Shown here: positions 1 through 64,000 of the stretch, in pieces
How positions within the stretch are numbered: the first letter of the stretch is position 1
Layout of the letters: every line of letters begins with the position of its first letter
Source of the DNA: Desulfovibrio sp. UIB00
GTDB taxonomy: Bacteria > Desulfobacterota > Desulfovibrionia > Desulfovibrionales > Desulfovibrionaceae
NCBI RefSeq assembly: GCF_022508225.1
Contig: NZ_JAETXJ010000006.1
Location: 1-64,000 of the forward strand
Length of the DNA stretch: 64,000 bases
Direction of reading: 5' to 3'
The notes under the pieces: model-generated
What the model was told of the DNA's origin: nothing
The model's input: only the letters and a program-made list of their open reading frames with translations
Databases searched by the model: none
Translations under genes and position numbers: made by a program

Positions 1-9
1 TTCTCAAGG

Positions 10-255
10 CGCGAGGAGCGTTTATGCTCCCCTTTGCTTTCAAAGTCAACAACTTTTTTTTCATTTCGTGAAACTTTCGTTTCACCGTGAAGCCAGTCGT
101 TTTCTTCAATCGCGAGGAGCGTTTATGCTCCCCTTCGCGTCAGGAGTCAACCGTTATTTTCGTTTCCGCGAAAATTCTTTTCGCTTGCGTTTCCGTGGAC
201 CGTTTTTCCCTTGTCGCGAGGAGCGGTTATGCTCCTCCCCGTTCCGCAAGTCAAC
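10..255. repeat. Three-copy direct repeat, period about 102 bp
   Basis: Three copies of a block starting CGCGAGGAGCG(T/G)TTATGCTCC lie at 10, 111 and 215, each followed about 15-20 bases later by GTCAAC. Each block contains a small inverted repeat, GGAGC-N6-GCTCC (15-30, 116-131, 220-235). The DNA between blocks is T-rich and diverged, so this is not a CRISPR array or an exact tandem repeat. The array may extend left of the window. An intrinsic terminator follows at 328-366, so the repeats may be transcribed on the plus strand as a structured RNA or a 3' UTR. No function is recognised. Confidence 0.7.
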
Positions 256-327
256 CTTTATTTCAGCTTTTCGTAAATTAACCACAAAAAGCATGGGTTG
301 CTCGTGCAACGGAAGTTAAAAATAGCG

Positions 328-366
328 AAACGGCGCCACAGAGTCAAGCTGTAGTGCCGTTTTTTC
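328..366. terminator. Probable bidirectional intrinsic terminator
   Basis: A 14-bp nearly perfect stem (328-341 pairing with 349-362, one mismatch and one G-T) has a 7-base loop and is followed on the plus strand by a run of T. On the minus strand the stem is followed by CGCTATTTTT. It can therefore end both the plus-strand repeat transcript and the minus-strand TRIC/UPF0126 gene. Confidence 0.65.
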
Positions 367-394
367 GCAACCATTTGCCGAACTCGCCGACGTT

Positions 395-982
395 TCAGAC
401 GATTTTGACTTTTTTCACCCCTCGCAAGGCAATCACCAGCAGCGCCCCGCACAGCGCGCACTGCCAAGGATCCAGATTCGTCAACAGCATCACGGTCAGT
501 GCCAGCATACCGCCAAAGGCGGCTGCCGTAGCGTACAGTTCTTCCTCCACGGCACGGGCCATATCCCCGAGGCAGAGGTCTCGAGCAATGCCGCCCACAA
601 GCCCACCCAGTATTCCAACCAATATACTACCCGTAGGGCCAAGCCCGGCCATCACGCCCTTTACGGTTCCTATGCCAGCCCCAAGTGCCAGCCCCAGGGC
701 ATCCAACCAGTAAAAGGCCAACCAGGCCCGGCTGCTTTGCCCTATAATGATACCGGCAATGCCGCCGCTTACGCACGCAGCGAGATACTCCCCCTGATTG
801 AGGGTAATGGCGCCGTAGCCGAGCAGCCCATCACGAGCAAGCGGTGCTGCCATCCCAGCCAGACAGGCAAGAACGGCAGCACCGCTGAAATGTGCGCCCG
901 TAGAGCGCGCCCGGCAAGATGCGGCAGCGGCCAGCACGAAGCTGGCCGCCAAGTCTAACACAAATAAGGGGAGGTTCTGCAT
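395..982 (-). CDS. TRIC/UPF0126 family inner-membrane protein
   Basis: A 195-residue, strongly hydrophobic protein with about seven membrane segments. It contains two glycine-rich repeats (GGIAGIIIGQSSR near residue 70, then GGLVGGIARDL near 130), the arrangement expected of the duplicated UPF0126/TRIC fold (YadS/YicG type). Family members are trimeric cation channels or glycine transporters; the substrate here is unknown. I chose the ATG at 982 because AGGTG lies 7 bases upstream; a GTG three codons earlier is possible. The gene stands alone, downstream of rny, and shares a terminator with the repeat region. Confidence 0.75.
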   Translation of the reverse strand: MQNLPLFVLDLAASFVLAAAASCRARSTGAHFSGAAVLACLAGMAAPLARDGLLGYGAITLNQGEYLAACVSGGIAGIIIGQSSRAWLAFYWLDALGLALGAGIGTVKGVMAGLGPTGSILVGILGGLVGGIARDLCLGDMARAVEEELYATAAAFGGMLALTVMLLTNLDPWQCALCGALLVIALRGVKKVKIV

Positions 983-1109
983 ACGCTGCACCTGAACGCC
1001 AAATCATTTCGTCGTGAAATGCTCTGGCAAGGATTTGCCTGCCAATCATTACCGCGAACAGGCACAGCGGGTTTTGCCCACGATGAGCGCCTGTTTCAAA
1101 GCTTCTGCT

Positions 1110-2669
1110 CTACTTGGCCAGCCCCACTGCCCGGCGTTCACGAATGACCGTCACACGGATCTGACCGGGGTAGGTCAGATTTTTCTCAATCTTTTCAGCT
1201 ATATCCTTGCAGAGAATATACGTGGTGTCGTCATCAACCATGTCGGAGTTGACCATAACGCGAATCTCACGGCCAGCCTGAATGGCGTATGCCTTGCTGA
1301 CGCCATCAAAGCTGGTGGCAATGCCTTCCAGATCTTCAAGCCGCTTCACATAGTTTTCAAGCAGCTCTTTACGTGCGCCAGGGCGCGCGCCGGAGATGGA
1401 GTCAGCCGCCTGCACCAGCACTGCCAAGGCCGTTGAGGGGCGCTGGTCTTCATGGTGGGCTGCAATGGCGTGGATGATCTCCTGGCTTTCGTTGTACTTT
1501 TTGGCGAGGTCGGCGCCGATAAGGGCGTGCGGGCCTTCCACCTCATGGTCAACGGCCTTGCCTATGTCGTGCAACAGGCCAGCCCGCTTGGCTTTTTTGA
1601 CGTCCATGCCGAGCTCGGCGGCCATCATGCCGCACAAGGCCGAAACTTCAAGAGAGTGCTGGAGCACGTTTTGGGTAAACGAGGTACGGTAACGCAACTG
1701 CCCGAGCAAACGGACAATTTCCGGATGGATACCGTGAACGCCCGCGTCAAAAGTGGCCTGCTCGCCCACTTCGCGCACCTGGGTGTCCAGTTCCTGCTCA
1801 CACTTCTGCACAATGTCTTCAATGCGGGCAGGGTGAATGCGACCATCCTGGATCAAGCGCTCAAGCGCCATTTTGGCAACCTGGCGGCGCAAGGGGCTGT
1901 AAGCTGAAAGAATAACGGTTTCAGGCGTATCATCTATAATAAGATCCACACCTGTGGCAGCCTCGAGCGCGCGGATGTTGCGACCTTCGCGCCCGATGAT
2001 GCGGCCCTTCATGTCTTCGCTCGGAAGGGTCACAGCGGTCACGGTCTGCTCGTTGACGTAGTCGCCCGCATAGCGCTGGATGACATTACAGAGGATTTCT
2101 TTGGCTTTGCGGTCGGCAGTTTCGCGCGCTTCCATTTCAATCTGGCGGATCATGCGCGCCGATTCGTGCCGGGTTTTGGCTTCAATTTCGCCAAAAAGCC
2201 GGACCTTTGCCTCATCAGCGGTGAGCCCTGCAATTTCAGAAAGCCGCTGTTCCTGCTCTTCAATACGGGTCTGCAAAAACATTTCAGATTCAGCAAGCTG
2301 GCGTTCCTTGCGGGCCAGATCCTTCTCTGAAGTCAGCAGTTCATGTTCTCTTGTGGTTGCTTTTTCAAGCTTTTCCTCAAGGCGACCGCCCATTTCTTCA
2401 AGTTTGCGTTCGCGGGCCTTGACCTCGCGCTCACGTTCCTTGAATTCGTTTTCAAGTTCCCGCTTCTGATTGAACAGATCGTCCTGGCCCTGAAGCAATA
2501 TCTCTTTTTTCTGGGCCTGCGCCTCTTTGCGCGCTTCCGCAACTATACGCTTCGCCAGATCTTCGGCGTCGCCCACACGTTTTGCGGCAGAACGCTTGTG
2601 CGCAAACACCCCCAGCGCAACCCCCAGCAGCGCCGCAGCTACAAGCGCTGCAATGAACAATGGATCCAT
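1110..2669 (-). CDS. rny: Ribonuclease Y
   Basis: Membrane-anchored endoribonuclease that starts mRNA decay. The 519 residues match the usual length. In order they show an N-terminal transmembrane helix (about residues 4-22), a long charged coiled coil (to about 190), a KH domain with [11 protein letters not shown], and an HD metal-dependent phosphohydrolase domain with HSLEV and [10 protein letters not shown]. The C-terminus ends in a conserved [10 protein letters not shown] stretch. It follows the zapA/6S RNA block on the same strand. Confidence 0.95.
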
Positions 2670-2831
2670 GAATCCAGCCTCTCTCTTTTATCAATACGGA
2701 CCCTGCGCCAAGAGGCGCGGGCCGACGAACACCGGCAAGCGGCAAAACTGCCGCACGCCGTAGCAAAATGAGCCCAAAGGGGCTGCTGAAACCCTGGCTG
2801 GATACCGATTGACGGTCAGGAATGAACTGCG

Positions 2832-3002
2832 CAAAAGCACCGGCTGCTAAGAATGGCAGCCAGATACGTCAAAAGAAGGCGCGTTCCCCGGAGCGCCGTG
2901 TCATGCTTGCGGTACAGAACCTGGATAACCAGGTCGGGCGCCTGTATGTCCTTTCCGGGCTTCCCGGTCTTGCCGGGCGTGCACACACAAAGACAGTGAC
3001 GG
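2832..3002 (-). ncRNA. ssrS: Probable 6S RNA
   Basis: Predicted minus-strand transcript of about 171 nt, close to the normal 6S length, located directly after zapA, which is the classic 6S neighbourhood. A TATAAT -10 box lies at 3014-3009 and a hairpin terminator at 2863-2840. The apical part folds as ACCTGG-TTAT-CCAGGT inside TACAG/CTGTA, and CCCGGA pairs with TCCGGG further out, leaving a large central bubble as in 6S. A GGCGC/GCGCC hairpin lies on the 3' side of that bubble. The family assignment rests on position, size and fold rather than a model hit. Confidence 0.6.
2836..2863 (-). terminator. Terminator of the 6S RNA candidate
   Basis: An 8-bp stem (2856-2863 with 2840-2847, one G-T pair) and an 8-base loop, followed on the minus strand by TGCTTTT. 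Confidence 0.5.
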
Positions 3003-3008
3003 CTCCCT

Positions 3009-3014
3009 ATTATA
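3009..3014 (-). promoter_or_regulatory. -10 box of the 6S RNA promoter
   Basis: Perfect TATAAT on the minus strand. The region 17 bases upstream (CCTCGG) is a poor -35, so recognition may depend on the -10 or on another sigma factor. Confidence 0.45.
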
Positions 3015-3076
3015 TTCTTGTCAGGTTAGCACCGAGGCATAAATCACGCGCGTCCCAGGGAAGCGCCCAAAGGAGC

Positions 3077-3349
3077 CTAAGAGGACTCCTCTATTTTTGA
3101 AAGCAAGGTTGAGACGCGATTCTGCACGTCCGCCTGCTCTTTCTGCGATTGCAACAAATCATCCGCCAGTCCAAGGGCCATAAAAGTCAGCAGAATGTCC
3201 TTGGTCTGCCCTCCGTGGAACCTCAGCTTCTGGTCTGCGAACCGTTCCTCCACCAGCCGCACGGCTTCCTGTACGCGCCGCATGTCGGCTCCAGGCTTGA
3301 ATGCAATGCTCAGCCCAAGAACGGTGAGGTTGATAGTATCCTGGTTCAC
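3077..3349 (-). CDS. zapA: Cell division protein ZapA
   Basis: A 90-residue ZapA-type protein, which binds and bundles FtsZ filaments at midcell. It begins with a short beta-strand segment (TINLTVLGLSIAFKPG) typical of the ZapA head. A helix with EAVRLVEERFADQ follows, and a C-terminal coiled coil mediates tetramerisation. It starts 7 bases after the coiled-coil gene upstream and is followed by the 6S RNA candidate, a widely conserved order. Confidence 0.85.
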   Translation of the reverse strand: MNQDTINLTVLGLSIAFKPGADMRRVQEAVRLVEERFADQKLRFHGGQTKDILLTFMALGLADDLLQSQKEQADVQNRVSTLLSKIEESS

Positions 3350-3355
3350 AAAAAC

Positions 3356-3625
3356 CTACTCGACGCTGTCGTGCTCCTGAATCCTGCGCAGCAAGGCGTC
3401 AATGCGATTCAGCGCCTCAGTACGCAGCGTTTCTTCGTTTTCAAGAGCTTCGCGCAGCTTTTGGTTTTCTTCATCAAGTGCGTCATTTCTGGCTGCCACG
3501 TCGGCAGACTCCGCACTGATTTTCGCGTTTTCCGCCTTGAGGCGGTCAAGTCGGGCCAAAAGCGCCTCAACCTGCGATTCAAGCTGCTCCAAAAGTTCCA
3601 TGATTTGTAGATAACACTGCGACAT
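3356..3625 (-). CDS. ZapB-like coiled-coil protein
   Basis: An 89-residue, almost entirely coiled-coil protein (MELLEQLESQVEALLARLDRL near the start, heptads throughout), similar in size and form to ZapB and probably a ZapA partner at the division site. Its position just upstream of zapA supports this. Coiled-coil similarity is weak evidence for identity, so no gene symbol is given. The start at 3625 has AAGG just upstream; an internal Met at 3601 lacks a clear ribosome binding site. Confidence 0.65.
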   Translation of the reverse strand: MSQCYLQIMELLEQLESQVEALLARLDRLKAENAKISAESADVAARNDALDEENQKLREALENEETLRTEALNRIDALLRRIQEHDSVE

Positions 3626-3655
3626 GACCTTGGCAAGAATGGATACGCTCGGGCG

Positions 3656-3689
3656 AAAAAATACCCGCGCCGACCTGTGCCGACGCGGG
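3656..3689 (-). terminator. Intrinsic terminator after glmU
   Basis: CCCGCG pairs with CGCGGG (3664-3669 with 3684-3689), followed on the minus strand by TATTTTTT. It separates glmU from the division genes. Confidence 0.75.
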
Positions 3690-3733
3690 CTGCAAAAAGC
3701 CTAAACCCTTGCGGCACAGGCCGCCAGGGCCGT

Positions 3734-5089
3734 TTATTTATTCCTGCGGGGCAGATTTTTCTGCTTTTCGCGGGCAATGGCAAGCTCGCCGTTGGGCACG
3801 TCGCGGGTAATGACCGATCCTGCCCCCACAAGGGCGTCGTCGCCCACGGTCACAGGGGCAACCAGGGCGGTATTGCTGCCAATAAAGGCATAGCGGCCGA
3901 TTTTGGTCTGGAACTTGTGCTTTCCATCGTAGTTGCAGGTAATTGTGCCCGCGCCGATGTTGGTGCCCTCGCCTATTTCGGCATCGCCAAGATAGGTAAG
4001 GTGATTAGCCTTGGCGCCTTTGCCAAGGTGGGTCTTTTTAAGCTCCACAAAATTGCCTACATGCGACTGCTCTTCAAGCACCGCGCCGGGCCGCAGGCGG
4101 GCAAAGGGCCCCACCAATGCGGATGCGCCCACGCGGGCTTTTTCCAGATGGGAGAAGGAGCGGATCTCTGCATTATTTGAGATCACGCAGTCGCGCACTA
4201 CGCAGTGCGAGGCAACGCTGGCCCCACGGCTGATGCTGGTGCGCCCATAAATTTCGCACGGCCCCGTCAATTCCACGCCGGGTTCAACCTGCGCCAGAGG
4301 CCCCACACGCACCGATCCCGGCGCATGTACGATAACGCCCGAAGCAAGCAGATCATCAACAATACGGGCGCGCAGGGTTTCTTCCATGCGGGAAAGCTCA
4401 AGCGGCGAATTCACGCCCATGAGCGAATCATCGCGGCCGCACTGGATGCCGAGAACTTCGTATTTTTCCGCAACGGCGAGGCCGATGAGGTCTGTAATGT
4501 AATATTCGCCGCTCTTGTTGCTGTTGTTCAGGTGTGGCAAAAGGCTTTGCACCGCACCAAGGCTGCAATAGTACATGCCCGCGTTGACCTCGTTGGAGGG
4601 CGGCCCGTAAAGCGAGGAATCATAATCCTTGGCTTCCACAATGGCCTTGACCTTGCCCTGCTGGCGCACCACCCGGCCATACGCGCCGGGGTTGTCCAGC
4701 TCAATGGTGGCAAAGGCCAGGTCAGCGCCAACGGCCTCGGCAAGAAAAGAACGAACCAGAGATTCCGAAAGCAGGGGCGCATCGCCGTTGACCACCAGCA
4801 AATGGGTGCAACCGGCTTCGGTCAGTGCGGGCAGAGCCTGAATAAGAGCGTGGCCTGTGCCAAGCTGCTGCTCCTGCAGCACAAAGCGGGCATCAGGAAA
4901 GGCGGCCTGCACCATTTCGGCGCGATGCCCGGCCACAATCCAGACGTCTTCCGCAAAAACAGGGCGCAGAGCCTCAATGACGCAGGCAAGCATTGGCTCG
5001 CCCAGCAGCGTTTGCAGCACCTTGGGCCTGTCCGAGTGCATGCGGGTTCCCTTGCCCGCTGCAAGAATCAAAGCCGCGTTCTTCGGCAT
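3734..5089 (-). CDS. glmU: Bifunctional GlcNAc-1-P uridyltransferase / GlcN-1-P acetyltransferase
   Basis: Makes UDP-GlcNAc, the precursor of peptidoglycan and LPS. The 451 residues are normal for GlmU. The N-terminal pyrophosphorylase half has LAAGKGTRMHSDRPKVL and the conserved GDAPLL. The C-terminal half is a left-handed beta-helix of hexapeptide repeats with the acetyltransferase signature GAGTITCNYDGKHK. The start at 5089 was chosen for the AGGAGAT ribosome binding site; an ATG eight codons upstream lacks one. Confidence 0.95.
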   Translation of the reverse strand: MPKNAALILAAGKGTRMHSDRPKVLQTLLGEPMLACVIEALRPVFAEDVWIVAGHRAEMVQAAFPDARFVLQEQQLGTGHALIQALPALTEAGCTHLLVVNGDAPLLSESLVRSFLAEAVGADLAFATIELDNPGAYGRVVRQQGKVKAIVEAKDYDSSLYGPPSNEVNAGMYYCSLGAVQSLLPHLNNSNKSGEYYITDLIGLAVAEKYEVLGIQCGRDDSLMGVNSPLELSRMEETLRARIVDDLLASGVIVHAPGSVRVGPLAQVEPGVELTGPCEIYGRTSISRGASVASHCVVRDCVISNNAEIRSFSHLEKARVGASALVGPFARLRPGAVLEEQSHVGNFVELKKTHLGKGAKANHLTYLGDAEIGEGTNIGAGTITCNYDGKHKFQTKIGRYAFIGSNTALVAPVTVGDDALVGAGSVITRDVPNGELAIAREKQKNLPRRNK

Positions 5090-5176
5090 GGATATCTCCT
5101 TCGTTCGCCACATATGGCGGGAATCTGTGCAGGCAGACCAATAGCCTCTTGCGGGCCAAACAGCAAGACCGCAGAG

Positions 5177-6322
5177 TTAATCTGCGTTGCGCGGCGCTGT
5201 TTGGGTGTTTACCCCGTGCTCGTGCGACGGCAGGCCAATCACGCAAAGTCTGGCATAGGTGCTGTGCAGGCGCGCATTCAGCGCATCTGAAGAAAGATCG
5301 GCCATGCGGGGAAACATGCGCTTGAGCACCATCACAGCCTTTGCGGCTGCGGGCGTCAGTTGCAGGCCAGACCAATTGGCGAGGCGCAGGCACCGCCCCC
5401 CGTAATAATCCTGAACATAGCGCAGGTTGCCCGTATCATTGCGCGGCACACTGTGGCTGAACAGCGGCGCGGCTGCGAGCACTGCCTTTGTAAAAAAAGC
5501 CTGCATGGCCCGTGAACGCTCAGGATCAAGCTCGCAGAGATATCCGGCAGAAACAAGGCAGCCGGCGGCATGGGCCAGCCAGCCTGCGCACTTGGCCTGC
5601 AAGGGGAACTCCGGCAGCTCGGCCAGCATACGGCCAACCTTTTCGTGCATAAGTGAGTCATGGTGATACATACGGGCGCGGTTTTCCGTCATCCCGCCGC
5701 CATGCTTGCGGTAAAGCACCACACCATCTGTATTTATGCCCACTTTGGCCCCCAGACCGTAGCAACGCAACCAGTAATCCTGATCTTCACAGGATTTTAG
5801 ACTTTGATCAAAATAACCAGCATGCCGCACAATATCTGTTCGCACCATATAGCAATGCACAGGAGCAAGATTGGCATTACATGCATGCACATCCCAATGG
5901 CTGTTGACCAGCGACCACAACCCATCGATCTGCCCATTTACGCCTTCTGAAAAATCCAGACAGCGACAGATGACAATATCAATTTCAGGCTGAACGGCAA
6001 AAGCTTTCAGCTGGCTCGCCAGCAATCCCTTTGTATGAAGGTCATCCGCGTCAAGAAAGGCGATGAAATCACCGCGCGCTGCACGCAGTCCAGCGTTCCT
6101 GGCTGCGGAAAGTCCTTGGTTTTCCTGATAGATATAATGCACATCCGGCCCAAAAGAACGGGCAACCTCAGCGGTGTTGTCCGTTGAGCCATCATCCACC
6201 ACAATCACTTCCACTTCCACCTGCGGGCAGCGCTGTTGCAGCAAGCTGGAAACAGCGTGAGGAAGGAAATCGGCGTAATTATAGCTGGGGATTATTACTG
6301 AAACCAATGGTGGAGGAGTCAT
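5177..6322 (-). CDS. Family 2 glycosyltransferase
   Basis: A 381-residue GT-A fold glycosyltransferase. The N-terminus carries the family hallmarks SVIIPSYNYADFL, VVDDGSTDNT, SAARNAGL and the metal-binding FLDADD, and a later SCEDQDYWLR matches the ED(Q/W) acceptor motif. The C-terminal 130 residues are not recognised. There are no membrane segments, so it probably acts at the inner face of the membrane on a surface polysaccharide; donor and acceptor are unknown. AGGA lies 6 bases before the chosen start. Confidence 0.8.
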   Translation of the reverse strand: MTPPPLVSVIIPSYNYADFLPHAVSSLLQQRCPQVEVEVIVVDDGSTDNTAEVARSFGPDVHYIYQENQGLSAARNAGLRAARGDFIAFLDADDLHTKGLLASQLKAFAVQPEIDIVICRCLDFSEGVNGQIDGLWSLVNSHWDVHACNANLAPVHCYMVRTDIVRHAGYFDQSLKSCEDQDYWLRCYGLGAKVGINTDGVVLYRKHGGGMTENRARMYHHDSLMHEKVGRMLAELPEFPLQAKCAGWLAHAAGCLVSAGYLCELDPERSRAMQAFFTKAVLAAAPLFSHSVPRNDTGNLRYVQDYYGGRCLRLANWSGLQLTPAAAKAVMVLKRMFPRMADLSSDALNARLHSTYARLCVIGLPSHEHGVNTQTAPRNAD

Positions 6323-6421
6323 GCGATGTCCTGTTATGCCGGGTAAGCACCATGCAGGAGTGCTGATAACGCGCACCAAGCAGATTCAAGGCGCGCCTTT
6401 CAGCACCCCCGCACGCCGATT

Positions 6422-6832
6422 TCAGTTCTTCCAAATAAAGGTAAACACCTGCTCCACATCGGGGTGCAGGGTGTGGTGCACGGGGCAGCTTTGTGTGCAG
6501 CGCTCAATTACCGCCTTTTCCTTTGCGGAATATTCGCGGTCGGGCATTTTGAAGGTCACTTCAATCTTGCCGATGCGACGCGGGTCGGCGCTCATGGTTT
6601 TGCTGATCTCCATCTCTGTGCCGGTCACGTCCACGCCATGCGTCTTTGCATAAATGCCAATAATGGTCATGGCGCAGGCTCCAAGGGCTGTGGCGCACAG
6701 GTCGGTGGGCGAAAAAGCCGCGCCCAGCCCCTGATTGTCCGAGGGGGCGTCCGTGATGATCTTTGTGCCGCTCTGGTTGTGGACGCACTCCACGCGCAGA
6801 TCCCCAAGATATTTTGCACTGACGGTAGCCAT
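6422..6832 (-). CDS. OsmC/Ohr family protein
   Basis: A 136-residue OsmC-family protein. The two redox cysteines are seen in the motifs DLCATALGACAMT and CTQSCPVHHT. Family members are thiol peroxidases that reduce organic hydroperoxides or are of unknown role. The start at 6832 has a good ribosome binding site (GGAG). An upstream ATG nine codons earlier is less likely. It lies between mntP and the glycosyltransferase on the same strand. Confidence 0.8.
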   Translation of the reverse strand: MATVSAKYLGDLRVECVHNQSGTKIITDAPSDNQGLGAAFSPTDLCATALGACAMTIIGIYAKTHGVDVTGTEMEISKTMSADPRRIGKIEVTFKMPDREYSAKEKAVIERCTQSCPVHHTLHPDVEQVFTFIWKN

Positions 6833-6876
6833 GGCAACTCCTGCGGTTTTGCCGGTCAAACGGCAGTTATGGATGA

Positions 6877-7461
6877 TTAACCAAAAACATTATGCTCGCG
6901 CAGCGTGTTACAGGCAATAGCCAGCAAGGTCAGCCCGCCCAGCAGTTCCGCCCAGCCGTTGACCGCGCAGAGGTTGGCCAGCGCCTTGCCCAGATACACG
7001 CCCACAGCGGTGATGACCGCGCACACCAGACCGATCATCAGGGCCGGGCTCCAGACAGAAGTTCCCAGAATTGCAAAAGAAAGCCCCACGGCCAGGGCGT
7101 CTATGCTTGTGGCAACGCTCAGCACCAGCAGGTTGCGCCCCGCAGTGGGATCCACCGAAGGGCGCGGACAGGAGGAACTCGCCCGTAGGGCCGAAAACCC
7201 CGAAAATACCATCTTGCCGCCTATCCAGCCCAGCAGGGCAAAGGCGATCCAGTGATCCCACGCTTCCATATAAGAACGCACGGTAATACCCAGATACCAC
7301 CCCACCACCGGCATGGCGAACTGAAAAAAACCGAATGCCGCAGAAAGGCGGAAGTAATGGCGCGCCTGCGGCGCGCGCAGGGCGCAGCCCGAAGCCAGAG
7401 CAACGGCAAAAGCATCCATGGAAAGAGCAACGGCCAGAAGCAGAACAGCAAAAAACGACAT
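6877..7461 (-). CDS. mntP: Manganese efflux pump MntP
   Basis: A 194-residue inner-membrane protein with six hydrophobic segments. It carries the duplicated acidic motif of MntP (ALSMDAFAVALASG near residue 15 and ATSIDALAVGLSFA in the second half), in which the aspartates bind Mn2+ for export. The start at 7461 gives the standard length; the open frame runs upstream but is preceded by the promoter. No yybP-ykoY-type riboswitch is evident in the roughly 50-base leader, so regulation may be at the promoter. Confidence 0.9.
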   Translation of the reverse strand: MSFFAVLLLAVALSMDAFAVALASGCALRAPQARHYFRLSAAFGFFQFAMPVVGWYLGITVRSYMEAWDHWIAFALLGWIGGKMVFSGFSALRASSSCPRPSVDPTAGRNLLVLSVATSIDALAVGLSFAILGTSVWSPALMIGLVCAVITAVGVYLGKALANLCAVNGWAELLGGLTLLAIACNTLREHNVFG

Positions 7462-7518
7462 AAAAACCCCATGCTGCGGTGCGCCATGACCGCCCAAATT
7501 GATTGCAGAGTGGCGTGA

Positions 7519-7547
7519 ACTATAGGGCAAGGGCCGCTCAGGAGCAA
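7519..7547 (-). promoter_or_regulatory. Sigma70-type promoter of mntP
   Basis: TTGCTC (7547-7542), a 17-bp spacer and TATAGT (7524-7519) on the minus strand, about 60 bases upstream of mntP. Confidence 0.6.
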
Positions 7548-7597
7548 GAGAGGTCTTTCGCTTGCGGCTGACACGGCCTCGGGATACAAGGCTGGGT

Positions 7598-8539
7598 ATG
7601 CAAACTATTCCTTCTTGGCTTTTCTGCTGGCAATGGATTGCCGCTGTTCTGACCCTGGGCGCAAGCGCCGCTTCGGCCATGCCCATTATTGTTGCTCTCA
7701 CCCTGGCCACCGGCAGACGCGGACAGGCCAGGCTCAGCGCCTATGGCGCGCGCACCCTCGCCCGCTGCGCTGCGGGGCTGGCTGTTCTTGGCCCGCTGCT
7801 GGCCGCAGGCAGTGTTCTTGCCCTGCTGGCAAGCGTACGCAGCACGGAACACATGTTTGAAGGCGTATCCTTGTGGATGCCCGCCATGCTGCCCTACACA
7901 ACGGCGGTTGCCGCCTGGCTGGCTGGCATAATCAGCCTGCTGCTGTATCTTGCGGCTGACCGCGCTGCCCCCGTGCCGCAAGCTGCGCAGGATTACTGGC
8001 AGCCGGGGCAGATCGGCCTGCGTGTCGGCCTTGCGCTGCTGGCGGCCCTCTGCTTTTTTGCCGCGCAGGTTTTGCCCAACTGGCCCTTTTCCGGCCTGCC
8101 GCAAGGGCTGAGCATGGGGGATGTGGTTCTGGCCGTGCTTCCCAAAACCTTGCACGACTACTTTACCGCATTGGCCCCAGCGGGCAGTGTTGCGCTGATC
8201 ATCCTTTCCCTTGTGGCCCGCAACGGCGGAGCCGCATTCACGCTGGCAGACGAGCAGCGCGCTGCCCGCTGGTGCGCCCTGTGGGCCATGGTGGGCTTTA
8301 TCCCCCGCTGCATTGACCGATGGGGGCTTGTGATCGGCTTTTCTCTGCGTCAGGGGCCCTTGCCGCAAGGTCTGGCGGAACAGGCAATGGGCCTTGTGCC
8401 CATGACCCTCGCCATTGCCTGCTGGGTGGCCCTGTTTGTTCTGCGCGCCCCCCGCAAATTTTACTGGCTCAACGTTCTTGGGCTTCTGCTGCTTGTGCTG
8501 GGCGCGAGTTTTCCGTTCCTTTTGGCGCTCGGGCGCTGA
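7598..8539 (+). CDS. Polytopic membrane protein, function unknown
   Basis: A 313-residue protein with about eight hydrophobic segments, spread along the whole length and separated by short Arg-rich loops (TGRRGQARLSAYGART, RNGGAAFTLADEQRAARW). No catalytic motif or transporter signature was recognised. It is transcribed divergently from mntP. The start at 7598 is preceded by AAGG at 7 bases; a longer N-terminal form lacks a binding site and begins with non-hydrophobic residues. Confidence 0.65.
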   Translation: MQTIPSWLFCWQWIAAVLTLGASAASAMPIIVALTLATGRRGQARLSAYGARTLARCAAGLAVLGPLLAAGSVLALLASVRSTEHMFEGVSLWMPAMLPYTTAVAAWLAGIISLLLYLAADRAAPVPQAAQDYWQPGQIGLRVGLALLAALCFFAAQVLPNWPFSGLPQGLSMGDVVLAVLPKTLHDYFTALAPAGSVALIILSLVARNGGAAFTLADEQRAARWCALWAMVGFIPRCIDRWGLVIGFSLRQGPLPQGLAEQAMGLVPMTLAIACWVALFVLRAPRKFYWLNVLGLLLLVLGASFPFLLALGR

Positions 8540-8616
8540 TGCTTGCCCCGCACACGGGCTGCGCGTATACCCAACTGCACATACGGATTTGATTTTTCCG
8601 CAACCCGGAGGTTCCC

Positions 8617-9117
8617 ATGCGGACTTTATTTTTTCTGTCCCTTCTCATGCTCTGCCTGACGGTTACAGCACAGGCTGAACCGCGCTCGTTTACGCTTTTT
8701 AGTGCCGACCTGCCCCAGGGCTGGGACGGCGAAGAAAAAATGGGCTTCAAATCGGGCAATCCCGATGAATGCATGCTGATTCTGGGCCTTTCCAACGAAA
8801 AGAAAGACGACTACGCCGCGCTCATCAGCATTTTTGTTCTGCCCAATACGCAAAATGACGACAGCGCATCCCTTGCCAACAAACTGGCCCCTCTTCAAGC
8901 CAACGCTTCCCAGCCCCGCCCGCAGGGGCCGTTCTGGACGTTTAACGGCGAACTGCGCAGCCAGGCCTTTCCCGTCCCCGGCGTAACCAAGGTCAACGCC
9001 ACGGAGGACAAGGTCATTATTGCCATTGTTCAGGATCCTGACCAGCGTGGAGCCGAGGCTGTTTTTGCCAGTCTCAAAGGCCTCACCCCCGAAACGCGCA
9101 AGCTGCTCGGCCAGTAA
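8617..9117 (+). CDS. Secreted protein of unknown function
   Basis: A 166-residue protein with a clear signal peptide (hydrophobic core FFLSLLMLCLTVTAQA, cleavage probably after AQA) and a mature domain of about 145 residues that may form a small beta-rich fold (FTLFSADLPQGW near its start). It has GGAGG 6 bases upstream of the ATG and ends 46 bases before a shared terminator. I recognise no domain. Confidence 0.7.
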   Translation: MRTLFFLSLLMLCLTVTAQAEPRSFTLFSADLPQGWDGEEKMGFKSGNPDECMLILGLSNEKKDDYAALISIFVLPNTQNDDSASLANKLAPLQANASQPRPQGPFWTFNGELRSQAFPVPGVTKVNATEDKVIIAIVQDPDQRGAEAVFASLKGLTPETRKLLGQ

Positions 9118-9162
9118 ACAGACTCTGCACATAGTTGACGCGGCTTTTGCTCAACAGGCCGT

Positions 9163-9210
9163 AATGTAAAACACCGGCTGTCCTTTGCAGGGCAGCCGGT
9201 GTTTTACATT
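9163..9210. terminator. Bidirectional terminator, 18-bp perfect inverted repeat
   Basis: AATGTAAAACACCGGCTG (9163-9180) is repeated exactly in reverse complement at 9193-9210, with a 12-base loop. A/T-rich ends on both arms let it act for the secreted protein (plus) and ilvA (minus), which converge here. Confidence 0.8.
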
Positions 9211-9229
9211 TATTCCGCTTCAGGCGGGC

Positions 9230-10765
9230 TTATTCGTGCCAGCCCAGAAACATCTTGTAGGCATCGTTGTTGGATTCTTCCACATGGGGATAGCCCATGG
9301 CTTCAACGCGTTTGAGAAAATCCTCAAAAGCTTCCTTCTTTTCATCGGGCGCTTCAAATCCCACAAGCACGCGGCCAAAATCCGCGCCGTGATAGCGGTA
9401 CTGGAACAGCGAAATGCTGAAATCCACGCGCATGGCGTCCATAAAGTCCAGCAGCGCGCCGGGGCGTTCGGGGAAGGTGAAACGCAGCAAACGCTCGTGC
9501 AGAATCTGGGGCGCGTTGCCGCCCACCAGATGCCGCACATGCACCTTGGCAAGTTCGTTATCCGTAAGGTCAATGGCCTCAAAGCCCTTGCCCCGCAGTT
9601 CTTTCAGCACCTGGGCCACATCATCGCGCCCGTTGATCTTGATGCCCACCAGTACTCTGGCCTTTACCGGGTCTGAATACCGGGTGCAGAGTTCCGTAAT
9701 GTTGCGGCTGCCAAAAGAGGCGCACAACTGCCGGAAGCTGCCCACGGTTTCGGGGATGGTCACTGCCAGCAGGGCTTCACGCTGAGCGCCTATTTCCGCG
9801 CGGTCAACCACGTGGCTCAGACGGTCAAAGTTCATATTTGCGCCGCTCACAATGGCTACCAGGGTGGCATCATGCAGATCCCCCGCCTTGGCATAGGCCC
9901 GCAGGCCAGCCAGAGCGAGCGCGCCCGCAGGCTCGGCCACAACGCGGGTGTCTTCAAAAATATCCTTGATGGCACCGCAGATGGCGTCCGTTTCAACGGT
10001 GATGATGTCGTCAAGCAGGTCGCGGCACAGAACAAAAGTTTCTTCACCCACCAGCTTGACGGCCACGCCGTCGGCAAACAGGCCCACATCGTGCAGTTCC
10101 ACCCGCTGCCCGGCCATTACGGAACGCCGCATGGCATCGGAATCCACAGGCTCCACGCCGATGACGCGGATTTCAGGCCGCAGGTTCTTGATGTAGGCCG
10201 CGACGCCCGCCGCCATGCCGCCCCCGCCGATGGGGACAAACACGGCGTGTATATCGCCGGGGTGCTGGCGCAGAATTTCCATGCCGATGGTGCCCTGCCC
10301 TGCGATGACATCCGGGTCGTCAAAGGGCGGAATATACACGCAGCCGGTTTCCTGAATCAGGTCAAGCGTATGCTTCCAGGCATCGCTGAAAGACTCCCCG
10401 GAAAGCACAACCTGACCACCCAACCGCTTCACAGCCTCGACCTTGATGGCGGGCGTGGTCACGGGCATGACGATGGTAGCCTCGCACCCCAGCCTGCGCG
10501 CGCCAAGGGCAACGCCCTGAGCGTGATTGCCAGCCGAGGCGGTAATAATGCCCCTGCGCAGCTCTTCCTTGGAAAGATGCGCCATCTTGTTGTAGGCGCC
10601 TCTAATCTTGAAGGAAAAAACAGGCTGGAGGTCTTCGCGCTTGAGCAAAATATTATTGCCGGTGCGGCGCGAAAGACTGACCGCCTCGTCCAGAGGGGTT
10701 TCTACCGCCACGTCGTACACGCGGCTCAAAAGGATACGGTTCAGGTATTCGCTGTGCTTGTCCAT
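9230..10765 (-). CDS. ilvA: Threonine ammonia-lyase, biosynthetic
   Basis: PLP enzyme that deaminates threonine to 2-oxobutanoate for isoleucine synthesis. The 511 residues include the catalytic domain (PLP lysine in SFKIRGAYN, then SAGNHAQGVA and the glycine loop PIGGGGMAAG) and a C-terminal regulatory region with two ACT-like domains (LLAVTIPETVGSF and LLRFTFPERPGALL), so it should be feedback-regulated by isoleucine. The start at 10765 has AAGGA upstream. Confidence 0.93.
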   Translation of the reverse strand: MDKHSEYLNRILLSRVYDVAVETPLDEAVSLSRRTGNNILLKREDLQPVFSFKIRGAYNKMAHLSKEELRRGIITASAGNHAQGVALGARRLGCEATIVMPVTTPAIKVEAVKRLGGQVVLSGESFSDAWKHTLDLIQETGCVYIPPFDDPDVIAGQGTIGMEILRQHPGDIHAVFVPIGGGGMAAGVAAYIKNLRPEIRVIGVEPVDSDAMRRSVMAGQRVELHDVGLFADGVAVKLVGEETFVLCRDLLDDIITVETDAICGAIKDIFEDTRVVAEPAGALALAGLRAYAKAGDLHDATLVAIVSGANMNFDRLSHVVDRAEIGAQREALLAVTIPETVGSFRQLCASFGSRNITELCTRYSDPVKARVLVGIKINGRDDVAQVLKELRGKGFEAIDLTDNELAKVHVRHLVGGNAPQILHERLLRFTFPERPGALLDFMDAMRVDFSISLFQYRYHGADFGRVLVGFEAPDEKKEAFEDFLKRVEAMGYPHVEESNNDAYKMFLGWHE

Positions 10766-11011
10766 GAAAATGTCCTTGCGGGGCTTCGCGCATGGCCGCC
10801 CTTGCGGTCGAAAAACGCATTTTGTGAGGCCAATCTTTATATACCTGCAAGAAATGCTTCTCAAGTGCTTACTTTTTAAACTTCGCGCTGCGTTATGGGC
10901 CGAAATTCTGTTTCTGCCATGTTTTTTTCACGCGGCAGGGCACATCGGCTCACGGCTTGCCCCACTGTTGCGTATCTGTACAGCTACAGGCCATTGCGCT
11001 ATGCTTGCCGA

Positions 11012-11722
11012 ATGACCGAACCAACTTCCGAATTTTCCCAATCTGAAACCCACGGCCTGACCGAATACACGCCGCACATTTCAGTGCGCGCCGCAGGCCG
11101 CCTGTGGCGGCTCACCCGGGCCGCCGACCTTGAGCAGCTTTGGGACGCCATGACGGCCTCGCCCGATGATTTTGACGATGAGCGCCTGCCCTACTGGACG
11201 GAACTCTGGCCTTCAAGCGTTGCCCTGGCGGGCTGGCTTGCGCAGCAACGGCAATACATTGCCGGGCAGCCCTGTCTGGATATCGGCTGCGGCCTGGGCC
11301 TCACCGCCATGGTGGGCCAATGGCTTGGCGCAAAAATGACTGCCATGGACTATGAGGAAGCCGCCCTGCACTTTGCGGCCCGTAACGCCGATATCAACGA
11401 AGTGCCGCAACCGTTGTGGACAGTCATGGACTGGCGGCGGCCCGCCGTGCGGGCGCAGAGCATGCACCGCATCTGGGGCGGCGATATCATGTATGAAAAA
11501 CGTTTTGTGGCTCCGGTGCTGCGCTTCCTTGACCATGCCCTTGCCCCTGATGGCGCGGCATGGGTGGCGGAGCCGGGCCGCACAGTGTACGATGCTTTTC
11601 TGCACGCGCTGCAAAACGGCGGCTGGCAAGGCAGACGGGTGTATCACGAAACAGTGGATCCCCTTTACGCCCAGCCAGTGCCCGTTACCGTACACGTTTG
11701 GGAAATCAGCCGCCGGGCCTGA
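11012..11722 (+). CDS. Class I SAM-dependent methyltransferase, METTL/NNMT-like
   Basis: A 236-residue methyltransferase with motif I CLDIGCGLGL and the acidic ribose-binding MDYEEAAL. The preceding ELWPSSVALAGWL resembles the WP-S-x-x-LA signature of lysine protein methyltransferases (METTL21/EEF2KMT-like), so a protein substrate is possible, but this is inference. It ends about 60 bases before nikR on the same strand. The binding site before the chosen ATG is weak; longer in-frame starts exist. Confidence 0.7.
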   Translation: MTEPTSEFSQSETHGLTEYTPHISVRAAGRLWRLTRAADLEQLWDAMTASPDDFDDERLPYWTELWPSSVALAGWLAQQRQYIAGQPCLDIGCGLGLTAMVGQWLGAKMTAMDYEEAALHFAARNADINEVPQPLWTVMDWRRPAVRAQSMHRIWGGDIMYEKRFVAPVLRFLDHALAPDGAAWVAEPGRTVYDAFLHALQNGGWQGRRVYHETVDPLYAQPVPVTVHVWEISRRA

Positions 11723-11779
11723 GTTCGGGGCGTTCTTCAACCACAGCAATCAGCCCTTATGGGCCATACGGGAAATACC

Positions 11780-12196
11780 ATGGGAAACCTGGCGCGCTTC
11801 GGCGTTTCTTTGGATGAAGATCTGCTGGAACCTTTTGACCAGCTGTGCAAACGCAAAAGCTATCCCAACCGTTCTGAAGCCATACGCGACCTTATCCGCA
11901 AGGCGCTGGTGGAGGAACGCTGGAGCAACGACGCTTCCGGCGCGGGCACGCTCACCCTGGTGTATGACCACCACAAAAACGATCTGGCCCGTCGGCTCAT
12001 GGCCATCCAGCACGACGACCACGATCTTATTGTCACCACGCTTCACGTGCATCTGGATCACTACAACTGCCTTGAGGTGCTTGTGCTTAAGGGCGAACCC
12101 AAACGATTGCGCGCCCTTGCCGACAAACTGATCTCCTGCCGAGGCGTCAAGCACGGCACTTTTACCGCTACTACTACAGGACAGGATCTGGCATAA
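11780..12196 (+). CDS. nikR: Nickel-responsive regulator NikR
   Basis: A 138-residue ribbon-helix-helix repressor. The N-terminal DNA-binding part reads [16 protein letters not shown], and the C-terminal ACT-like domain carries the high-affinity Ni site: an upstream His in IQHDDHD, then [13 protein letters not shown] with the H-x-H and Cys ligands. It would repress nickel uptake genes when Ni is sufficient. It overlaps folE2 by one base (TAATG), so the two are translationally coupled. An ATG seven codons upstream has no binding site. Confidence 0.88.
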
Positions 12197-12975
12197 TGGA
12201 AGACGTACAGAGCCACGCCCCGCAGGTTGCCCTGAATATTGACCGCGTGGGTGTTCGCGAGCTGAAGCTGCCCCTGCTGGTGCGCGACCGCTGCCAGGGG
12301 ACGCAACAGACCGTGGCTACCGTAGACCTTGGGGTGGACTTGCCTTCATCCTTTAAGGGTACCCACATGAGCCGCTTTGTTGAGGCTCTGGAGCAATGGA
12401 ACGATGAGATCAGCTATCAGTCCGTGCGGCGGCTGCTGGTCAATATCAAGGAACGGCTTGGCGCGCGGCGGGCCTATGCCCGGTTCTGTTTTCCCTATTT
12501 TATTGTCAAAAAGGCCCCTGCCTCGGGCAGCCCGGCCACGGTTGCCTACGAATGCCGCCTCACCGGCGAGCTGGACGACAAGGGCCAGTCGTTCGTTCTT
12601 GAAACCGATGTTCCGGTTATGACTGTCTGCCCCTGCTCCAAGGCCATCAGCCGCGAGGGCGCGCACAGCCAGCGGGCCATGGTGCGTATGCGTTTGCGCA
12701 TGCGGGCTTTTTCGTGGCTTGAAGATTTCATCGATATTGCCGAAGAATCCGGCTCGTCCGCCGTCTACACCCTGCTCAAGCGCGAGGATGAAAAATTCGT
12801 CACAGAGAGCGCCTTTGCCCGCCCCACCTTTGTGGAGGATGTGGTGCGCAACGTGGCGCAAAAGCTCACGGCCCACGGGCAGGTGGAGTGGTTCAGCGTT
12901 GAGGTGGAGAGCATGGAATCCATCCACAACCACAATGCCTTTGCCCGCATTGAACGCGATCTCTCTGTTCGCTGA
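12196..12975 (+). CDS. folE2: GTP cyclohydrolase FolE2 (type IB)
   Basis: Metal-flexible GTP cyclohydrolase that makes dihydroneopterin triphosphate for folate or queuosine-type pathways. The 259 residues match the family. The metal-binding cysteine region is visible as [10 protein letters not shown], followed by HSQRAMV. Coupling to nikR is interesting because FolE2 is often the enzyme used when zinc is limiting; a link to metal status is inference. Confidence 0.9.
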
Positions 12976-13111
12976 CATGCCGTGCTGACGCTGATTACAC
13001 TGGCGCCTTGCGGCAGCATGTTCTGAGTACGCGATAATACTCTGAAAAGCCGCCTCGCCCCTTGATTGCAAAAAACCCCAACCACCCGCCAACCGGGCCA
13101 AAAAAAAGTTT

Positions 13112-13140
13112 TTGTATTCGGGTAATACTTGTGCTAGTTA
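13112..13140 (+). promoter_or_regulatory. Possible promoter of the flagellar rod-like gene
   Basis: TTGTAT (13112-13117), 17-base spacer and TAGTTA (13135-13140), 15 bases before the start codon. The short leader makes this assignment tentative. Confidence 0.35.
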
Positions 13141-13155
13141 AGCCGTAAGGTGTGA

Positions 13156-13554
13156 ATGATGAGTAGCAGTAGCCTACAGATCGGCGCATCAGCCTTGAAT
13201 GCCTTTTCGTGGGGCACGGCTGTTACAGCGCATAATGTAGCCAACGTCAGTACGGCTGGTTTTGAGCCGCGCCGTGCCGTCTACTCCAGCAATGCCAACG
13301 ATCAAGGCGTTAGTTTTGAAGCCGCGCTGAAAGACGCGGGATCAAAAGTCGGCCCCAGCTCGGACTGGAATGCCGCCAACGCCGTTCTTGATGTCACTTC
13401 CGGTATTCCCCTGGAAGCATCCGCACCCAGCGGTACGGATCTTGCGCGGGAATTCACTCAGATGATCTCCACCCAGCACGCCTATGAGGCAAACGCGCAG
13501 GTAGTGCGCACCAGTGATACCATGCTGGGTACGCTTTTAGACATCAAGGCTTGA
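13156..13554 (+). CDS. Short flagellar rod/hook-like protein
   Basis: A 132-residue protein with the two ends of flagellar axial proteins (FlgB/FlgC/FlgG class). The N-terminal helix contains AHNVANVSTAGFEPRR, and the C-terminal helix is like the DUF1078 region (EFTQMISTQHAYEANAQ and then TSDTMLGTLLDIKA). The middle is short. FlgC is about 140-150 residues, so this could be a FlgC-like rod subunit, but it stands alone, with its own terminator and no flagellar neighbours. Confidence 0.7.
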   Translation: MMSSSSLQIGASALNAFSWGTAVTAHNVANVSTAGFEPRRAVYSSNANDQGVSFEAALKDAGSKVGPSSDWNAANAVLDVTSGIPLEASAPSGTDLAREFTQMISTQHAYEANAQVVRTSDTMLGTLLDIKA

Positions 13555-13567
13555 CCAACTACAGACA

Positions 13568-13591
13568 AACGGGGTTATTCCCGTTTTTTTT
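13568..13591 (+). terminator. Intrinsic terminator
   Basis: AACGGG-N6-CCCGTT followed by eight T; ends the rod-like protein gene. Confidence 0.85.
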
Positions 13592-13642
13592 GCGTGACCC
13601 GCCGTTGCCTTTGTGCTGCGGCGCAACCCACACGGAGTGCCG

Positions 13643-14812
13643 ATGGGTAGATGCCTGAAACTGTGTGCGCTGACTCTGGCTTGCGCCATGACCTTTGGCT
13701 GCGCAGTAAAAAACAACCAGCGTGGTGACTACAGCACACAAGCGGAACAGCGTTTTCGCCGTTCTTATGAAGCTGCTTTTGACAACAACGAGCAGCAGGG
13801 CAGCCAGCAGCTTTTGCGCAAGGCACGGTCTGCCATCGGCACCCCATATGTTCCCGGCGGCATGTCGCCGGGAGGATTTGACTGCTCGGGATTTGTCTGC
13901 TGGGCATACAAAAGCGTGGGCGTGAGCCTGCCGCGCACCGCCCGTGAACAGTCCGTTGTGGGTAAGCGCATCAATAATGTGGAAGAGATGCAGGTTGGCG
14001 ATATTGTCGCCTTCCGCCACCCCCGCCGGGGCTATCACACCGGCATCTATGTGGGCGACGGCAAGTTCATCCACAGCCCCCACCGCCGCACCACCGTCCG
14101 TGTCAACTCACTGGACGACCCCTATTTCAAAGGCACATTCCTCGGCGCCCGGCGCGTCAAGATGGACGGCACCGAAAATCTTGTGGCCGAAGCCCAGACC
14201 CGCCTGAACGACTACGCGGAAGAAAAGGCCGTGCGCGATATTTATCGCAGCCACAAGCCCTCCTCCCGCTCCAGCGTTGCCAGCAACGACGACCACAGAA
14301 AGAGCAGCAAGGATCGCGGCAAGGAAAAAGACAAAGACCGCTCCAAGGATAAAAATCCTTCCAAATCGCGCGAGCAGTTTGTGGAAGTGGCCAGTCTGGA
14401 CAAAAAGCACTCCACCCGCAAGATCGAGGTGGAAAAGGCTGACAAGTCGTCCTCCAGGTCTTCAAGCAAGGCATCCGTCAAGGAAGACAAGTCGGACAAA
14501 AAGAGCAGTGCATCTTCGTCCAAATCCAGTTCTTCCCGAGCTGAAGCTGAAAAGTCCGAACGCAAGAGCGAGGCCCGCAAATCTGACGCCCCCAAGGCTG
14601 AAGCGCGCAAGACGGAAAGCCACAAATCTGAAGCCGCCAAGAGCGACAGCAAGTCTGGCTCTTCCAAGTCCAGCGCCTCCAAGGGCGAATCGACCAAGCA
14701 CGAATCCACCAAGTCTGAATCCGGCAAGAAGGACAAGAGCGATGGCAAGGTGGCTTCTTCCAAGTCTGACGATGGCAAGAGCAAAAAAACTCCCGCCAAA
14801 AACCGGGATTAG
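13643..14812 (+). CDS. NlpC/P60 family lipoprotein with Lys/Ser-rich tail
   Basis: A 389-residue predicted peptidoglycan hydrolase. A signal peptide ends in the lipobox MTFGC, so it is probably lipid-anchored. The NlpC/P60 domain (about residues 50-170) has the catalytic Cys in FDCSGFVCW, the His in GYHTGIYVG and a third polar residue near FIHSPHRR. The last roughly 190 residues are low-complexity, built from short KS-D/E-S-K-type units and strongly basic, and could bind cell-wall or nucleic-acid polyanions. GGAG precedes the chosen start. Confidence 0.85.
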   Translation: MGRCLKLCALTLACAMTFGCAVKNNQRGDYSTQAEQRFRRSYEAAFDNNEQQGSQQLLRKARSAIGTPYVPGGMSPGGFDCSGFVCWAYKSVGVSLPRTAREQSVVGKRINNVEEMQVGDIVAFRHPRRGYHTGIYVGDGKFIHSPHRRTTVRVNSLDDPYFKGTFLGARRVKMDGTENLVAEAQTRLNDYAEEKAVRDIYRSHKPSSRSSVASNDDHRKSSKDRGKEKDKDRSKDKNPSKSREQFVEVASLDKKHSTRKIEVEKADKSSSRSSSKASVKEDKSDKKSSASSSKSSSSRAEAEKSERKSEARKSDAPKAEARKTESHKSEAAKSDSKSGSSKSSASKGESTKHESTKSESGKKDKSDGKVASSKSDDGKSKKTPAKNRD

Positions 14813-14831
14813 AATTCATAGGACATAATTG

Positions 14832-15344
14832 ATGCTTCCTAATATTTCTCCTGCAGAAGCACTGAAGATGCTGCAGGATAACAAGGCTCGCCTTGTGGAT
14901 GTGCGTGAAGCGGACGAACTCGCGGCATTGCGTGTTCCCGGTGCCGAAGCGGCCCCCCTTTCGGTCATTTCGTGGATGGATCTGCGCCCCGCCACCGCTG
15001 AACTCCCCATCATATTTACCTGCAATTCCGGCAACCGCACCACCAAGAACAGCGACCTGCTGCAAAAACTTGCGGCAGGCCCCGCATGGCAGATGGAAGG
15101 CGGCGTCAGCGCCTGGGCCAAACAGGGGCTGCCTGTGGAAACCTCCAAACAGACGCTGCCCATTTTTCGACAGATTCAGATTGGCGCTGGCGGGCTGGTG
15201 CTGGCTGGCGTTCTCGGCTCCCTGGCGTGGCCCTCAATGCTGTGGCTTTCGGCCTTTGTGGGCGCTGGGCTCGTGTTTGCAGGCGTGACTGGCTTTTGCG
15301 GTCTGGGCATACTGCTTTCGGCCATGCCCTGGAACAAAAAATAG
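14832..15344 (+). CDS. Rhodanese with C-terminal membrane domain
   Basis: A 170-residue protein. The first 110 residues form a rhodanese domain with the active-site loop CNSGNRTT, able to carry a persulfide. The C-terminal part has two hydrophobic segments of the DUF2892 type (AGGLVLAGVLGSLAWP and GLVFAGVTGFCGLG), which anchor it in the membrane. It lies between the NlpC gene and gluQ, 4 bases before gluQ. The start is the ATG after GGAC at 14821. Confidence 0.8.
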   Translation: MLPNISPAEALKMLQDNKARLVDVREADELAALRVPGAEAAPLSVISWMDLRPATAELPIIFTCNSGNRTTKNSDLLQKLAAGPAWQMEGGVSAWAKQGLPVETSKQTLPIFRQIQIGAGGLVLAGVLGSLAWPSMLWLSAFVGAGLVFAGVTGFCGLGILLSAMPWNKK

Positions 15345-15348
15345 TTTT

Positions 15349-16338
15349 ATGCACGCCGCGCCTGTTATTCGCGGCAGGCTGGCTCCCAGCCCTACCGGCT
15401 ATATCCATCTTGGCAATGCCTGGGCCTTTCTGCTCGCATGGCTTGCCGCCCGGGCCAGCTCTGGCGAGGTGGTTCTGCGCATTGAAGATATTGATCCGCA
15501 GCGCTCACGCCCCGAATACTCCGCAGCCCTCATTGAAGACCTGACATGGCTTGGCCTGGATTGGGATTATGGCCCGGACAAGCCGGAACCGGCTGGCGGA
15601 TGTCTGGGGCCGTTTGAGCAAAGCCGCAGGAGCCAGCACTATGCGGCGGCCATTGCGCAGCTTGAAAGTGCAGGCCTGACGTATCCGTGCTTTTGCACGC
15701 GCAAGGAATTGCGCAGCATGGCAGGTGCGCCGCATGTTGATGATGCTGGAGCGCCCTACCCTGGCACTTGCCGCAGCCTGAATCAGGCGCAGCGGCAGGC
15801 ATTGCTGGAGTCAGGCCGCCGCCCCTGCCTGCGTCTGCGCTGCCCGGACGGGTCCGTCAATTTCACCGATACTGTTTTTGGGCCGCGATCGCTCACGCTG
15901 GCAGACTGCGGGGGCGACTTTGCCCTGCGTCGCTCTGACGGCGTTGTGGCCTATCAGCTTGCCGTGGCCGTGGACGATGCGCTCATGGGCATAAATCAGG
16001 TGGTGCGCGGGCGCGACATCCTCATTTCAACACCGAGACAGATTGCTCTTCTCAAGCTCCTGGGCTATGGTGCACCCGCTTATGCGCATGTGCCGCTGCT
16101 TCTGGATGACGAAGGCGAGCGCCTTGCCAAAAGGCACCAGAGCCTCGCGCTGCGCAACCTGCGGCAAATGGGCGCAGACCCCCGCAGAATAACCGGATTG
16201 CTCGGCGCGCTTGCCGGGTGCAATCCCGGCGGCACTGCCGCCAGCCCTGCGGAACTGATACCGTATTTTTCGCTTTCGCGCCTTGATGGCGATGATATCC
16301 GCCTTGGGCGCGAGATGCTACGCGCGCTTGTGGCCTGA
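15349..16338 (+). CDS. gluQ: Glutamyl-Q tRNA(Asp) synthetase
   Basis: Glutamylates the queuosine base of tRNA-Asp. The 329-residue size fits a GluRS-like protein without an anticodon-binding domain. The class I signature region is PSPTGYIHLGNA, the zinc site is CFC with a later PGTC, and the second class I motif region is LAKRHQS. It starts 4 bases after the rhodanese gene, so the two may be co-translated. Confidence 0.9.
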   Translation: MHAAPVIRGRLAPSPTGYIHLGNAWAFLLAWLAARASSGEVVLRIEDIDPQRSRPEYSAALIEDLTWLGLDWDYGPDKPEPAGGCLGPFEQSRRSQHYAAAIAQLESAGLTYPCFCTRKELRSMAGAPHVDDAGAPYPGTCRSLNQAQRQALLESGRRPCLRLRCPDGSVNFTDTVFGPRSLTLADCGGDFALRRSDGVVAYQLAVAVDDALMGINQVVRGRDILISTPRQIALLKLLGYGAPAYAHVPLLLDDEGERLAKRHQSLALRNLRQMGADPRRITGLLGALAGCNPGGTAASPAELIPYFSLSRLDGDDIRLGREMLRALVA

Positions 16339-16385
16339 CGGCCATTTGAATACAAACACCGCTCATGTAATGACAGAGGATGTTT

Positions 16386-16766
16386 ATGACCATGCAGAAC
16401 CTGGATCAGACCTTTTTGGACAAGATTTTTCCCGCTGGCCGTGCAGATGAATTTTTTGACGCGCTCTTTGGCGGCGCTGAAGAAGGCGCTTACGACATCG
16501 GCCTGGTTTGCCGCAGCGTTGAGCCGCAAAAGGCCAAGCTGGCCTTTGAACTGCGCCAGCGCCCCGGCAAGTGCCTTGCCTGCAACCTGACCTATGGACT
16601 GCCTCAGGTTTTCCAGCGGCACCCCATCCTGAATGTGGCTGGCGTTGCGCGTGATGTCGCCTCCCACCTCGGCTGGCCTGCGGAATCCACCAAGTGGAAG
16701 CTGGGCCACACGGAAGAAGTGAACCGCGAGCTGCACGTTATCCCCCTCGTGGTGGAATGCGCGTAA
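16386..16766 (+). CDS. Conserved small protein, function unknown
   Basis: A 126-residue soluble protein (MQNLDQTFLDKIFPAGRADE near the start, later RPGKCLACNLTYGL with a C-x-x-C). I recognise it as a protein common near this locus in Desulfovibrio-like genomes but know no function. The ATG at 16386 was preferred over 16380 because AGAGG lies 6 bases before it. Transcription probably ends near the tRNA. Confidence 0.55.
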   Translation: MTMQNLDQTFLDKIFPAGRADEFFDALFGGAEEGAYDIGLVCRSVEPQKAKLAFELRQRPGKCLACNLTYGLPQVFQRHPILNVAGVARDVASHLGWPAESTKWKLGHTEEVNRELHVIPLVVECA

Positions 16767-16823
16767 GCCGAACAGACCTATCCGCTTGACAAAGGCCCTG
16801 TTTTTTGGCACTTCATGTCGGTT

Positions 16824-16899
16824 GCCAGCTTAGCTCAGTTGGTAGAGCAGCTGATTCGTAATCAGCAGGTCAAGAGTTCAAGTCTCTTAGCTGGCTCCA
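16824..16899 (+). tRNA. tRNA-Thr (anticodon CGT)
   Basis: A 76-nt cloverleaf with acceptor GCCAGCT/AGCTGGC, D-stem GCTC/GAGC, anticodon arm GCTGA-TTCGTAA-TCAGC, T-arm AAGAG-TTCAAGT-CTCTT and encoded CCA. Anticodon CGT reads ACG (threonine). Confidence 0.97.
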
Positions 16900-16908
16900 C
16901 AGAATTTA

Positions 16909-16940
16909 GCCCTCACGGTGAAAACCGCGAGGGCTTTTTT
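16909..16940 (+). terminator. Terminator after tRNA-Thr
   Basis: GCCCTC pairs with GAGGGC around a small inner stem CGGT/ACCG, followed by six T. Confidence 0.85.
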
Positions 16941-17141
16941 GTTGGAGCTTCAAAGGGAATTACATGGCCCCCACTAACACGGCTCCTCGATCCCTACTAA
17001 CTGTACAAGCTAGAAAACTCATCCATAAGGGCAACATGTCATTTCCCTCGGTGCACAGCTTGCCTTATAGGATATCATGCTTAATTTCTAGCACGGTGCA
17101 AACAAAAACAGGCTCTACACCAAAAACATGGAGGGCGGATC

Positions 17142-17600
17142 ATGCCAATGAGAGCAAGTGACATCGAGGTTGGTATCGTGAACAGTTTTATTGGTAGGGA
17201 GATCAACGAAAATATGCCGCCGATAAGAGAACTTCAGCGGAACTATGGAGCACAAAATACTTTAACAAATGAAAGTCGCCCCTTTGTTTGTATTGGTCAT
17301 CGGGATGGCATCAGTCAATGGGCTGTAATAACAACAACCCAAAGGGCTGAACGGCTCCTGATAGACCTCTCATGGCGAACTTGGCAAGATGGAAATGACC
17401 ACCACAGGCCCAATGTCAACTGGCTCACAGCCTCTCAATATATAAATGGGGCCGTCTTTCAAGGCCCTGATGAAATTTGGGCACTGCTGGCTCGAGACGA
17501 CAACTCCAGCGGTCGTTTTAAAATCATTAATGAGGAAGGAATACGCCGAATCCATGAACATCTCTGTCCGCAGCTAGCAGAAACCAATCCAATATTTTAG
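17142..17600 (+). CDS. Unrecognised protein in a low-GC segment
   Basis: A 152-residue predicted soluble protein with no recognised domain (RPFVCIGHRDGISQWAVIT and DLSWRTWQDGND are its most conserved-looking stretches). Its base composition is clearly more A/T-rich than the flanks. It lies immediately downstream of a tRNA gene, a common integration target. It could be a remnant of a mobile element or a toxin-antitoxin-type accessory gene. GGAGGG lies 6 bases before the start. Confidence 0.5.
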   Translation: MPMRASDIEVGIVNSFIGREINENMPPIRELQRNYGAQNTLTNESRPFVCIGHRDGISQWAVITTTQRAERLLIDLSWRTWQDGNDHHRPNVNWLTASQYINGAVFQGPDEIWALLARDDNSSGRFKIINEEGIRRIHEHLCPQLAETNPIF

Positions 17601-17797
17601 ACTACAATTTTCTTAATAATTAGTAGGTTGTAGTCTTCCTAGGTCACTTCAGGCTCTCTTTTTGGCCTTTGCTACACTTGGTCAGACAAAATAAAAACGG
17701 ATTGAGAGCATTACCGTAATATATTTAACCTACCAAATGCGCCCCGGCTCCGATGCATGCGGGGTGTTAATTCTTGCACTCGATCGTTGCCCCCCCC
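17601..17797. other. Non-coding AT-rich gap
   Basis: About 200 bases between the unrecognised gene and a minus-strand terminator. A run of C precedes the terminator A-tract. I see no gene or clear repeat. Confidence 0.4.
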
Positions 17798-17841
17798 AAA
17801 AAACATGATCGGCTTTCCCCGCCAAGGAGAAAGCCGATCAT
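17798..17841 (-). terminator. Intrinsic terminator of the zinc microprotein
   Basis: A 13-bp stem (17805-17817 with 17829-17841) followed on the minus strand by GTTTTTTG. It ends the small gene at 17920-18084. Confidence 0.75.
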
Positions 17842-17919
17842 TTGTATCATCCTGATTTCTGTCTGCCGCGCAGGTTTGATCAGGAGGCAAGTTATGTTCG
17901 TTAATGGGGCCGCTCGGTG

Positions 17920-18084
17920 CTAGTCGCAAACGCCTTCATGTTCGGGGCCTTCGGGAACAGTGCAGGCATGTTGCTTTTTACCTGTTCCGTTGCACTCAAA
18001 ACACTTTGTGCCAGCATCGTCTTTTCCCTTACCCTGACAAGCCGGGCAGGTGGTGTAGTCATCAACTCTCGTTTTCTGGGCCAT
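17920..18084 (-). CDS. 54-residue DnaJ-type zinc-finger microprotein
   Basis: A complete 54-residue reading frame, too small for many gene callers. It has the zinc-binding pair CPACQGKG and CFECNGTG (C-x-x-C-x-G-x-G twice, 11 residues apart), which matches the cysteine-rich repeat of DnaJ. Further cysteines at residues 41 and 53 may add a metal ligand. It has a strong AGGGGGA binding site, a TTGACA-containing promoter and its own terminator, so it is a real transcription unit. Function is unknown; a chaperone-like or rRNA-binding role is a guess. Confidence 0.75.
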   Translation of the reverse strand: MAQKTRVDDYTTCPACQGKGKDDAGTKCFECNGTGKKQHACTVPEGPEHEGVCD

Positions 18085-18113
18085 AATGAGTCCCCCTTTC
18101 TGGAGTTATGCTA

Positions 18114-18141
18114 TACATTACTACTAGCACCCCAGTGTCAA
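18114..18141 (-). promoter_or_regulatory. Promoter of the zinc microprotein
   Basis: TTGACA on the minus strand (18141-18136); the candidate -10, TGTATA, follows an 18-base spacer, about 30 bases upstream of the start. Confidence 0.5.
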
Positions 18142-18438
18142 GGGCACAAGCCGACAGTTCCAGCCCGGATACCCGCAGCGGCAGCATACCGCGCAAACTT
18201 TGGCGCGCCCGTCAGGCAGTGCACGTATACCCACCGCCAGCTCCCGCCCCTCCCGTTTCATCCGCCCGGGCCTGCCCCTCCGGCTTTCTGCGCACGTACC
18301 TCCTGCCGCAGCCTGCACTTTTGCTACTGCGCAATGTTCACGCTTTTGTTGAAACAGCTACCAGAATGACAACCAGCGTGCGGACATATAATAAAATGTA
18401 CGCATTTGAACATACAAACACTCTTACACATAAAAATA
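18142..18438. other. Intergenic region, no gene seen
   Basis: About 300 bases between the microprotein promoter and fmdE. A TATAAT lies at 18387-18392, about 47 bases before fmdE, with no good -35 at the expected distance. The 3' part is A/T-rich. I see no other structure. Confidence 0.35.
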
Positions 18439-19008
18439 ATGCAAGATATAAGACCTTACCTTGAAAAAGCGGAACAGTATCACGGTCACATTTGCAGCGG
18501 GCAGATTCTGGGCATCCGCATGACCCTGATGGCGCTCAAAGCCCTTGGAATGTCGCCGCAAGATGACATGCGAGATCTTGTCATTTTTCTGGAGACAGAC
18601 CGCTGCGTCGCAGATGCTTCCTACGTGGTTACTGGTGTGACTGTGGGCCGCAGGCGGGTCAAGATGTACAGCTACGGAAAAACAGCCATGTCCTTTCTGG
18701 ATTTGAAAACAGGTAAGGCCGTGCGCGTCAGCGTCATCACCTCCGACAGGCCGCCCCACCATGCGGATAAAGCCGCCCAGCTCTCCTTTTGGGAAGGCTA
18801 CGACGACAACGACATTTTTTCCTGCCAGCCTGTGAGTATCGCCATGCCGGAGGGCGAGTTGCCCGGCCCGCCCGCGCGCATTGCGACCTGTTGCGTCTGT
18901 GGCGAGGATGTGCTGGATTGCAAGGAAATTGTGCAGGATGGCAAAACATACTGCCGGGCATGCCTCAATGGCGCATATTACAGCCCGCTTGGGGGCAGCC
19001 ATGCATAA
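18439..19008 (+). CDS. FmdE-family protein with C-terminal zinc finger
   Basis: A 189-residue protein. The N-terminal domain matches the FmdE family (formylmethanofuran dehydrogenase subunit E), with the hallmark YHGHICSGQILG and DRCVADASYVVTG. The C-terminus has CCVCG and, 18 residues later, CRAC, a four-cysteine zinc ribbon. FmdE proteins in bacteria sit in metal- or molybdenum-related clusters; the reaction is not known. It overlaps the next gene by 8 bases. The start codon lacks a strong binding site. Confidence 0.75.
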   Translation: MQDIRPYLEKAEQYHGHICSGQILGIRMTLMALKALGMSPQDDMRDLVIFLETDRCVADASYVVTGVTVGRRRVKMYSYGKTAMSFLDLKTGKAVRVSVITSDRPPHHADKAAQLSFWEGYDDNDIFSCQPVSIAMPEGELPGPPARIATCCVCGEDVLDCKEIVQDGKTYCRACLNGAYYSPLGGSHA

Positions 19009-19774
19009 TCGTTGGCATTTGTATGACGAACTTATTGATTCCGTTCCGTCAACCGAACTGGTTAAATCCTTTGTTTACGGCGATCACTGGCTGATGGTGG
19101 AATCGGACGCCGGGGGCGTGGGCATGGCCCAGCATTTCCCGACCATGCCGGGCGCGCAGGATTCCGCGCTCTCACCATATGAAATTGTCGGCCAGCCCTT
19201 GCGGAAGGTGGCTGAACGTCTCAAGTCGTGGGATTTCAATCAGGCCTCCATTGGTCTTGCGGCCCTGAATGCTGCTAACAACACCTTGGCCCTGCGGCCA
19301 GAAAGCCCCATTCAGCCCGGCATAAATCGCATGCCCGGAGATGCCTTCAAATTTTTTCGTGCAGAATCCGCAGGCAAAAAGGTTGCGGTGATCGGGCATT
19401 TTCCCGGTTTGCGCATGCTGCGCCAGCACTGCGACATGTGCATTCTTGAGCGCAATCCACAGCCCGGCGACCTGCCCGACGCCGCAGCGGAATATATTCT
19501 GCCGGAGCAGGATATTGTTTTTGTCACGGGCACAACATTTATCAACAAAACCATCACCCGCCTGCTGGAACTGACCCAGAAGGCCAAGGTTTTCATGGTC
19601 GGGCCAAGTACGCCCATGCATCCCCTGCTGTTCCGGCACGGTTTTGCTTCGCTTTCCGGCCTGGTGGTGGAAAATGCCGCTGGCGTGGCCCGCGCCCTTA
19701 AAGACAACAACTGCGAGGCCATTTTTGCCAGTGGGGGCCTCAAGGTAAATCTGCTGCCCGGCGGTGCCCAGTGA
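19001..19774 (+). CDS. DUF364/DUF4213 putative heavy-metal chelation protein
   Basis: A 257-residue protein of the DUF4213-DUF364 type, a fold that has been proposed to chelate heavy metals. Visible motifs are SDAGGVGMA near residue 30, VAVIGHFPGL in the middle, and VFVTGTTFINKT with MVGPSTPM in the C-terminal Rossmann-like part. It overlaps fmdE and the downstream methyltransferase (GTGA), so the three form a translationally coupled operon, probably for handling a metal or metallocofactor. Confidence 0.7.
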   Translation: MHNRWHLYDELIDSVPSTELVKSFVYGDHWLMVESDAGGVGMAQHFPTMPGAQDSALSPYEIVGQPLRKVAERLKSWDFNQASIGLAALNAANNTLALRPESPIQPGINRMPGDAFKFFRAESAGKKVAVIGHFPGLRMLRQHCDMCILERNPQPGDLPDAAAEYILPEQDIVFVTGTTFINKTITRLLELTQKAKVFMVGPSTPMHPLLFRHGFASLSGLVVENAAGVARALKDNNCEAIFASGGLKVNLLPGGAQ

Positions 19775-20592
19775 ATATTGAATCCTTTGATCAGCTTTGG
19801 GTCGATTACCAGCCAGACCGCAAGGACGCGCAGGAATTCTGGAACAAGCGCGCGCCATCGTTCAACAAGCGCATCCGTCGCAAAACTGCAGACGAACACC
19901 GCCAGCGCCTGATGGAACATCTTGCGCGCAAGGCTGGCCTTGACCACAACAGCGCGGTGCTGGATATCGGCTGCGGACCCGGTGCGCAAAGTCTTGAAAT
20001 GGCCCCGCTGGTAGGGCGGGTGGAAGGCTTTGACCTTGCGCCCCGTATGATTGATCTGGCAAAGGGCAATGCCATTGAAGACAACTGCCCCAATGTCAGC
20101 TTTCGCGTTCTGGACTGGCAGACGGCAGACATCGACAACATGGGCTGGCGCAGACAATTTGATCTGGTTCTGGCATCGCGCACGCCAGCTATCAACAACC
20201 GCGCAACGCTGGAAAAGATGATTGCCGCCTCCAGCCGCGCCTGCTGCATGATCACGCATGTGGAAATGCGCCATTCTGTCAGGGATCAGCTCAAGAGCCT
20301 GCTCGACTGGGATGAACAGAAAGCCCGCATTGCCCGCAGTTTTTTTTGCGCTTTCAACATGCTGTTTCTGATGGGTTTTTACCCTGAGGTGGAATACTTT
20401 GACCGAGCGTGGGAAAGCGAAACGACCTTTGAGGATGCAGAGTTGATGCACCTCAATTATTTCAGCAGCATGATGACAGTTTCTGACAGTCTGAAAGCCG
20501 AAATGCGCAAAAAGCTGGCAAGCCTCTGTCGCAACGGGATTATTCAGGAAAAGGTGGAATCAAAGCTGGCCGTCATGTTCTGGAAAATATAG
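19771..20592 (+). CDS. SAM-dependent methyltransferase in the FmdE/DUF364 operon
   Basis: A 273-residue class I methyltransferase with motif I VLDIGCGPGAQS, GFDLAPRMIDLA and the post-I DLVLASRTPA. It starts with GTG and overlaps the DUF364 stop. The context suggests methylation of a metallophore, a metal ligand or a precursor; no substrate can be read from the sequence. Confidence 0.75.
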   Translation: MNIESFDQLWVDYQPDRKDAQEFWNKRAPSFNKRIRRKTADEHRQRLMEHLARKAGLDHNSAVLDIGCGPGAQSLEMAPLVGRVEGFDLAPRMIDLAKGNAIEDNCPNVSFRVLDWQTADIDNMGWRRQFDLVLASRTPAINNRATLEKMIAASSRACCMITHVEMRHSVRDQLKSLLDWDEQKARIARSFFCAFNMLFLMGFYPEVEYFDRAWESETTFEDAELMHLNYFSSMMTVSDSLKAEMRKKLASLCRNGIIQEKVESKLAVMFWKI

Positions 20593-20600
20593 CTCACAGC

Positions 20601-20624
20601 GCCCGGCCACTGGCCGGGCCTTTT
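20601..20624. terminator. Terminator between convergent operons
   Basis: GCCCGGCC-ACT-GGCCGGGC followed on the plus strand by CTTTTG. It separates the methyltransferase from tonB, which converge here. Confidence 0.7.
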
Positions 20625-20625
20625 G

Positions 20626-21660
20626 CTATTTGAGGCTGAACTGGATGGGAACAACCACACGGGCGGCATGCGGCGGCGGCGCAAAGGGCGATGCCCGATG
20701 CACGGCTTCCAACGCCGATTCGTCCAGCGAATCAAAACCGCTGCTGGTGCGCAGCTCCACATTTTGCGCCGAGCCGTCCCTGGTGATGGTAAAGGCCACA
20801 TACACAAGCCCCTGAATACCCATTCGTTTGGCTTGCGGGCTGTATTCCAGATATTTGCGGATGCGCTTTTTGATGTATTCGTAATTGCCCTTCAGGTAGC
20901 CCCCGGCATCCCCCTGCTCTTCGCTGGCAGCCCCGTTGCCCTGACCGTTGCTGCCGCTGCCGCGCCCCTGCCCTGATCCCTCTGCCATTGCCAACCCTTG
21001 GCCTTGCAGCTTGCTCTGGCTTGCGCCGCTGCCAGCGCCTGAGTCTACGCCAGCACGTGCGCCTGAACTTGCGCCAGCAGTCGTGGTACTCGGTTTCAGG
21101 TCGGCGACTTTGGCTGTCGTATTGCTGCCTGCCTGCTCCCGGTGCTGAACATTATGTTCCTTGCGGGGTGCGGCTTTTGTGGCTTTGTCGATCTTGGCGG
21201 GCTGCGGCTTTTCCTTTGCGGCCGTCTTTTCAGCGAGCCGGGGTATAGCAAGGGGAGATTGGGAATCTGTCACGGTGGGTTCGGCGGATTTTTTCTGCTC
21301 TTGGGGGGCTGGGCTTGTTTCTTTTTGAGCGGCTGCCGCCTCTGCGGCAGGTGCCGCCACATCCACCTGCGATGCTGCATTCTGTTCCGTCTGGGTGCCA
21401 CCGCCGCCAGCACCGGCTGGCTCTCCGGTTGTGCCGGAACCGGGCTCGCCGTAAGTCAGGGTAATCACCACCCCGCCAAAATCTCCATTGCCCGTGGGCG
21501 GCAACAGGCTGCCCAAAAACCAGAGCATGCCCAGCACCGCAAGATGCGCCGCAAAAGAGGCCGCAAAAAACCACGGGCCTCTGGTGCGCGGCTTTGCTGG
21601 CGGCTCCTCAAGACAGGGAGCGGCAAAAATTTGCCTGTCGGCTGCGGGTTCCATACTCAT
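20626..21660 (-). CDS. TonB-type energy transducer
   Basis: A 344-residue periplasm-spanning protein. An N-terminal helix (about residues 33-51, FAASFAAHLAVLGMLWFLGS) anchors it in the inner membrane. A long Ala/Gly/Ser/Lys-rich linker follows, and the C-terminal TonB fold contains GIQGLVYVAFTITRDGSA and SLDESALEAV. It is the last gene of the receptor-transporter operon and overlaps the ATPase gene (ATGA). No exbB or exbD is present in the window, so it must use a pair encoded elsewhere. Confidence 0.85.
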   Translation of the reverse strand: MSMEPAADRQIFAAPCLEEPPAKPRTRGPWFFAASFAAHLAVLGMLWFLGSLLPPTGNGDFGGVVITLTYGEPGSGTTGEPAGAGGGGTQTEQNAASQVDVAAPAAEAAAAQKETSPAPQEQKKSAEPTVTDSQSPLAIPRLAEKTAAKEKPQPAKIDKATKAAPRKEHNVQHREQAGSNTTAKVADLKPSTTTAGASSGARAGVDSGAGSGASQSKLQGQGLAMAEGSGQGRGSGSNGQGNGAASEEQGDAGGYLKGNYEYIKKRIRKYLEYSPQAKRMGIQGLVYVAFTITRDGSAQNVELRTSSGFDSLDESALEAVHRASPFAPPPHAARVVVPIQFSLK

Positions 21661-22415
21661 GGCGCATCCGGTTCTGCAAGGTGCATCCAGCGCTGAGCCC
21701 TGGGGGGGAGGTTGTACAGTTCCTTGATCTGTTGGGCGGTAACAGTGGTGGAAACCGGGCCATCTGCAACAACATGCCCCGCCTTGAGCAGTATGGCCCG
21801 CCCGCCCAGATACACCGCCTGTTCGGGGTGGTGGGTGGTCAGCATGATCGCCGGCCCGGAGCCGGAAAGCTTGCCAATCAACTCCAGCAGATGGAACTGG
21901 TTGCCGTAATCCAGCCCGGTGACAGGCTCATCCATGACAAGGGCCGAGCACCCCTGGCACAAGGCCCGCGCAATAAGCACAAGCTGCCTTTGCCCGCCGG
22001 ATAGCTCCAGATAGGATTTGCGCGCGCAGCTTGTCATGCGCACCTGCTCCAGAGCGTTCATGGCCCTGTCCACATCATCTGCGGAAAACCTGAGCCAGGG
22101 GCTGCGGGCTGTGCGCCCCATAAGCACCACATCAAGAACCTGATAGGCAAAAACGCCCGTATGCATCTGGGGCACATAGGCCAGTGTGCGCGCAATATCC
22201 CGCCGCGAGATTTCTTCCTGCGGGCGGCCTTCCAGAAAAACGCTGCGGAGCGGCACGGGCAAAAATCCCAGAATGGCCCGGAGCAGCGTTGTTTTGCCGC
22301 AACCGTTGGGGCCAAGCACGTTCACCACTTCTCCCTTGCCCACGCGCAGAGAAACCTGCTGTAGCACAGGCGGTGCATCAAAATAGCCAAGGGTGAGGTC
22401 ACGCACTTCAATCAT
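21657..22415 (-). CDS. FecE/BtuD-type ABC transporter ATPase
   Basis: A 252-residue importer ATPase with Walker A GPNGCGKTTLL, the Q-loop region LAYVPQ, signature ELSGGQRQLVLIA, Walker B SALVMDEPVTGLD and the switch His in MLTTHHPE. It overlaps the permease gene at its start. Together with the permease and binding protein it forms an Fe3+-siderophore/cobalamin-class importer. Confidence 0.9.
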   Translation of the reverse strand: MIEVRDLTLGYFDAPPVLQQVSLRVGKGEVVNVLGPNGCGKTTLLRAILGFLPVPLRSVFLEGRPQEEISRRDIARTLAYVPQMHTGVFAYQVLDVVLMGRTARSPWLRFSADDVDRAMNALEQVRMTSCARKSYLELSGGQRQLVLIARALCQGCSALVMDEPVTGLDYGNQFHLLELIGKLSGSGPAIMLTTHHPEQAVYLGGRAILLKAGHVVADGPVSTTVTAQQIKELYNLPPRAQRWMHLAEPDAP

Positions 22416-23421
22416 AGCGTCTCTTCCAGTCGTACCACAGGCTAAAGGCAAACAGCGGCAACAGAATGATTGACGTGGCGATGCCCAGCGGCAGTTCCAC
22501 AGTCCAGATCGTGCGGATAAACGAATCCGTCAGCAGAATAAAAAGCGCGCCGCCCAAGGCTGAATTCAGCAGGCCCAGGCGATTGTCCGGCCCGCAGATA
22601 AAACGCATCACGTGCGGAATGACAAGGCCAACCCAGTTGATGACGCCCGCCATGACAACAGTCAACGAGCACGCCAGCGTTGCCGCCGCAATCAGTTGCA
22701 TCTTCATACGCATGCTGTTCACACCCAAGGCCATGGCCTCGTCGTCGCCCATGGAAAGCGCGTTCACGATCTTGCCGTTAAGGCAGATAAAGGCCAGCGC
22801 GCCGAGCATGAGCGGCCCGCCCCATACAAGGTGACGCGGCTCTGTGCGCGAAAGCGAACCCATGAGCCAGAACACAATTTCGGGCAACTGCCTGTTGGGG
22901 TCTGCCACGTACTGCACAAGCGAGGTCAGGGCCACAAAAAAGGAGCTGCTCACCATGCCGCCGATGAGCAGGGCAAGAAAACGCGCCTTTGGGTAGAGCA
23001 TGGAAAAAAACAGGGCAAGACCAACGCCCAGCGCGCCGCCAATAAAGGCCAGTACCTGTGTGGCCGCCATGGATGAAAAAGCCAGGATGCCCACTGCTCC
23101 GCCAAAGGCCGCCCCATGCTGCACACCCAGAATACCGGGCGACACCAGCGGATTCTGAAACATGGCCTGATACACGCTGCCAGATACCGCAAGGCTTGCA
23201 CCCACCAGCAGAGCCGTGACAATGCGCGGCAGCCGCAGATTAAAAAACAGAAACAGCACCTGCCTTTGATCCGGGCTGAGAGTGTTTCCCGACCATGCAT
23301 CGGCAAGCGCGCGGCAAAGCGCGCTCATGTCCAAGGGGTAGCGGCCCATGTGCAGCGAGAGCAGCACTGCGGCAACCAGCAGCACCCCCAGCCAGAGCAA
23401 AATTTTTTCAGAACGTGCCAT
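22408..23421 (-). CDS. FecCD-type ABC transporter permease
   Basis: A 337-residue inner-membrane permease of the FecCD family with about ten membrane segments and the family motifs LRLPRIVTALLVGASLAVSG, QNPLVSPGILGVQHGA and WVGLVIPH. The start was placed at the ATG overlapping the stop of the binding-protein gene. Confidence 0.9.
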   Translation of the reverse strand: MARSEKILLWLGVLLVAAVLLSLHMGRYPLDMSALCRALADAWSGNTLSPDQRQVLFLFFNLRLPRIVTALLVGASLAVSGSVYQAMFQNPLVSPGILGVQHGAAFGGAVGILAFSSMAATQVLAFIGGALGVGLALFFSMLYPKARFLALLIGGMVSSSFFVALTSLVQYVADPNRQLPEIVFWLMGSLSRTEPRHLVWGGPLMLGALAFICLNGKIVNALSMGDDEAMALGVNSMRMKMQLIAAATLACSLTVVMAGVINWVGLVIPHVMRFICGPDNRLGLLNSALGGALFILLTDSFIRTIWTVELPLGIATSIILLPLFAFSLWYDWKRRYD

Positions 23422-24436
23422 AAGGTTCAAAAAGCTCGTTTATCTGCGCATCGCTCAGATCCAGATTAAAAAACAGTTTCATGAATCGGCGGCTCTCTGC
23501 CTTGATATCCGCAGCGTACAGATCTGGGTGCAGCAGATTTGCCAGCCATTGCACGCCCATAAGCCGCATATAGGTTGCAGGACGCTCTATCCAGCTGAAG
23601 GGACCGCGCGGGATAAAATAGACCCTGCCCGCCTGCACCGCAGGCAAGGCCGACCATTGGGGGTCTGTGCGTATGCGGCGCATAAGATTGGGGTGGAATA
23701 CCAGCACAACATCCGGATTGTAGGCCATGACCTGTTCAAACGTGACCTTGAGCTGAGCGTTTTCCGTGCCGGGTGGACACATGTGCACACTGTCCGCGCC
23801 TGCGGCTTCAAGCACCTCTGAACGAACGGAATCCTTACAAACAGATGCAAGCCCGTTGGCCTCCAGCGCTACATACACCCGCGTGCGCCGATCCGGGGGC
23901 AGATTTTTCATGGCCGCAGCCACGCGGTTCAGCGTTGCATCAGCATACGCCGCGAGGCTCTGCCCGCGCTGTTCGCGATTATACAGCCGCCCCATTGTCA
24001 GAAAGCAGGCCGCCATATCCTTCATGCTGCCGCCCGGAGCGGTGGATACCTGCATGCCGAGGCTGGTCAGGGTCTGCTCTATGGGTAAACGGTCGTGCAT
24101 GCTCATGGAAAGGTAAAAAGCTTTTTTGATGCCGCTTGCCAGCAGCATTTCCCTGTCAGGAATAAAGCCCTGCCCATACCAGCCACCCAGGATGGGCAGA
24201 TCGTGATACTGGGGGGGAATAAATTTTTTTTCATAATCCCGCAGAGGGGTGTTCCAGGCTGCAAGCAGCTCCGGCGCAAAGGCGTAGAGCGTGAAGGCCG
24301 AGGGAGGTGTGGGGCAATAGACGCTTCTGGCATCGCCGCTGGTGGCGGACTCTGCCGCTCGTGCGCCGCCGGAACAGGACAAAAAAGCCGCAAGCGTAAG
24401 TGCTGCCCAAATCAGAAATGTACGGCGGATCTGCAT
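23408..24436 (-). CDS. Periplasmic binding protein of a siderophore/metal-chelate importer
   Basis: A 342-residue class III substrate-binding protein (TroA/FecB-like) with a signal peptide; the end of the signal region contains FLSCSGG, so lipidation is possible though it is not an ideal lipobox. Typical segments are LPILGGWYG near residue 80 and VMAYNPDVVLVFHP in the C-lobe. It is encoded between the receptor and the permease. The ligand is unknown. Confidence 0.8.
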   Translation of the reverse strand: MQIRRTFLIWAALTLAAFLSCSGGARAAESATSGDARSVYCPTPPSAFTLYAFAPELLAAWNTPLRDYEKKFIPPQYHDLPILGGWYGQGFIPDREMLLASGIKKAFYLSMSMHDRLPIEQTLTSLGMQVSTAPGGSMKDMAACFLTMGRLYNREQRGQSLAAYADATLNRVAAAMKNLPPDRRTRVYVALEANGLASVCKDSVRSEVLEAAGADSVHMCPPGTENAQLKVTFEQVMAYNPDVVLVFHPNLMRRIRTDPQWSALPAVQAGRVYFIPRGPFSWIERPATYMRLMGVQWLANLLHPDLYAADIKAESRRFMKLFFNLDLSDAQINELFEPYGTF

Positions 24437-24449
24437 GATGTTGCCCCAA

Positions 24450-24475
24450 GTGGGGCCGCCTGCGGGCGGCCCCAC
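24450..24475. terminator. Intra-operon hairpin
   Basis: An 11-bp GC-rich inverted repeat (24450-24460 with 24465-24475) between the receptor stop and the binding-protein start, without a T-run on either side. It may stabilise the receptor mRNA or lower downstream expression rather than terminate. Confidence 0.5.
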
Positions 24476-24493
24476 CCGATTAAGATTGAGGTA

Positions 24494-26569
24494 TTAGAAG
24501 GTCGCGGTAACACCCATGAAGAAGCTGCGGCCAGGCTCTGGATAATATGCGCTGTACGCATATTCCTGATCAAACATGTTCTTCACGCCAGCTTCCACGG
24601 AAAAGTTCTTGTTGATATCGTAAACAGCCTTGAGATCCACGGTGGTGAAGCCGGGAGCCTTGCGGTAATACGTATCGTAAGGAGCACTGTTCCAGTAGAA
24701 GCCGCTGCTCATGTTGACCTGCGGAATAATTGAAAATCCTTCCACAGGCGTAATGACGCTGTACAGGGTGCTTGTAAGCTCGGGCAACTGGGTAAGCTTG
24801 TCGTCGTTGGTGCAGTTGTTCCAGTGCATGTAGTTGAACACAGCCCCCACGCTCACATACTGGTTGAACACAGCTTCCGCGCCCAGTTCGTAACCGTAGA
24901 AGGTGGCCCGGTTCAGGTTGGAGAACGACATGTTGCCAGAAGTACCCTGCGAGGTGATCAGGTCTGTCACATCGCTGTAGTACACGCTGCTGTTGAGCTT
25001 GAGCCAGTCGCCAAAAATACCCTTGTAGCCCAGTTCATAATGATAGGCCTGTTCGGGGTTAAGATCAGGATTGGCCGGAGTGCCATTCGTGCGCATGTAC
25101 CGCTCGCGCATGGTGGCAAAACGTGATTTTTTGGCAAAGGTAGCGAACACTTCATGGTGTTCCGTCAGATCATAGAAGGCCCCGACCTGATAGTTGAACA
25201 AGGTCTTGGGGTCGCTCAGCCCGTCCTTGTAGGAGTTCATGTCGCCCGTGGTGTGATCGCGGCTTTCAAGGGTCTGCGGAACCATGGTGCTGAGACTGCT
25301 GCCGAAGACCAGAGTAAGTTTGTCCACGGGCTTAAGGGTGTATTCCGCGCCCAGATCGGTGTAGGTTTCCGTGATGTGCTCATCCAGCTGCGACCCTACA
25401 TCTGCGGCCTTTTTCTTGAGCTTCGGCTTCACGCCTGTATCGTCAAACACGCTGTAGTCATTATATTCTTTGTGAGAAAGAAGACGATAACCAGCGGAAA
25501 GGGCGATCTTGTTGGCAGGGTTGAAGGTATAGTCAAACGTCAGCTGCCCGCCGGTGGTGAACTGGTCATACGTCTTGTCTGCGGAGTCCCGCTTGGTCAT
25601 GGACACATCGGTGTAGCTTTTTGAAGTGTCCTGATGCCAGTCGTAATAGGCAACAGCCTTCAGGTGCGCCTTGCTGCTGAGGTTGAAATTACCATTGGCG
25701 TACACACGGCTGGTTTCGTATTCCGGCCATTCCCAAAAGCGTTTGTAAGGATAGGTGGTCGAGTCGCCCGTTCGGGTCTGGGCGGCATCAAAGGGCTGGC
25801 CCTTCTGAAAATGCTGTCGCGTGTAGCCCACCATGACATCCACATCGTCGTTGGGCGTCCATCCGCCAATGATGTTGCCAGAGAGGGTCTGATTGTCCGA
25901 GTTGCGCGCGCGGCTGCCCGGCTGATAGGGCGCTGAGTCAAAACTGGCAGGATAGGTGAAGAAATTCTGGTTGTTGAATATGAACGTTCCCTTGAGGTAG
26001 TAGAGATCCTGCTTGGTTCCCACGCTTGCCGCAGCCATTTGACCCTGATTCTGCACGTTGCGGTCAAAAAAATTCATGTACTTGGCGGTGGCTTCAAACT
26101 CTTTTTTGGGTTTTGCCGTACGCAGGTTCACTGCACCCGCAAGGTTGTTGTTGCTGATCAGCAAGGGCGAGCTGTAGCCCTTGGAGACTTCGATGGATTC
26201 AAGGCCATAGGTCAGGATGTTGTTGGCATCCCATTCATTGCGATACGCGGTTGCAACGGGGATATCGTCAATATACAGGCCCACCTGATAACGGTTGGAG
26301 CCACGAATGCTGATGGTTCCCTCATTGCGACCTGCGGAAGTTTGCAGATTCACGCCTTCCACGCCGCGCAGGGCTTCCCAGAGGTTTCTGGCGGTTTTCC
26401 GCTCTATGTCCACCTGGGTGATGTGATCGATGGTATCCTTGGAAGCTGCCATTTCCAGAGGAGAAAGTTGAACTTCGCCATTGCCTTCATTACCGGCGGA
26501 TGCAGCACATGGGCTGCCTATGATCCCCAATAGAGCCATTACCGCCGCGTGCCTTTGCCACTGTTTCAT
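24494..26569 (-). CDS. TonB-dependent outer-membrane receptor
   Basis: A 691-residue receptor. A signal peptide ends at ASA (about residue 24). The plug domain shows QVDIERKTARNLWEALRGV, GTISIRGSNRYQVGLYIDDI and ESIEVSKGYSSPLL. A 22-stranded barrel follows, ending with an aromatic residue (VTATF). It is the first gene of a five-gene operon with the binding protein, permease, ATPase and TonB, so it imports an iron-siderophore, corrinoid, haem or similar chelate. GGAGG precedes the start. Confidence 0.92.
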   Translation of the reverse strand: MKQWQRHAAVMALLGIIGSPCAASAGNEGNGEVQLSPLEMAASKDTIDHITQVDIERKTARNLWEALRGVEGVNLQTSAGRNEGTISIRGSNRYQVGLYIDDIPVATAYRNEWDANNILTYGLESIEVSKGYSSPLLISNNNLAGAVNLRTAKPKKEFEATAKYMNFFDRNVQNQGQMAAASVGTKQDLYYLKGTFIFNNQNFFTYPASFDSAPYQPGSRARNSDNQTLSGNIIGGWTPNDDVDVMVGYTRQHFQKGQPFDAAQTRTGDSTTYPYKRFWEWPEYETSRVYANGNFNLSSKAHLKAVAYYDWHQDTSKSYTDVSMTKRDSADKTYDQFTTGGQLTFDYTFNPANKIALSAGYRLLSHKEYNDYSVFDDTGVKPKLKKKAADVGSQLDEHITETYTDLGAEYTLKPVDKLTLVFGSSLSTMVPQTLESRDHTTGDMNSYKDGLSDPKTLFNYQVGAFYDLTEHHEVFATFAKKSRFATMRERYMRTNGTPANPDLNPEQAYHYELGYKGIFGDWLKLNSSVYYSDVTDLITSQGTSGNMSFSNLNRATFYGYELGAEAVFNQYVSVGAVFNYMHWNNCTNDDKLTQLPELTSTLYSVITPVEGFSIIPQVNMSSGFYWNSAPYDTYYRKAPGFTTVDLKAVYDINKNFSVEAGVKNMFDQEYAYSAYYPEPGRSFFMGVTATF

Positions 26570-26629
26570 TGCGCCTCCAGATTTGAATCGTCTTCCCTGC
26601 CCTCTTCCTGCCAATTATTTAAAATTGCT

Positions 26630-26652
26630 TCTGATAATTAATATTTTATTGT
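26630..26652. promoter_or_regulatory. Possible Fur-like operator
   Basis: An A/T-rich segment containing GATAATTAATATTTTAT, about 11 of 19 matches to the Fur consensus, lies 60-80 bases upstream of the receptor gene. Suggestive only. Confidence 0.3.
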
Positions 26653-26702
26653 GTAAACAACCGATTGAAGGGGGGCAACGGTGGCACGATATATTGGGAA
26701 CC

Positions 26703-27035
26703 GTGATTATTGGCAAAGCTTTTAGAAGTGATCTCCTTATATTTCAGGCAGCAACAGGTAATTTGCTGAACTTGCTGTTAAAAAACAGAAAAACCGCACG
26801 GCCCATCAGCCTTCCTCAACAGATGCTGGTTTCAAAAATTCTGGATGAGAAAAAAAGAGAAATGTTCTTGCAACAGCGCAGAATGGGAATTGATGCTGAG
26901 GCTTTTCTGCACCGGGAAATAGTGCAATTACACTTGGCGTATATGGTGGGGAGGGGCGCAGATAATTTAATATTACAAATCAATAGGCTAATTAATATCC
27001 ATAGTTTCATTTATCTGATTGCAACAAATCTTTGA
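26703..27035 (+). CDS. Possible unrecognised protein
   Basis: An open frame of about 110 codons from a GTG (in-frame TTG possible at 26649). The translation has balanced, amphipathic composition (SLPQQMLVSKILDEKKREMF and then FLHREIVQLHLAYMVGRGAD) that looks coded, but there is no clear ribosome binding site or known domain. It is divergent from the receptor gene. Confidence 0.35.
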   Translation: MIIGKAFRSDLLIFQAATGNLLNLLLKNRKTARPISLPQQMLVSKILDEKKREMFLQQRRMGIDAEAFLHREIVQLHLAYMVGRGADNLILQINRLINIHSFIYLIATNL

Positions 27036-27066
27036 CGGCCTCTCTGCCAAGGGCTATGTTTTATCA

Positions 27067-27261
27067 ATGAATAAAGACAACCTTCCCGTGATTCGGCCCT
27101 GTATAAAATGCGGCAACTACCCCAAGCTCCAAACATCCAGACCTGAAGGCAGAACCCACGACATCTTCCGCCTCTATTGCGACTGCGGGAACTGTCCCTT
27201 GCAGTGGTCAGTCAGCGAATCTGCCGCCATTCGGCTCTGGAATTCCTACGTAGCATCCTGA
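27067..27261 (+). CDS. Small zinc-binding protein, Lar-like
   Basis: A 64-residue protein with PCIKCGNYP, then CDCGNCPL and a C-terminal AIRLWNSY. The C-x-x-C, C-x-C-x-x-C and terminal A-I-x-x-W-N pattern matches the Lar-type restriction-alleviation zinc fingers common in phages. It may be a phage or mobile-element remnant. The start lacks a strong binding site. Confidence 0.6.
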   Translation: MNKDNLPVIRPCIKCGNYPKLQTSRPEGRTHDIFRLYCDCGNCPLQWSVSESAAIRLWNSYVAS

Positions 27262-27410
27262 GCATGCCTGATCTTCCTCGTCTTTTCCTATTACCGTGCC
27301 CTGCGGCATGCGGCACATCACCCGCCAGCCCTTTGGACACCTGATCGGATGGGCAATGCTGGCACCCTGAACGCAGATAAATAAACCTGTCACCCACAGC
27401 AGGAGTAGTT

Positions 27411-27839
27411 ATGAACACCCCTGATACTGGCCTGCAGCGTGTTCAGGCAGACCCTCAAGATGACCTTGAAACTGTCTGGAAGCGCTTGCTGAGCGCCATC
27501 GAGAGTGCAAAAATTCCTGTTTTCTCTACCATAGATCATAAACAGAATGCCGTGGAGGCAGGCCTTGATATGGCTGGCGCACGCGTAATTACCTTTGGCA
27601 ATCCGGCTGTGGGCACAGCCCTCATGCTTGAAGCCCCGGAGGCAGCCCTTGATCTGCCCTTGCGCATTTTGGCGGTGGAGACGCCCCAGGGGGTTTGCTT
27701 GCTTTGGAACGATCCCGCATGGATAGCGAGTCGCCACGGAATTGTTAAAAACACAGACGTTGCGCAAAAAATACAGAAATTGTTGGAGCGACTCACCCAT
27801 GAGGCGGCTCAACAGCAGCCTGATACTGGAAACCAGTAG
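27411..27839 (+). CDS. DUF302-domain protein
   Basis: A 142-residue protein with the DUF302 fold: FSTIDHKQNAVEAGLDM, ITFGNPAVGTALM and LPLRILAVETPQGVCLLWNDP. Family members are small, widespread and of unknown function, often near metal or redox genes. AGGAG precedes the start. Confidence 0.8.
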   Translation: MNTPDTGLQRVQADPQDDLETVWKRLLSAIESAKIPVFSTIDHKQNAVEAGLDMAGARVITFGNPAVGTALMLEAPEAALDLPLRILAVETPQGVCLLWNDPAWIASRHGIVKNTDVAQKIQKLLERLTHEAAQQQPDTGNQ

Positions 27840-27861
27840 AAAATTGCGGCGGGTACGCCAT

Positions 27862-27895
27862 AAAAAAGGCGGGCCGGAAATATCCCGGCTCGCCT
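27862..27895. terminator. Bidirectional terminator
   Basis: GGCGGGCCGG pairs with CCGGCTCGCC; on the minus strand it is followed by TTTTTT, so it mainly serves the cupin gene and may also stop the DUF302 transcript. Confidence 0.7.
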
Positions 27896-27922
27896 CACAA
27901 GTCTTTGCGCCAAAGAAAGGTG

Positions 27923-28402
27923 CTATTTTGTGCTGACTGACAACTCCTGCCCAGTCACCCCGCAGTAGACAAGAAAGAGCTCCACGCCCTCATCGCCCGT
28001 ATAGCCATAGTGCGGCTTATTGACCATCTCCGCCAGAAAGTCCCCCTGCTTCAACTGCCGCTCCAGACCGTCCACCTCGCTTTTTACTGTCAGCGCGCCC
28101 GCACGCACGTAGGCAATGTTCGGCATGGGATGGGTGTGGCTGCCCAACCGAGAATTGGGGGGAATCACAATTTTTACAATCTTGATGTCCGCATTCCCGG
28201 CCGGGTATGCGCCATAGGGCGTTCCATCCCACGAGCGATCGGCTTCAAACAGCACCGTTTTGGTCACGCCAGTGGCTGGGGCCGCTGCGGCAACAGCCTG
28301 ACCAATCTCAAACAGCACCGCGTTTCTTCCGCCCGCCCAGAAACCCGCAGCAAAAATGGCAATGCCTGCGGCCATCGCGAGGGCGTAATTTTTTTTAAGC
28401 AT
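27923..28402 (-). CDS. Membrane-anchored or secreted cupin protein
   Basis: A 159-residue protein with an N-terminal hydrophobic segment (MAAGIAIFAAGFWAGG, signal or anchor) and a cupin domain. The metal-binding motif reads GSHTHPMPNIAYVRAGALTV, then FLAEMVNKPHYG. The exported location suggests sensing or binding a small ligand; no enzyme activity can be assigned. Binding site GGAGAAG before the start. Confidence 0.75.
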   Translation of the reverse strand: MLKKNYALAMAAGIAIFAAGFWAGGRNAVLFEIGQAVAAAAPATGVTKTVLFEADRSWDGTPYGAYPAGNADIKIVKIVIPPNSRLGSHTHPMPNIAYVRAGALTVKSEVDGLERQLKQGDFLAEMVNKPHYGYTGDEGVELFLVYCGVTGQELSVSTK

Positions 28403-28486
28403 GACTTCTCCTGCACGGCGCCGTTTTATAAAAATGGGGGAATATATCAAAATATTTTAGCTTATACAGGCAGTTACGTTTCTACA

Positions 28487-31366
28487 TCACCCTATATTTT
28501 GCACCCGCCGCAGCCAGCGCAAAATGGTTGCAAACATCTGATCCGGTTCCACCGGCTTGGCAATAAAATCATTCATTCCCGCAGCAAAGCAGCGGTCGCG
28601 ATCTTCATTAAATGCATTGGCCGTCATGGCAATGATGGGCAGATGCTGAGCGGTCGGCATTTTTCTAAGCTCGCGTGTCGCCTCCAGACCGTCCATATTA
28701 GGCATCTGCATATCCATCAGCACCAGGGCATAGTAGCCGGGGCTGGTTTGGCGCACCTTGGCGAGGGCTTCCAGCCCGTCACGCGCAACCTCCACTTCAA
28801 GGAGGGCCTCTGCCAGTGTTTCTGTTGCAACAATCATATTTATTTCATTATCTTCCACAAGCAAAATACGGCTGCCTGCAAAATTTACTGAAATTTCCTT
28901 GCAGGCATCCTTGATCTGCTCCCTGGCCTTAACAAGGCTGGCGTCTTCAGCTTTGTCAAAAACCGCCGTAAACCAAAAGGTGCTGCCCTGCCCCAATGTG
29001 CTATGGGCCCCGGCCTGCCCGCCCATGAGTTCTGCCAGTTTTCTGGTAATGGGCAAGCCCAGGCCTGTGCCGCCAAAACGCTTGGACATGGAAGAATCAG
29101 CCTGCTCAAAGGGAGCAAACAGGTTTGGCAGTTGCACCTCGGCAAAGCCAATGCCGGTATCTGTCACCTCAAAGCGGAGTCTCACGCTTGATTCCATTTC
29201 CGCGTCCATCAGGGTGCGGATGGTAACACTGCCCGAGTGCGTGAACTTGATGGCATTGCTCACCAGATTGAGCAATGCCTGCGTAACGCGCAAGGCATCG
29301 CCCTTGAGCGCCCAGGGCACAGGATCAGACTCCACATGCAGCTGTAAGCCCTTGGCAGAAGCGCTTTCTGCCATGATTGACACCACATTGTCGGAGATGG
29401 CCCTTATATCCATAGGTTCCGCAACAATAATCAGCTTGCCTGCTTCAATCTTTGAAAAATCAAGAATATCATTGATAAGGCGGAGAAGATGCCTGCCTGA
29501 TGCCTGAACGCGCTCCAGCTTTTCCGTTGTATCCTTATCCTGCGTTCTTTTCCGCAAAAGGTGGGCAAGCCCGATTATGGCGTTCAACGGCGTACGGATT
29601 TCGTGGCTCATGCTTGCCAAAAAGACGCTCTTGGCGGCATTGGCAGCTTCGGCCTGCTCACGGGACAGGGTCATCTGCGCCATTGCCAGGCGTTCATTTG
29701 TGATGTCGTCAATAACAGACACTATCCCCTTGGAGGGGTCAGCCGGATCAACCGCCGTGCCCGTCAAACGCGCCCAAAAACGGCTTCCATCGCGGCGCAC
29801 CAGTTCTTCTTCCCTGCAAAAGGTTTCACCGTTCCATATCCGCTCGTAATGGATTTTGCCCGCATCAAGGTACGCCTCGTTGTCAACATACCATATTCTT
29901 ACGGACTTGCCGATCATCTCGCCATCTGGCCAGCCAAACATTTCGTGCATTCTGCGGTTGCCGCGAATAAATTTACGGTCGGAGATCAGCGCTATGCCGG
30001 AGCTGGCGCAGTCGTATATGGTCTGCAACACGGCTGTACGCGCGGCAAGCTCGGCTGAACGGCTGGCAACCTGCTCCTCAAGTTGATCATTAAGTGCGGC
30101 AGTGGCCTGCTCCGCCCTTTTGCGCTTTTGGCTCTGCATTGCCAGGGCTATGGCCAAAGCAGCTAAAATGGCAATGGCTGCCGCTGCGGCAATTACTGAA
30201 TTGCGGTATTCGCTCCAAATGGTTCGCGGGCGGTTCAATACTATGGAATCAGGGGGTAACCTGGTAGTGTCGGCCCCCCAACGCAGCAACTGAACCCAGT
30301 CAAACATGGGCTGCGGCAGCACTGCGGCATCGGTGTTGTCGGCATCAATTTTGCGGATTCCGGTCAGGAACTCAAAACCGACTTTGCCGACTTGCCGCCC
30401 GACCTCTGTGGTCATTACGACAGACCCCCCCGTTGCCCCCTGGAGGACATGCGCATCATACAGCGCCAACACGGGCGCGTTTGCCAGCCTGGCAACATCA
30501 GCGGCCACCTCGGCGGGAACAAAACTGCGCCCGGTACTGTCTTTGTAATAAGTTCCAAGCAAGACGAGGGTATTGGGCGGCAATGACGAAATCCGCTCCA
30601 GCATTTCCGCGTAGGGCAGTGCCGCAGTATCCTCCATCTCAATATTTTCCGGCAATGCGGCCAGGGCCGAAACCACCTGAGTATGGAACAAAGACTGTTT
30701 ATTGTATGCTCCGGCAACTACAACCAGCTGACGCGTTTGCGGAAAAAGATCGAGCCCGTAGCGGAGTGTTCCGGCAATATCCCAGCGACTGCCCACATAC
30801 AAAACAGAGTGCGGGCGACCGCGCCACAATACCGCAGGATTCGATATCTGGGTTGCCAGCACGGGCACATCAAAAGGCACCATGCCAGCGCACTCATATG
30901 CAAAAAATTCCAGTGCAGCCTGATTTTGCACTACCACAAGGCCTATGTCTGCCTGGACAATCTTTTCCTGCAATACGGATGCAAGCCTGGAACGCCAATA
31001 TTTGCTGTTGTTACGGACAAGATCGAGCATTTCAACGTATATATCGTTGAAACTCAGACCTTTTTCCCTGAGGACTTCAACTGTTCCGGCAGCCATGTTG
31101 TCTGTAACAGGCAGGCCGTATTGCGATCCGGAGAGAATGAGCACGGCCTTGTGCTCAGCTGTTTGCGGCTTGGCCATTTGCCTTGCTGGCTGCATGCCCT
31201 GCGCATTGGCCGTAGCTGCGCTTGCCGTGAGAGTGAAAAAACTGACGTCAGAAGCCAGCAACAGGGCGCAGCCCATGCCAACCAGCCACATTGCAGCAAT
31301 GCGCAGGATAGATGGATGATGAAAACTGATCTTCGGCAGTTTCACAGTGGGTAGCAGTGATTGCAT
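28487..31366 (-). CDS. Hybrid sensor histidine kinase with ABC-type periplasmic sensor
   Basis: A 959-residue sensor. After a transmembrane or signal segment (about 25-40) a periplasmic domain of roughly 300 residues resembles ABC_sub_bind-type ligand-binding proteins (AVLILSGSQYGLPVTDNM, then VLATQISNPAVLW). A second membrane helix lies near 395-415. Then follow a coiled coil, a PAS domain (IYDCASSGIALISDRKFIRG), a HisKA with SMSHEIRTPLN, a HATPase with FEQADSSMSKRFGGTGLGL, and a receiver domain with the Asp in LVLMDMQMPNMDG. It probably responds to a small periplasmic solute; no output regulator is adjacent. Confidence 0.87.
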   Translation of the reverse strand: MQSLLPTVKLPKISFHHPSILRIAAMWLVGMGCALLLASDVSFFTLTASAATANAQGMQPARQMAKPQTAEHKAVLILSGSQYGLPVTDNMAAGTVEVLREKGLSFNDIYVEMLDLVRNNSKYWRSRLASVLQEKIVQADIGLVVVQNQAALEFFAYECAGMVPFDVPVLATQISNPAVLWRGRPHSVLYVGSRWDIAGTLRYGLDLFPQTRQLVVVAGAYNKQSLFHTQVVSALAALPENIEMEDTAALPYAEMLERISSLPPNTLVLLGTYYKDSTGRSFVPAEVAADVARLANAPVLALYDAHVLQGATGGSVVMTTEVGRQVGKVGFEFLTGIRKIDADNTDAAVLPQPMFDWVQLLRWGADTTRLPPDSIVLNRPRTIWSEYRNSVIAAAAAIAILAALAIALAMQSQKRKRAEQATAALNDQLEEQVASRSAELAARTAVLQTIYDCASSGIALISDRKFIRGNRRMHEMFGWPDGEMIGKSVRIWYVDNEAYLDAGKIHYERIWNGETFCREEELVRRDGSRFWARLTGTAVDPADPSKGIVSVIDDITNERLAMAQMTLSREQAEAANAAKSVFLASMSHEIRTPLNAIIGLAHLLRKRTQDKDTTEKLERVQASGRHLLRLINDILDFSKIEAGKLIIVAEPMDIRAISDNVVSIMAESASAKGLQLHVESDPVPWALKGDALRVTQALLNLVSNAIKFTHSGSVTIRTLMDAEMESSVRLRFEVTDTGIGFAEVQLPNLFAPFEQADSSMSKRFGGTGLGLPITRKLAELMGGQAGAHSTLGQGSTFWFTAVFDKAEDASLVKAREQIKDACKEISVNFAGSRILLVEDNEINMIVATETLAEALLEVEVARDGLEALAKVRQTSPGYYALVLMDMQMPNMDGLEATRELRKMPTAQHLPIIAMTANAFNEDRDRCFAAGMNDFIAKPVEPDQMFATILRWLRRVQNIG

Positions 31367-31738
31367 CTATTCACCCCTGCGTCGCAAGCCCAGTTATAAA
31401 AAACAAGGAATCTGCGTAAGGGTGCCTGCCGTGCGCGCTGCGCACCTCGTGGCATCTGATTACATCTTGAATTTATAGTAGATGCATCCAGAGGCTAAGT
31501 CCAGCTACCACAGGTTGCGCGCTTCACACATAAAACTGTTTATTCTGATATTATAATATGTTAATTTGTTTAATTTTTCAACACTCGTGCGCATTCCAGA
31601 TGTTGCAGGCATTCAAACACCTGCAATACACCTACGCATGCTGCCATTTTTCTTATCATTCCGCATTGCGCCATACAAAAAAACAGTAGTATGCAAACAA
31701 TGCTAAAATGCACCGCAAAAGGCTGTGGGACAATCCAT
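31367..31738. other. AT-rich intergenic region
   Basis: About 370 bases between the sensor kinase and the Crp/Fnr gene, both on the minus strand. It holds a short inverted repeat (TTGCAGG...CCTGCAA, 31603-31626), possibly the regulator's terminator. No credible gene was found. Confidence 0.4.
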
Positions 31739-32467
31739 CTACATACGCGCCTCTTTGTAAAACTCGTCCGGCTTGAGAATAAAGATTTCATCGCTGTTTT
31801 TGTCAAAAGAAAACAGACCCCGCTCCTGCGCCTGCCGCATGACCTTGTATAGGGTGATGCGGTGCATGCCGAGCAGATCAGCCATATCTCGGTAAGAAAT
31901 ATCGCGTTTGGCCCGCAGCGGTTCTGAGCCCGGCACAATCCGTGAAGCCAAAAACTTGCAGATGCGTGTAAGGTGCGATTCCATACATAGTGAAACAGCA
32001 TTTTTTGACAACAAGGTAACTTTTACACTGTAGCTTTTGCAAAGATTAAAAAACAGTTCAGGATTTTCCATACCCAAACGATGTACATCTTCTCTGGTAA
32101 ATGTGCAGATATAGCAGTCTTCTGCACAATCGTGAAAAAAACGCACCTCGCCTTGCCCTGTGGCTATGCTCTTATCCCCGTCCATAAACATTGGTGTTTC
32201 ATTAAAGCATGAGCCATCGCCAAGGTACCAGAGCGTTTTTTCACTTCCATCGGGGGCCAGAGCCATCAGGCGAACCCTGCCACTCACCAGAAAGTACATT
32301 TCTGGCTGATTGTCATAAAATTTATGCCCCTTACGAAACAGACGCGGCTTTGTCAGCGCCACGCTTCGCCAACACTCATTTTGTCTGAGTAATTCAGTAA
32401 ATGACACGTCAGCCTCCCTGGGAAGTGATGAATTCAAGGCAGAAAGCGAAATTCCGGCCTCTATCAT
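31739..32467 (-). CDS. Crp/Fnr family regulator 1
   Basis: A 242-residue transcription factor. The cyclic-nucleotide-binding-like beta-roll spans about residues 40-140 (FLVSGRVRLMALAPDG, GSCFNETPMF), followed by a dimer helix and a winged helix-turn-helix (DISYRDMADLLGMHRITLYK). The effector pocket does not match cAMP. It carries the cysteines CAEDCYIC, and the second regulator of this island has a C-x3-C at the same place, so a metal or redox ligand is possible. It is divergent from the first sulfotransferase-like gene. Confidence 0.85.
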   Translation of the reverse strand: MIEAGISLSALNSSLPREADVSFTELLRQNECWRSVALTKPRLFRKGHKFYDNQPEMYFLVSGRVRLMALAPDGSEKTLWYLGDGSCFNETPMFMDGDKSIATGQGEVRFFHDCAEDCYICTFTREDVHRLGMENPELFFNLCKSYSVKVTLLSKNAVSLCMESHLTRICKFLASRIVPGSEPLRAKRDISYRDMADLLGMHRITLYKVMRQAQERGLFSFDKNSDEIFILKPDEFYKEARM

Positions 32468-32509
32468 GCCAGCGTTTCACATGCTGTTTTGGAACCTACA
32501 GTACCCTTT

Positions 32510-32534
32510 TTGTGAATTATGTTGCAAGGACAAC
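32510..32534. promoter_or_regulatory. Crp/Fnr-type operator
   Basis: An imperfect palindrome TTGTGAATTATGTTGCAA (32510-32527) overlaps a second inverted repeat GTTG-N6-CAAC (32521-32534). It lies between regulator 1 and the divergent aryl-sulfotransferase gene. Near copies occur at 36780, 36909 and 47338. The 14-bp GTTG-N6-CAAC has the same dimensions as an FNR box. Confidence 0.6.
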
Positions 32535-32705
32535 GTTTTGACCATTTATCTTGTGGCAGCATTCCAGCGTACACGGTCAAAGGCCTCAGGGCACTGACCA
32601 GCCATCGTGAGACTTTCACTTCGGCATTGCGTGTTGTTGCACTGCTTGCCGGAAAGCCTTCAACGGTTCAATGTAAGCACATTCAGCCCACCCGAGGAGG
32701 TTGTC

Positions 32706-34154
32706 ATGGGACACCCGACTATCTATCCCACAGGCGTAACGGTTTATAACCCGGAAAAAGCCTGGAGTGGATTCACCATCATTCAGGCACCGGACAACGG
32801 TGCTCTGCTTCTTGGTATGAACGGTCATGAAATCCGCATATGGAAGGACGTTCACGGCTTTCCCAACAAGATGTTCCCCGGCGGCATGCTCATGGGCAGC
32901 ACCGGCACCCGCCACCCCAAGCACGGCCTCCAGGATCAGCTTGATCTTGTGCAGATCGACTGGGACGGAAAAATTGTATGGAAGTTCGACCGCGCCGAAT
33001 TTGTGGAAGATCCCGGCCAGAAGGCTCAGTGGATGGCTCGCCAGCACCACGATTTTCAGCGCGAAGGCAGCTCCACAGGCTATTACGCCCCCGGCCAGGA
33101 ACCCAAGATCGACTCCGGCAACACACTGGTGCTTTGCCATAAAAACACTGTGCAGCCCTACATCAGCGACAAAACGCTGGTTGACGACGTAATCTACGAA
33201 GTCACCTGGGACGGCGACATCGTGTGGGAATGGAACTGCTCTGACCATGCTGAAGAAATGGGCTTCACCGAGGCCGCACTCAACGCCATGTGCCGCGACC
33301 CCAACTACCGTGGTGGCACCCTCATGGAAGACGCCCCCGGCGTGGGCGACTGGATGCACGTCAACTCCATGTCCACCCTTGGCCCCAACAAATGGTTTGA
33401 GGCTGGCGATGCCCGCTTCCACCCCGACAACATCATCATTGATGGCCGCGAAACCAACATTATTCTCATTCTGGACAAAAAAACCGGCAAGATTGTCTGG
33501 CAGCTTGGCCCGGACTATGACCGCAGCCCCGAAGACAAGGCCATTGGCTGGATCATTGGTCAGCACCACGCGCACATGATCCCCCGTGGTTTGCCCGGCG
33601 AGGGCAATATTCTGGTATACGACAACGGCGGCTGGGGCGGCTACGGCAACCCCAATCCCGGCGCGCTTAAGGGCGTCAAGGCTGCCCAGCGCGACTACTC
33701 CCGCGTGCTCGAAATAGACCCCGTGGCCCGCAAGATTGTGTGGCAGTACACGCCGCACGAAGCAGGCTTCCTCGTGCCTCTGGACGCCAGCCGTTTTTAC
33801 AGCCCCTTCATCAGCTCTGCCCAGCGCCTGCCCAACGGCAACACGCTTATTTGCGAAGGTTCTGACGGCCGCGTTTTTGAAGTGACGGCAGAACACGAAA
33901 TCGTGTGGGAATACATCTGCCCCTACAAGGGCCATATCAGCCTGCCCATGAACTGGGTGTACCGCGCCTATCGCCTCCCCTACTCCTGGGTGCCGCAGGC
34001 AGATGTGCCGGAAGAAAAAGCCATTGAACCTCTGGAAGTCAAAACCTTCCGCGTACCCGGCGCGGCCCCGTTTGGGGCAATGTCCGAAGTCAAGGTTGAA
34101 GGCACCATCGGGTACTACAGCGGCGCAGGACACTGCGTGGCTGCCACGGAATAG
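32706..34154 (+). CDS. Aryl-sulfotransferase-like beta-propeller 1 (no signal peptide)
   Basis: A 482-residue protein of the arylsulfate sulfotransferase superfamily, six-bladed beta-propellers that move sulfate from phenyl sulfates to phenols via a histidine. Repeated blade motifs (V-W-x-(F/W)-x-x-x, GNILVYDNGGWGGYG) and His-rich segments (ARQHHDFQRE, IIGQHHAHM) are seen. Unlike the classical periplasmic enzymes there is no signal peptide, so it probably works in the cytoplasm. It is 482 residues long, exactly like the paralog at 45754-47202. GAGGAGG precedes the start. Confidence 0.8.
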   Translation: MGHPTIYPTGVTVYNPEKAWSGFTIIQAPDNGALLLGMNGHEIRIWKDVHGFPNKMFPGGMLMGSTGTRHPKHGLQDQLDLVQIDWDGKIVWKFDRAEFVEDPGQKAQWMARQHHDFQREGSSTGYYAPGQEPKIDSGNTLVLCHKNTVQPYISDKTLVDDVIYEVTWDGDIVWEWNCSDHAEEMGFTEAALNAMCRDPNYRGGTLMEDAPGVGDWMHVNSMSTLGPNKWFEAGDARFHPDNIIIDGRETNIILILDKKTGKIVWQLGPDYDRSPEDKAIGWIIGQHHAHMIPRGLPGEGNILVYDNGGWGGYGNPNPGALKGVKAAQRDYSRVLEIDPVARKIVWQYTPHEAGFLVPLDASRFYSPFISSAQRLPNGNTLICEGSDGRVFEVTAEHEIVWEYICPYKGHISLPMNWVYRAYRLPYSWVPQADVPEEKAIEPLEVKTFRVPGAAPFGAMSEVKVEGTIGYYSGAGHCVAATE

Positions 34155-34436
34155 ACAACGGTTCGCCATACCTTCCTTGCAGGGGCTCCGTCTTCGGGCG
34201 GGGCCTCTGTCCGTTTATGGATGAAGCCCCACTCAAAGCCTGTTCCTCATGATGCAGACAAGTGCCTCTTGCAGAATGAGGACACCTCTTGCGCGGGGTC
34301 AATATCACCGGCAAGCCAGCTTCCGCCCCTAATTTCAGATCAGAAGGCAGCCCGCAACAACGCAGGACAAGGTAAAAATTTTAAGGGAGCCCCCACAACA
34401 AATCTTATCCTCACGATTTTTCGCCATAAATCAGCA
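34155..34436. other. Non-coding region before the IS element
   Basis: Downstream of the sulfotransferase-like gene. It includes a weak hairpin (AGGGGC near 34180 with GCCTCT near 34205) that may be its terminator. No gene is seen. Confidence 0.4.
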
Positions 34437-34530
34437 CCGCCCCTTCAAGGGGCGGTTTGATTAGGCCCTATAAGGGCCTGTTATTCGACTGCCCCCTTAA
34501 GGAGGCGTGTCCTGACTTTCGCCGTTTTTC

Positions 34531-34983
34531 CTAGCGACCCATAAATGGGTCTTTGTGCTCAAAAAGACTATGTTGATCGGCTATTTTGTCTCGCGTTTCT
34601 TGCTCTCGAATGTATTTCACTATGGTTGCCTCATTTACTCCCACGATACTGACAAAATAGCCTTTGCACCAGAAATGGCGGTTTCCGAACTTGTACTTCA
34701 AGTTTGAAAACTGCTCGAATATCATTAACGCGCTCTTCCCTTTTAAATACCCCATTATTTGTGCCACACTATACTTCGGCGGTATCTTGATACACATGTG
34801 TATATGATCTATGCAGGCATGTACTTCTAATATCTCAAGATGTTTATATTCACACAGCTTTCGCAAAATCACGCCAATCTCTTTCTTGTACTTCCCGTAT
34901 ATGATTTTACGACGAAACTTTGGCGCGAATACAATGTGATATTTGCAATTCCACCGTGTGTGCTCTAAACTTTGATCATCCAT
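34531..34983 (-). CDS. tnpA: IS200 TnpA transposase
   Basis: A 150-residue Y1 HUH transposase for single-stranded DNA transposition. The HUH motif is HIH in ACIDHIHMCIKIP and the catalytic Tyr lies in TIVKYIREQE near residue 125. Length and layout match IS200. It has no frameshift and is probably functional. Its ribosome binding site is buried in a strong hairpin (34988-35041). Confidence 0.93.
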   Translation of the reverse strand: MDDQSLEHTRWNCKYHIVFAPKFRRKIIYGKYKKEIGVILRKLCEYKHLEILEVHACIDHIHMCIKIPPKYSVAQIMGYLKGKSALMIFEQFSNLKYKFGNRHFWCKGYFVSIVGVNEATIVKYIREQETRDKIADQHSLFEHKDPFMGR

Positions 34984-34987
34984 TGTT

Positions 34988-35041
34988 GCTCTCCTTTGCT
35001 ACACTGAAAGTCAGGACATCTTTCTTGTAGCAAAGGAGAGC
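34988..35041 (-). promoter_or_regulatory. Hairpin sequestering the tnpA ribosome binding site
   Basis: A 16-bp perfect inverted repeat (34988-35003 with 35026-35041) ends just before the tnpA ATG and contains the AAGGAGAG binding site in its 3' arm. Such a stem blocks translation, as known for IS200. A 13-bp outer repeat, TGTCCTGACTTTC at 34508 and its complement at 35006, also flanks the gene. Confidence 0.75.
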
Positions 35042-35103
35042 TGCTTTTTGATGGGGATAGGCTTCGCCTTTTTGAAACTCCCCGCTTAGCGGGGAGTTTT
35101 CGT

Positions 35104-35134
35104 CCATAAAAAAGGCGGGAGAGCAAGCTCCCCC
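35104..35134 (-). terminator. Terminator of the porin gene
   Basis: GGCGGGGGAG pairs with CTCTCCCGCC around a short loop, followed on the minus strand by TTTTTT. It lies between the porin and the IS element. Confidence 0.75.
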
Positions 35135-35162
35135 GCCGCATCAGCCCAAGGGCCGCAAAAAA

Positions 35163-36695
35163 TCAGAACTGGTAACGGAAGGACAGCGAAACGCGCCAGT
35201 TATCCCGATACTGCGAATCTTCCACGCCACGCCACGTGCTGCCGTCAAGATGCAGGTTCACATACGCGGCTTCCACATTCATCAGGAGGTTGTCGTAAAT
35301 CTTGTAGGTATTGGACACGCTGCCTTCCCAGGCATGGTCGGTGGTGGTGAGGTAGGCCATGGGGCCGTCGGCCCTGCTGGGATAGCTCGTCATATTGGCC
35401 TTGCGGGGCATTTCCGCACTGTTGGTGCCATGAAAATACGCGAGCTTGAAGGTGTGGCTAAGGTCGTCAATAAAGCTGACATCCTTGATGGTGCCCACAA
35501 CGCCAGCCAGACCGCCGGGGTTGTGCCCGAGGACCTTCCATGTATTGAGATCAAAGAATCCCCCGCCAAAACCCAGAGGCGTGACCGGCCAGGGGGAGTT
35601 GAACACAGGCAGACGCTCCGAACCGTTGTAGGGGTTGCTGTCGTCGCCGCTGCCGTACCAGGCGGTGATGCCCGGGACGCCCCAGTCGCATTTGTAATCC
35701 ACACGCAAGGCCGCGTACCAGCCCTGGCGTACGAGATCAAAAGTCTTGGCCTGACGGGTGGAGCTGAACTGAGTGTAATCTTTCAGCTCGCCCATATCCA
35801 CGCGGCCATAGGTGAACTCCGCCGCGATATCAAAAGGCTCAAAAGCCGTAACGTCAGAGGTCAGGCCGCCCCAGAAGCCATTGCCCCAGGTATTGTTTGC
35901 GTTGCGATACTTTTTTTCAAACGTGCTGAAGTAGTTGCCGCCGCTGCCAAGCACAGGCATAAGCCCGCCGCGCGGGGCGTAAATGGCAGGTTCGCGCTGA
36001 TCGGTATTGTTGTTGATGCCACGCAGGCTGTTTTCGCCAATGAGGCCGTACATACCCCAGGGGGTTATTTTCAGGCCGTTGCCGGTGATCGGCAAGGTCA
36101 GCGCCAGCAGATCAAGGTTATCAAGGTAGTTTTTCTGCGTCTGCCCGTTTTGCGTAACTTCCGAATTGTCGTTATAAGGCCGCGCCCAGAAGCCCGTCAG
36201 CCCCAGCTTGTAATCGCCGCTGCTCATCAGGGGAGAACTGACGGTCACACCCGTGGAATACTGGCCGTACACTGCGCTCCAGCCAGTCACATAACCGGGC
36301 AGAAGCTGTGGCTGCATGCCCATACGCACTTTTACATCTGTCTTGGGCACGAGCCAGTCAATGTACGCATGCCGGACGCCAAGATTTTTTGAACTGTCCG
36401 CCCCAAGAGATGCGCCGTCACCGGATTTTCCCCAGTTCATGGTGCCAGTGCCTACAGTGAACATCAGGCTGCCGGACACGTTTTCGCTGGCAATGGCGTC
36501 TATCTGGGTGCGCAAGCGTTCAATCGCGCCAAAGGTGTCGCTCCCTTTAATCCCGCGCGGCATGACATTGGACGCTTCAAAGCTTACGTCAAATGCCCCC
36601 TTGACCTTGAAATCAACCGCCTCGGCCGCTTCCGGCGCAAGCAGCAAGCCCCCGGCAAGCAACACTCCCAGTACGTTGTTGCGAACAGCTTTCAT
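35163..36695 (-). CDS. Outer-membrane porin 1, Desulfovibrio homotrimeric type
   Basis: A 510-residue porin with a signal peptide (hydrophobic VLGVLLAGGLLLAPEAAEA) and a mature barrel ending in the aromatic SFRYQF. The N-terminal VDFKVKGAFDVSFE matches the second porin of the island (VDFDVKGSWQFAFD), so the two are paralogs. It should give small solutes access to the periplasm. It is divergent from the MFS gene, with an operator-like site upstream of each. AGGAGG precedes the start. Confidence 0.85.
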   Translation of the reverse strand: MKAVRNNVLGVLLAGGLLLAPEAAEAVDFKVKGAFDVSFEASNVMPRGIKGSDTFGAIERLRTQIDAIASENVSGSLMFTVGTGTMNWGKSGDGASLGADSSKNLGVRHAYIDWLVPKTDVKVRMGMQPQLLPGYVTGWSAVYGQYSTGVTVSSPLMSSGDYKLGLTGFWARPYNDNSEVTQNGQTQKNYLDNLDLLALTLPITGNGLKITPWGMYGLIGENSLRGINNNTDQREPAIYAPRGGLMPVLGSGGNYFSTFEKKYRNANNTWGNGFWGGLTSDVTAFEPFDIAAEFTYGRVDMGELKDYTQFSSTRQAKTFDLVRQGWYAALRVDYKCDWGVPGITAWYGSGDDSNPYNGSERLPVFNSPWPVTPLGFGGGFFDLNTWKVLGHNPGGLAGVVGTIKDVSFIDDLSHTFKLAYFHGTNSAEMPRKANMTSYPSRADGPMAYLTTTDHAWEGSVSNTYKIYDNLLMNVEAAYVNLHLDGSTWRGVEDSQYRDNWRVSLSFRYQF

Positions 36696-36779
36696 CATTC
36701 CTCCTGTGCAAGTTGGTTCAACCATACAGAAACCTCTTCCAGTAATGCTCTGTAATGGCGCTTTCCGAGGGCCTGCACC

Positions 36780-36793
36780 GTTGCCGCAACAAC
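36780..36793. promoter_or_regulatory. GTTG-N6-CAAC operator upstream of porin 1
   Basis: GTTGCCGCAACAAC followed by GT, 85 bases upstream of porin 1. It shares 12 of 16 positions with 36909 and the sulfotransferase promoter at 32521. Confidence 0.55.
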
Positions 36794-36908
36794 GTTTTTT
36801 GAAAAAAGTTTATTTTTTCACAATCAACAGACATCGCCTCTTAAAAATAGCCCAACATACTATTTTAAAATAATATTTTTATAAATGTGAAAAAAATATT
36901 CAGAAAAG

Positions 36909-36922
36909 GTTGCCACAACAAC
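36909..36922. promoter_or_regulatory. GTTG-N6-CAAC operator upstream of the MFS gene
   Basis: GTTGCCACAACAAC followed by GT, 104 bases upstream of the MFS start; differs from 36780 at one position. Confidence 0.55.
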
Positions 36923-37025
36923 GTCACCAGCACCACTGCTGGCCTAGTTTTTTGAACCAATACGGCAGTGGATGATTTTTTTCACAAAAAATGCAAAATG
37001 GCAGACAATGAAAAGGAGAGGCGTA

Positions 37026-38360
37026 ATGCAGGATTCGCCGCGCATCAGCAATAACTACTTTGACGGCCTTGCTGTTACAGGACGCCACAAGGCAGTGTTC
37101 TTTATCATCATGGTCGCGTACTTCTGCGAACAGATGGATAACTGGAATTTCGGCTTTATTGCCCCGGCGCTGATGCACAACTGGGGGCTGACCATGAAGG
37201 ACATCGGAACCGTGACCTTCTGGTATTTTGCCTCCATGACCCTCGGCGGATTTGTCGGCGGATTTATCTCGGACATCATCGGACGGCGCAAAACCTTTCT
37301 CATTGCCATCACTCTGTTTTCCACTGCCTCTATCATCAACGGCCTTACAGACAGCTTCCACGTATTTGTGGCATCACGCGCCCTGACGGGCTTTGGCGTG
37401 TTCTGCCTCATGGTCTGCTCGCAGGCATATATTGCAGAAATGGCCCCGGCCGAGAGCCGTGGCAAATGGCAAAACATGATCGCGGGCGTTGGTTTTTGCG
37501 CCGTGCCGGTCGTTGGTATGCTCTGCCGCCTGATCATTCCCCTGCACGAAGAAGCCTGGCGCTACATCTTCTATATGGGCGGCGTTGGCTACATCGCTCT
37601 TATCATCGCCTGGCGCTACCTTGATGAGTCCCCCCGCTGGCTCGTGGCCCGTGGTCGCATTGCCGAAGCGGAAGCCGTGATGAAAGACCTCACTGGCAGG
37701 GACATCGACCTTGCCGATGCGGCCAGCAAATGCCTGACCCAGAAGCCCCCGCTCAAGGAAGTGCTGCTTGGCATGTGCAGCTCCAAATACCTCAAGCGTA
37801 CTCTGGTTATTCTTCTGCTGGTGGTTTGCACCAACCCCGCCACCTTTGTGGTCACCAACTGGACTGCCACCCTGCTCAAGGCCCACGGTTTCCCGCTTGA
37901 AGATACACTTATGGCCACCACGCTCATTTCCATTGGCGTACCACTTGGACTGTTTGCCTCCAGCGCCTTTACCGACAAGGGGGGGCGCAAGATTCCCATT
38001 GTCATCATGCTGCTTGTGATGGCCGTGCTTGCCCCCATCTTCGGCAATTTAAGCCAATACTGGGCAGTGGTGCTTACCGGCGCTGTGCTTACGGCCTTTG
38101 TGATGGGCATGGGTTTCACCGTATTTTCCTACACGGCGGAATCCTACCCCACCCACCTGCGCAACACCGCCACTGGCTTCCATTCCTCAATTGGGCGTCT
38201 GGCCGTTGCTTTCTCACAACCTCTCATTCCTGTTGTCTATGCAGCATACAGCTTTGACGGAGTGTTTTATATTTTCAGCATGCTGTGCATCATCCCCGCC
38301 TTTATCGTTGGCGTATGGGGTGCGCGCACGGGTGGCAAGTCGCTCGAAGACATTGCCTAA
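37026..38360 (+). CDS. MFS transporter
   Basis: A 444-residue, 12-helix major facilitator of the sugar/aromatic-acid:H+ type. Motif A is seen as GGFISDIIGRRKTFL and its second-half copy ASSAFTDKGGRKIPI; RYLDESPRWLVARGR closes helix 6. It opens a run of four same-strand genes (fusion protein, dihydrolipoyl dehydrogenase, H-protein) and is likely to import their substrate. AAAGGAGAGG precedes the start. Confidence 0.85.
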   Translation: MQDSPRISNNYFDGLAVTGRHKAVFFIIMVAYFCEQMDNWNFGFIAPALMHNWGLTMKDIGTVTFWYFASMTLGGFVGGFISDIIGRRKTFLIAITLFSTASIINGLTDSFHVFVASRALTGFGVFCLMVCSQAYIAEMAPAESRGKWQNMIAGVGFCAVPVVGMLCRLIIPLHEEAWRYIFYMGGVGYIALIIAWRYLDESPRWLVARGRIAEAEAVMKDLTGRDIDLADAASKCLTQKPPLKEVLLGMCSSKYLKRTLVILLLVVCTNPATFVVTNWTATLLKAHGFPLEDTLMATTLISIGVPLGLFASSAFTDKGGRKIPIVIMLLVMAVLAPIFGNLSQYWAVVLTGAVLTAFVMGMGFTVFSYTAESYPTHLRNTATGFHSSIGRLAVAFSQPLIPVVYAAYSFDGVFYIFSMLCIIPAFIVGVWGARTGGKSLEDIA

Positions 38361-38423
38361 CCTCCGGCTAAAACAGGAATTTACGCATCTGCATTCACGG
38401 TTTTTTTGTAACAGGAGGCTCAC

Positions 38424-39245
38424 ATGGGCATAACCCTTTATACCGCGCCGGACTGCATCCGCTGCAAGATCGTCAAAGCCTTTCTTGCCGAACGCGGGCT
38501 TGCATACGACACCATAGATTTCAAGGCTGACGCGCAGGAATTCAACACGTTCTACCGCACAAACCGCAAGGCCATTTACCGCAATCCTGAAGGAGTGGAA
38601 TTTCCCCTGTTCTCTGATGGTGAAGTCATCAAGCAGGGTTCCGGTGAAATTATCGCCTATCTGCTCTCGGGGCACACGCTGGAGGCCTGCGTAACCCGTA
38701 GCGACATGCTCCACGGCAAAATTGCGGGGCTTTATCCTTCGCAATGCCCTGCCGGGCAGGAAGATAATTTTGCGGTTCTTGTTGATCGACTGGCTGCTGG
38801 CGGCTTGCAGGTCTGGTTGCAGACCGATGGCCGCAAGCCGGAACTGCTGGAAAAGCTGCTGAAGATCAAGGACGTGCACGTAGTTTGCAATCTTGTGGGC
38901 GGCCCTGAGGCAAGCACAAAAATTTTTGGCGGTGCGCCCAGCAAGGAAGAACTGGCAAAAACCATCGCCCTTGTGCAGGCCACGCCCGATGGCGCGGTGC
39001 GCTTTCTGGCTATGCCATTGCCCGTTACCGAAGGTTGGGACTGGCCCAAGAGGGAAGACGCAGCAGCAGCGGCAAAACTTGTAGCCGAAGCTTGCGGTCA
39101 GCCCACCCTGCCCTACAGCATCACCCCCGTCACGGCGGATATGGTGTGGGACATGCGCGGGCTTGAACCCCTGCCGGAGCAGAACCTGCTCATGTACCGC
39201 TCCGCCTCGCGCCAGCACCTGTTCAAGGCAGACATCGTTAAATAG
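38424..39245 (+). CDS. Glutaredoxin fused to a radical-SAM activase-like domain
   Basis: A 273-residue fusion. Residues 1-80 are a glutaredoxin-like thioredoxin fold with the active site APDCIRCK. The rest (LQTDGRKPELLEKLL, VCNLVGGPEAS, LPYSITPVTAD) resembles the C-terminal half of NrdG-type radical-SAM activases, but no C-x3-C-x2-C cluster motif is present, so the SAM-radical activity is probably lost. It may be a redox adaptor. AGGAGG precedes the start; it is 9 bases before the dehydrogenase gene. Confidence 0.65.
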   Translation: MGITLYTAPDCIRCKIVKAFLAERGLAYDTIDFKADAQEFNTFYRTNRKAIYRNPEGVEFPLFSDGEVIKQGSGEIIAYLLSGHTLEACVTRSDMLHGKIAGLYPSQCPAGQEDNFAVLVDRLAAGGLQVWLQTDGRKPELLEKLLKIKDVHVVCNLVGGPEASTKIFGGAPSKEELAKTIALVQATPDGAVRFLAMPLPVTEGWDWPKREDAAAAAKLVAEACGQPTLPYSITPVTADMVWDMRGLEPLPEQNLLMYRSASRQHLFKADIVK

Positions 39246-39254
39246 GGGGGCGTC

Positions 39255-40628
39255 ATGCAGTCTTTTGATACCATTATTCTGGGCGGCGGCCCCGGCGGAA
39301 CAACGGCAGCGCGGATTCTTGCCCAGGCAGGCAAGAGCGTTGCTCTGGTGGAAAAAACGCACCTTGGCGGAACCTGCCTGAACTGCGGTTGCATCCCCAC
39401 CAAGATGCTGCTCGGCGCTGTGGCCCCACTGGCGCTTCTGCATGCCCAGCAACGAACCCGTGTAGCCAAGGGCGAAATTGCCGTTGACTTTGCAGCGCTC
39501 CAAACGCGCGTGAGCCGCTTCACCTCGGGGACGAGCAAAACGCTTGGCAAAAGCCTTGCCAGCATGGGTGTGACGATCTTTACCGGGCGCGGCGAAGGCA
39601 TCGCGCCGGGCACAGTGCGCGTTCATGCCGAAGACGGCACTACGGATCTGAATGCCCAGCACATCATTCTGGCCTGCGGGTCATCTTCCGCAGCGTTTCC
39701 CGGCCTGACGCCCGATCACGACTGCGTGCTGGACAGCACCGACCTTCTGCGCATTGAATCTGTTCCTGAAAGCCTTGTCATTATTGGCGCCGGGGCCATC
39801 GGCCTTGAACTTGGTGATTTTTTCTCGGCCATGGGCAGCAAGATAACAATAGTGGAGGCTGCGCCCCACATCGCACCTCTGGAAGATACCGATATCGCCG
39901 CAGAATTGCGCCGGGCACTGCAAAAAAACGGCATAACCTGTCATGAAGGCGCACGGGCCAAAGATTTGCGCACTGTTGACGGGCAGGCGCAGCTTACTCT
40001 GGAAGACGGCACGGTAATCAACGCAGCCAAGGCTCTGGTGGCTGTAGGCCGCACGCCCAACACCGCCGGGCTGAACGCCCAGCACTGGGGCTGCAATCTC
40101 AACAAGCGCGGCTATGTTGAGACAAACGCCTTTCTTGAAGCCGCCCCCAACGTCTACGCCGTGGGCGACATCAACGGCCTTGTGCTGCTGGCCCACGCTG
40201 CGGAACATCAGGCTGTGTATGTGGCGGAACGCATCTTGGGCGAAAGCGCCGGAGAATATCAGTCCGGCCCGGTGCCCTCATGCGTTTACGGGGCAATGGA
40301 AGTCATGCGCGTTGGTCAGACAGCGGAGGCCCTCCTGCGCGAAGGCAAGAACGTGGAAGTCTCACAGGCGGCCCTGTCCCTGAATCCCATTGCCCAGGCA
40401 AGCGGCGGCACAGCCGGATTTGTCAAAACAGTCTGGAGCGATGGCAAAATTGCAGGCATCGCCGCAGTTGGCGCGGGCGTTTCGCACCTTGTGATGGTGG
40501 CCCTGCTGCTGATCAAGGAAGGCTATACGGCGCAAAACCTGCACAAAATCATGTTTGCCCATCCCACGCTGGATGAAATTGTGTCCATGTCCATTCTAGC
40601 GCCCAAGGTGCGCGTGGAATCCAACTGA
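39255..40628 (+). CDS. Dihydrolipoyl dehydrogenase-like flavoprotein
   Basis: A 457-residue FAD/NAD disulfide oxidoreductase. FAD site IILGGGPGGTTAAR; redox disulfide GGTCLNCGCIPTK; NAD site VIIGAGAIGLELG; second FAD region YAVGDING; C-terminal base HPTLDE. It normally reoxidises dihydrolipoyl groups. The next gene encodes a lipoyl-carrier, but no E1, E2 or P/T-protein partner lies nearby, so its role is specialised. Confidence 0.88.
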   Translation: MQSFDTIILGGGPGGTTAARILAQAGKSVALVEKTHLGGTCLNCGCIPTKMLLGAVAPLALLHAQQRTRVAKGEIAVDFAALQTRVSRFTSGTSKTLGKSLASMGVTIFTGRGEGIAPGTVRVHAEDGTTDLNAQHIILACGSSSAAFPGLTPDHDCVLDSTDLLRIESVPESLVIIGAGAIGLELGDFFSAMGSKITIVEAAPHIAPLEDTDIAAELRRALQKNGITCHEGARAKDLRTVDGQAQLTLEDGTVINAAKALVAVGRTPNTAGLNAQHWGCNLNKRGYVETNAFLEAAPNVYAVGDINGLVLLAHAAEHQAVYVAERILGESAGEYQSGPVPSCVYGAMEVMRVGQTAEALLREGKNVEVSQAALSLNPIAQASGGTAGFVKTVWSDGKIAGIAAVGAGVSHLVMVALLLIKEGYTAQNLHKIMFAHPTLDEIVSMSILAPKVRVESN

Positions 40629-40653
40629 CCCGGCGACCACCAAGGAGAATACC

Positions 40654-41034
40654 GTGAACATTCCTCACGACAGAAAATATCATGCAGAACATCTGTGGGC
40701 GCAAAGCCAGCCCGACGGCACCTGCATCATCGGCATTACCGACTTTGCCCAGGATCAACTGGGCGGGGTGATCTTTGTTGATCTGCCCGCTGTTGGCGCA
40801 AGCTTCCGGCAGGGAGAATCCTGCGCTTCCATTGAATCCGTAAAAGTGACCAGCGAGGCCATCATGCCCGTCTCCGGTCAGGTTACGGCCATTAACGAAG
40901 CCCTCGCAGACGCCCCGGAACTGCTCAACGATGATCCCTACAATCAGGGATGGCTGATAAAGGTGCAACCCACTGCCCACGATGAAGGCGGATGCATTAC
41001 AGCCGAGGAATACGCTCAGGCCGTGGCAAGCTGA
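40654..41034 (+). CDS. GcvH-like lipoyl carrier protein
   Basis: A 126-residue H-protein-like carrier. The lipoylated Lys is in SIESVKVTSE, in the usual hairpin. It begins with GTG after AAGGAG. In the glycine cleavage system it shuttles aminomethyl groups; here without P or T proteins it may instead carry electrons or a sulfur/one-carbon group between the neighbouring dehydrogenase and an unknown enzyme. Confidence 0.85.
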   Translation: MNIPHDRKYHAEHLWAQSQPDGTCIIGITDFAQDQLGGVIFVDLPAVGASFRQGESCASIESVKVTSEAIMPVSGQVTAINEALADAPELLNDDPYNQGWLIKVQPTAHDEGGCITAEEYAQAVAS

Positions 41035-41061
41035 CCGCCCCCATTGTTAAGCTCCCCCAGC

Positions 41062-41100
41062 AATAGCCCCGAAGAATTGCCCTTCGGGGCTATTCTTTTA
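41062..41100 (+). terminator. Terminator of the MFS-lipoyl operon
   Basis: AATAGCCCCGAAG pairs perfectly with CTTCGGGGCTATT (13 bp, 7-base loop), followed by CTTTTA. Confidence 0.8.
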
Positions 41101-41182
41101 TCACGCGGTAGCAACGTTCTTCTTCATGTGCACTCACCACGCTGCCGAAACTGACTGAATAACAATTTTTGGCGCACAAATG

Positions 41183-41219
41183 CACAGCCCCTGGGTCTGT
41201 TACAGACTCAGGGGCTGTG
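41183..41219 (-). terminator. Long hairpin after the exported sulfotransferase-like gene
   Basis: A 17-bp stem (41183-41199 with 41203-41219, 16 of 17 paired) with a TTA loop, 20 bases after the stop. No T-run follows, so it may protect mRNA or terminate inefficiently. Confidence 0.6.
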
Positions 41220-41238
41220 AACTTTCATGGAGCGGATT

Positions 41239-42606
41239 TTATTTTACTGCAGTGGGCTTCCAAACTTCAAAGAATTTCGGATAGCCGGGCAACAACGGAG
41301 CTTTGACGCTCAGATCCTTGCCCTTGAGACCGGGATAATCCGGGGCATAGCGATAAGCCCTGTGGATCATGTTGGTGAATGTCTGGTGGGCATTGGGCAC
41401 GGCTTCATCACGGTCAGAGAATACAGGCTTGGCCTGCCCCGCCATAATGGGGTTCACAAATTCCCAAACAACCTCGCCTGCGGGGGTTACTTCAAAAAGA
41501 TGCCCCTGATGCGTGGAGGTCACCAGCACATTGCCGTTGGGCAACCTTTCCGCAGCGCCCTGTCGGTAGCTGAAGAAGCTGTTTGAACCATTGGCGGCAT
41601 ACTGCCAAACAATTTTTCCGCTGGTCGGGTCGACCTCGATCACGCGGGATCGGTTGCCCTCGGGGCGTTCCGAGCCATTGTCGAATATCTGCACATTGCC
41701 GTTGGGCAACATGGTGGCGTTATGTTCACCAAAAACCTGCTGGGTGCCGTCATAGTACCATTCGGGACGCGTCCCCTTGCCGTAGGCAGCGGGGTTGCCC
41801 CAGCGCTTGACGATTTTGCCGGACTTTTTGTCAACAATGTAAAATTCGCTGAAGTTGCGTGAATTCAGCAAAATCTGGTCGGTCTTGGGCAGGTACTGCA
41901 AGGTGTTGAAATGCGACCAGTCAAAGCTGTCGTATCCCGGCCCCACAGGTGTGGGCAGAGCAAAGTTGATGTCCAGTTGATCCGGGCCGGTGCCGATATG
42001 ATCCCAGGCATGCCATTCCCAGACAGTCTTGCCGTTTTTGTCCACCTCGCGCACAAAATCCACCCAGAAGTCGCGCACGGCCTGCCCCTTGATCTTGACT
42101 TCTTCAGGCCACGTGCCGGGCTTGCGGCCCTTGGCCTGGAATTCGGCGGGAGTTTTGCGCTCCCAGCCAAGAATCATGGTGTTGCCGTTAGGCATGCGGT
42201 CAAAGCAGTGGTGCTGGATCTCGTTTTCCGTAAGCATGGTGTACGACCACACCACGTTGCCGTTCCAGTCCATCTCTTCAATAATGCCGCCTGCGCCGCC
42301 AATTTTAACCGGTTGATCCTTGGGGGCGGCTGCGCGCAGCAGATTGCCGTTGGGCAACAGCGTGGCATAGAGGCCGGGAGGGTACTTGCTCTTCCACGTG
42401 TGTACAACATCGCCATTCATATCGATGAGATACGTGGTTGTACTTTTAACCGTGGGGGCAAACAGCGTATACCCCTTAAAAACTTTTTCGGGCACAAGCT
42501 TGATGACGCCCGTAGGGCCGTCATGTACTTCATAGGCTGGCGCTTGAGTAGACAGTCCAAGAGCAAGCAAACCCGCAATAAAAGCAATGGAAGCTCTATA
42601 CTTCAT
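41239..42606 (-). CDS. Exported aryl-sulfotransferase-like protein (ASST)
   Basis: A 455-residue beta-propeller with a signal peptide (hydrophobic SIAFIAGLLALGLS, cleavage near PAYA), so periplasmic like classical ASST. Motifs include the repeated blade L-P-N-G-N (LLPNGNLLRA, MPNGNTMILGW, LPNGNVQIFDNG), DWSHFNTLQYLP, FGEHNATML and a late MIHRAYRY; the last three histidines are candidate catalytic residues. It probably moves sulfate from phenolic sulfate esters. It ends the operon with the paralog at 45754, DASS and porin 2. The start at 42606 has GGAGG 8 bases upstream. Confidence 0.85.
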   Translation of the reverse strand: MKYRASIAFIAGLLALGLSTQAPAYEVHDGPTGVIKLVPEKVFKGYTLFAPTVKSTTTYLIDMNGDVVHTWKSKYPPGLYATLLPNGNLLRAAAPKDQPVKIGGAGGIIEEMDWNGNVVWSYTMLTENEIQHHCFDRMPNGNTMILGWERKTPAEFQAKGRKPGTWPEEVKIKGQAVRDFWVDFVREVDKNGKTVWEWHAWDHIGTGPDQLDINFALPTPVGPGYDSFDWSHFNTLQYLPKTDQILLNSRNFSEFYIVDKKSGKIVKRWGNPAAYGKGTRPEWYYDGTQQVFGEHNATMLPNGNVQIFDNGSERPEGNRSRVIEVDPTSGKIVWQYAANGSNSFFSYRQGAAERLPNGNVLVTSTHQGHLFEVTPAGEVVWEFVNPIMAGQAKPVFSDRDEAVPNAHQTFTNMIHRAYRYAPDYPGLKGKDLSVKAPLLPGYPKFFEVWKPTAVK

Positions 42607-42646
42607 GGTCATTTCCTCCGGTGAACGGCGTTGTTACCTGTGCTGC

Positions 42647-44233
42647 CTAGAATGAATAAATCACATTAAACGATGCCTTCCACGCATCCTTGACATTAAG
42701 GCTACTACCAGAGATATTCTGGTAGTGGCCCCATACGTCATTGTCCAGCCAAAGGTGGATATAGCCCAGCTCAAGGATAAATGTCAGGTTTTCCGCTGCC
42801 TTGTATTTGCTATCGAGGTTGACTTCCATACCCGTATCGGCTGTGGTGAGATACGTGCCGAACGTGTTAAAGTCAGTGTTATTGCGGTAGATTTGCCTTC
42901 CTGAAGCATCAGTGGCATGCCGCCCGGTGATGTATGAGGCCATTTTTGTATCGTTGGTGCCGCCAAAGTAGTTGACGCGCAGGGTATGGCTTAAGTCATC
43001 AAGAATGCTCACGTCCTTGATGCGCGCGCCTACGCCCCATGTGCCACTGGGGTTAACGCCCAGCACGCCCTTGCCGCCGCCCATGATGGGATTGCCCCGG
43101 TAACCAAAGGTGGAGAGCGAGTTGGTCAGGTTATTGGTGGTAGCAAGGTAAGGCAGACGTTCCGAACCATTGTTGGGGTTGTCGTCATCGCCGCTGAAAT
43201 ACCAGCCGTACAGGCCGGGAAGCCCCCAATCCAAAGCGTATTCAGCCAGCAGCATGCCAAACCAGCCCCGGCGGTTCAGGTCTTCCTTGCCGTGGTCAAC
43301 GCTGCCATAAATGAAATCCCAAGAAATTCTAAGAGGTTCAAAGCTGGTCCACTGCCCGGTCAGCCCGCCCCAGTACATGGAGCTGTAATCATCGTTCCAC
43401 AGTCTGGAGGTGCCCCTGCCGGAGCTGAAAGCCGCCGGGTACAAACCATCACGTAATTCCAGGCCGTCGATAGCCTGCCCGGTTATGGGATTGGTCAAGG
43501 CGACCTTTTTGCTGCCGCCGGGCATGTTGGTAACGGTTGCGGGCATGAGGCTGTTTGGCCCCATGGCGCCGCCCATGCCCCAGGGTGTAATTTTGAGTCC
43601 GTCCACCGCCACAGGCACGGTCAGTGCAAACAGATCGAAATTATCCATGTAACTGGCAGGCTGTGAGGTCGTACCGCTCCAGTTGTCGTTGAGCAGGCGC
43701 ATCCACACGCCGGTAATGCTGACGGCATCGTTCATTTTCCAGGATGCCGCTATTCCGGCCACATCGTCCTGAAAAACGGGGCTGTCCAGAGCAAATCCGG
43801 GGAGTTTTATGCCTTGAAGGCCCATGCGCAGCTTCAGCGGAGTATTGGGAACGACCCAGTCGAGATAGGCATTTTTGACTTTGACAACATTGCTGCCGTC
43901 TGCCCCCAACGCGCCGCCCTGAGCAGCCATGCCCCACCGCTGTTCGCCAATTTCAAAAAAAACGGTGCCGGCAAGATTCTCAGAAGCCTTGGCATTCAGT
44001 TGCAGATGCAACCTCTGGATAGCTTCAAACTCATCCCTTTGCTGGTGTATGGCGGCCCACTGCTGCCCCCCAACATTGTTGCCGTTACGGTCCTTTCCCA
44101 TGAAATTTCCGCCGTTGATGTAGTCAAAGGCAAACTGCCAGCTTCCCTTGACGTCAAAATCGACCGCCCTGGATTGATGTGCGCTCCCGAGCAGCAATCC
44201 TGCTGCCAAAAGTAGTATGCCCAGCTTTTTCAT
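42647..44233 (-). CDS. Outer-membrane porin 2, Desulfovibrio homotrimeric type
   Basis: A 528-residue paralog of porin 1 with a signal peptide (LGILLLAAGLLLGSAHQSRA), mature start VDFDVKGSW, central WAAIHQQRDEFEAIQRLHLQ, and a C-terminal Phe. It lies in an operon between DASS and the exported sulfotransferase-like protein, so it probably admits organic sulfates or sulfate. AAGGAGG is upstream. Confidence 0.85.
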   Translation of the reverse strand: MKKLGILLLAAGLLLGSAHQSRAVDFDVKGSWQFAFDYINGGNFMGKDRNGNNVGGQQWAAIHQQRDEFEAIQRLHLQLNAKASENLAGTVFFEIGEQRWGMAAQGGALGADGSNVVKVKNAYLDWVVPNTPLKLRMGLQGIKLPGFALDSPVFQDDVAGIAASWKMNDAVSITGVWMRLLNDNWSGTTSQPASYMDNFDLFALTVPVAVDGLKITPWGMGGAMGPNSLMPATVTNMPGGSKKVALTNPITGQAIDGLELRDGLYPAAFSSGRGTSRLWNDDYSSMYWGGLTGQWTSFEPLRISWDFIYGSVDHGKEDLNRRGWFGMLLAEYALDWGLPGLYGWYFSGDDDNPNNGSERLPYLATTNNLTNSLSTFGYRGNPIMGGGKGVLGVNPSGTWGVGARIKDVSILDDLSHTLRVNYFGGTNDTKMASYITGRHATDASGRQIYRNNTDFNTFGTYLTTADTGMEVNLDSKYKAAENLTFILELGYIHLWLDNDVWGHYQNISGSSLNVKDAWKASFNVIYSF

Positions 44234-44260
44234 CCTTCCGCCTCCTTGTGTCGATTCCTA

Positions 44261-45661
44261 TTATCCAAGCATGCGCCAGTAAGGCATGGCCACAAAGGCC
44301 ACAAACACGCCCGTCAGCACCATGCGTAAAGCCATGACCAGAGCCATTTCTTTGAAGTTGATGTAGCCGCAGCTGAAGAAATAGAGATACAACGCGTATT
44401 CGTAGGGGAATATCAGGTTGTCCAGGCCGTACTGGAATGAAAAGTACAGGATGCGCGGATCCAGCCCCATCTGCATACCGAGTTCGGTAATGGGGGCAGA
44501 GAGGGTCGAGGTAGCCGCAAGCGGTGTGAGCAGAAAGTTCAACACAACGCCCACGACATATGAGCACACAGAGGCCAGGCAGGCCCCTGTTTCGCTGAAC
44601 AGAGGCAACACAAGGCCTGCCAGCCAGTGCGTAACCTTGAGGAAGCCGCCTGCACTGCCGATGGCCATGCAGCCCATGATGAAGAACAGCGGCGCAAAGT
44701 TAATGGAGGCCATGCGCTTGCCGTCCATGAGGCCTATGCCGGGCATGAAGGACAGGGCCGTAATGATAACCATCACAGAGCCAGCACTGAGGCCGTGGAG
44801 TTTGTCTGTGGCAAGCAGCACCAGGGTGAGGCAAAGAAGAACAAGGGCCCGTTTTTGCTCGTCTGTGACATCGCCCAGTTCTGCGTGCTTCTGCTCCACT
44901 GCGGCGCGCAGCGAATTTTTGTTGACCGAAGTGCGCAATACCAGAAGCACAATTGCCAGCGACATGGCCGTGTACAACATGGCGGGAAGGAAGTTGAACT
45001 TGGCGTATTCAATCCAGCTGGTTTGAATGCCCATGACCTTGTCCACGATGCCCATGCCCATAACCAGATCGCCTGCCCCTGTAAGATAGGCCAGCTTGGT
45101 TGCCCCAACGGCAATGCAGGTGCCAAGCACTACGGCTGTGGCTTCGCGGCTTTTGGGCTTGAAATCCAGGGCATCACAAAGGCTCACTGCCACGGCGCAG
45201 AAAATTGCTGCCTTGCCCATGATGGAAGGTACAAGAGGAGAAACAATGGCCGCGCCAAGGGTAATGCCTGCAAGTGCTCCGGAAAAACTGCCGCCGGTAA
45301 GCTTGACGCACGTCAGGGCAATGCGTTTGCCAAGGCCTGTCACCTGAATGATCTTGCCCAAGGTGAAACCACCAATAACGATGATCGGCACCTCGGAAAG
45401 CCATGAAGCGAAAACAACCTTCTGGGGAGTACTGCAAAGCAGTACGTAAAGGATGGGTAGCAGGATACCCACGGCAATGTCGTTCAGCGTATCCAGTGCC
45501 CAGGCAATTACAGCCCAGAGCGTGACCGCCAAAAATGCTATCATGGGGGGAGTAAGACTTTCGCTACGGGGAAGGACGAAATACAAGGCTAGGGGGAGCG
45601 CCAGATTGATGCCCCATTTGGCAAGCAGCCCGGGCGTCATGTCTGAAGTCTTGATAATCAT
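44261..45661 (-). CDS. DASS/SLC13 family anion:Na+ symporter
   Basis: A 466-residue inner-membrane protein of the divalent anion:sodium symporter family with about eleven membrane segments (LALPLALYFVLPRSESLTPP near the start, LVPSIMGKAAIFCAVAVSL and CSYVVGVVLNFLLTPLAATS in the core). Members import sulfate, dicarboxylates or sulfonates. Its operon suggests sulfate or a small sulfated acid. AGGAG precedes the chosen start. Confidence 0.85.
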   Translation of the reverse strand: MIIKTSDMTPGLLAKWGINLALPLALYFVLPRSESLTPPMIAFLAVTLWAVIAWALDTLNDIAVGILLPILYVLLCSTPQKVVFASWLSEVPIIVIGGFTLGKIIQVTGLGKRIALTCVKLTGGSFSGALAGITLGAAIVSPLVPSIMGKAAIFCAVAVSLCDALDFKPKSREATAVVLGTCIAVGATKLAYLTGAGDLVMGMGIVDKVMGIQTSWIEYAKFNFLPAMLYTAMSLAIVLLVLRTSVNKNSLRAAVEQKHAELGDVTDEQKRALVLLCLTLVLLATDKLHGLSAGSVMVIITALSFMPGIGLMDGKRMASINFAPLFFIMGCMAIGSAGGFLKVTHWLAGLVLPLFSETGACLASVCSYVVGVVLNFLLTPLAATSTLSAPITELGMQMGLDPRILYFSFQYGLDNLIFPYEYALYLYFFSCGYINFKEMALVMALRMVLTGVFVAFVAMPYWRMLG

Positions 45662-45685
45662 GATGATCTCCTGTGAAAGCGGGGA

Positions 45686-45723
45686 TCTCGGGTTCGCCCC
45701 GCTACTGGGCAGAGGCGAACCCG
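45686..45723. terminator. Intercistronic hairpin in the sulfotransferase operon
   Basis: CGGGTTCGCC pairs with GGCGAACCCG around a 15-base loop, between the sulfotransferase-like gene and DASS. There is no T-run, so it may process or stabilise the mRNA. Confidence 0.5.
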
Positions 45724-45753
45724 GAATCACTTCAAAGCGAAATTTCTCTAAAG

Positions 45754-47202
45754 CTAACCCTTGGGATCTTCCACAGAAGCCACGCAGAGCGCGTTACTGC
45801 CTTCGTATGGCTGGCAGCCCTCAACGGTCACTTCTTTGGCGCGATCTCCGGCTGCGGCGGCTCCAGGCACACGGAAGGTGGAAACATTCAGCGGTTCAAT
45901 CGGCGTTTCTACTGGCTTTGCCACCTGCGGCACCCATTCGTAAGGCACTCGGTATGCGCGGTAGGTCATGTTCATGGGCACATGTTTCCCCCAGTAAGGT
46001 GAAATGAATTCCCACACTATTTCGTGGTTGGGGGTAACCTCGAATACGCGCCCGTCAGACCCCTCGGTGATGAGGGTATTGCCGTTGGGCAGGCGCTGCA
46101 TACCGCTGATGAAGGGGCTGTAGAAGCGGTTGCTGTCCATGGGTTCAAGAAATCCGGCTTCCTTGGGGGTGTACTGCCAGACAATCTTGAGAGAAACAGG
46201 GTCTATCTCAAGAACGCGGGAATGGTCGCGCAGGGCGGCTTTTACGCCTGTGGGGGAGCCGGGATTGGGCACGTCGTAGCCGCCCCATCCACCGTTGTCG
46301 AAAACCAGGATGTTGCCAGCGCCCGGCAGCCCGTGCGGCACCATGTGCGCATGGTGCTGACCAATGATCCAGCCTATGGCCTTGAGCTCGGGGGAGGTGT
46401 CGTAGTCCGGCCCGATCTTCCAGGTGATTTTTCCGGTCTTCTTGCTGATGATGAAGATGATGTTGGCCTCGCGCCCATCAACAATGATATTGTCGGGATG
46501 AAAACGCTCATCGCCAGCGTCGTACCACTTGTTGGGGCCAAGCACAGACATGGAGTTGATGTGCATCCAGTCACCCATGCCTTCGGGCTGGGTCGGGCGG
46601 TAATTGGGGTTGCGGCAAAGCGTGTTTTTGGGGCCTTCGCGGAAGCCCATTTCGTCAAAATGCTCGTTGCACGACCACTCCCAGAGAATGTTTCCTTCCC
46701 AGTCCACTTCAAGGATCAAATCATCAAGCAACTGCTTGTCGCTGATTGCGCTATTTCGCACATTGCGGTGCGCCAGGATAAGGGTTTTGCCTTCAAGCAC
46801 CTTGGGTTCCATGCCAGGTGCATAGTAGCCCACGGGGTTGCCTTCGCGCTGGAAGTCGTGGTGATAACGCGCGAGCCAGCGTCCAGGGTAACCAGGATCT
46901 TCAACAAATTCATTCTGGTCGAATTTCCATACGATGTTGCCGTCCCAGTCAACCTGGACAACATCAAGGCCGTCCTGCACACTGAATTTGCCACTGCGGC
47001 GTCCCCTGCTTGTCACAAGATATCCGCCAGGGAAAATTTTATTGGGCATTCCGTGAACACCCTTCCAGACATTTATTTCATGTCCATTCATATCCATAAG
47101 CACTGCGCCTACTTCCTGCGCTTGAAAAATAGTGTACCCACCCCAGCATTTTTCGGGTTTGAATATGGTAACGCCAGTGGGATAAATTGTTGGATGGCCC
47201 AT
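45754..47202 (-). CDS. Aryl-sulfotransferase-like beta-propeller 3 (no signal peptide)
   Basis: A 482-residue close paralog of the protein at 32706-34154 (same start MGHPTIYPTGVT, same length, same GDWMH(V/I)NSMS, IIGQHHAHM and SRVLEIDP segments). It too lacks a signal peptide, so it should act in the cytoplasm. At the position of the IHRAYR of the exported enzyme it has TYRAYR, so a likely catalytic His is replaced by Tyr. It is the first gene of a four-gene operon with DASS, porin 2 and the exported ASST. GGAGG lies upstream. Confidence 0.8.
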   Translation of the reverse strand: MGHPTIYPTGVTIFKPEKCWGGYTIFQAQEVGAVLMDMNGHEINVWKGVHGMPNKIFPGGYLVTSRGRRSGKFSVQDGLDVVQVDWDGNIVWKFDQNEFVEDPGYPGRWLARYHHDFQREGNPVGYYAPGMEPKVLEGKTLILAHRNVRNSAISDKQLLDDLILEVDWEGNILWEWSCNEHFDEMGFREGPKNTLCRNPNYRPTQPEGMGDWMHINSMSVLGPNKWYDAGDERFHPDNIIVDGREANIIFIISKKTGKITWKIGPDYDTSPELKAIGWIIGQHHAHMVPHGLPGAGNILVFDNGGWGGYDVPNPGSPTGVKAALRDHSRVLEIDPVSLKIVWQYTPKEAGFLEPMDSNRFYSPFISGMQRLPNGNTLITEGSDGRVFEVTPNHEIVWEFISPYWGKHVPMNMTYRAYRVPYEWVPQVAKPVETPIEPLNVSTFRVPGAAAAGDRAKEVTVEGCQPYEGSNALCVASVEDPKG

Positions 47203-47337
47203 ATTAAATTCCTCCAAGCCAATTAATGTTTGCGGAATGCGGCAATCTCCGGCAGAAGCACAAAGAACAGCGCGCAAGGTATTTGATCCACTCTATGGGG
47301 CAGAATAGTACGGATTCAGCCACGGCGTGTGTTTCAT

Positions 47338-47355
47338 TTGCAACATTTTTCACAA
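47338..47355. promoter_or_regulatory. Crp/Fnr-type operator
   Basis: On the minus strand this reads TTGTGAAAAATGTTGCAA, matching 16 of 18 bases of the site at 32510. Here the GTTG-N6-CAAC second half is AAAC. It lies between the sulfotransferase operon and regulator 2. Confidence 0.6.
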
Positions 47356-47420
47356 TTAATTGCATTTTGAAATAAAAACCTGTTATCAGAAAGCCAGGTC
47401 AACTGTTCTAAGGAGGCAAC

Positions 47421-48092
47421 ATGGAAAAACGCGGCATCAATTGTGGACGCAGCCTGGCCTTCAAGGAAATGCGCGAAATGAATTCCAGCTGGCGTTCTGT
47501 ATTGCATCTGGGGCGAAAACTTGTTTGGCCCAAGGGCCATCGCGTACAATTTGGGCGGGAATTGTACTTTTTAGATCGAGGTAGGGTTCGGCTGACGAAT
47601 CAGAATTTGGAAGGGGTGGAAAAAATCCTCTGGTATATTCACGAGGGTTGCGTTTTTGGCGAAACGCCTTTCTTTGATCCCATGCCTGCCGAGAGTTATT
47701 TTTCATGCTCAACAAGCTGCGTGAGTTATGCTTTTACTGCTGAAAATGTAGAAGAAATCTGCAAGGACTATCCCCATCTGCTCATCAACCTGTTGTGCTC
47801 CATGTCCCGCAAATTACGGGTGCTCTCAAATCAGGCTTCGTCTCTGTACCTCGATAACGTACTTGTGCGTACATGCAAGTTCTTGGCGCAGCACATAATC
47901 CCCGGCAGCGATCCCCTTACGGCCGATATGGGCGTCTCCAAACAGGAGATGGCCAGCCTTTTGGGTGTACACAGAATTTCTTTGTACAAGATATTGCGGC
48001 AGCAGGAAGAAAGCGGCCTCTTTGGACCATTCTCCGGCAAAACCGTAACAATTCTGCGGCCTGAAGAATTTTTTATGCTGGCAGGGAGTTAA
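47421..48092 (+). CDS. Crp/Fnr family regulator 2
   Basis: A 223-residue transcription factor with an effector-binding roll (LDRGRVRLTNQNLEG, GCVFGETPFFDP) and a C-terminal helix-turn-helix (SKQEMASLLGVHRISLYKIL). It is related to regulator 1, sharing the CKFLA-x-x-I-(V/I)-PGS(E/D)PL segment and a C-x3-C in the sensor part (SCSTSC). It is divergent from the sulfotransferase operon and probably controls it and the other island promoters. AGGAGG precedes the start. Confidence 0.85.
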   Translation: MEKRGINCGRSLAFKEMREMNSSWRSVLHLGRKLVWPKGHRVQFGRELYFLDRGRVRLTNQNLEGVEKILWYIHEGCVFGETPFFDPMPAESYFSCSTSCVSYAFTAENVEEICKDYPHLLINLLCSMSRKLRVLSNQASSLYLDNVLVRTCKFLAQHIIPGSDPLTADMGVSKQEMASLLGVHRISLYKILRQQEESGLFGPFSGKTVTILRPEEFFMLAGS

Positions 48093-48470
48093 TGTGCTCC
48101 AGCACAGAGAAAGGGAAATCATTTTCGGTGAGGGGGTGCGTCAAATTCTGATACCCGGAGATATACGCGTCAGATTGGGCAGCCTTCGGGTAAAAGCATG
48201 AGACGCTCTCGCATTTCGGCAGGGTGCAGTGCCGCGCACAACCCGCCGTTTGTGAAAGAAAGCTGGGCATTAGTATGATTGCCAGTGAGATTAGTGGGAA
48301 TTGATCACAGCCTTGCGGGAAATTGTTTCCACGCAAGTTTTTCAGGATGAGTGCTCAACACTCTCCCCAGCTACACCGCAACTGAATGAATGAGCGAATT
48401 GAGTGTTCGCTGAAGCGGGTTGCCCCCGTCTTTGGTGTAGAGCCCTAAAATATAGCTAAAAGTGAGCAAG
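48093..48470. other. Intergenic region, no gene seen
   Basis: About 380 bases between regulator 2 and the tRNA terminator. A short minus-strand frame exists (48073-48336) but overlaps the end of the regulator and lacks a binding site, so it is not called. No repeat or RNA structure stands out. Confidence 0.4.
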
Positions 48471-48509
48471 ACGCAAAAAAGCCCTTACGGTTAATCACCG
48501 TAAGGGCTT
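48471..48509 (-). terminator. Terminator of tRNA-Arg
   Basis: A 12-bp perfect stem AAGCCCTTACGG/CCGTAAGGGCTT (48479-48490 with 48498-48509) followed on the minus strand by TTTTTTGCG. Confidence 0.85.
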
Positions 48510-48517
48510 GATTTTAA

Positions 48518-48594
48518 TGGTGCGCCCGAAGAGATTCGAACTCCTGACCTACAGGTTCGTAGCCTGTTGCTCTATCCAGCTGAGCTACGAGCGC
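48518..48594 (-). tRNA. tRNA-Arg (anticodon ACG)
   Basis: A 77-nt cloverleaf on the minus strand: acceptor GCGCTCG/CGGGCGC, anticodon arm ACAGG-CTACGAA-CCTGT, T-loop TTCGAAT, encoded CCA. Anticodon ACG, which would be edited to ICG, reads CGN arginine codons. Confidence 0.97.
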
Positions 48595-48760
48595 GTTCAA
48601 CGAAGAGGAAACTAACTCAAGTCACAGTCGCCGTCAAGCTTTTTTTCAAAATATTTTTTGAAAAGCCTGTGAACTTGTTAAAAATTATTTTCTGCAACTT
48701 CCCGTAAGGGAATGTGCTCGCCCCTAGGGCAAGCACGCCTCAAACCAGTAAAGAAAACTA

Positions 48761-49027
48761 CTAAGCGCTGATGCCGTTAACGGCATGAGCCAGACGCGAA
48801 ATCTTGCGTGCGGCTTTCTTCCAGTGCATGGCGCCCTTACCGGCAGCCTTGGCAAGCACGGAAGTGGCGTTGGACAGGGCTTCGCTGGCCTGGCCCTGTT
48901 CGTTGCTCTGGATGGCGGCGCGAACCTGCTTGATGGCATTCTTCACGCGGGTACGGGCGGCGCGATTGCGGCCTGCCCGCTGCAAGCTCTGCTTGTGACG
49001 CTTGAGGGCTGACTTATGGTTGGCCAC
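48761..49027 (-). CDS. rpsT: 30S ribosomal protein S20
   Basis: An 88-residue, very basic helical protein with the S20 hallmarks [12 protein letters not shown] and [16 protein letters not shown]. It binds 16S rRNA early in assembly. The start codon is GTG with GGAGG 7 bases upstream, a well-known feature of this autoregulated gene. Two hairpins downstream near 48700-48736 may form its terminator. Confidence 0.93.
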
Positions 49028-49225
49028 TTTGAATCCTCCACATATGTTGGGCTTGCCCGCGCAAGCCATGAAAACAAAAGTTAGCGCGTTGTCGCGAAGA
49101 AGGGTTCTTACCACTGGCACGATTAGCTGTCAAGCAATCGTGTCTTTTTATCAAATATTTTCTTGTTTGAAGATGCGGGGAACCGTCAAAAGCGCCCCAC
49201 ACCTCCGGCAAAACCGTTACACAAC

Positions 49226-51310
49226 CTACATCTGCAAAGCAGAAAAATCGGCCAGACGCGCAAACCGCGAGCCAAGGCCGTGCAGCATGCTCAATCTGTT
49301 GCGGCGCAGATCCGCATCATCGCACATAACCATCACACCTGCAAAGAATGCGTCCACAGCGGGGCGTACCGCACTCAGGCAGGCCAGCGCAGCGGCATGG
49401 TCGTGGGCGGCCCACAGAGCATCAAGGCGAGGCAACATTTCTTCCAGTGTGGATGCCAGCGCTTTTTCTGCGTCTTCACGCAGCAAGGCGGGATCCCAGT
49501 GGTCAGAAAGTTCCTCAGTCTGCCCCTGTTTGCGCAGAATATTGGCAACGCGCTTGAAGGTCTGCACCGCAGCTTCATAGTCCGCCGCCTGGCTAAATGC
49601 CGCCAGCGCCGCAAGGCGTGCGCCGCAGTCTTTCACATCTTCCGCGCCCGCGCCAAGGGCCGCATCCACCAGCAGCGTGTCCTGTCCCTGACTCATGAAA
49701 TAGTTGCGCAAACGCGCAGCAAAAAATTCCATGAGCTTGTCCAGAGCATCGTGCGGGGCGAGCTTCCACTGGCGATCACCATAAAGCTGTTGCGCCATGG
49801 CAAAGAACTGTCGCACGTCAACCGCAAGACCGAACTCAAGCATGATACGGATGATGCCCAGCGCGCAACGCCGCAGGCCGTTGGGGTCGGCAGCGCCAGT
49901 GGGGATCATGCCAAGGCCAAAGCAGCCTGCGAGAGTGTCGGCCTTATCCGCCATAGAGAGCAGCGCGCCTGCGAGGCTCTTGGGCAGCGGAGAATCCGGC
50001 CCGGCGGGCAGATACTGTTCGCCCAGAGCTTCGGCCACGGCCTTGCTTTCTCCTTTGCGGCCAGCATAGATGCCGCCCATGATACCCTGAAGGGTATCAA
50101 ACTCTCCCACAAGGCCGCTCACCAGATCCGCCTTTGAAAGGCGCCCGGCGCGCGCGGCATCGTCGGCAAGTTCGGGCGCGCAGCTTTCGGCAAGCCAGCG
50201 GCACAAAGCCTCAAGCCTGCGGGTTTTGTCGCCCATGCTGCCAAGCCCGCCGATAAAAATGACCGTATCCAGCTTTTGCAGCCAGTGGTCAAAGGTATCG
50301 CGCAGGTCGGCCTGCCAGAAAAAGCGGGCGTCTTCAAGCCGGGCGCGCAGCACGCGTTCCCAGCCGCGCTTGACCACGCCCATATCTTCGGGGGTGATGT
50401 TCAGCACGGTGAGAAAATGCGGCAGCAGTTCGCCATTGGCACCTTCAATGCCAAAGCTCTTCTGGTGGCTTTCCATGCTGGTAAGCAGCACTTCGCGCGG
50501 CACCTCAAGATAGGCGGGATCAAAATCGGCCAGCAGCGGCACCGGGTGCTCGGCAAGGCCCTGCACTTCGTCCAGCAGGCTGTCTTTCCACAGCACTTTG
50601 CCGCCAGCGGCAGCCGCCTGGGCATTGCCGCCCTCAATAATGACGTTGCGGCGTTGGGCAGGATCAATGGTAACAGCGCAAGGCCCGGCGAGGGTGGCCA
50701 GAAATTCATTGGCATGCGCCACGGCAAAGGGGCCAGCGCCGTGGATGCGGTGGCCGCTGGTCTCACGGCCTGAGGTCATGGGGCCAACAGTAAAGGGCAC
50801 CACGGCATCATCAAGCAGCGCCAGTATCCAGCGCAACGGGCGGGCATAGGCCAGCGAATATGAACCCCAGTGCATGCGCTTCTGGAATGAAAGCGCGGTA
50901 ATCACCGTGGGGCAGATATCCGCAAGCAAACCAGCTGCGGACGCGCCGCCGGTGCGTTTGCGCACGGCCACGTATTCGCCCTTGTCCGTTTCCACCCGAA
51001 AAACGTCTTCAAGAGCGCAGGCATTGGTGCGCACAAACCCCTCAAGGGCTTTTGTGGGCTTGCCTTCAGCGTCATAGGCCACGCGCGCGGGCGGGCCGGA
51101 GACGACCTCTTCCTTCTCCACCTGCACGGGGTTGAGGTCTTCAACAATCACCACCGCGCGCCGGGGCGTGCTCATGACGCGCAGCGCGCCGTATTCAAGC
51201 CCGGCTTCGTCCAAAGCGCCGCTAAAACGTGAGGCCAGCTCCCCTTCTTCGGGGGCCAGAAAACGGGAAGGCAACTCTTCGCTGCCGATTTCAAGCACAA
51301 AGGTCGCCAC
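49226..51310 (-). CDS. glyS: Glycyl-tRNA synthetase, beta subunit
   Basis: The 694-residue beta chain of the bacterial alpha2-beta2 enzyme. It opens with FVLEIGSEELPSRFL and has RPLRWILALLDD, ESHQKSFGIEGANGEL, and HD-like and anticodon-binding regions toward the C-terminus. It starts 3 bases after glyQ. Confidence 0.95.
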   Translation of the reverse strand: MATFVLEIGSEELPSRFLAPEEGELASRFSGALDEAGLEYGALRVMSTPRRAVVIVEDLNPVQVEKEEVVSGPPARVAYDAEGKPTKALEGFVRTNACALEDVFRVETDKGEYVAVRKRTGGASAAGLLADICPTVITALSFQKRMHWGSYSLAYARPLRWILALLDDAVVPFTVGPMTSGRETSGHRIHGAGPFAVAHANEFLATLAGPCAVTIDPAQRRNVIIEGGNAQAAAAGGKVLWKDSLLDEVQGLAEHPVPLLADFDPAYLEVPREVLLTSMESHQKSFGIEGANGELLPHFLTVLNITPEDMGVVKRGWERVLRARLEDARFFWQADLRDTFDHWLQKLDTVIFIGGLGSMGDKTRRLEALCRWLAESCAPELADDAARAGRLSKADLVSGLVGEFDTLQGIMGGIYAGRKGESKAVAEALGEQYLPAGPDSPLPKSLAGALLSMADKADTLAGCFGLGMIPTGAADPNGLRRCALGIIRIMLEFGLAVDVRQFFAMAQQLYGDRQWKLAPHDALDKLMEFFAARLRNYFMSQGQDTLLVDAALGAGAEDVKDCGARLAALAAFSQAADYEAAVQTFKRVANILRKQGQTEELSDHWDPALLREDAEKALASTLEEMLPRLDALWAAHDHAAALACLSAVRPAVDAFFAGVMVMCDDADLRRNRLSMLHGLGSRFARLADFSALQM

Positions 51311-51313
51311 GGC

Positions 51314-52192
51314 TTACCTCGCATCCTTTTTGAGCATGGGATAGCCCAGTTCTTCACGCTGGGCTGCGTACAGTCGCGCCACTCCAGCCGCCAGGGCGCG
51401 CACCCTGCCTATGTAGCCGGTGCGTTCTGTGATGGAGATGGCTCCTCTGGCGTCCAGAAGATTGAATGTATGCGAGCACTTGAGGCAATAATCATAGGCA
51501 GGCCAGGGCAATCCCAGCTCAAGCAGGGCTTTGCACTGCCCTTCAAAATCGCTGAAATGCCGCAACAGCATTTCAGGATTGCTGGCTTCAAAGTTGTGGC
51601 GTGACTGCTCCACTTCATTCTGGTGGTAGATGTGGCCGTAGGTGACGTTTTTGTTCCAGGCCAGATCATACACGGATTCAACGCCTTGCAAATACATGGT
51701 AAGGCGCTCAAGGCCGTAGGTCAGTTCCACGCTGATGGGCGAAAGGTCAATGCCACCCACCTGCTGAAAATAGGTGAACTGGCTCACTTCCATACCATTG
51801 AGCCACACTTCCCAGCCAAGGCCCCAGGCGCCGAGTGTGGGGGATTCCCAGTCGTCCTCCACAAAGCGGATGTCGTGCTGCGCGGGGTTGATACCCAGCG
51901 CCTTGAGGCTTTGCAGATACAGATCCTGCACGTTGTCCGGCGAGGGCTTCATGATCACCTGAAACTGGAAATACCGTTGCAGGCGGTTGGGATTTTCGCC
52001 GTAGCGGCCATCAGTAGGACGGCGGGAGGGCTCCACATAGGCCACACTCCACGGTTCCGGCCCAATAACCCTCAAAAACGTGTTGGGGTTGAACGTACCG
52101 GCACCGCATTCCACACCCGAAGGCTGTTCGATGACGCAACCCTGGTTGGCCCAGTAGTTCTGCAAAGTTAAAATGACATCCTGAAAATACAT
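51314..52192 (-). CDS. glyQ: Glycyl-tRNA synthetase, alpha subunit
   Basis: The 292-residue catalytic alpha chain. [14 protein letters not shown] opens the mature sequence; class II motif regions and the family-specific [18 protein letters not shown] and [13 protein letters not shown] are seen. The start at 52192 has AAGGA upstream; 12 further upstream codons look untranslated. Co-transcribed with glyS. Confidence 0.95.
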
Positions 52193-52301
52193 GCGCTGTC
52201 CTTTGTTCGTAGCCTTTTTCAGACGCATACGCGCGGCTGTTCATTAATAACGCCGCCCCAAACCATCCCAAACCGAATCGAAAATTTCGGCGCAAACACG
52301 G

Positions 52302-53054
52302 TCACACGTGGCGAAAGTAGCCCCCTTCCCACGAGAGACCCAGGTGATATTGCACAAAACCATCAATAACCTTGGCGCACGCGCGCCGATCTGCCACAGG
52401 CAGTTCTTCCGCATGCCAGCCGGAGGGAAATTCTTGCTGCACATGACGCAAAAGGTCAAGCCCGGACGCGCCCAGCTCCACGCCATACCGTGCTGGCCCC
52501 GTTGTCGCGCGGCACGACGGGCAACGCAACTGGGCCTCGTCAACCACAAACTGCGCGGGGCCGGTTATGACTGCGCCGCAGGTGCCGCACCTGCCCAGGT
52601 CAGGCGCAAACCCCAAAACACCAGCAAACCGCAGGCGGAAAAACAGGGGCAACAGCGAAGGCACGTTTTCCGCTTCTTCCAGCGTCTTGCGCAAATCTTC
52701 AACCAGCAGAAAGGCCTCGTCCGCGCCTTCGTCATTGACGCCAAGCGCTTCCACAAACCGCAGGCAGTTGGCCGCCAGCCCCATGCGCCGCCAGTTGCCG
52801 CGCAAGCTTTGCGGCCCGCCCAGCAGCACGGCTTCCTCAAGGTTGAGAAAGCTACCGCGCCCCGAGGCCTTTACCCTGCAATGCAGGCTGTTGAGTACAT
52901 CCAGGCAGCCGCAAAAACGACGCCTGCTGCGGCTGCCACCAAAGGCGAACAGCGTCAGCAGGCCGTGTTTGCGACAAAGCATTTTCAGCCACAGATCTGA
53001 TTCGCGAAAGTGCCCGATTCGCAGCACAAGCGCGTGATCTGCCCATTCGGTCAT
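52302..53054 (-). CDS. recO: DNA repair protein RecO
   Basis: A 250-residue recombination mediator that anneals DNA and helps load RecA with RecR. OB-fold N-terminal region (DHALVLRIGHFRESDLWLK), then a helical domain with a zinc finger CGTCG...CPSC near residues 155-180. It overlaps the upstream rodZ-like gene (ATGA). Confidence 0.9.
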   Translation of the reverse strand: MTEWADHALVLRIGHFRESDLWLKMLCRKHGLLTLFAFGGSRSRRRFCGCLDVLNSLHCRVKASGRGSFLNLEEAVLLGGPQSLRGNWRRMGLAANCLRFVEALGVNDEGADEAFLLVEDLRKTLEEAENVPSLLPLFFRLRFAGVLGFAPDLGRCGTCGAVITGPAQFVVDEAQLRCPSCRATTGPARYGVELGASGLDLLRHVQQEFPSGWHAEELPVADRRACAKVIDGFVQYHLGLSWEGGYFRHV

Positions 53055-54088
53055 GGCCTGTCCGCAGGGGGAAACACCAGGTTGCGCACCTGGCCGCTCT
53101 GCCCCGCCGGGGGCAGTTCTTCACCGTCATACCGCAGGCGCACACCGCCAGCGTTGCCGAGCTTCAATTCCAGGCTCTTGCTGAACGTGAGGGCAAAAGT
53201 ATCGCCCTTATGCAGAGAAAACTGGCGAGTGTCGGTCTTGTCAGCGCTGGAGTGAATCCAGCATTCTTCTGTAGCGGTGATAATCAGCTTGTGAGCGCCT
53301 ACGGGCACGTCACTGCTCTGCGAAGCGGCAGCGGGCGCAGCGGCAGAGGCCGCCGGAGTAGCTGGAGCCGTTGAAGCGGGCGCACCAGCAGTCGGCGCGT
53401 TTGCGGCAGTGCCGCGCACCGGGGGCAGACCAGGGGCAGCAGGCTGGACAGGCTGACCCGCCGATGGGGCCGAAGCCTGCGCCGAAGTTTGCGCGGAGCT
53501 TTGCACAGTCGCCTGGGCCGGAGCCTGTCCCAGTGCAGGAGCAGCAGCACTTTGCGGCTGGCTGACAACCGCCGGAGCCGGAGTCTGTCCCTGAGAGGGA
53601 GCAGCAGGGGCGGAAGGCCGACTGGCCAGATTGCCGGGGTCAACAGACTCGGCGCTCTGCAAGGGGGCAGGCTGCGCCAGACGGCGCGTCTGCCGACTCA
53701 GGAAGTCAAATACCCCCTGTTGCCAGGCAACCATCACCACAGCGACCACGCACACCATGAAAAGCCCGGCCAGAATGGGCTTGAGATTGCGCCTCGGGGT
53801 GAGAACCATCTCGGGCTCATAAACATTTTGCGGCGCAACGGGTTCAGAAGCAGCCTCAAGCGCCCCAAGCGCCTCACTGACTTCCTCAGCCGAAAGGCCA
53901 ACATAGGACGCGTATGAACGGATAAACCCCTTGGTGTACGCCAGAGGGGGCAAGGACGTCTCGTCCCCTTCCTCCAAAGCGCGCAGAAGACGGGCGCTGA
54001 TTTTCAGCCTGTTTGCCGCATCTTCCATGTCCAGACCCCGCTTTTCGCGCTCAACGCGCAAAGCAGCGCCCAATTCCACTAAGGTCAT
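53051..54088 (-). CDS. rodZ: RodZ-like helix-turn-helix membrane protein
   Basis: A 345-residue protein with the RodZ layout: a cytoplasmic Xre-type HTH (LGAALRVEREKRGL, RLLRALEEGDE), one membrane helix near residue 105-125 (PILAGLFMVCVVAVVMVAW), a Pro/Ala/Ser-rich periplasmic linker and a DUF4115 domain (EECWIHSSADKTDTRQF). It should help place MreB and set rod shape. The stop overlaps recO. Confidence 0.82.
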   Translation of the reverse strand: MTLVELGAALRVEREKRGLDMEDAANRLKISARLLRALEEGDETSLPPLAYTKGFIRSYASYVGLSAEEVSEALGALEAASEPVAPQNVYEPEMVLTPRRNLKPILAGLFMVCVVAVVMVAWQQGVFDFLSRQTRRLAQPAPLQSAESVDPGNLASRPSAPAAPSQGQTPAPAVVSQPQSAAAPALGQAPAQATVQSSAQTSAQASAPSAGQPVQPAAPGLPPVRGTAANAPTAGAPASTAPATPAASAAAPAAASQSSDVPVGAHKLIITATEECWIHSSADKTDTRQFSLHKGDTFALTFSKSLELKLGNAGGVRLRYDGEELPPAGQSGQVRNLVFPPADRP

Positions 54089-54169
54089 GAAAAGCCTCGA
54101 TAATGGTCTTGCCGCCCCGAGGGGGCGGCGGTTGCCAGCAAAAAGCCGGAACCACCCGTGGCGGCCCTG

Positions 54170-55105
54170 CTACATTCTGATATCAATAACGGCCCGACTG
54201 CGAAGCTGGTTGGTGTAGTCCTCAAAACGCTCCATGGCCTTGGGCTGGCGCAGGATGCCGTCGATCATCGGCTTGGCCTGCTCAAAGGTGAGCATCTTGA
54301 GTTCACCGCCGCCAGGGCGGTACAGGCGCACCTGCGCCTTGCGGCCCTGAAGTTCAAAAATCTCCGTTACATCGCCGGGTTTCATGCTGTTGAGGCGGGC
54401 TTCCCACTCGGGGTTGAGCTTGTCCCACACCACGGGGCCCATGTCGCCGCCGTTTTCCTTATTGGGAGCGATGGAATACTTGCGCGCCACTTCCTCAAAC
54501 GAAACCGCGCCAGACTTGATCTGCGCAGCCAAGGCCGCAGCATTGGCATTGGGATGATACACCAGAAGGGCCATGTGCAGACCTGAGCGGTCATACAGGG
54601 TGTCCTTGTGCGCATCGTAGTAGGCCTTGATCTCATCGGGGGTCACAACAACCCGGCGACCCACTTCCATTGCCATAACACGCTGGCGAATCAAACCTTT
54701 TTCAATATTGCCACGCAGTTCGCTAACACTGGTCTTTTGTTGGGCCAGGCGTTCTTCAAACTGCTGTTTAGTAAGGTTGTTCGCCTTCATGATCTTGGTG
54801 ATTTCGCTGTCAATTTCAGAAGAAGAAATGGAAATTTTGAGACGCTTGGCTTCCTGCGCAACCAGAATATCCATGATCATGCCGTCCAGCGCCTTGCGCA
54901 GCACGGCGTCCACGGCCTTGGCCTGGGCGGGATCGTTGGGATTGATACGCGCCCGCATAAGATCAGGAACAGCGTTTTTCTGCAGGTCAAACATGGTGAT
55001 AACCTGACCGTTCACCACGGCCGCCACCTTGTTGATCTGTGCGGCCTGAGCGCCAAAAGCGGTCATAAAACAGATAACCAGCGCCAAAATAAGCGTTTTT
55101 CTCAC
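54170..55105 (-). CDS. SurA/PpiC-like periplasmic chaperone
   Basis: A 311-residue exported protein. GTG start with GGGAG upstream, signal peptide ending near AQA, a SurA-type N-terminal region (KVAAVVNGQVITMFDLQ), and a parvulin-like domain (GLHMALLVYHPNANAAAL, VSFEEVARKYSIAPNKENGGDMG). It helps fold outer-membrane proteins. A clear promoter lies just upstream. Confidence 0.85.
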   Translation of the reverse strand: MRKTLILALVICFMTAFGAQAAQINKVAAVVNGQVITMFDLQKNAVPDLMRARINPNDPAQAKAVDAVLRKALDGMIMDILVAQEAKRLKISISSSEIDSEITKIMKANNLTKQQFEERLAQQKTSVSELRGNIEKGLIRQRVMAMEVGRRVVVTPDEIKAYYDAHKDTLYDRSGLHMALLVYHPNANAAALAAQIKSGAVSFEEVARKYSIAPNKENGGDMGPVVWDKLNPEWEARLNSMKPGDVTEIFELQGRKAQVRLYRPGGGELKMLTFEQAKPMIDGILRQPKAMERFEDYTNQLRSRAVIDIRM

Positions 55106-55152
55106 GTTATACTCCCTGCTTGCGCGCAAAAATTCCGCGCTTTATCTGTAAA

Positions 55153-55181
55153 ATTATATCCCAATCCAGCGCAACATGCAA
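55153..55181 (-). promoter_or_regulatory. Sigma70 promoter of the SurA/PpiC gene
   Basis: TTGCAT (55181-55176), a 17-bp spacer and TATAAT (55158-55153) on the minus strand. A hairpin with outer arms ATGCAACG/CGTTGCAT (55181-55188, 55228-55235) lies just upstream and overlaps the -35. Confidence 0.7.
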
Positions 55182-55243
55182 TGCAACGGCTGCACCCGCA
55201 GCCATCAGCCAGCCAGTAGCCGGGGCACGTTGCATGCAAGCCC

Positions 55244-56491
55244 TCAGCGGCGCCGCACGGAGCCGCCGTTATCGCGCCTGCGCTGCTGGTCGCCCGAGGC
55301 TTTTGAAGCAGGAGCCGTTTCAGGATTATGCCCCTGATTTTCCAATGCTCCATTGGCCCTGGGATCGTGGGAACCTTCAAGCACATCACCCTCGTACACA
55401 TCATCCTTGCCTGGGGGCAGAGCCTTCATGTCCTCCGCAGCGCCAGAAACATCCGGCACGGCGGGGGCATCGCTGCCCTGCCCGCCAGCGTGTGACGCCG
55501 GGGGTGCGAGCAGATCGGGGGCAAGCTCCTTGCCCACCATGATGAGGGAATTGGCCAGAGCCTTTTCAAGCCAGCGTTCAAAAGCCTCGGACATCTTCTG
55601 CTCCCGCAGGATGCCTTCCACCAGCGGATAGGCCTCCGCCAGGGTAATGTGCGCTGGCGGGCGGCTTTCAATCAGCCCAAGGCTACGCCACAGGCCTTCT
55701 TCCTGCCGCACGGGGGCGCACTGTCCCGGTTTAAGACTGGCAGCTGCCTTGCGCCATCCCTGAGGCAGATCGGCTGGCCGCACATTCTGGCACTGGAGCT
55801 GCACCTTGCTGCGCGCCTCGCTCATGCCACCGGGAAACACCGCGCAAAAGCCTTCCACGTCCTTGCGCGATTCACCAGAAATCAGGCAGACGCGCAGAGT
55901 TTCCGGCATCTGAAAATCGTCTTCGTGGGTCTGGTAGTAGTCGCGCAGTTCGGGCAGCGAAACACGGATGCCAGCTGCAAGAACCCGCTTTTCAAATGTG
56001 AGCATGGAGAGATGGTCAAGCAGCAAAGCCCGCCATTCTGAAGGGTCAATTGATTCTTCAGCCAGATATTTTTCCAGCCCGTCAGCGCCGCCGTAATCAT
56101 TCCTGACTTCTGCCATGGCTGTATCCAGCATGGCAGGGCTGACCGACATCTGAAGCCGCTGCAAATCCTGCCGCACCAGAGCGTAAATGATCAGAGTGCC
56201 CAGCCCTTCGCCGTATTCGCGCCGCATGTTTTCCAGCGATGGAGTGCGCATGGCCCCAAGAGAAGGAGAACGGCTGTCGAGCAGGGTCTGCAATCTGCGC
56301 AAGCTGATGGGCTCGCCATTGACTGTAGCCACCACGCCGTCGGGGAGCCGGGTTTCAAAACAGGCCGCCAGCAGCAGGCAAAAAGAGCAGGCCAGCGCCA
56401 CGCCTAGTGGGCGGGCCAGTCGGGCAGACCGAGCGACGTTCTGGAAAAAACGCGCCAAAGCTATGAGGGGCTGCATGAATCCGTCCACCAT
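55244..56491 (-). CDS. SurA-like lipoprotein with Pro/Gly-rich tail
   Basis: About 415 residues. The N-terminal hydrophobic stretch ends in the lipobox CLLLAAC, so it is a lipoprotein. A SurA-N-like segment follows (GVVATVNGEPISLRRLQTL), then a helical chaperone-like body, and a disordered, acidic/basic tail from about residue 330. The start is uncertain (56500, 56491 and 56476 are possible; 56491 has GGGA upstream). It may be a second, divergent SurA-type factor encoded with PpiC. Confidence 0.7.
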   Translation of the reverse strand: MVDGFMQPLIALARFFQNVARSARLARPLGVALACSFCLLLAACFETRLPDGVVATVNGEPISLRRLQTLLDSRSPSLGAMRTPSLENMRREYGEGLGTLIIYALVRQDLQRLQMSVSPAMLDTAMAEVRNDYGGADGLEKYLAEESIDPSEWRALLLDHLSMLTFEKRVLAAGIRVSLPELRDYYQTHEDDFQMPETLRVCLISGESRKDVEGFCAVFPGGMSEARSKVQLQCQNVRPADLPQGWRKAAASLKPGQCAPVRQEEGLWRSLGLIESRPPAHITLAEAYPLVEGILREQKMSEAFERWLEKALANSLIMVGKELAPDLLAPPASHAGGQGSDAPAVPDVSGAAEDMKALPPGKDDVYEGDVLEGSHDPRANGALENQGHNPETAPASKASGDQQRRRDNGGSVRRR

Positions 56492-56553
56492 TTTTCCCAT
56501 ATATTCAGACCAGTTCTATGACCTGAAAAAAAGACACAGCCACAAACCAGCAC

Positions 56554-59500
56554 CTATGCCCCGGCTTTAACACGAATACCTTCAAGGGCGGTACGCAACC
56601 TGTCCAACCCTTCGGGGAACGAAACATCAGACGGCATTGGCAGATGCAGCCCGGCAGGCGGCAGCATGCGCGCGTCCTTCATGGAAGCCGTAAGGGCTAC
56701 TATGCGCTCAGGCTGCACGGCGGTCTGCCCGTCCGGCCAGACAAGCCGCACATGGTTGATGTGCACATCGGCCTTTTGCACCTGCAACTCTGTGAGGAAC
56801 TGCTTGAAATCCAGCACGGCAAGGAAGTTGCGCAGTTCTTCGGGGAAGGGGCCAAACCTGTCGCGTATGCCAAGGGCCGCTTCCTCACGCGCCGCGCCGC
56901 CAGAGGCCGATGTGAGCGTTTTGTAGCAGCGCAGCCTTTCGCGCCCGTCCTCAATGTACGATGCGGGAATATGCGCAGGCAAGCCCAAAGTAAGTTCCGT
57001 CTCCACGGTCTGCGCTTCAGGCGTCCCCTTGAGGCGGCCCACGGCCTCCTCAAGCATTTCGAGGTACAGATCAAGGCCCACGCGGCACATGTGGCCCGAC
57101 TGCACTTCGCCGAGGATATTGCCCGCGCCGCGCAGGCGCAGGTCTTCCATGGCGACCTGAAAACCGGCCCCCAGGTAATCCATATCCATAATGATGCGCA
57201 GGCGTTCCTCCGCAATGGAGGTGAGGCGCTCCGCATCCGGCACTACAAAAAAAGCATAGGCCTGCCTGTCGCTGCGGCCCACCCGGCCCCGCAGCTGATA
57301 GAGCTGCCCAAGGCCGAACATCTGGGCCTGATCCACTACCAGCGTATTGGCGCGGGGAAAATCCAGCCCGGATTCAACAATGGAGGTGCATACCAGCACA
57401 TCAAGCTCGCCATGCCAGAACTTGTGCATGGTGTCTTCAAGCTCGGTTTCAGACATCTGCCCGTGCGCCATGCCTACCCGGGCCGTGGGCACAAGGGTGT
57501 GCACGTACTCGGCCACCCGCTCCAGGCCCTGCACACGGTTATAGACCCAGAACACCTGGCCTTCGCGCTCGATCTCGCGTTCCAGCACCTTGCGCAGCAC
57601 GGAATCATCCCGCCGCAGTACAGCCGAAGCCACAGGCTTGCGATCCTGCGGCGCGGTTTCAATGATGGAAAGCTCGCGTATGCCGGACATGGAAAGCTGC
57701 AAGGTGCGCGGAATGGGCGTGGCTGTCAGGGTGAGCACGTCCACGTTCTTTTTAAGGGCCTTGAGTTTTTCCTTATGGCGCACGCCGAAACGCTGTTCTT
57801 CATCCAGAATCAGCAGGGCAAGATTGGGAAGTTTGACGTCGCTTGAAAGTACGCGGTGGGTGCCGATGAGAATATCCACCTGCCCGGTGGCCGCAGCCTT
57901 GAGCACTTCCTTTTGCTTTGGGCGCGTCACAAAGCGGCTGAGCAGCCCCACATTGACGGGAAAACCCGCCAGACGGGCGCGGAAGGTCTGGTAATGCTGC
58001 TCGGCAAGCACCGTGGTGGGGCAAAGCAGCACCACCTGACGCCCCTCGGAAGCGGCGCGGAATGCAGCGCGCAGGGCAACTTCCGTTTTACCGAAGCCCA
58101 CGTCGCCGCATACGAGCCTGTCCATGGGCTGGGACTTGTCCATGTCGTCAAGCACGTCCTGAATGGCCTTGGCCTGATCAGGGGTTTCTTCAAAGCCGAA
58201 CGTGGCCTCAAATTCGTGGTACAGCTCGCCCGGAGGGTCATATCGGAAGCCCTTGGTCACCTTGCGGTAGGCATACATTTCCACAAGGTCGGCGGCGATC
58301 TTTTCAATGGCCTTGCGGGCCTTCTCCTTGCCCGAAGTCCAGCCGGTGCCGCCCAGCCGGTCCAGCGCGGGTTCCACGCCTTCCGAACCCTTGAACCGCT
58401 GGATAAGCCCCATCCGGTCGGCAGGCACGTAGAGCTTGTCGCGCCCGGAGTATTCGATAAGCAAAAAGTCGTTGGCAACAGCGTTGACATCCATGTGGTG
58501 CAGCCCGGCAAAACGACCAATGCCGTAATCGCGGTGCACCAGCAGATCGCCAGCCTTGAGATCGTCAAAGGAATCCAGCCCCTTGAAAACGCGCGACGAA
58601 ACGCGGGGCGTTTTTTCCGCCTTGGGGTACAGGATATCCTCGCCCAGAACCAGGGCGTTGTCCCACGCCAGATCCGCGCCCTGGCGGAAGGGCGAAACAA
58701 GAGCAAAAAGACCACGCTGGTCGGGTGCATAGCGCTGGGCAGGAAGAATGCCGTCCTGTTCTGCCAGTTTCAGAAACTTGGCTCGGCTGCGACCAGATGA
58801 AAAACTCAGCACCACCTGCCTGCGCGCGCCCTGCCACTCCTTGAGAGCGGTGGCAAGATGCTGCCAGGGGCGATCCTGCGCGCCGGAAAGAGGAAAAAGA
58901 TCGCTGAAGGAATGCAGAGTCCTTTCCGCAAAATCCAGACCGCGCTCTTCCACACCCATGACCAGAGGTTCGGCGTACACGCGCTGAAAGGCGTTCCACG
59001 GCGCAGGCTGCGAACTTTTGCGCAGGGCCAGCGATGCCGGTTGAGGCAGGGGCGCGTCCTCGGCCTCAAGCCGCTCCTTGAGTGCAAGGCGGCCATCCCG
59101 CAGGGCCTCGGCGCTGTCGGCCTCGCCGGGCAGCAGCCACAGGCAGTCCTGCGGCAGCCAGTCTTCGAGCAGGCTGGGAGCTTCTACGGCGCAGCCGGGC
59201 AGCAGGCCCGCTCCGCCAGCATCCAGCGATTTTTTAAAGGAATAGCAGTCATTTTCGCCAATGCGGCCTTCGGCAAACATGCGGTCAAAACGCTTGCGCG
59301 CAGCCTCGGTCTCGCGCGCAGCAAAGGCCAGCGGGCTGACAGGCAGCAGGGTCAGTTCGTCGCATCCTTGCAAAGACCGTTGGGTCTCCGCGTCAAAGAA
59401 GCGCATCTCCTCCAGCGTGTCGCCAAAAAATTCCAGCCGCACGGGGCGGGCATAGCCAGAGGGGTACAAATCAAGGATGTCGCCTCGCCGGGCCATTTCG

Positions 59501-59997
59501 CCGGGCCGCGTGACCATGGCAACGCGCTCGTACCCCCACTCCACCGCCTGCTCCAGCAGCAGCTCGGGGGCGTAATCGCTGCCCTTGCCAAGCTCCAGCG
59601 TGCGCGTGTGGAAAAAATTGACCGGCATGTAGCGCAACAGCAGGCTTTCAACACTAACCACCAGCACTCGCGGTTTGCCAAGGGTGAGGGAATACAGCGC
59701 GGCAAGCCGGGCAGCCCATGAGGGCTTGTCCTGCCACTGGCTCAGGGCTGGCAGCCCCAGACAGGGCCACTGCCATGCAGGGCGCACAACTGCCGGATCC
59801 GCCAGAGAAATTTCGGGAGAAAACAGGGCCGCAAGGGAGCGGGCCGCGTGAAATTCTTCGCGGGTGCGGGCCACAAGAGCCACGCTGCGCCCTTTGTCCA
59901 GAGCCTCGCAGGCAAGGCGGCAGCGCGTGACCATGCCGCTGCGTTCCAGATATATCTGCCTGTCGTTGCTTGAGAGCAATGCGCCGAAAGTGTCCAT
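56554..59997 (-). CDS. mfd: Transcription-repair coupling factor Mfd
   Basis: A 1147-residue translocase that removes stalled RNA polymerase and recruits UvrA. UvrB-homology module near the N-terminus, the RNA-polymerase-interaction segment KAGDLLVHRDYGIGRFAGLHH, helicase motifs GDVGFGKTEVALRAAF (Walker A), ILDEEQRFGVRHKE and TATPIPRTLQLS, then the TRG motif region and D7 at the C-terminus. The start at 59997 fits the family length; upstream ATGs have no binding site. Confidence 0.95.
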   Translation of the reverse strand: MDTFGALLSSNDRQIYLERSGMVTRCRLACEALDKGRSVALVARTREEFHAARSLAALFSPEISLADPAVVRPAWQWPCLGLPALSQWQDKPSWAARLAALYSLTLGKPRVLVVSVESLLLRYMPVNFFHTRTLELGKGSDYAPELLLEQAVEWGYERVAMVTRPGEMARRGDILDLYPSGYARPVRLEFFGDTLEEMRFFDAETQRSLQGCDELTLLPVSPLAFAARETEAARKRFDRMFAEGRIGENDCYSFKKSLDAGGAGLLPGCAVEAPSLLEDWLPQDCLWLLPGEADSAEALRDGRLALKERLEAEDAPLPQPASLALRKSSQPAPWNAFQRVYAEPLVMGVEERGLDFAERTLHSFSDLFPLSGAQDRPWQHLATALKEWQGARRQVVLSFSSGRSRAKFLKLAEQDGILPAQRYAPDQRGLFALVSPFRQGADLAWDNALVLGEDILYPKAEKTPRVSSRVFKGLDSFDDLKAGDLLVHRDYGIGRFAGLHHMDVNAVANDFLLIEYSGRDKLYVPADRMGLIQRFKGSEGVEPALDRLGGTGWTSGKEKARKAIEKIAADLVEMYAYRKVTKGFRYDPPGELYHEFEATFGFEETPDQAKAIQDVLDDMDKSQPMDRLVCGDVGFGKTEVALRAAFRAASEGRQVVLLCPTTVLAEQHYQTFRARLAGFPVNVGLLSRFVTRPKQKEVLKAAATGQVDILIGTHRVLSSDVKLPNLALLILDEEQRFGVRHKEKLKALKKNVDVLTLTATPIPRTLQLSMSGIRELSIIETAPQDRKPVASAVLRRDDSVLRKVLEREIEREGQVFWVYNRVQGLERVAEYVHTLVPTARVGMAHGQMSETELEDTMHKFWHGELDVLVCTSIVESGLDFPRANTLVVDQAQMFGLGQLYQLRGRVGRSDRQAYAFFVVPDAERLTSIAEERLRIIMDMDYLGAGFQVAMEDLRLRGAGNILGEVQSGHMCRVGLDLYLEMLEEAVGRLKGTPEAQTVETELTLGLPAHIPASYIEDGRERLRCYKTLTSASGGAAREEAALGIRDRFGPFPEELRNFLAVLDFKQFLTELQVQKADVHINHVRLVWPDGQTAVQPERIVALTASMKDARMLPPAGLHLPMPSDVSFPEGLDRLRTALEGIRVKAGA

Positions 59998-60110
59998 GAA
60001 CCTGTGGGGGTTATATAACAGCACAAGGGGCAGCCTGCGCCGCCCCGACGATAAACGGTCAAACCTGGCGGCAGCCGGAGGCCACCGCCAGGTTTGCAAG
60101 TCATTTGCTT

Positions 60111-60428
60111 CTAGTGTCCGCAGCCGCCGCCGCAGCTGCTGCAACCACCGCCCGTCTGGGGCAGGGGCACCGTGGGTTCAACTGTGAAACCCGCGTAGGA
60201 AAGATCAATCTTCACGCCTTCAACCTGAGCAAGAAGCTCCTTGTTGATGCAGAAGGTGAATCCGCCCTGATCTTCGCTCATATCTTCATCCGTCGCGGCG
60301 TCCAGGGCAAGGGCCAGATGGGGCCCGCTGCACCCGCCGGGGGCGAGGTAAACGCGAATGGTGCTTTTTTCCTTACCTTCAAAAAAGGCCGCCAGTTCCT
60401 TCTGGGCGCTTTCGGTCAGTTCAAGCAT
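60111..60428 (-). CDS. HesB/IscA-like protein, Cys form
   Basis: A 105-residue A-type Fe-S protein-like fold. The conserved Cys is in APGGCSGPHLAL; the C-terminus has the Cys-rich tail GGGCSSCGGGCGH, different from the usual CGC motif of IscA. It lies immediately downstream of a Sec-containing paralog and has its own TATAAT (60466-60471). GGAGG lies 4 bases before the start. The role may be in Fe-S or selenium handling. Confidence 0.8.
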   Translation of the reverse strand: MLELTESAQKELAAFFEGKEKSTIRVYLAPGGCSGPHLALALDAATDEDMSEDQGGFTFCINKELLAQVEGVKIDLSYAGFTVEPTVPLPQTGGGCSSCGGGCGH

Positions 60429-60483
60429 GGTTCCTCCGATGTTTTTCGATACGCTCGATATGTATATTATATGGTAGAGTAAC

Positions 60484-60516
60484 GAAAAACAGGCTGGCCT
60501 GCTTCGTCCGGCCAGC
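60484..60516 (-). terminator. Terminator between the two HesB-like genes
   Basis: GCTGGCC pairs with GGCCAGC (60493-60499 with 60510-60516), followed on the minus strand by CTGTTTTTCG. Confidence 0.7.
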
Positions 60517-60532
60517 GGGAAACCACCCCGCC

Positions 60533-60859
60533 TTACGCGTTGCTGCCGCAGCCGCTTGAGCAGCTGCTGCAACCACCGCTGTTGCCTTCAGAAGCGAAGG
60601 GCACTACGGGTTCAACCGCAAAGCCCATGTAGGTTAAATCAATTTTTACACCCTGCACTTCTGACAGAAGAGCACTGTTGATGCAGAAGGTGTAGCCGGC
60701 CTGTTCCTCGGTTTGATCCTGGTCGTTAGGCTCATCCAGAGCCAGGGCAAGGCGCGGGCCGCCTCAACCTGCGGTCATGTAGACCCGGATGGGATCCTTT
60801 TTCTTGCCGGTAAAGAACGAATCCAGTTCCTTACGGGCGCTGTCGGTCAATTCGATCAT
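60533..60859 (-). CDS. HesB-like selenoprotein with in-frame TGA (Sec32)
   Basis: A 108-codon frame with TGA at codon 32 (60766-60764) and TAA at the end. Before and after the TGA it matches its neighbour closely (LTDSARKEL, YTFCINSALLSEVQGVKIDL, GGCSSCSSGCG). The TGA falls on the conserved Cys: VYMTAG-U-GGPRLALAL against VYLAPGG-C-SGPHLALAL. A hairpin lies 21-35 bases downstream. Selenoprotein HesB-like families are known in deltaproteobacteria. GGAGGACGT is upstream. A stop-based caller would split it into two non-genes. Confidence 0.88.
60729..60743 (-). promoter_or_regulatory. Candidate bacterial SECIS hairpin
   Basis: GGCTC-TGGAT-GAGCC in the coding RNA, starting 21 bases after the UGA. 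It has a G in the apical loop and is at about the right distance for SelB binding. A GGCG/CGCC stem lies closer to the UGA. Confidence 0.55.
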
Positions 60860-60984
60860 ACGTCCTCCATGATTCGAGTGTTTTACTAACTAAGGTCATG
60901 CGTGGGGCTTGTCAATTACCGCAGGGCTTTTCTTTAAAGCCGAAAACAGCTAGAATGACGGGCATATCCACCCTTGGAGGAACC

Positions 60985-61521
60985 ATGTCCACGACCCGGT
61001 TACTGGAAAAAGACGAAATGGCGCGCGTACTTGAACGCCTCGCCTCGCAGATACTTGAACGCCACGCGGCATGCCAGGATGTGATGCTTGTGGGCATCGA
61101 ACGGCGCGGCGCAGACCTGGCCCGGCGCATAGCTGCCCTGCTGCAAACGCGCCTTGACCGCGTCATCCCCCTCGGAACCCTGGATATCAATCTGTACCGC
61201 GATGACTGGACAAGCCTTGTGGGCAAGCCCAGCATCGGGCAGTCCCGCATTACCGAAAGCGTGGACGAAAAGGTTATCATCCTGATTGACGATGTGCTTT
61301 ACACCGGGCGCACCATCCGCGCAGCCCTCGAGGCCCTGCTCGACTACGGCCGCCCCCGCTGCGTGGAACTGCTGACCCTTATCGACCGAGGTCACCGCGA
61401 GCTGCCCATCCATGCGGATTATGTGGGCCGCGTCATCAATACCAGCAGGCAGGAACACGTGGACGTCATGCTCGCCGAGCGCGACGGCGAAGACAGCGTG
61501 AACCTGACCACCGCATCGTAA
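60985..61521 (+). CDS. pyrR: Pyrimidine operon regulator / uracil phosphoribosyltransferase
   Basis: A 178-residue phosphoribosyltransferase of the PyrR type. PRPP loop VILIDDVLYTGRTIRAALEA, and GIERRGADLARRIA and DINLYRDDW motifs. It regulates pyrimidine genes by binding mRNA with UMP and has some UPRT activity. Divergent from the HesB-like genes; GGAGG precedes the start. Confidence 0.92.
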   Translation: MSTTRLLEKDEMARVLERLASQILERHAACQDVMLVGIERRGADLARRIAALLQTRLDRVIPLGTLDINLYRDDWTSLVGKPSIGQSRITESVDEKVIILIDDVLYTGRTIRAALEALLDYGRPRCVELLTLIDRGHRELPIHADYVGRVINTSRQEHVDVMLAERDGEDSVNLTTAS

Positions 61522-61749
61522 AACAGACGCGAAAGATTGCCCCAGCGGCAGGCACGGCCCTACAAACTGCCCGGCCCGGAAAGAGCCTCAACAGGGCTTT
61601 GCCGAGTCATAAACCGCGCACAGGAACAGAATTCATTCACCACGCTGACGTGCCGCCCCCCATCGGGCGGCAGCAAATACAGAACAGAGGAAACCATGCC
61701 CAAGCGCAAAACCTGACGCACAGCAAGGAGCTTCACGTTGTGGAGCTTA
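61522..61749. other. Non-coding region with a hairpin and a mini-ORF
   Basis: Includes the hairpin TGCCGCC-N8-GGCGGCA near 61651-61672 and a six-codon mini-ORF MPKRKT-stop (ATG near 61696) preceded by AGAGGAAA. Neither has a known role. Confidence 0.35.
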
Positions 61750-61828
61750 CGCGAACGGCGGTCCGGTTTGGGGCTGGCGCATGGCTTCTCTGCCCTGCAC
61801 CACTGACCCGACAAATCCTCCGTTCGCG
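61750..61828 (+). promoter_or_regulatory. Structured leader upstream of yedE
   Basis: CGCGAACGG (61750-61758) pairs perfectly with CCGTTCGCG (61820-61828), enclosing inner pairings GG/CC, TTTG/CAAA and GGG/CCC. The 79-base fold ends about 57 bases before the yedE start. It may be a leader element; it lacks a T-arm, so it is not a tRNA. Confidence 0.45.
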
Positions 61829-61884
61829 CTGCCGTTTCATACATCGGCTTCGCCACGGGCCTGTGGCCCCAAAAGGAGGATTTC

Positions 61885-62979
61885 ATGAAACCAGGCTTCA
61901 ACTTTTTCTCCACCACAACAGGTATCATCGCCACCGGGCTTGTGTTCGGCGTGCTTGCCGTATTGCTCCAGCAAATGGGCAATCCCGGCAACATGGGCAT
62001 CTGCGTGGTCTGCTTTAACCGCGATATCGCTGGCGCTCTGGGCTTTCACCGCGCTGCCGTCGTGCAGTACCTGCGGCCCGAAATCATGGGCATGGTGCTT
62101 GGCGCATTCGGCGCGGCGCTGGCCTTTGGCGAATACAAGCCGCGCGGCGGCTCGGCCCCCATCACCCGCTTTTTGCTTGGAGGCATAGCGGGTATTGGCG
62201 CGCTGGTCTTTCTGGGTTGCCCCTGGCGCGTTATTCTGCGCCTGGCTGGCGGCGACGCCTTTGCACTCTTTGGCCTTGCGGGCCTGATCTGCGGCGTGGG
62301 CATTGGCACCATTTTTTTCCGCATGGGCTTTTCACTTGGTCGCAGTCAGGGCCAGAGCAAAATTTCCGGTCTGGTGCTGCCCGGCATCATGCTTTCCTTC
62401 GTGGCCCTGTATCTGCTCAATCCGCAGGTGGCAGAACAGCCGCAGAGCGGCGTACTCTTCTATTCCGTCAAAGGGCCCGGCGCACAGCATGCACCCTTTA
62501 TACTCTCCATTGGCGTGGGGCTGATAGTGGGCTTTCTGGCCCAGCGCAGCCGCTTCTGCACCATGGGAGCCCTGCGCGACGTGATGCTGTTCAAGCAATG
62601 GCATCTGGCACTGGGATTTCTGGCCATGCTGGGCGCGGCCCTTGTTCTGAACCTGTATTTCGGCGCGTTCAAGCCCGGCTTTGAAAACCAGCCTATCGCC
62701 CAGCCCGACAACCTCTGGAACTTCCTCGGCATGGCTACTGCCGGTCTGGCCTTTGCGCTGGCGGGCGGCTGCCCTGGCCGTCAGCTCTTTATGGCTGGCG
62801 AGGGCGACAACGACGCCGCTGTATTTGCCGTTGGCCTGATCGTTGGCACCGCTGTTGCCCATAACTTCGGCTTGGCCTCCAGCCCCGCAGGGGTCGGCCC
62901 TCACGGCATGGCGGCCACCCTTGCCGGCCTTGCCATCTGCCTGTGCATCGGATTTTTCAACTGCAAGAGAGGTGCGTAA
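61885..62979 (+). CDS. yedE: YedE-family putative selenium transporter
   Basis: A 364-residue membrane protein of the YeeE/YedE family with about ten segments. The conserved cysteine motifs are GNMGICVVCFNRDIAG, FLGCPWR, RFCTMGALRD and AGGCPGRQ. The YedE branch is associated with selenium metabolism. It overlaps tusA by one base. GGAGG precedes the start. Confidence 0.85.
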   Translation: MKPGFNFFSTTTGIIATGLVFGVLAVLLQQMGNPGNMGICVVCFNRDIAGALGFHRAAVVQYLRPEIMGMVLGAFGAALAFGEYKPRGGSAPITRFLLGGIAGIGALVFLGCPWRVILRLAGGDAFALFGLAGLICGVGIGTIFFRMGFSLGRSQGQSKISGLVLPGIMLSFVALYLLNPQVAEQPQSGVLFYSVKGPGAQHAPFILSIGVGLIVGFLAQRSRFCTMGALRDVMLFKQWHLALGFLAMLGAALVLNLYFGAFKPGFENQPIAQPDNLWNFLGMATAGLAFALAGGCPGRQLFMAGEGDNDAAVFAVGLIVGTAVAHNFGLASSPAGVGPHGMAATLAGLAICLCIGFFNCKRGA

Positions 62980-63197
62980 TGTCTACCACCATCGACACCC
63001 GAGGGCTTTCCTGCCCGCAGCCCGTACTCATGTTTCTTACCGCTGCCAAGGCCGATGAACAGGGGCCTTTCAGCGTATTGGTGGATAACGACGCCAGCCT
63101 TGAAAATGTCAGCCGCGCTGCCCGCAACCGGGGATTTGCCGTCAGCACCACTGAAGAGGGCGAAGGCATAACGCGCATAGACATCCGCAAGGATTAA
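62979..63197 (+). CDS. TusA/SirA-like sulfur/selenium carrier
   Basis: A 72-residue TusA-fold protein; the active Cys is in DTRGLSCPQPVLMF. It carries a persulfide or selenide and works with the transporter in the same operon. The start codon overlaps the yedE stop (TAATG). Confidence 0.85.
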   Translation: MSTTIDTRGLSCPQPVLMFLTAAKADEQGPFSVLVDNDASLENVSRAARNRGFAVSTTEEGEGITRIDIRKD

Positions 63198-63349
63198 CAG
63201 TCGGATTGGCGAACTGGTGGCGCGGGTGAGCAAAACGCCCGCGCCGCAACTGCCGCCAGATCAGCCAATGATGGCTGAAAGCTGCAATCCTCCAGCTCTC
63301 GGCACGAGTGCTGCAACATATCCGGCGATCCAGCGTTTCGGGAGACATC
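63198..63349. other. Intergenic region, no gene seen
   Basis: About 150 bases between tusA and the DUF3343 gene. No structure stands out. Confidence 0.4.
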
Positions 63350-63976
63350 ATGACGCAGAACAGTTCCCAGAGCAGCCTGCTGCAGGGCTTTGCGCAAAAA
63401 CTGCGCGGCCTGTTTTCTCCCGGCGGCAAAGATTCGGATATGGATGCTCGCGGCGGCGGCAAACGCGGTTGCAACGACCGAGGTCTGCTGGTTTTTGACC
63501 ACACTGGCGAGGTTATCCGCGCCGAGCGCCTGCTGTGCAAGGCCGGGTTGGATGTGGAAGTAAAGGGGCCGCCGCCGGAACTGCGCACAGGGTGCGACAT
63601 GGTGGTGGTTTTTGAACTGGTGAGTCAGGCGCGCGTTCTGGATGTTCTGGAACGGGAAGGTCTTGAGCCCCGTCAGGTGGTCAGCGCCCACGATGTGCTG
63701 CTGGAGCCTGTGTCCCTGTTTCAGATAAAACATCTGGATGACCGCTGGCTGATGGTACGCGCCGCCAATATGAAAATTACCCTTGATGCTGCTGACGGAC
63801 GCATTGTGAATATTTCAGGCGGCGGCTGCCCTGATGTGCCGTGGGTGGCGCATCGGCTGTGCGGCCTGCGCCTTGATGAAGCCCCGGAACCCCTGTCCCT
63901 GGGGCAGACCCTCTGCTGCTACAGCCTGCAAAAGGCCTTTGAAGAACTGCGGAGGCAAGTCGCATGTGGTGCATAG
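63350..63976 (+). CDS. DUF3343-domain protein in the selenium cluster
   Basis: A 208-residue protein. The DUF3343-like core (GLLVFDHTGEVIRAERLL, GPPPELRTGCDMVVVF) is followed by a second domain with ISGGGCPDVPWVAH. DUF3343 proteins occur next to YedE/TusA in selenium metabolism. GGGAG precedes the start. The last bases overlap the next gene. Confidence 0.75.
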   Translation: MTQNSSQSSLLQGFAQKLRGLFSPGGKDSDMDARGGGKRGCNDRGLLVFDHTGEVIRAERLLCKAGLDVEVKGPPPELRTGCDMVVVFELVSQARVLDVLEREGLEPRQVVSAHDVLLEPVSLFQIKHLDDRWLMVRAANMKITLDAADGRIVNISGGGCPDVPWVAHRLCGLRLDEAPEPLSLGQTLCCYSLQKAFEELRRQVACGA

Positions 63977-64000
63977 CAGGGACCTTGCCCGACCCGGATT
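63964..64000 (+). CDS. Start of the next gene, cut by the window end
   Basis: ATG at 63964 with GGAGG 8 bases upstream opens a frame (MWCIAGTLPDPD) that continues past the window. It overlaps the DUF3343 gene, so it is probably part of the same operon. Too short to identify; a GTG at 63966 in another frame is a less likely start. Confidence 0.4.
   Translation, partial: MWCIAGTLPDPD

Follow-up and report, generated by a model that had tools for sequence, protein, structure and literature searches.

Table 3 of a 2006 paper (PMC1794560) gives HesB-like proteins as selenoproteins of both D. vulgaris and D. desulfuricans, in agreement with the claim of a preliminary description of the present DNA that such selenoproteins exist in related bacteria. 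DVU_1382 was named as a HesB-like selenoprotein in 2007 (PMC1914089), and UxGP has been given as the Sec motif of the family (PMC13188914). An archaeal HesB-like selenoprotein was identified via mutagenesis and 75Se labelling; its function is described there as "not clear", and an unpublished observation cited in the same paper has the mutant unimpaired in nitrogen fixation (PMC11097638).

The present study concerns a 64,000-nt stretch of Desulfovibrio sp. UIB00 (hereafter, the window), which carries a further HesB-like selenoprotein gene at 60533-60859, a kind of gene known in these bacteria since 2006. We put at about 93% the probability of the overall reading, namely, a HesB-like selenoprotein in which UGA 32 specifies selenocysteine, with an IscA-like predicted fold and a role most likely in Fe-S (or Se/S) carriage or something related. 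The features of the locus are as follows.

60533..60859, minus strand: gene for the HesB-like selenoprotein (108 aa, U at residue 32), ending in TAA
60764..60766, minus strand: in-frame TGA, codon 32, probably read as selenocysteine
60729..60743, minus strand: putative bacterial SECIS-type hairpin core GGCUC-UGGAU-GAGCC, from comparison and folding
60111..60428, minus strand: Cys-form HesB-like paralog, 105 aa, Cys33, directly downstream of the Sec gene on the same strand
61885..62979, plus strand: YedE family putative selenium transporter (TIGR04112, 450.9 bits, cut-off 200); context, outside the gene
62943..63197, plus strand: TusA/YedF-N-like protein (PF01206); context
63308..63976, plus strand: putative Se/S carrier domain protein (PF11823); context

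Reading frame and family membership

Translation of the minus strand at 60533-60859 yields 108 codons and a TAA, with one TGA inside, and GGAGG lies four bases 5′ of the ATG. The read-through frame with TGA at codon 32, which the preliminary description had proposed without naming a strand, is thus borne out. The product contains the Sec motif UxGP as UGGP. The TGA had also been said to align with the catalytic Cys of the tandem paralog; in BLASTP (55 of 89 aligned columns identical, one gap), codon 32 does fall on Cys33 of the paralog, beside the one-residue gap. This register is supported by the loop of many homologs from other genera, which is one residue longer and reads PGGU or SGGU.

The translation had been proposed for a search against HesB-like selenoproteins. 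With C in place of U, it passed the cut-off of NF038090 (IscA_HesB_Se) in hmmscan (90.4 versus 85 bits), as did the paralog (104.8 bits); in a six-frame genome search, the Sec copy reached 83.7 bits, just below that cut-off. TIGR01911 (HesB_rel_seleno) gave a partial match at E 5.2e-8 and 33.4 bits, below its cut-off of 66.35, and the score for Pfam PF01521 was likewise under cut-off.

HesB-like matches were found in 185 of 199 genomes of a family sample and in 56 of 61 genomes of a genus sample. Among the matches listed, the sole stop inside any homolog match was TGA; its place at codon 32 was established in the fetched loci, a subset of the rows in the match lists. These 70 loci (L021-L090), comprising the best-scoring family and genus matches plus one further match set out of all matches, held 128 copies by tblastn. 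Removal of identical proteins left 51 Sec copies and 64 without TGA, the latter including five without Cys at the TGA column (L038, L042, L045, L047, and L049); for codon counts, thinning at 93% identity left 39 and 50, respectively. Related genomes had been suggested as a place to look for a true stop at this position. There, they have TGA or else a sense codon, for Cys in most cases, with the downstream frame conserved; among the 50 TGA-free copies of the thinned set, this column holds Cys 45 times, Glu three times, Ala twice, and Trp never.

After the TGA, dN against 14 related Sec copies ranged from 0.04 to 0.24, and dS from 0.11 to 1.8 in 13 of them, being saturated in one. All 13 comparisons with a defined dS gave dN < dS, although the values for the nearest relative (dN 0.055, dS 0.105) are too small to weigh much. 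Judged by these substitution rates, purifying selection acts on the frame downstream of the TGA.

The hairpin and the selenocysteine machinery

The hairpin claimed just downstream of the TGA is present at 60729-60743, its loop beginning 26 nt after the UGA. Folded alone, the hairpin stretch of this copy is only modestly better than its shuffles (z -1.79; 11 of 200 as good), and therefore, a single sequence would not prove the hairpin. In the comparison of homologs, however, the signal is far beyond chance. The string GGCTCTGGAYGAGYC stands at the same distance after the TGA in all 51 distinct TGA copies versus 3 of the 64 copies without TGA, all five core pairs form in 51/51 versus 4/64, and the stretch has a mean energy of -10.8 versus -6.0 kcal/mol. 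The core consensus across TGA-bearing homologs, GGCUC-UGGAY-GAGYC, is too invariant to reveal covariation; pairing outside the core varies among copies and is absent in some. Furthermore, codons 40, 41, and 43 are GCT, CTG, and GAG in every one of the 39 thinned Sec copies, whereas in the 50 thinned TGA-free copies, GCT encodes 9 of 48 Ala, CTG 30 of 44 Leu, and GAG 15 of 27 Glu. This lack of synonymous variation in the Sec copies argues for an RNA constraint beyond that of the protein.

A published bacterial SECIS model specifies a loop of 3 to 9 nt, a stem of 4 to 16 bp, a G in the first two loop positions, and a spacing of 16 to 37 nt (PMC13188914). A SECIS check had been recommended for this region; the loop here is 5 nt, the stem 5 bp, the G at loop position 2, and the UGA-to-loop spacing 25 nt, all within the model on these four constraints, which the comparison covered. 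An Rfam scan of the window at gathering thresholds returned three matches and no SECIS family. These three are a 6S RNA and two tRNAs, at 2881-3064, 16824-16896, and 48521-48594.

The preliminary description had proposed a genome check for selA, selB, selC, and selD and would have counted a lack of the first three against Sec insertion. All four occur in the genome (3.46 Mb, 20 contigs, listed as 100% complete): selA matched at E 1.9e-172; selB exceeded its cut-off in one 702-aa frame covering model positions 1-339 and 461-580 of 581; tRNA-Sec (selC) scored 74.5 bits (gathering score 47); and selD scored 312.5 bits. The selD gene (C2:584190-585134, L018) has one in-frame TGA of its own, and SelD is therefore probably also a selenoprotein here.

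Across the genus sample, 34 of the 45 genomes that have a selA match (one of the 45, G219, with a weak selA match only) also have a TGA-bearing match, versus none of the 16 without, several of these 16 being incomplete genomes. A stricter count, dropping G235 with its single weak, partial TGA row, gives 33/45 versus 0/16 (Fisher p 1.5e-7, uncorrected for relatedness). In the family sample, selA was present in 89 of 96 genomes with a TGA row among the matches listed; the seven without a selA match have listed completeness of 69 to 96%.

The Sec genes, the NF038090 match, the conservation of the hairpin, the co-occurrence with selA, and the selection after the TGA together support the Sec insertion at codon 32 that had been proposed, and neither of the two outcomes named beforehand as refuting it was observed. 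On this reading, tRNA-Sec and SelB, brought in by the hairpin immediately 3′ of the codon, would insert selenocysteine at UGA 32.

Other readings of the TGA fare poorly against these observations. The standard code reads TGA as a stop, and the window hairpin in isolation is modestly stable only; both would suit a real stop that leaves a broken gene or a 31-aa peptide. The recurrence of the TGA at one position in 51 distinct homologs, dN < dS past it, and the intact downstream tail and stop codon make a real stop very improbable. Because TGA is one base from a Cys codon (TGC/TGT), a sequencing error or a chance mutation in this assembly might also be suspected; the same TGA in other genus and family genomes, including the near relatives L051 and L065, already refutes this, and with the hairpin accompanying the TGA, the chance left to it is practically nil. 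We found no point in support of UGA being read, independently of SelB, as another amino acid such as Trp. The column composition, without a single Trp, the absence of a TGA row in 16/16 genus genomes lacking a selA match, and the agreement of the hairpin with four constraints of the published SECIS model all oppose this reading, which we hold to be extremely improbable. Selenocysteine being the preferred reading, the gene call is settled: the product is ~108 aa, not a 31-aa stub.

Tandem copies, Cys orthologs, and genomic setting

The tandem Cys form may be an isoform that has no need for selenium. TGA and non-TGA rows often, though not always, lie a few hundred bases apart, and the Sec copy stands alone at several loci (e.g., L036, L056, L077, L079, and L082). 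At L038, L042, L045, L047, and L049, all from one related genus, the Sec/Cys pair is followed in tandem by a third HesB-like copy, which has Glu or Ala at the conserved position, and at L049, a Sec copy was also observed beside the third copy. Weak tandem pairs of IscA-like frames (22 to 28 bits) were seen at G220:C69:37313-37859 and G235:C101:44031-44601, with an in-frame TGA in three of the four frames. Among the papers listed in a literature search, none had a title on tandem Sec/Cys HesB pairs. A terminator between the two copies was suspected by eye, but a scan found none, and the fold of 60476-60540 is weak (z -1.42), which lends no support to separate transcription of the copies. A quick tree of 115 copies (89 columns, 48 open forks) needs 12 changes, only two of which are forced by well-supported branches, and it is too weakly resolved to decide on a single origin of the Sec/Cys pair.

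In this tree, four Cys copies group with the Sec copies (L054, L055, L057, and L087; SH-aLRT 84-90), L087 on a long branch. The entire hairpin core is kept in L054 and L057, is one base off in L055, and is lost in L087. No selA match was found in the genomes of L054 (G236), L057 (G199), and L087 (G206), the lack being less sure for G199 since it is listed as 89% complete; selA is present in that of L055 (G235). Thus, two of the three non-TGA copies with the hairpin core are Sec-to-Cys orthologs in genomes without a selA match; the third is the Cys copy of L021. A hairpin remnant has been described for a Desulfitobacterium HesB-like protein (PMC1794560), and remnant hairpins are therefore already known as a phenomenon. 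Tandem Sec/Cys pairs, together with Sec-to-Cys orthologs that retain a hairpin in genomes with no selA match, form a compact natural series of selenocysteine gain and loss.

The YedE/TusA selenium cluster placed 1 kb away by the preliminary description was found there: yedE starts at 61885, ~1.0 kb off, with the TusA-domain and PF11823 genes next, and yedE and the PF11823 gene both lie within 3.2 kb of the Sec gene. YedE and DUF3343 (PF11823) have been linked to selenium use (PMC5322559), and the row of three genes at 61885-63976 fits published selenium-trafficking candidates. In the set L061-L090 (30 genus loci, one of them the window's own), tblastn matched mfd at 29 loci, pyrR at 26, and yedE at 7; these loci are ~3.3 kb long, and many stop before yedE could show. 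The mfd/pyrR setting is accordingly kept. In ten further loci (L051-L060, eight of them ~8 kb), yedE appeared in two. We thus set aside yedE as a fixed neighbor, a general linkage being unsupported by these counts.

Predicted fold, function, and relation to known systems

A model predicted from 55 aligned sequences has a mean pLDDT of 84.4; residues 91-108 are unreliable, the Cys-rich tail being predicted at low confidence. The best solved structures against it were IscA 1x0g (Z 11.2; rmsd 2.4 over 91 residues), E. coli IscA 1s98 (Z 11.1), 1r94 (Z 10.5), and SufA 2d2a (Z 10.0), and the Sec protein is accordingly predicted to have an A-type (IscA/SufA-like) fold. The phmmer alignment (E 0.0036) pairs the TGA residue with the Cys in "TSGCSG" of E. 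coli IscA, which we take to be Cys35, a cluster ligand. Given this alignment and the IscA-like fold, Sec likely replaces a cluster ligand; it would stand where IscA has its first conserved cluster-binding Cys, and the protein may bind an Fe-S cluster. In IscA, the C-terminal CxC supplies the cluster ligands Cys99 and Cys101. This CxC is absent from the Sec copy, whose tail reads GGCSSCSSGCG; C97 and C104 do not vary across the 55 aligned sequences.

We infer that the protein most likely serves in Fe-S (or Se/S) carriage or in a redox step related to it. The more specific proposal of an A-type Fe-S carrier in which the selenolate directly ligates the cluster, with the Sec and Cys isoforms of the tandem sharing the task according to selenium supply, is, in our estimate, rather unlikely. 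A selenoprotein that keeps only the fold and acts as a redox or metal/selenium-binding protein, not as an Fe-S carrier, is a serious contender, at somewhat under even odds. The Sec copy scores 21.9 bits against the TIGR02011 (IscA equivalog) cut-off of 150.6, and at E 0.001 it matches neither the SufA nor the ErpA profile; the Cys copy falls far short of the cut-offs for IscA, SufA, and ErpA; and a Cys-rich tail takes the place of the CxC pair. The function "not clear" and the unaffected nitrogen fixation reported for the archaeal homolog and its mutant (PMC11097638) also favor such a protein, whereas the agreement of the fold and of the Sec position with IscA speaks for carriage, the role we prefer. 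A sulphate reducer with adjoining Sec and Cys isoforms offers a convenient place for testing the biochemical role of the family.

Compared with the IscA/SufA carriers, the Sec copy is alike in predicted fold and in the alignment of its Sec with the conserved Cys of E. coli IscA, but differs by Sec for Cys, by the missing C-terminal CxC, and by a score far under the IscA equivalog. Both window copies exceed the NF038090 cut-off in hmmscan, the Sec copy falling just short in the six-frame search, and the resemblance of the Sec copy to TIGR01911 is partial and below cut-off. With the known HesB-like selenoproteins, it shares a small IscA/HesB-related product, Sec in UxGP, a sulphate-reducing host of the same group, and a TGA followed by a hairpin. 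By the published tables and motif, we see no difference in kind from that family; here, the gene stands in tandem with a Cys paralog.
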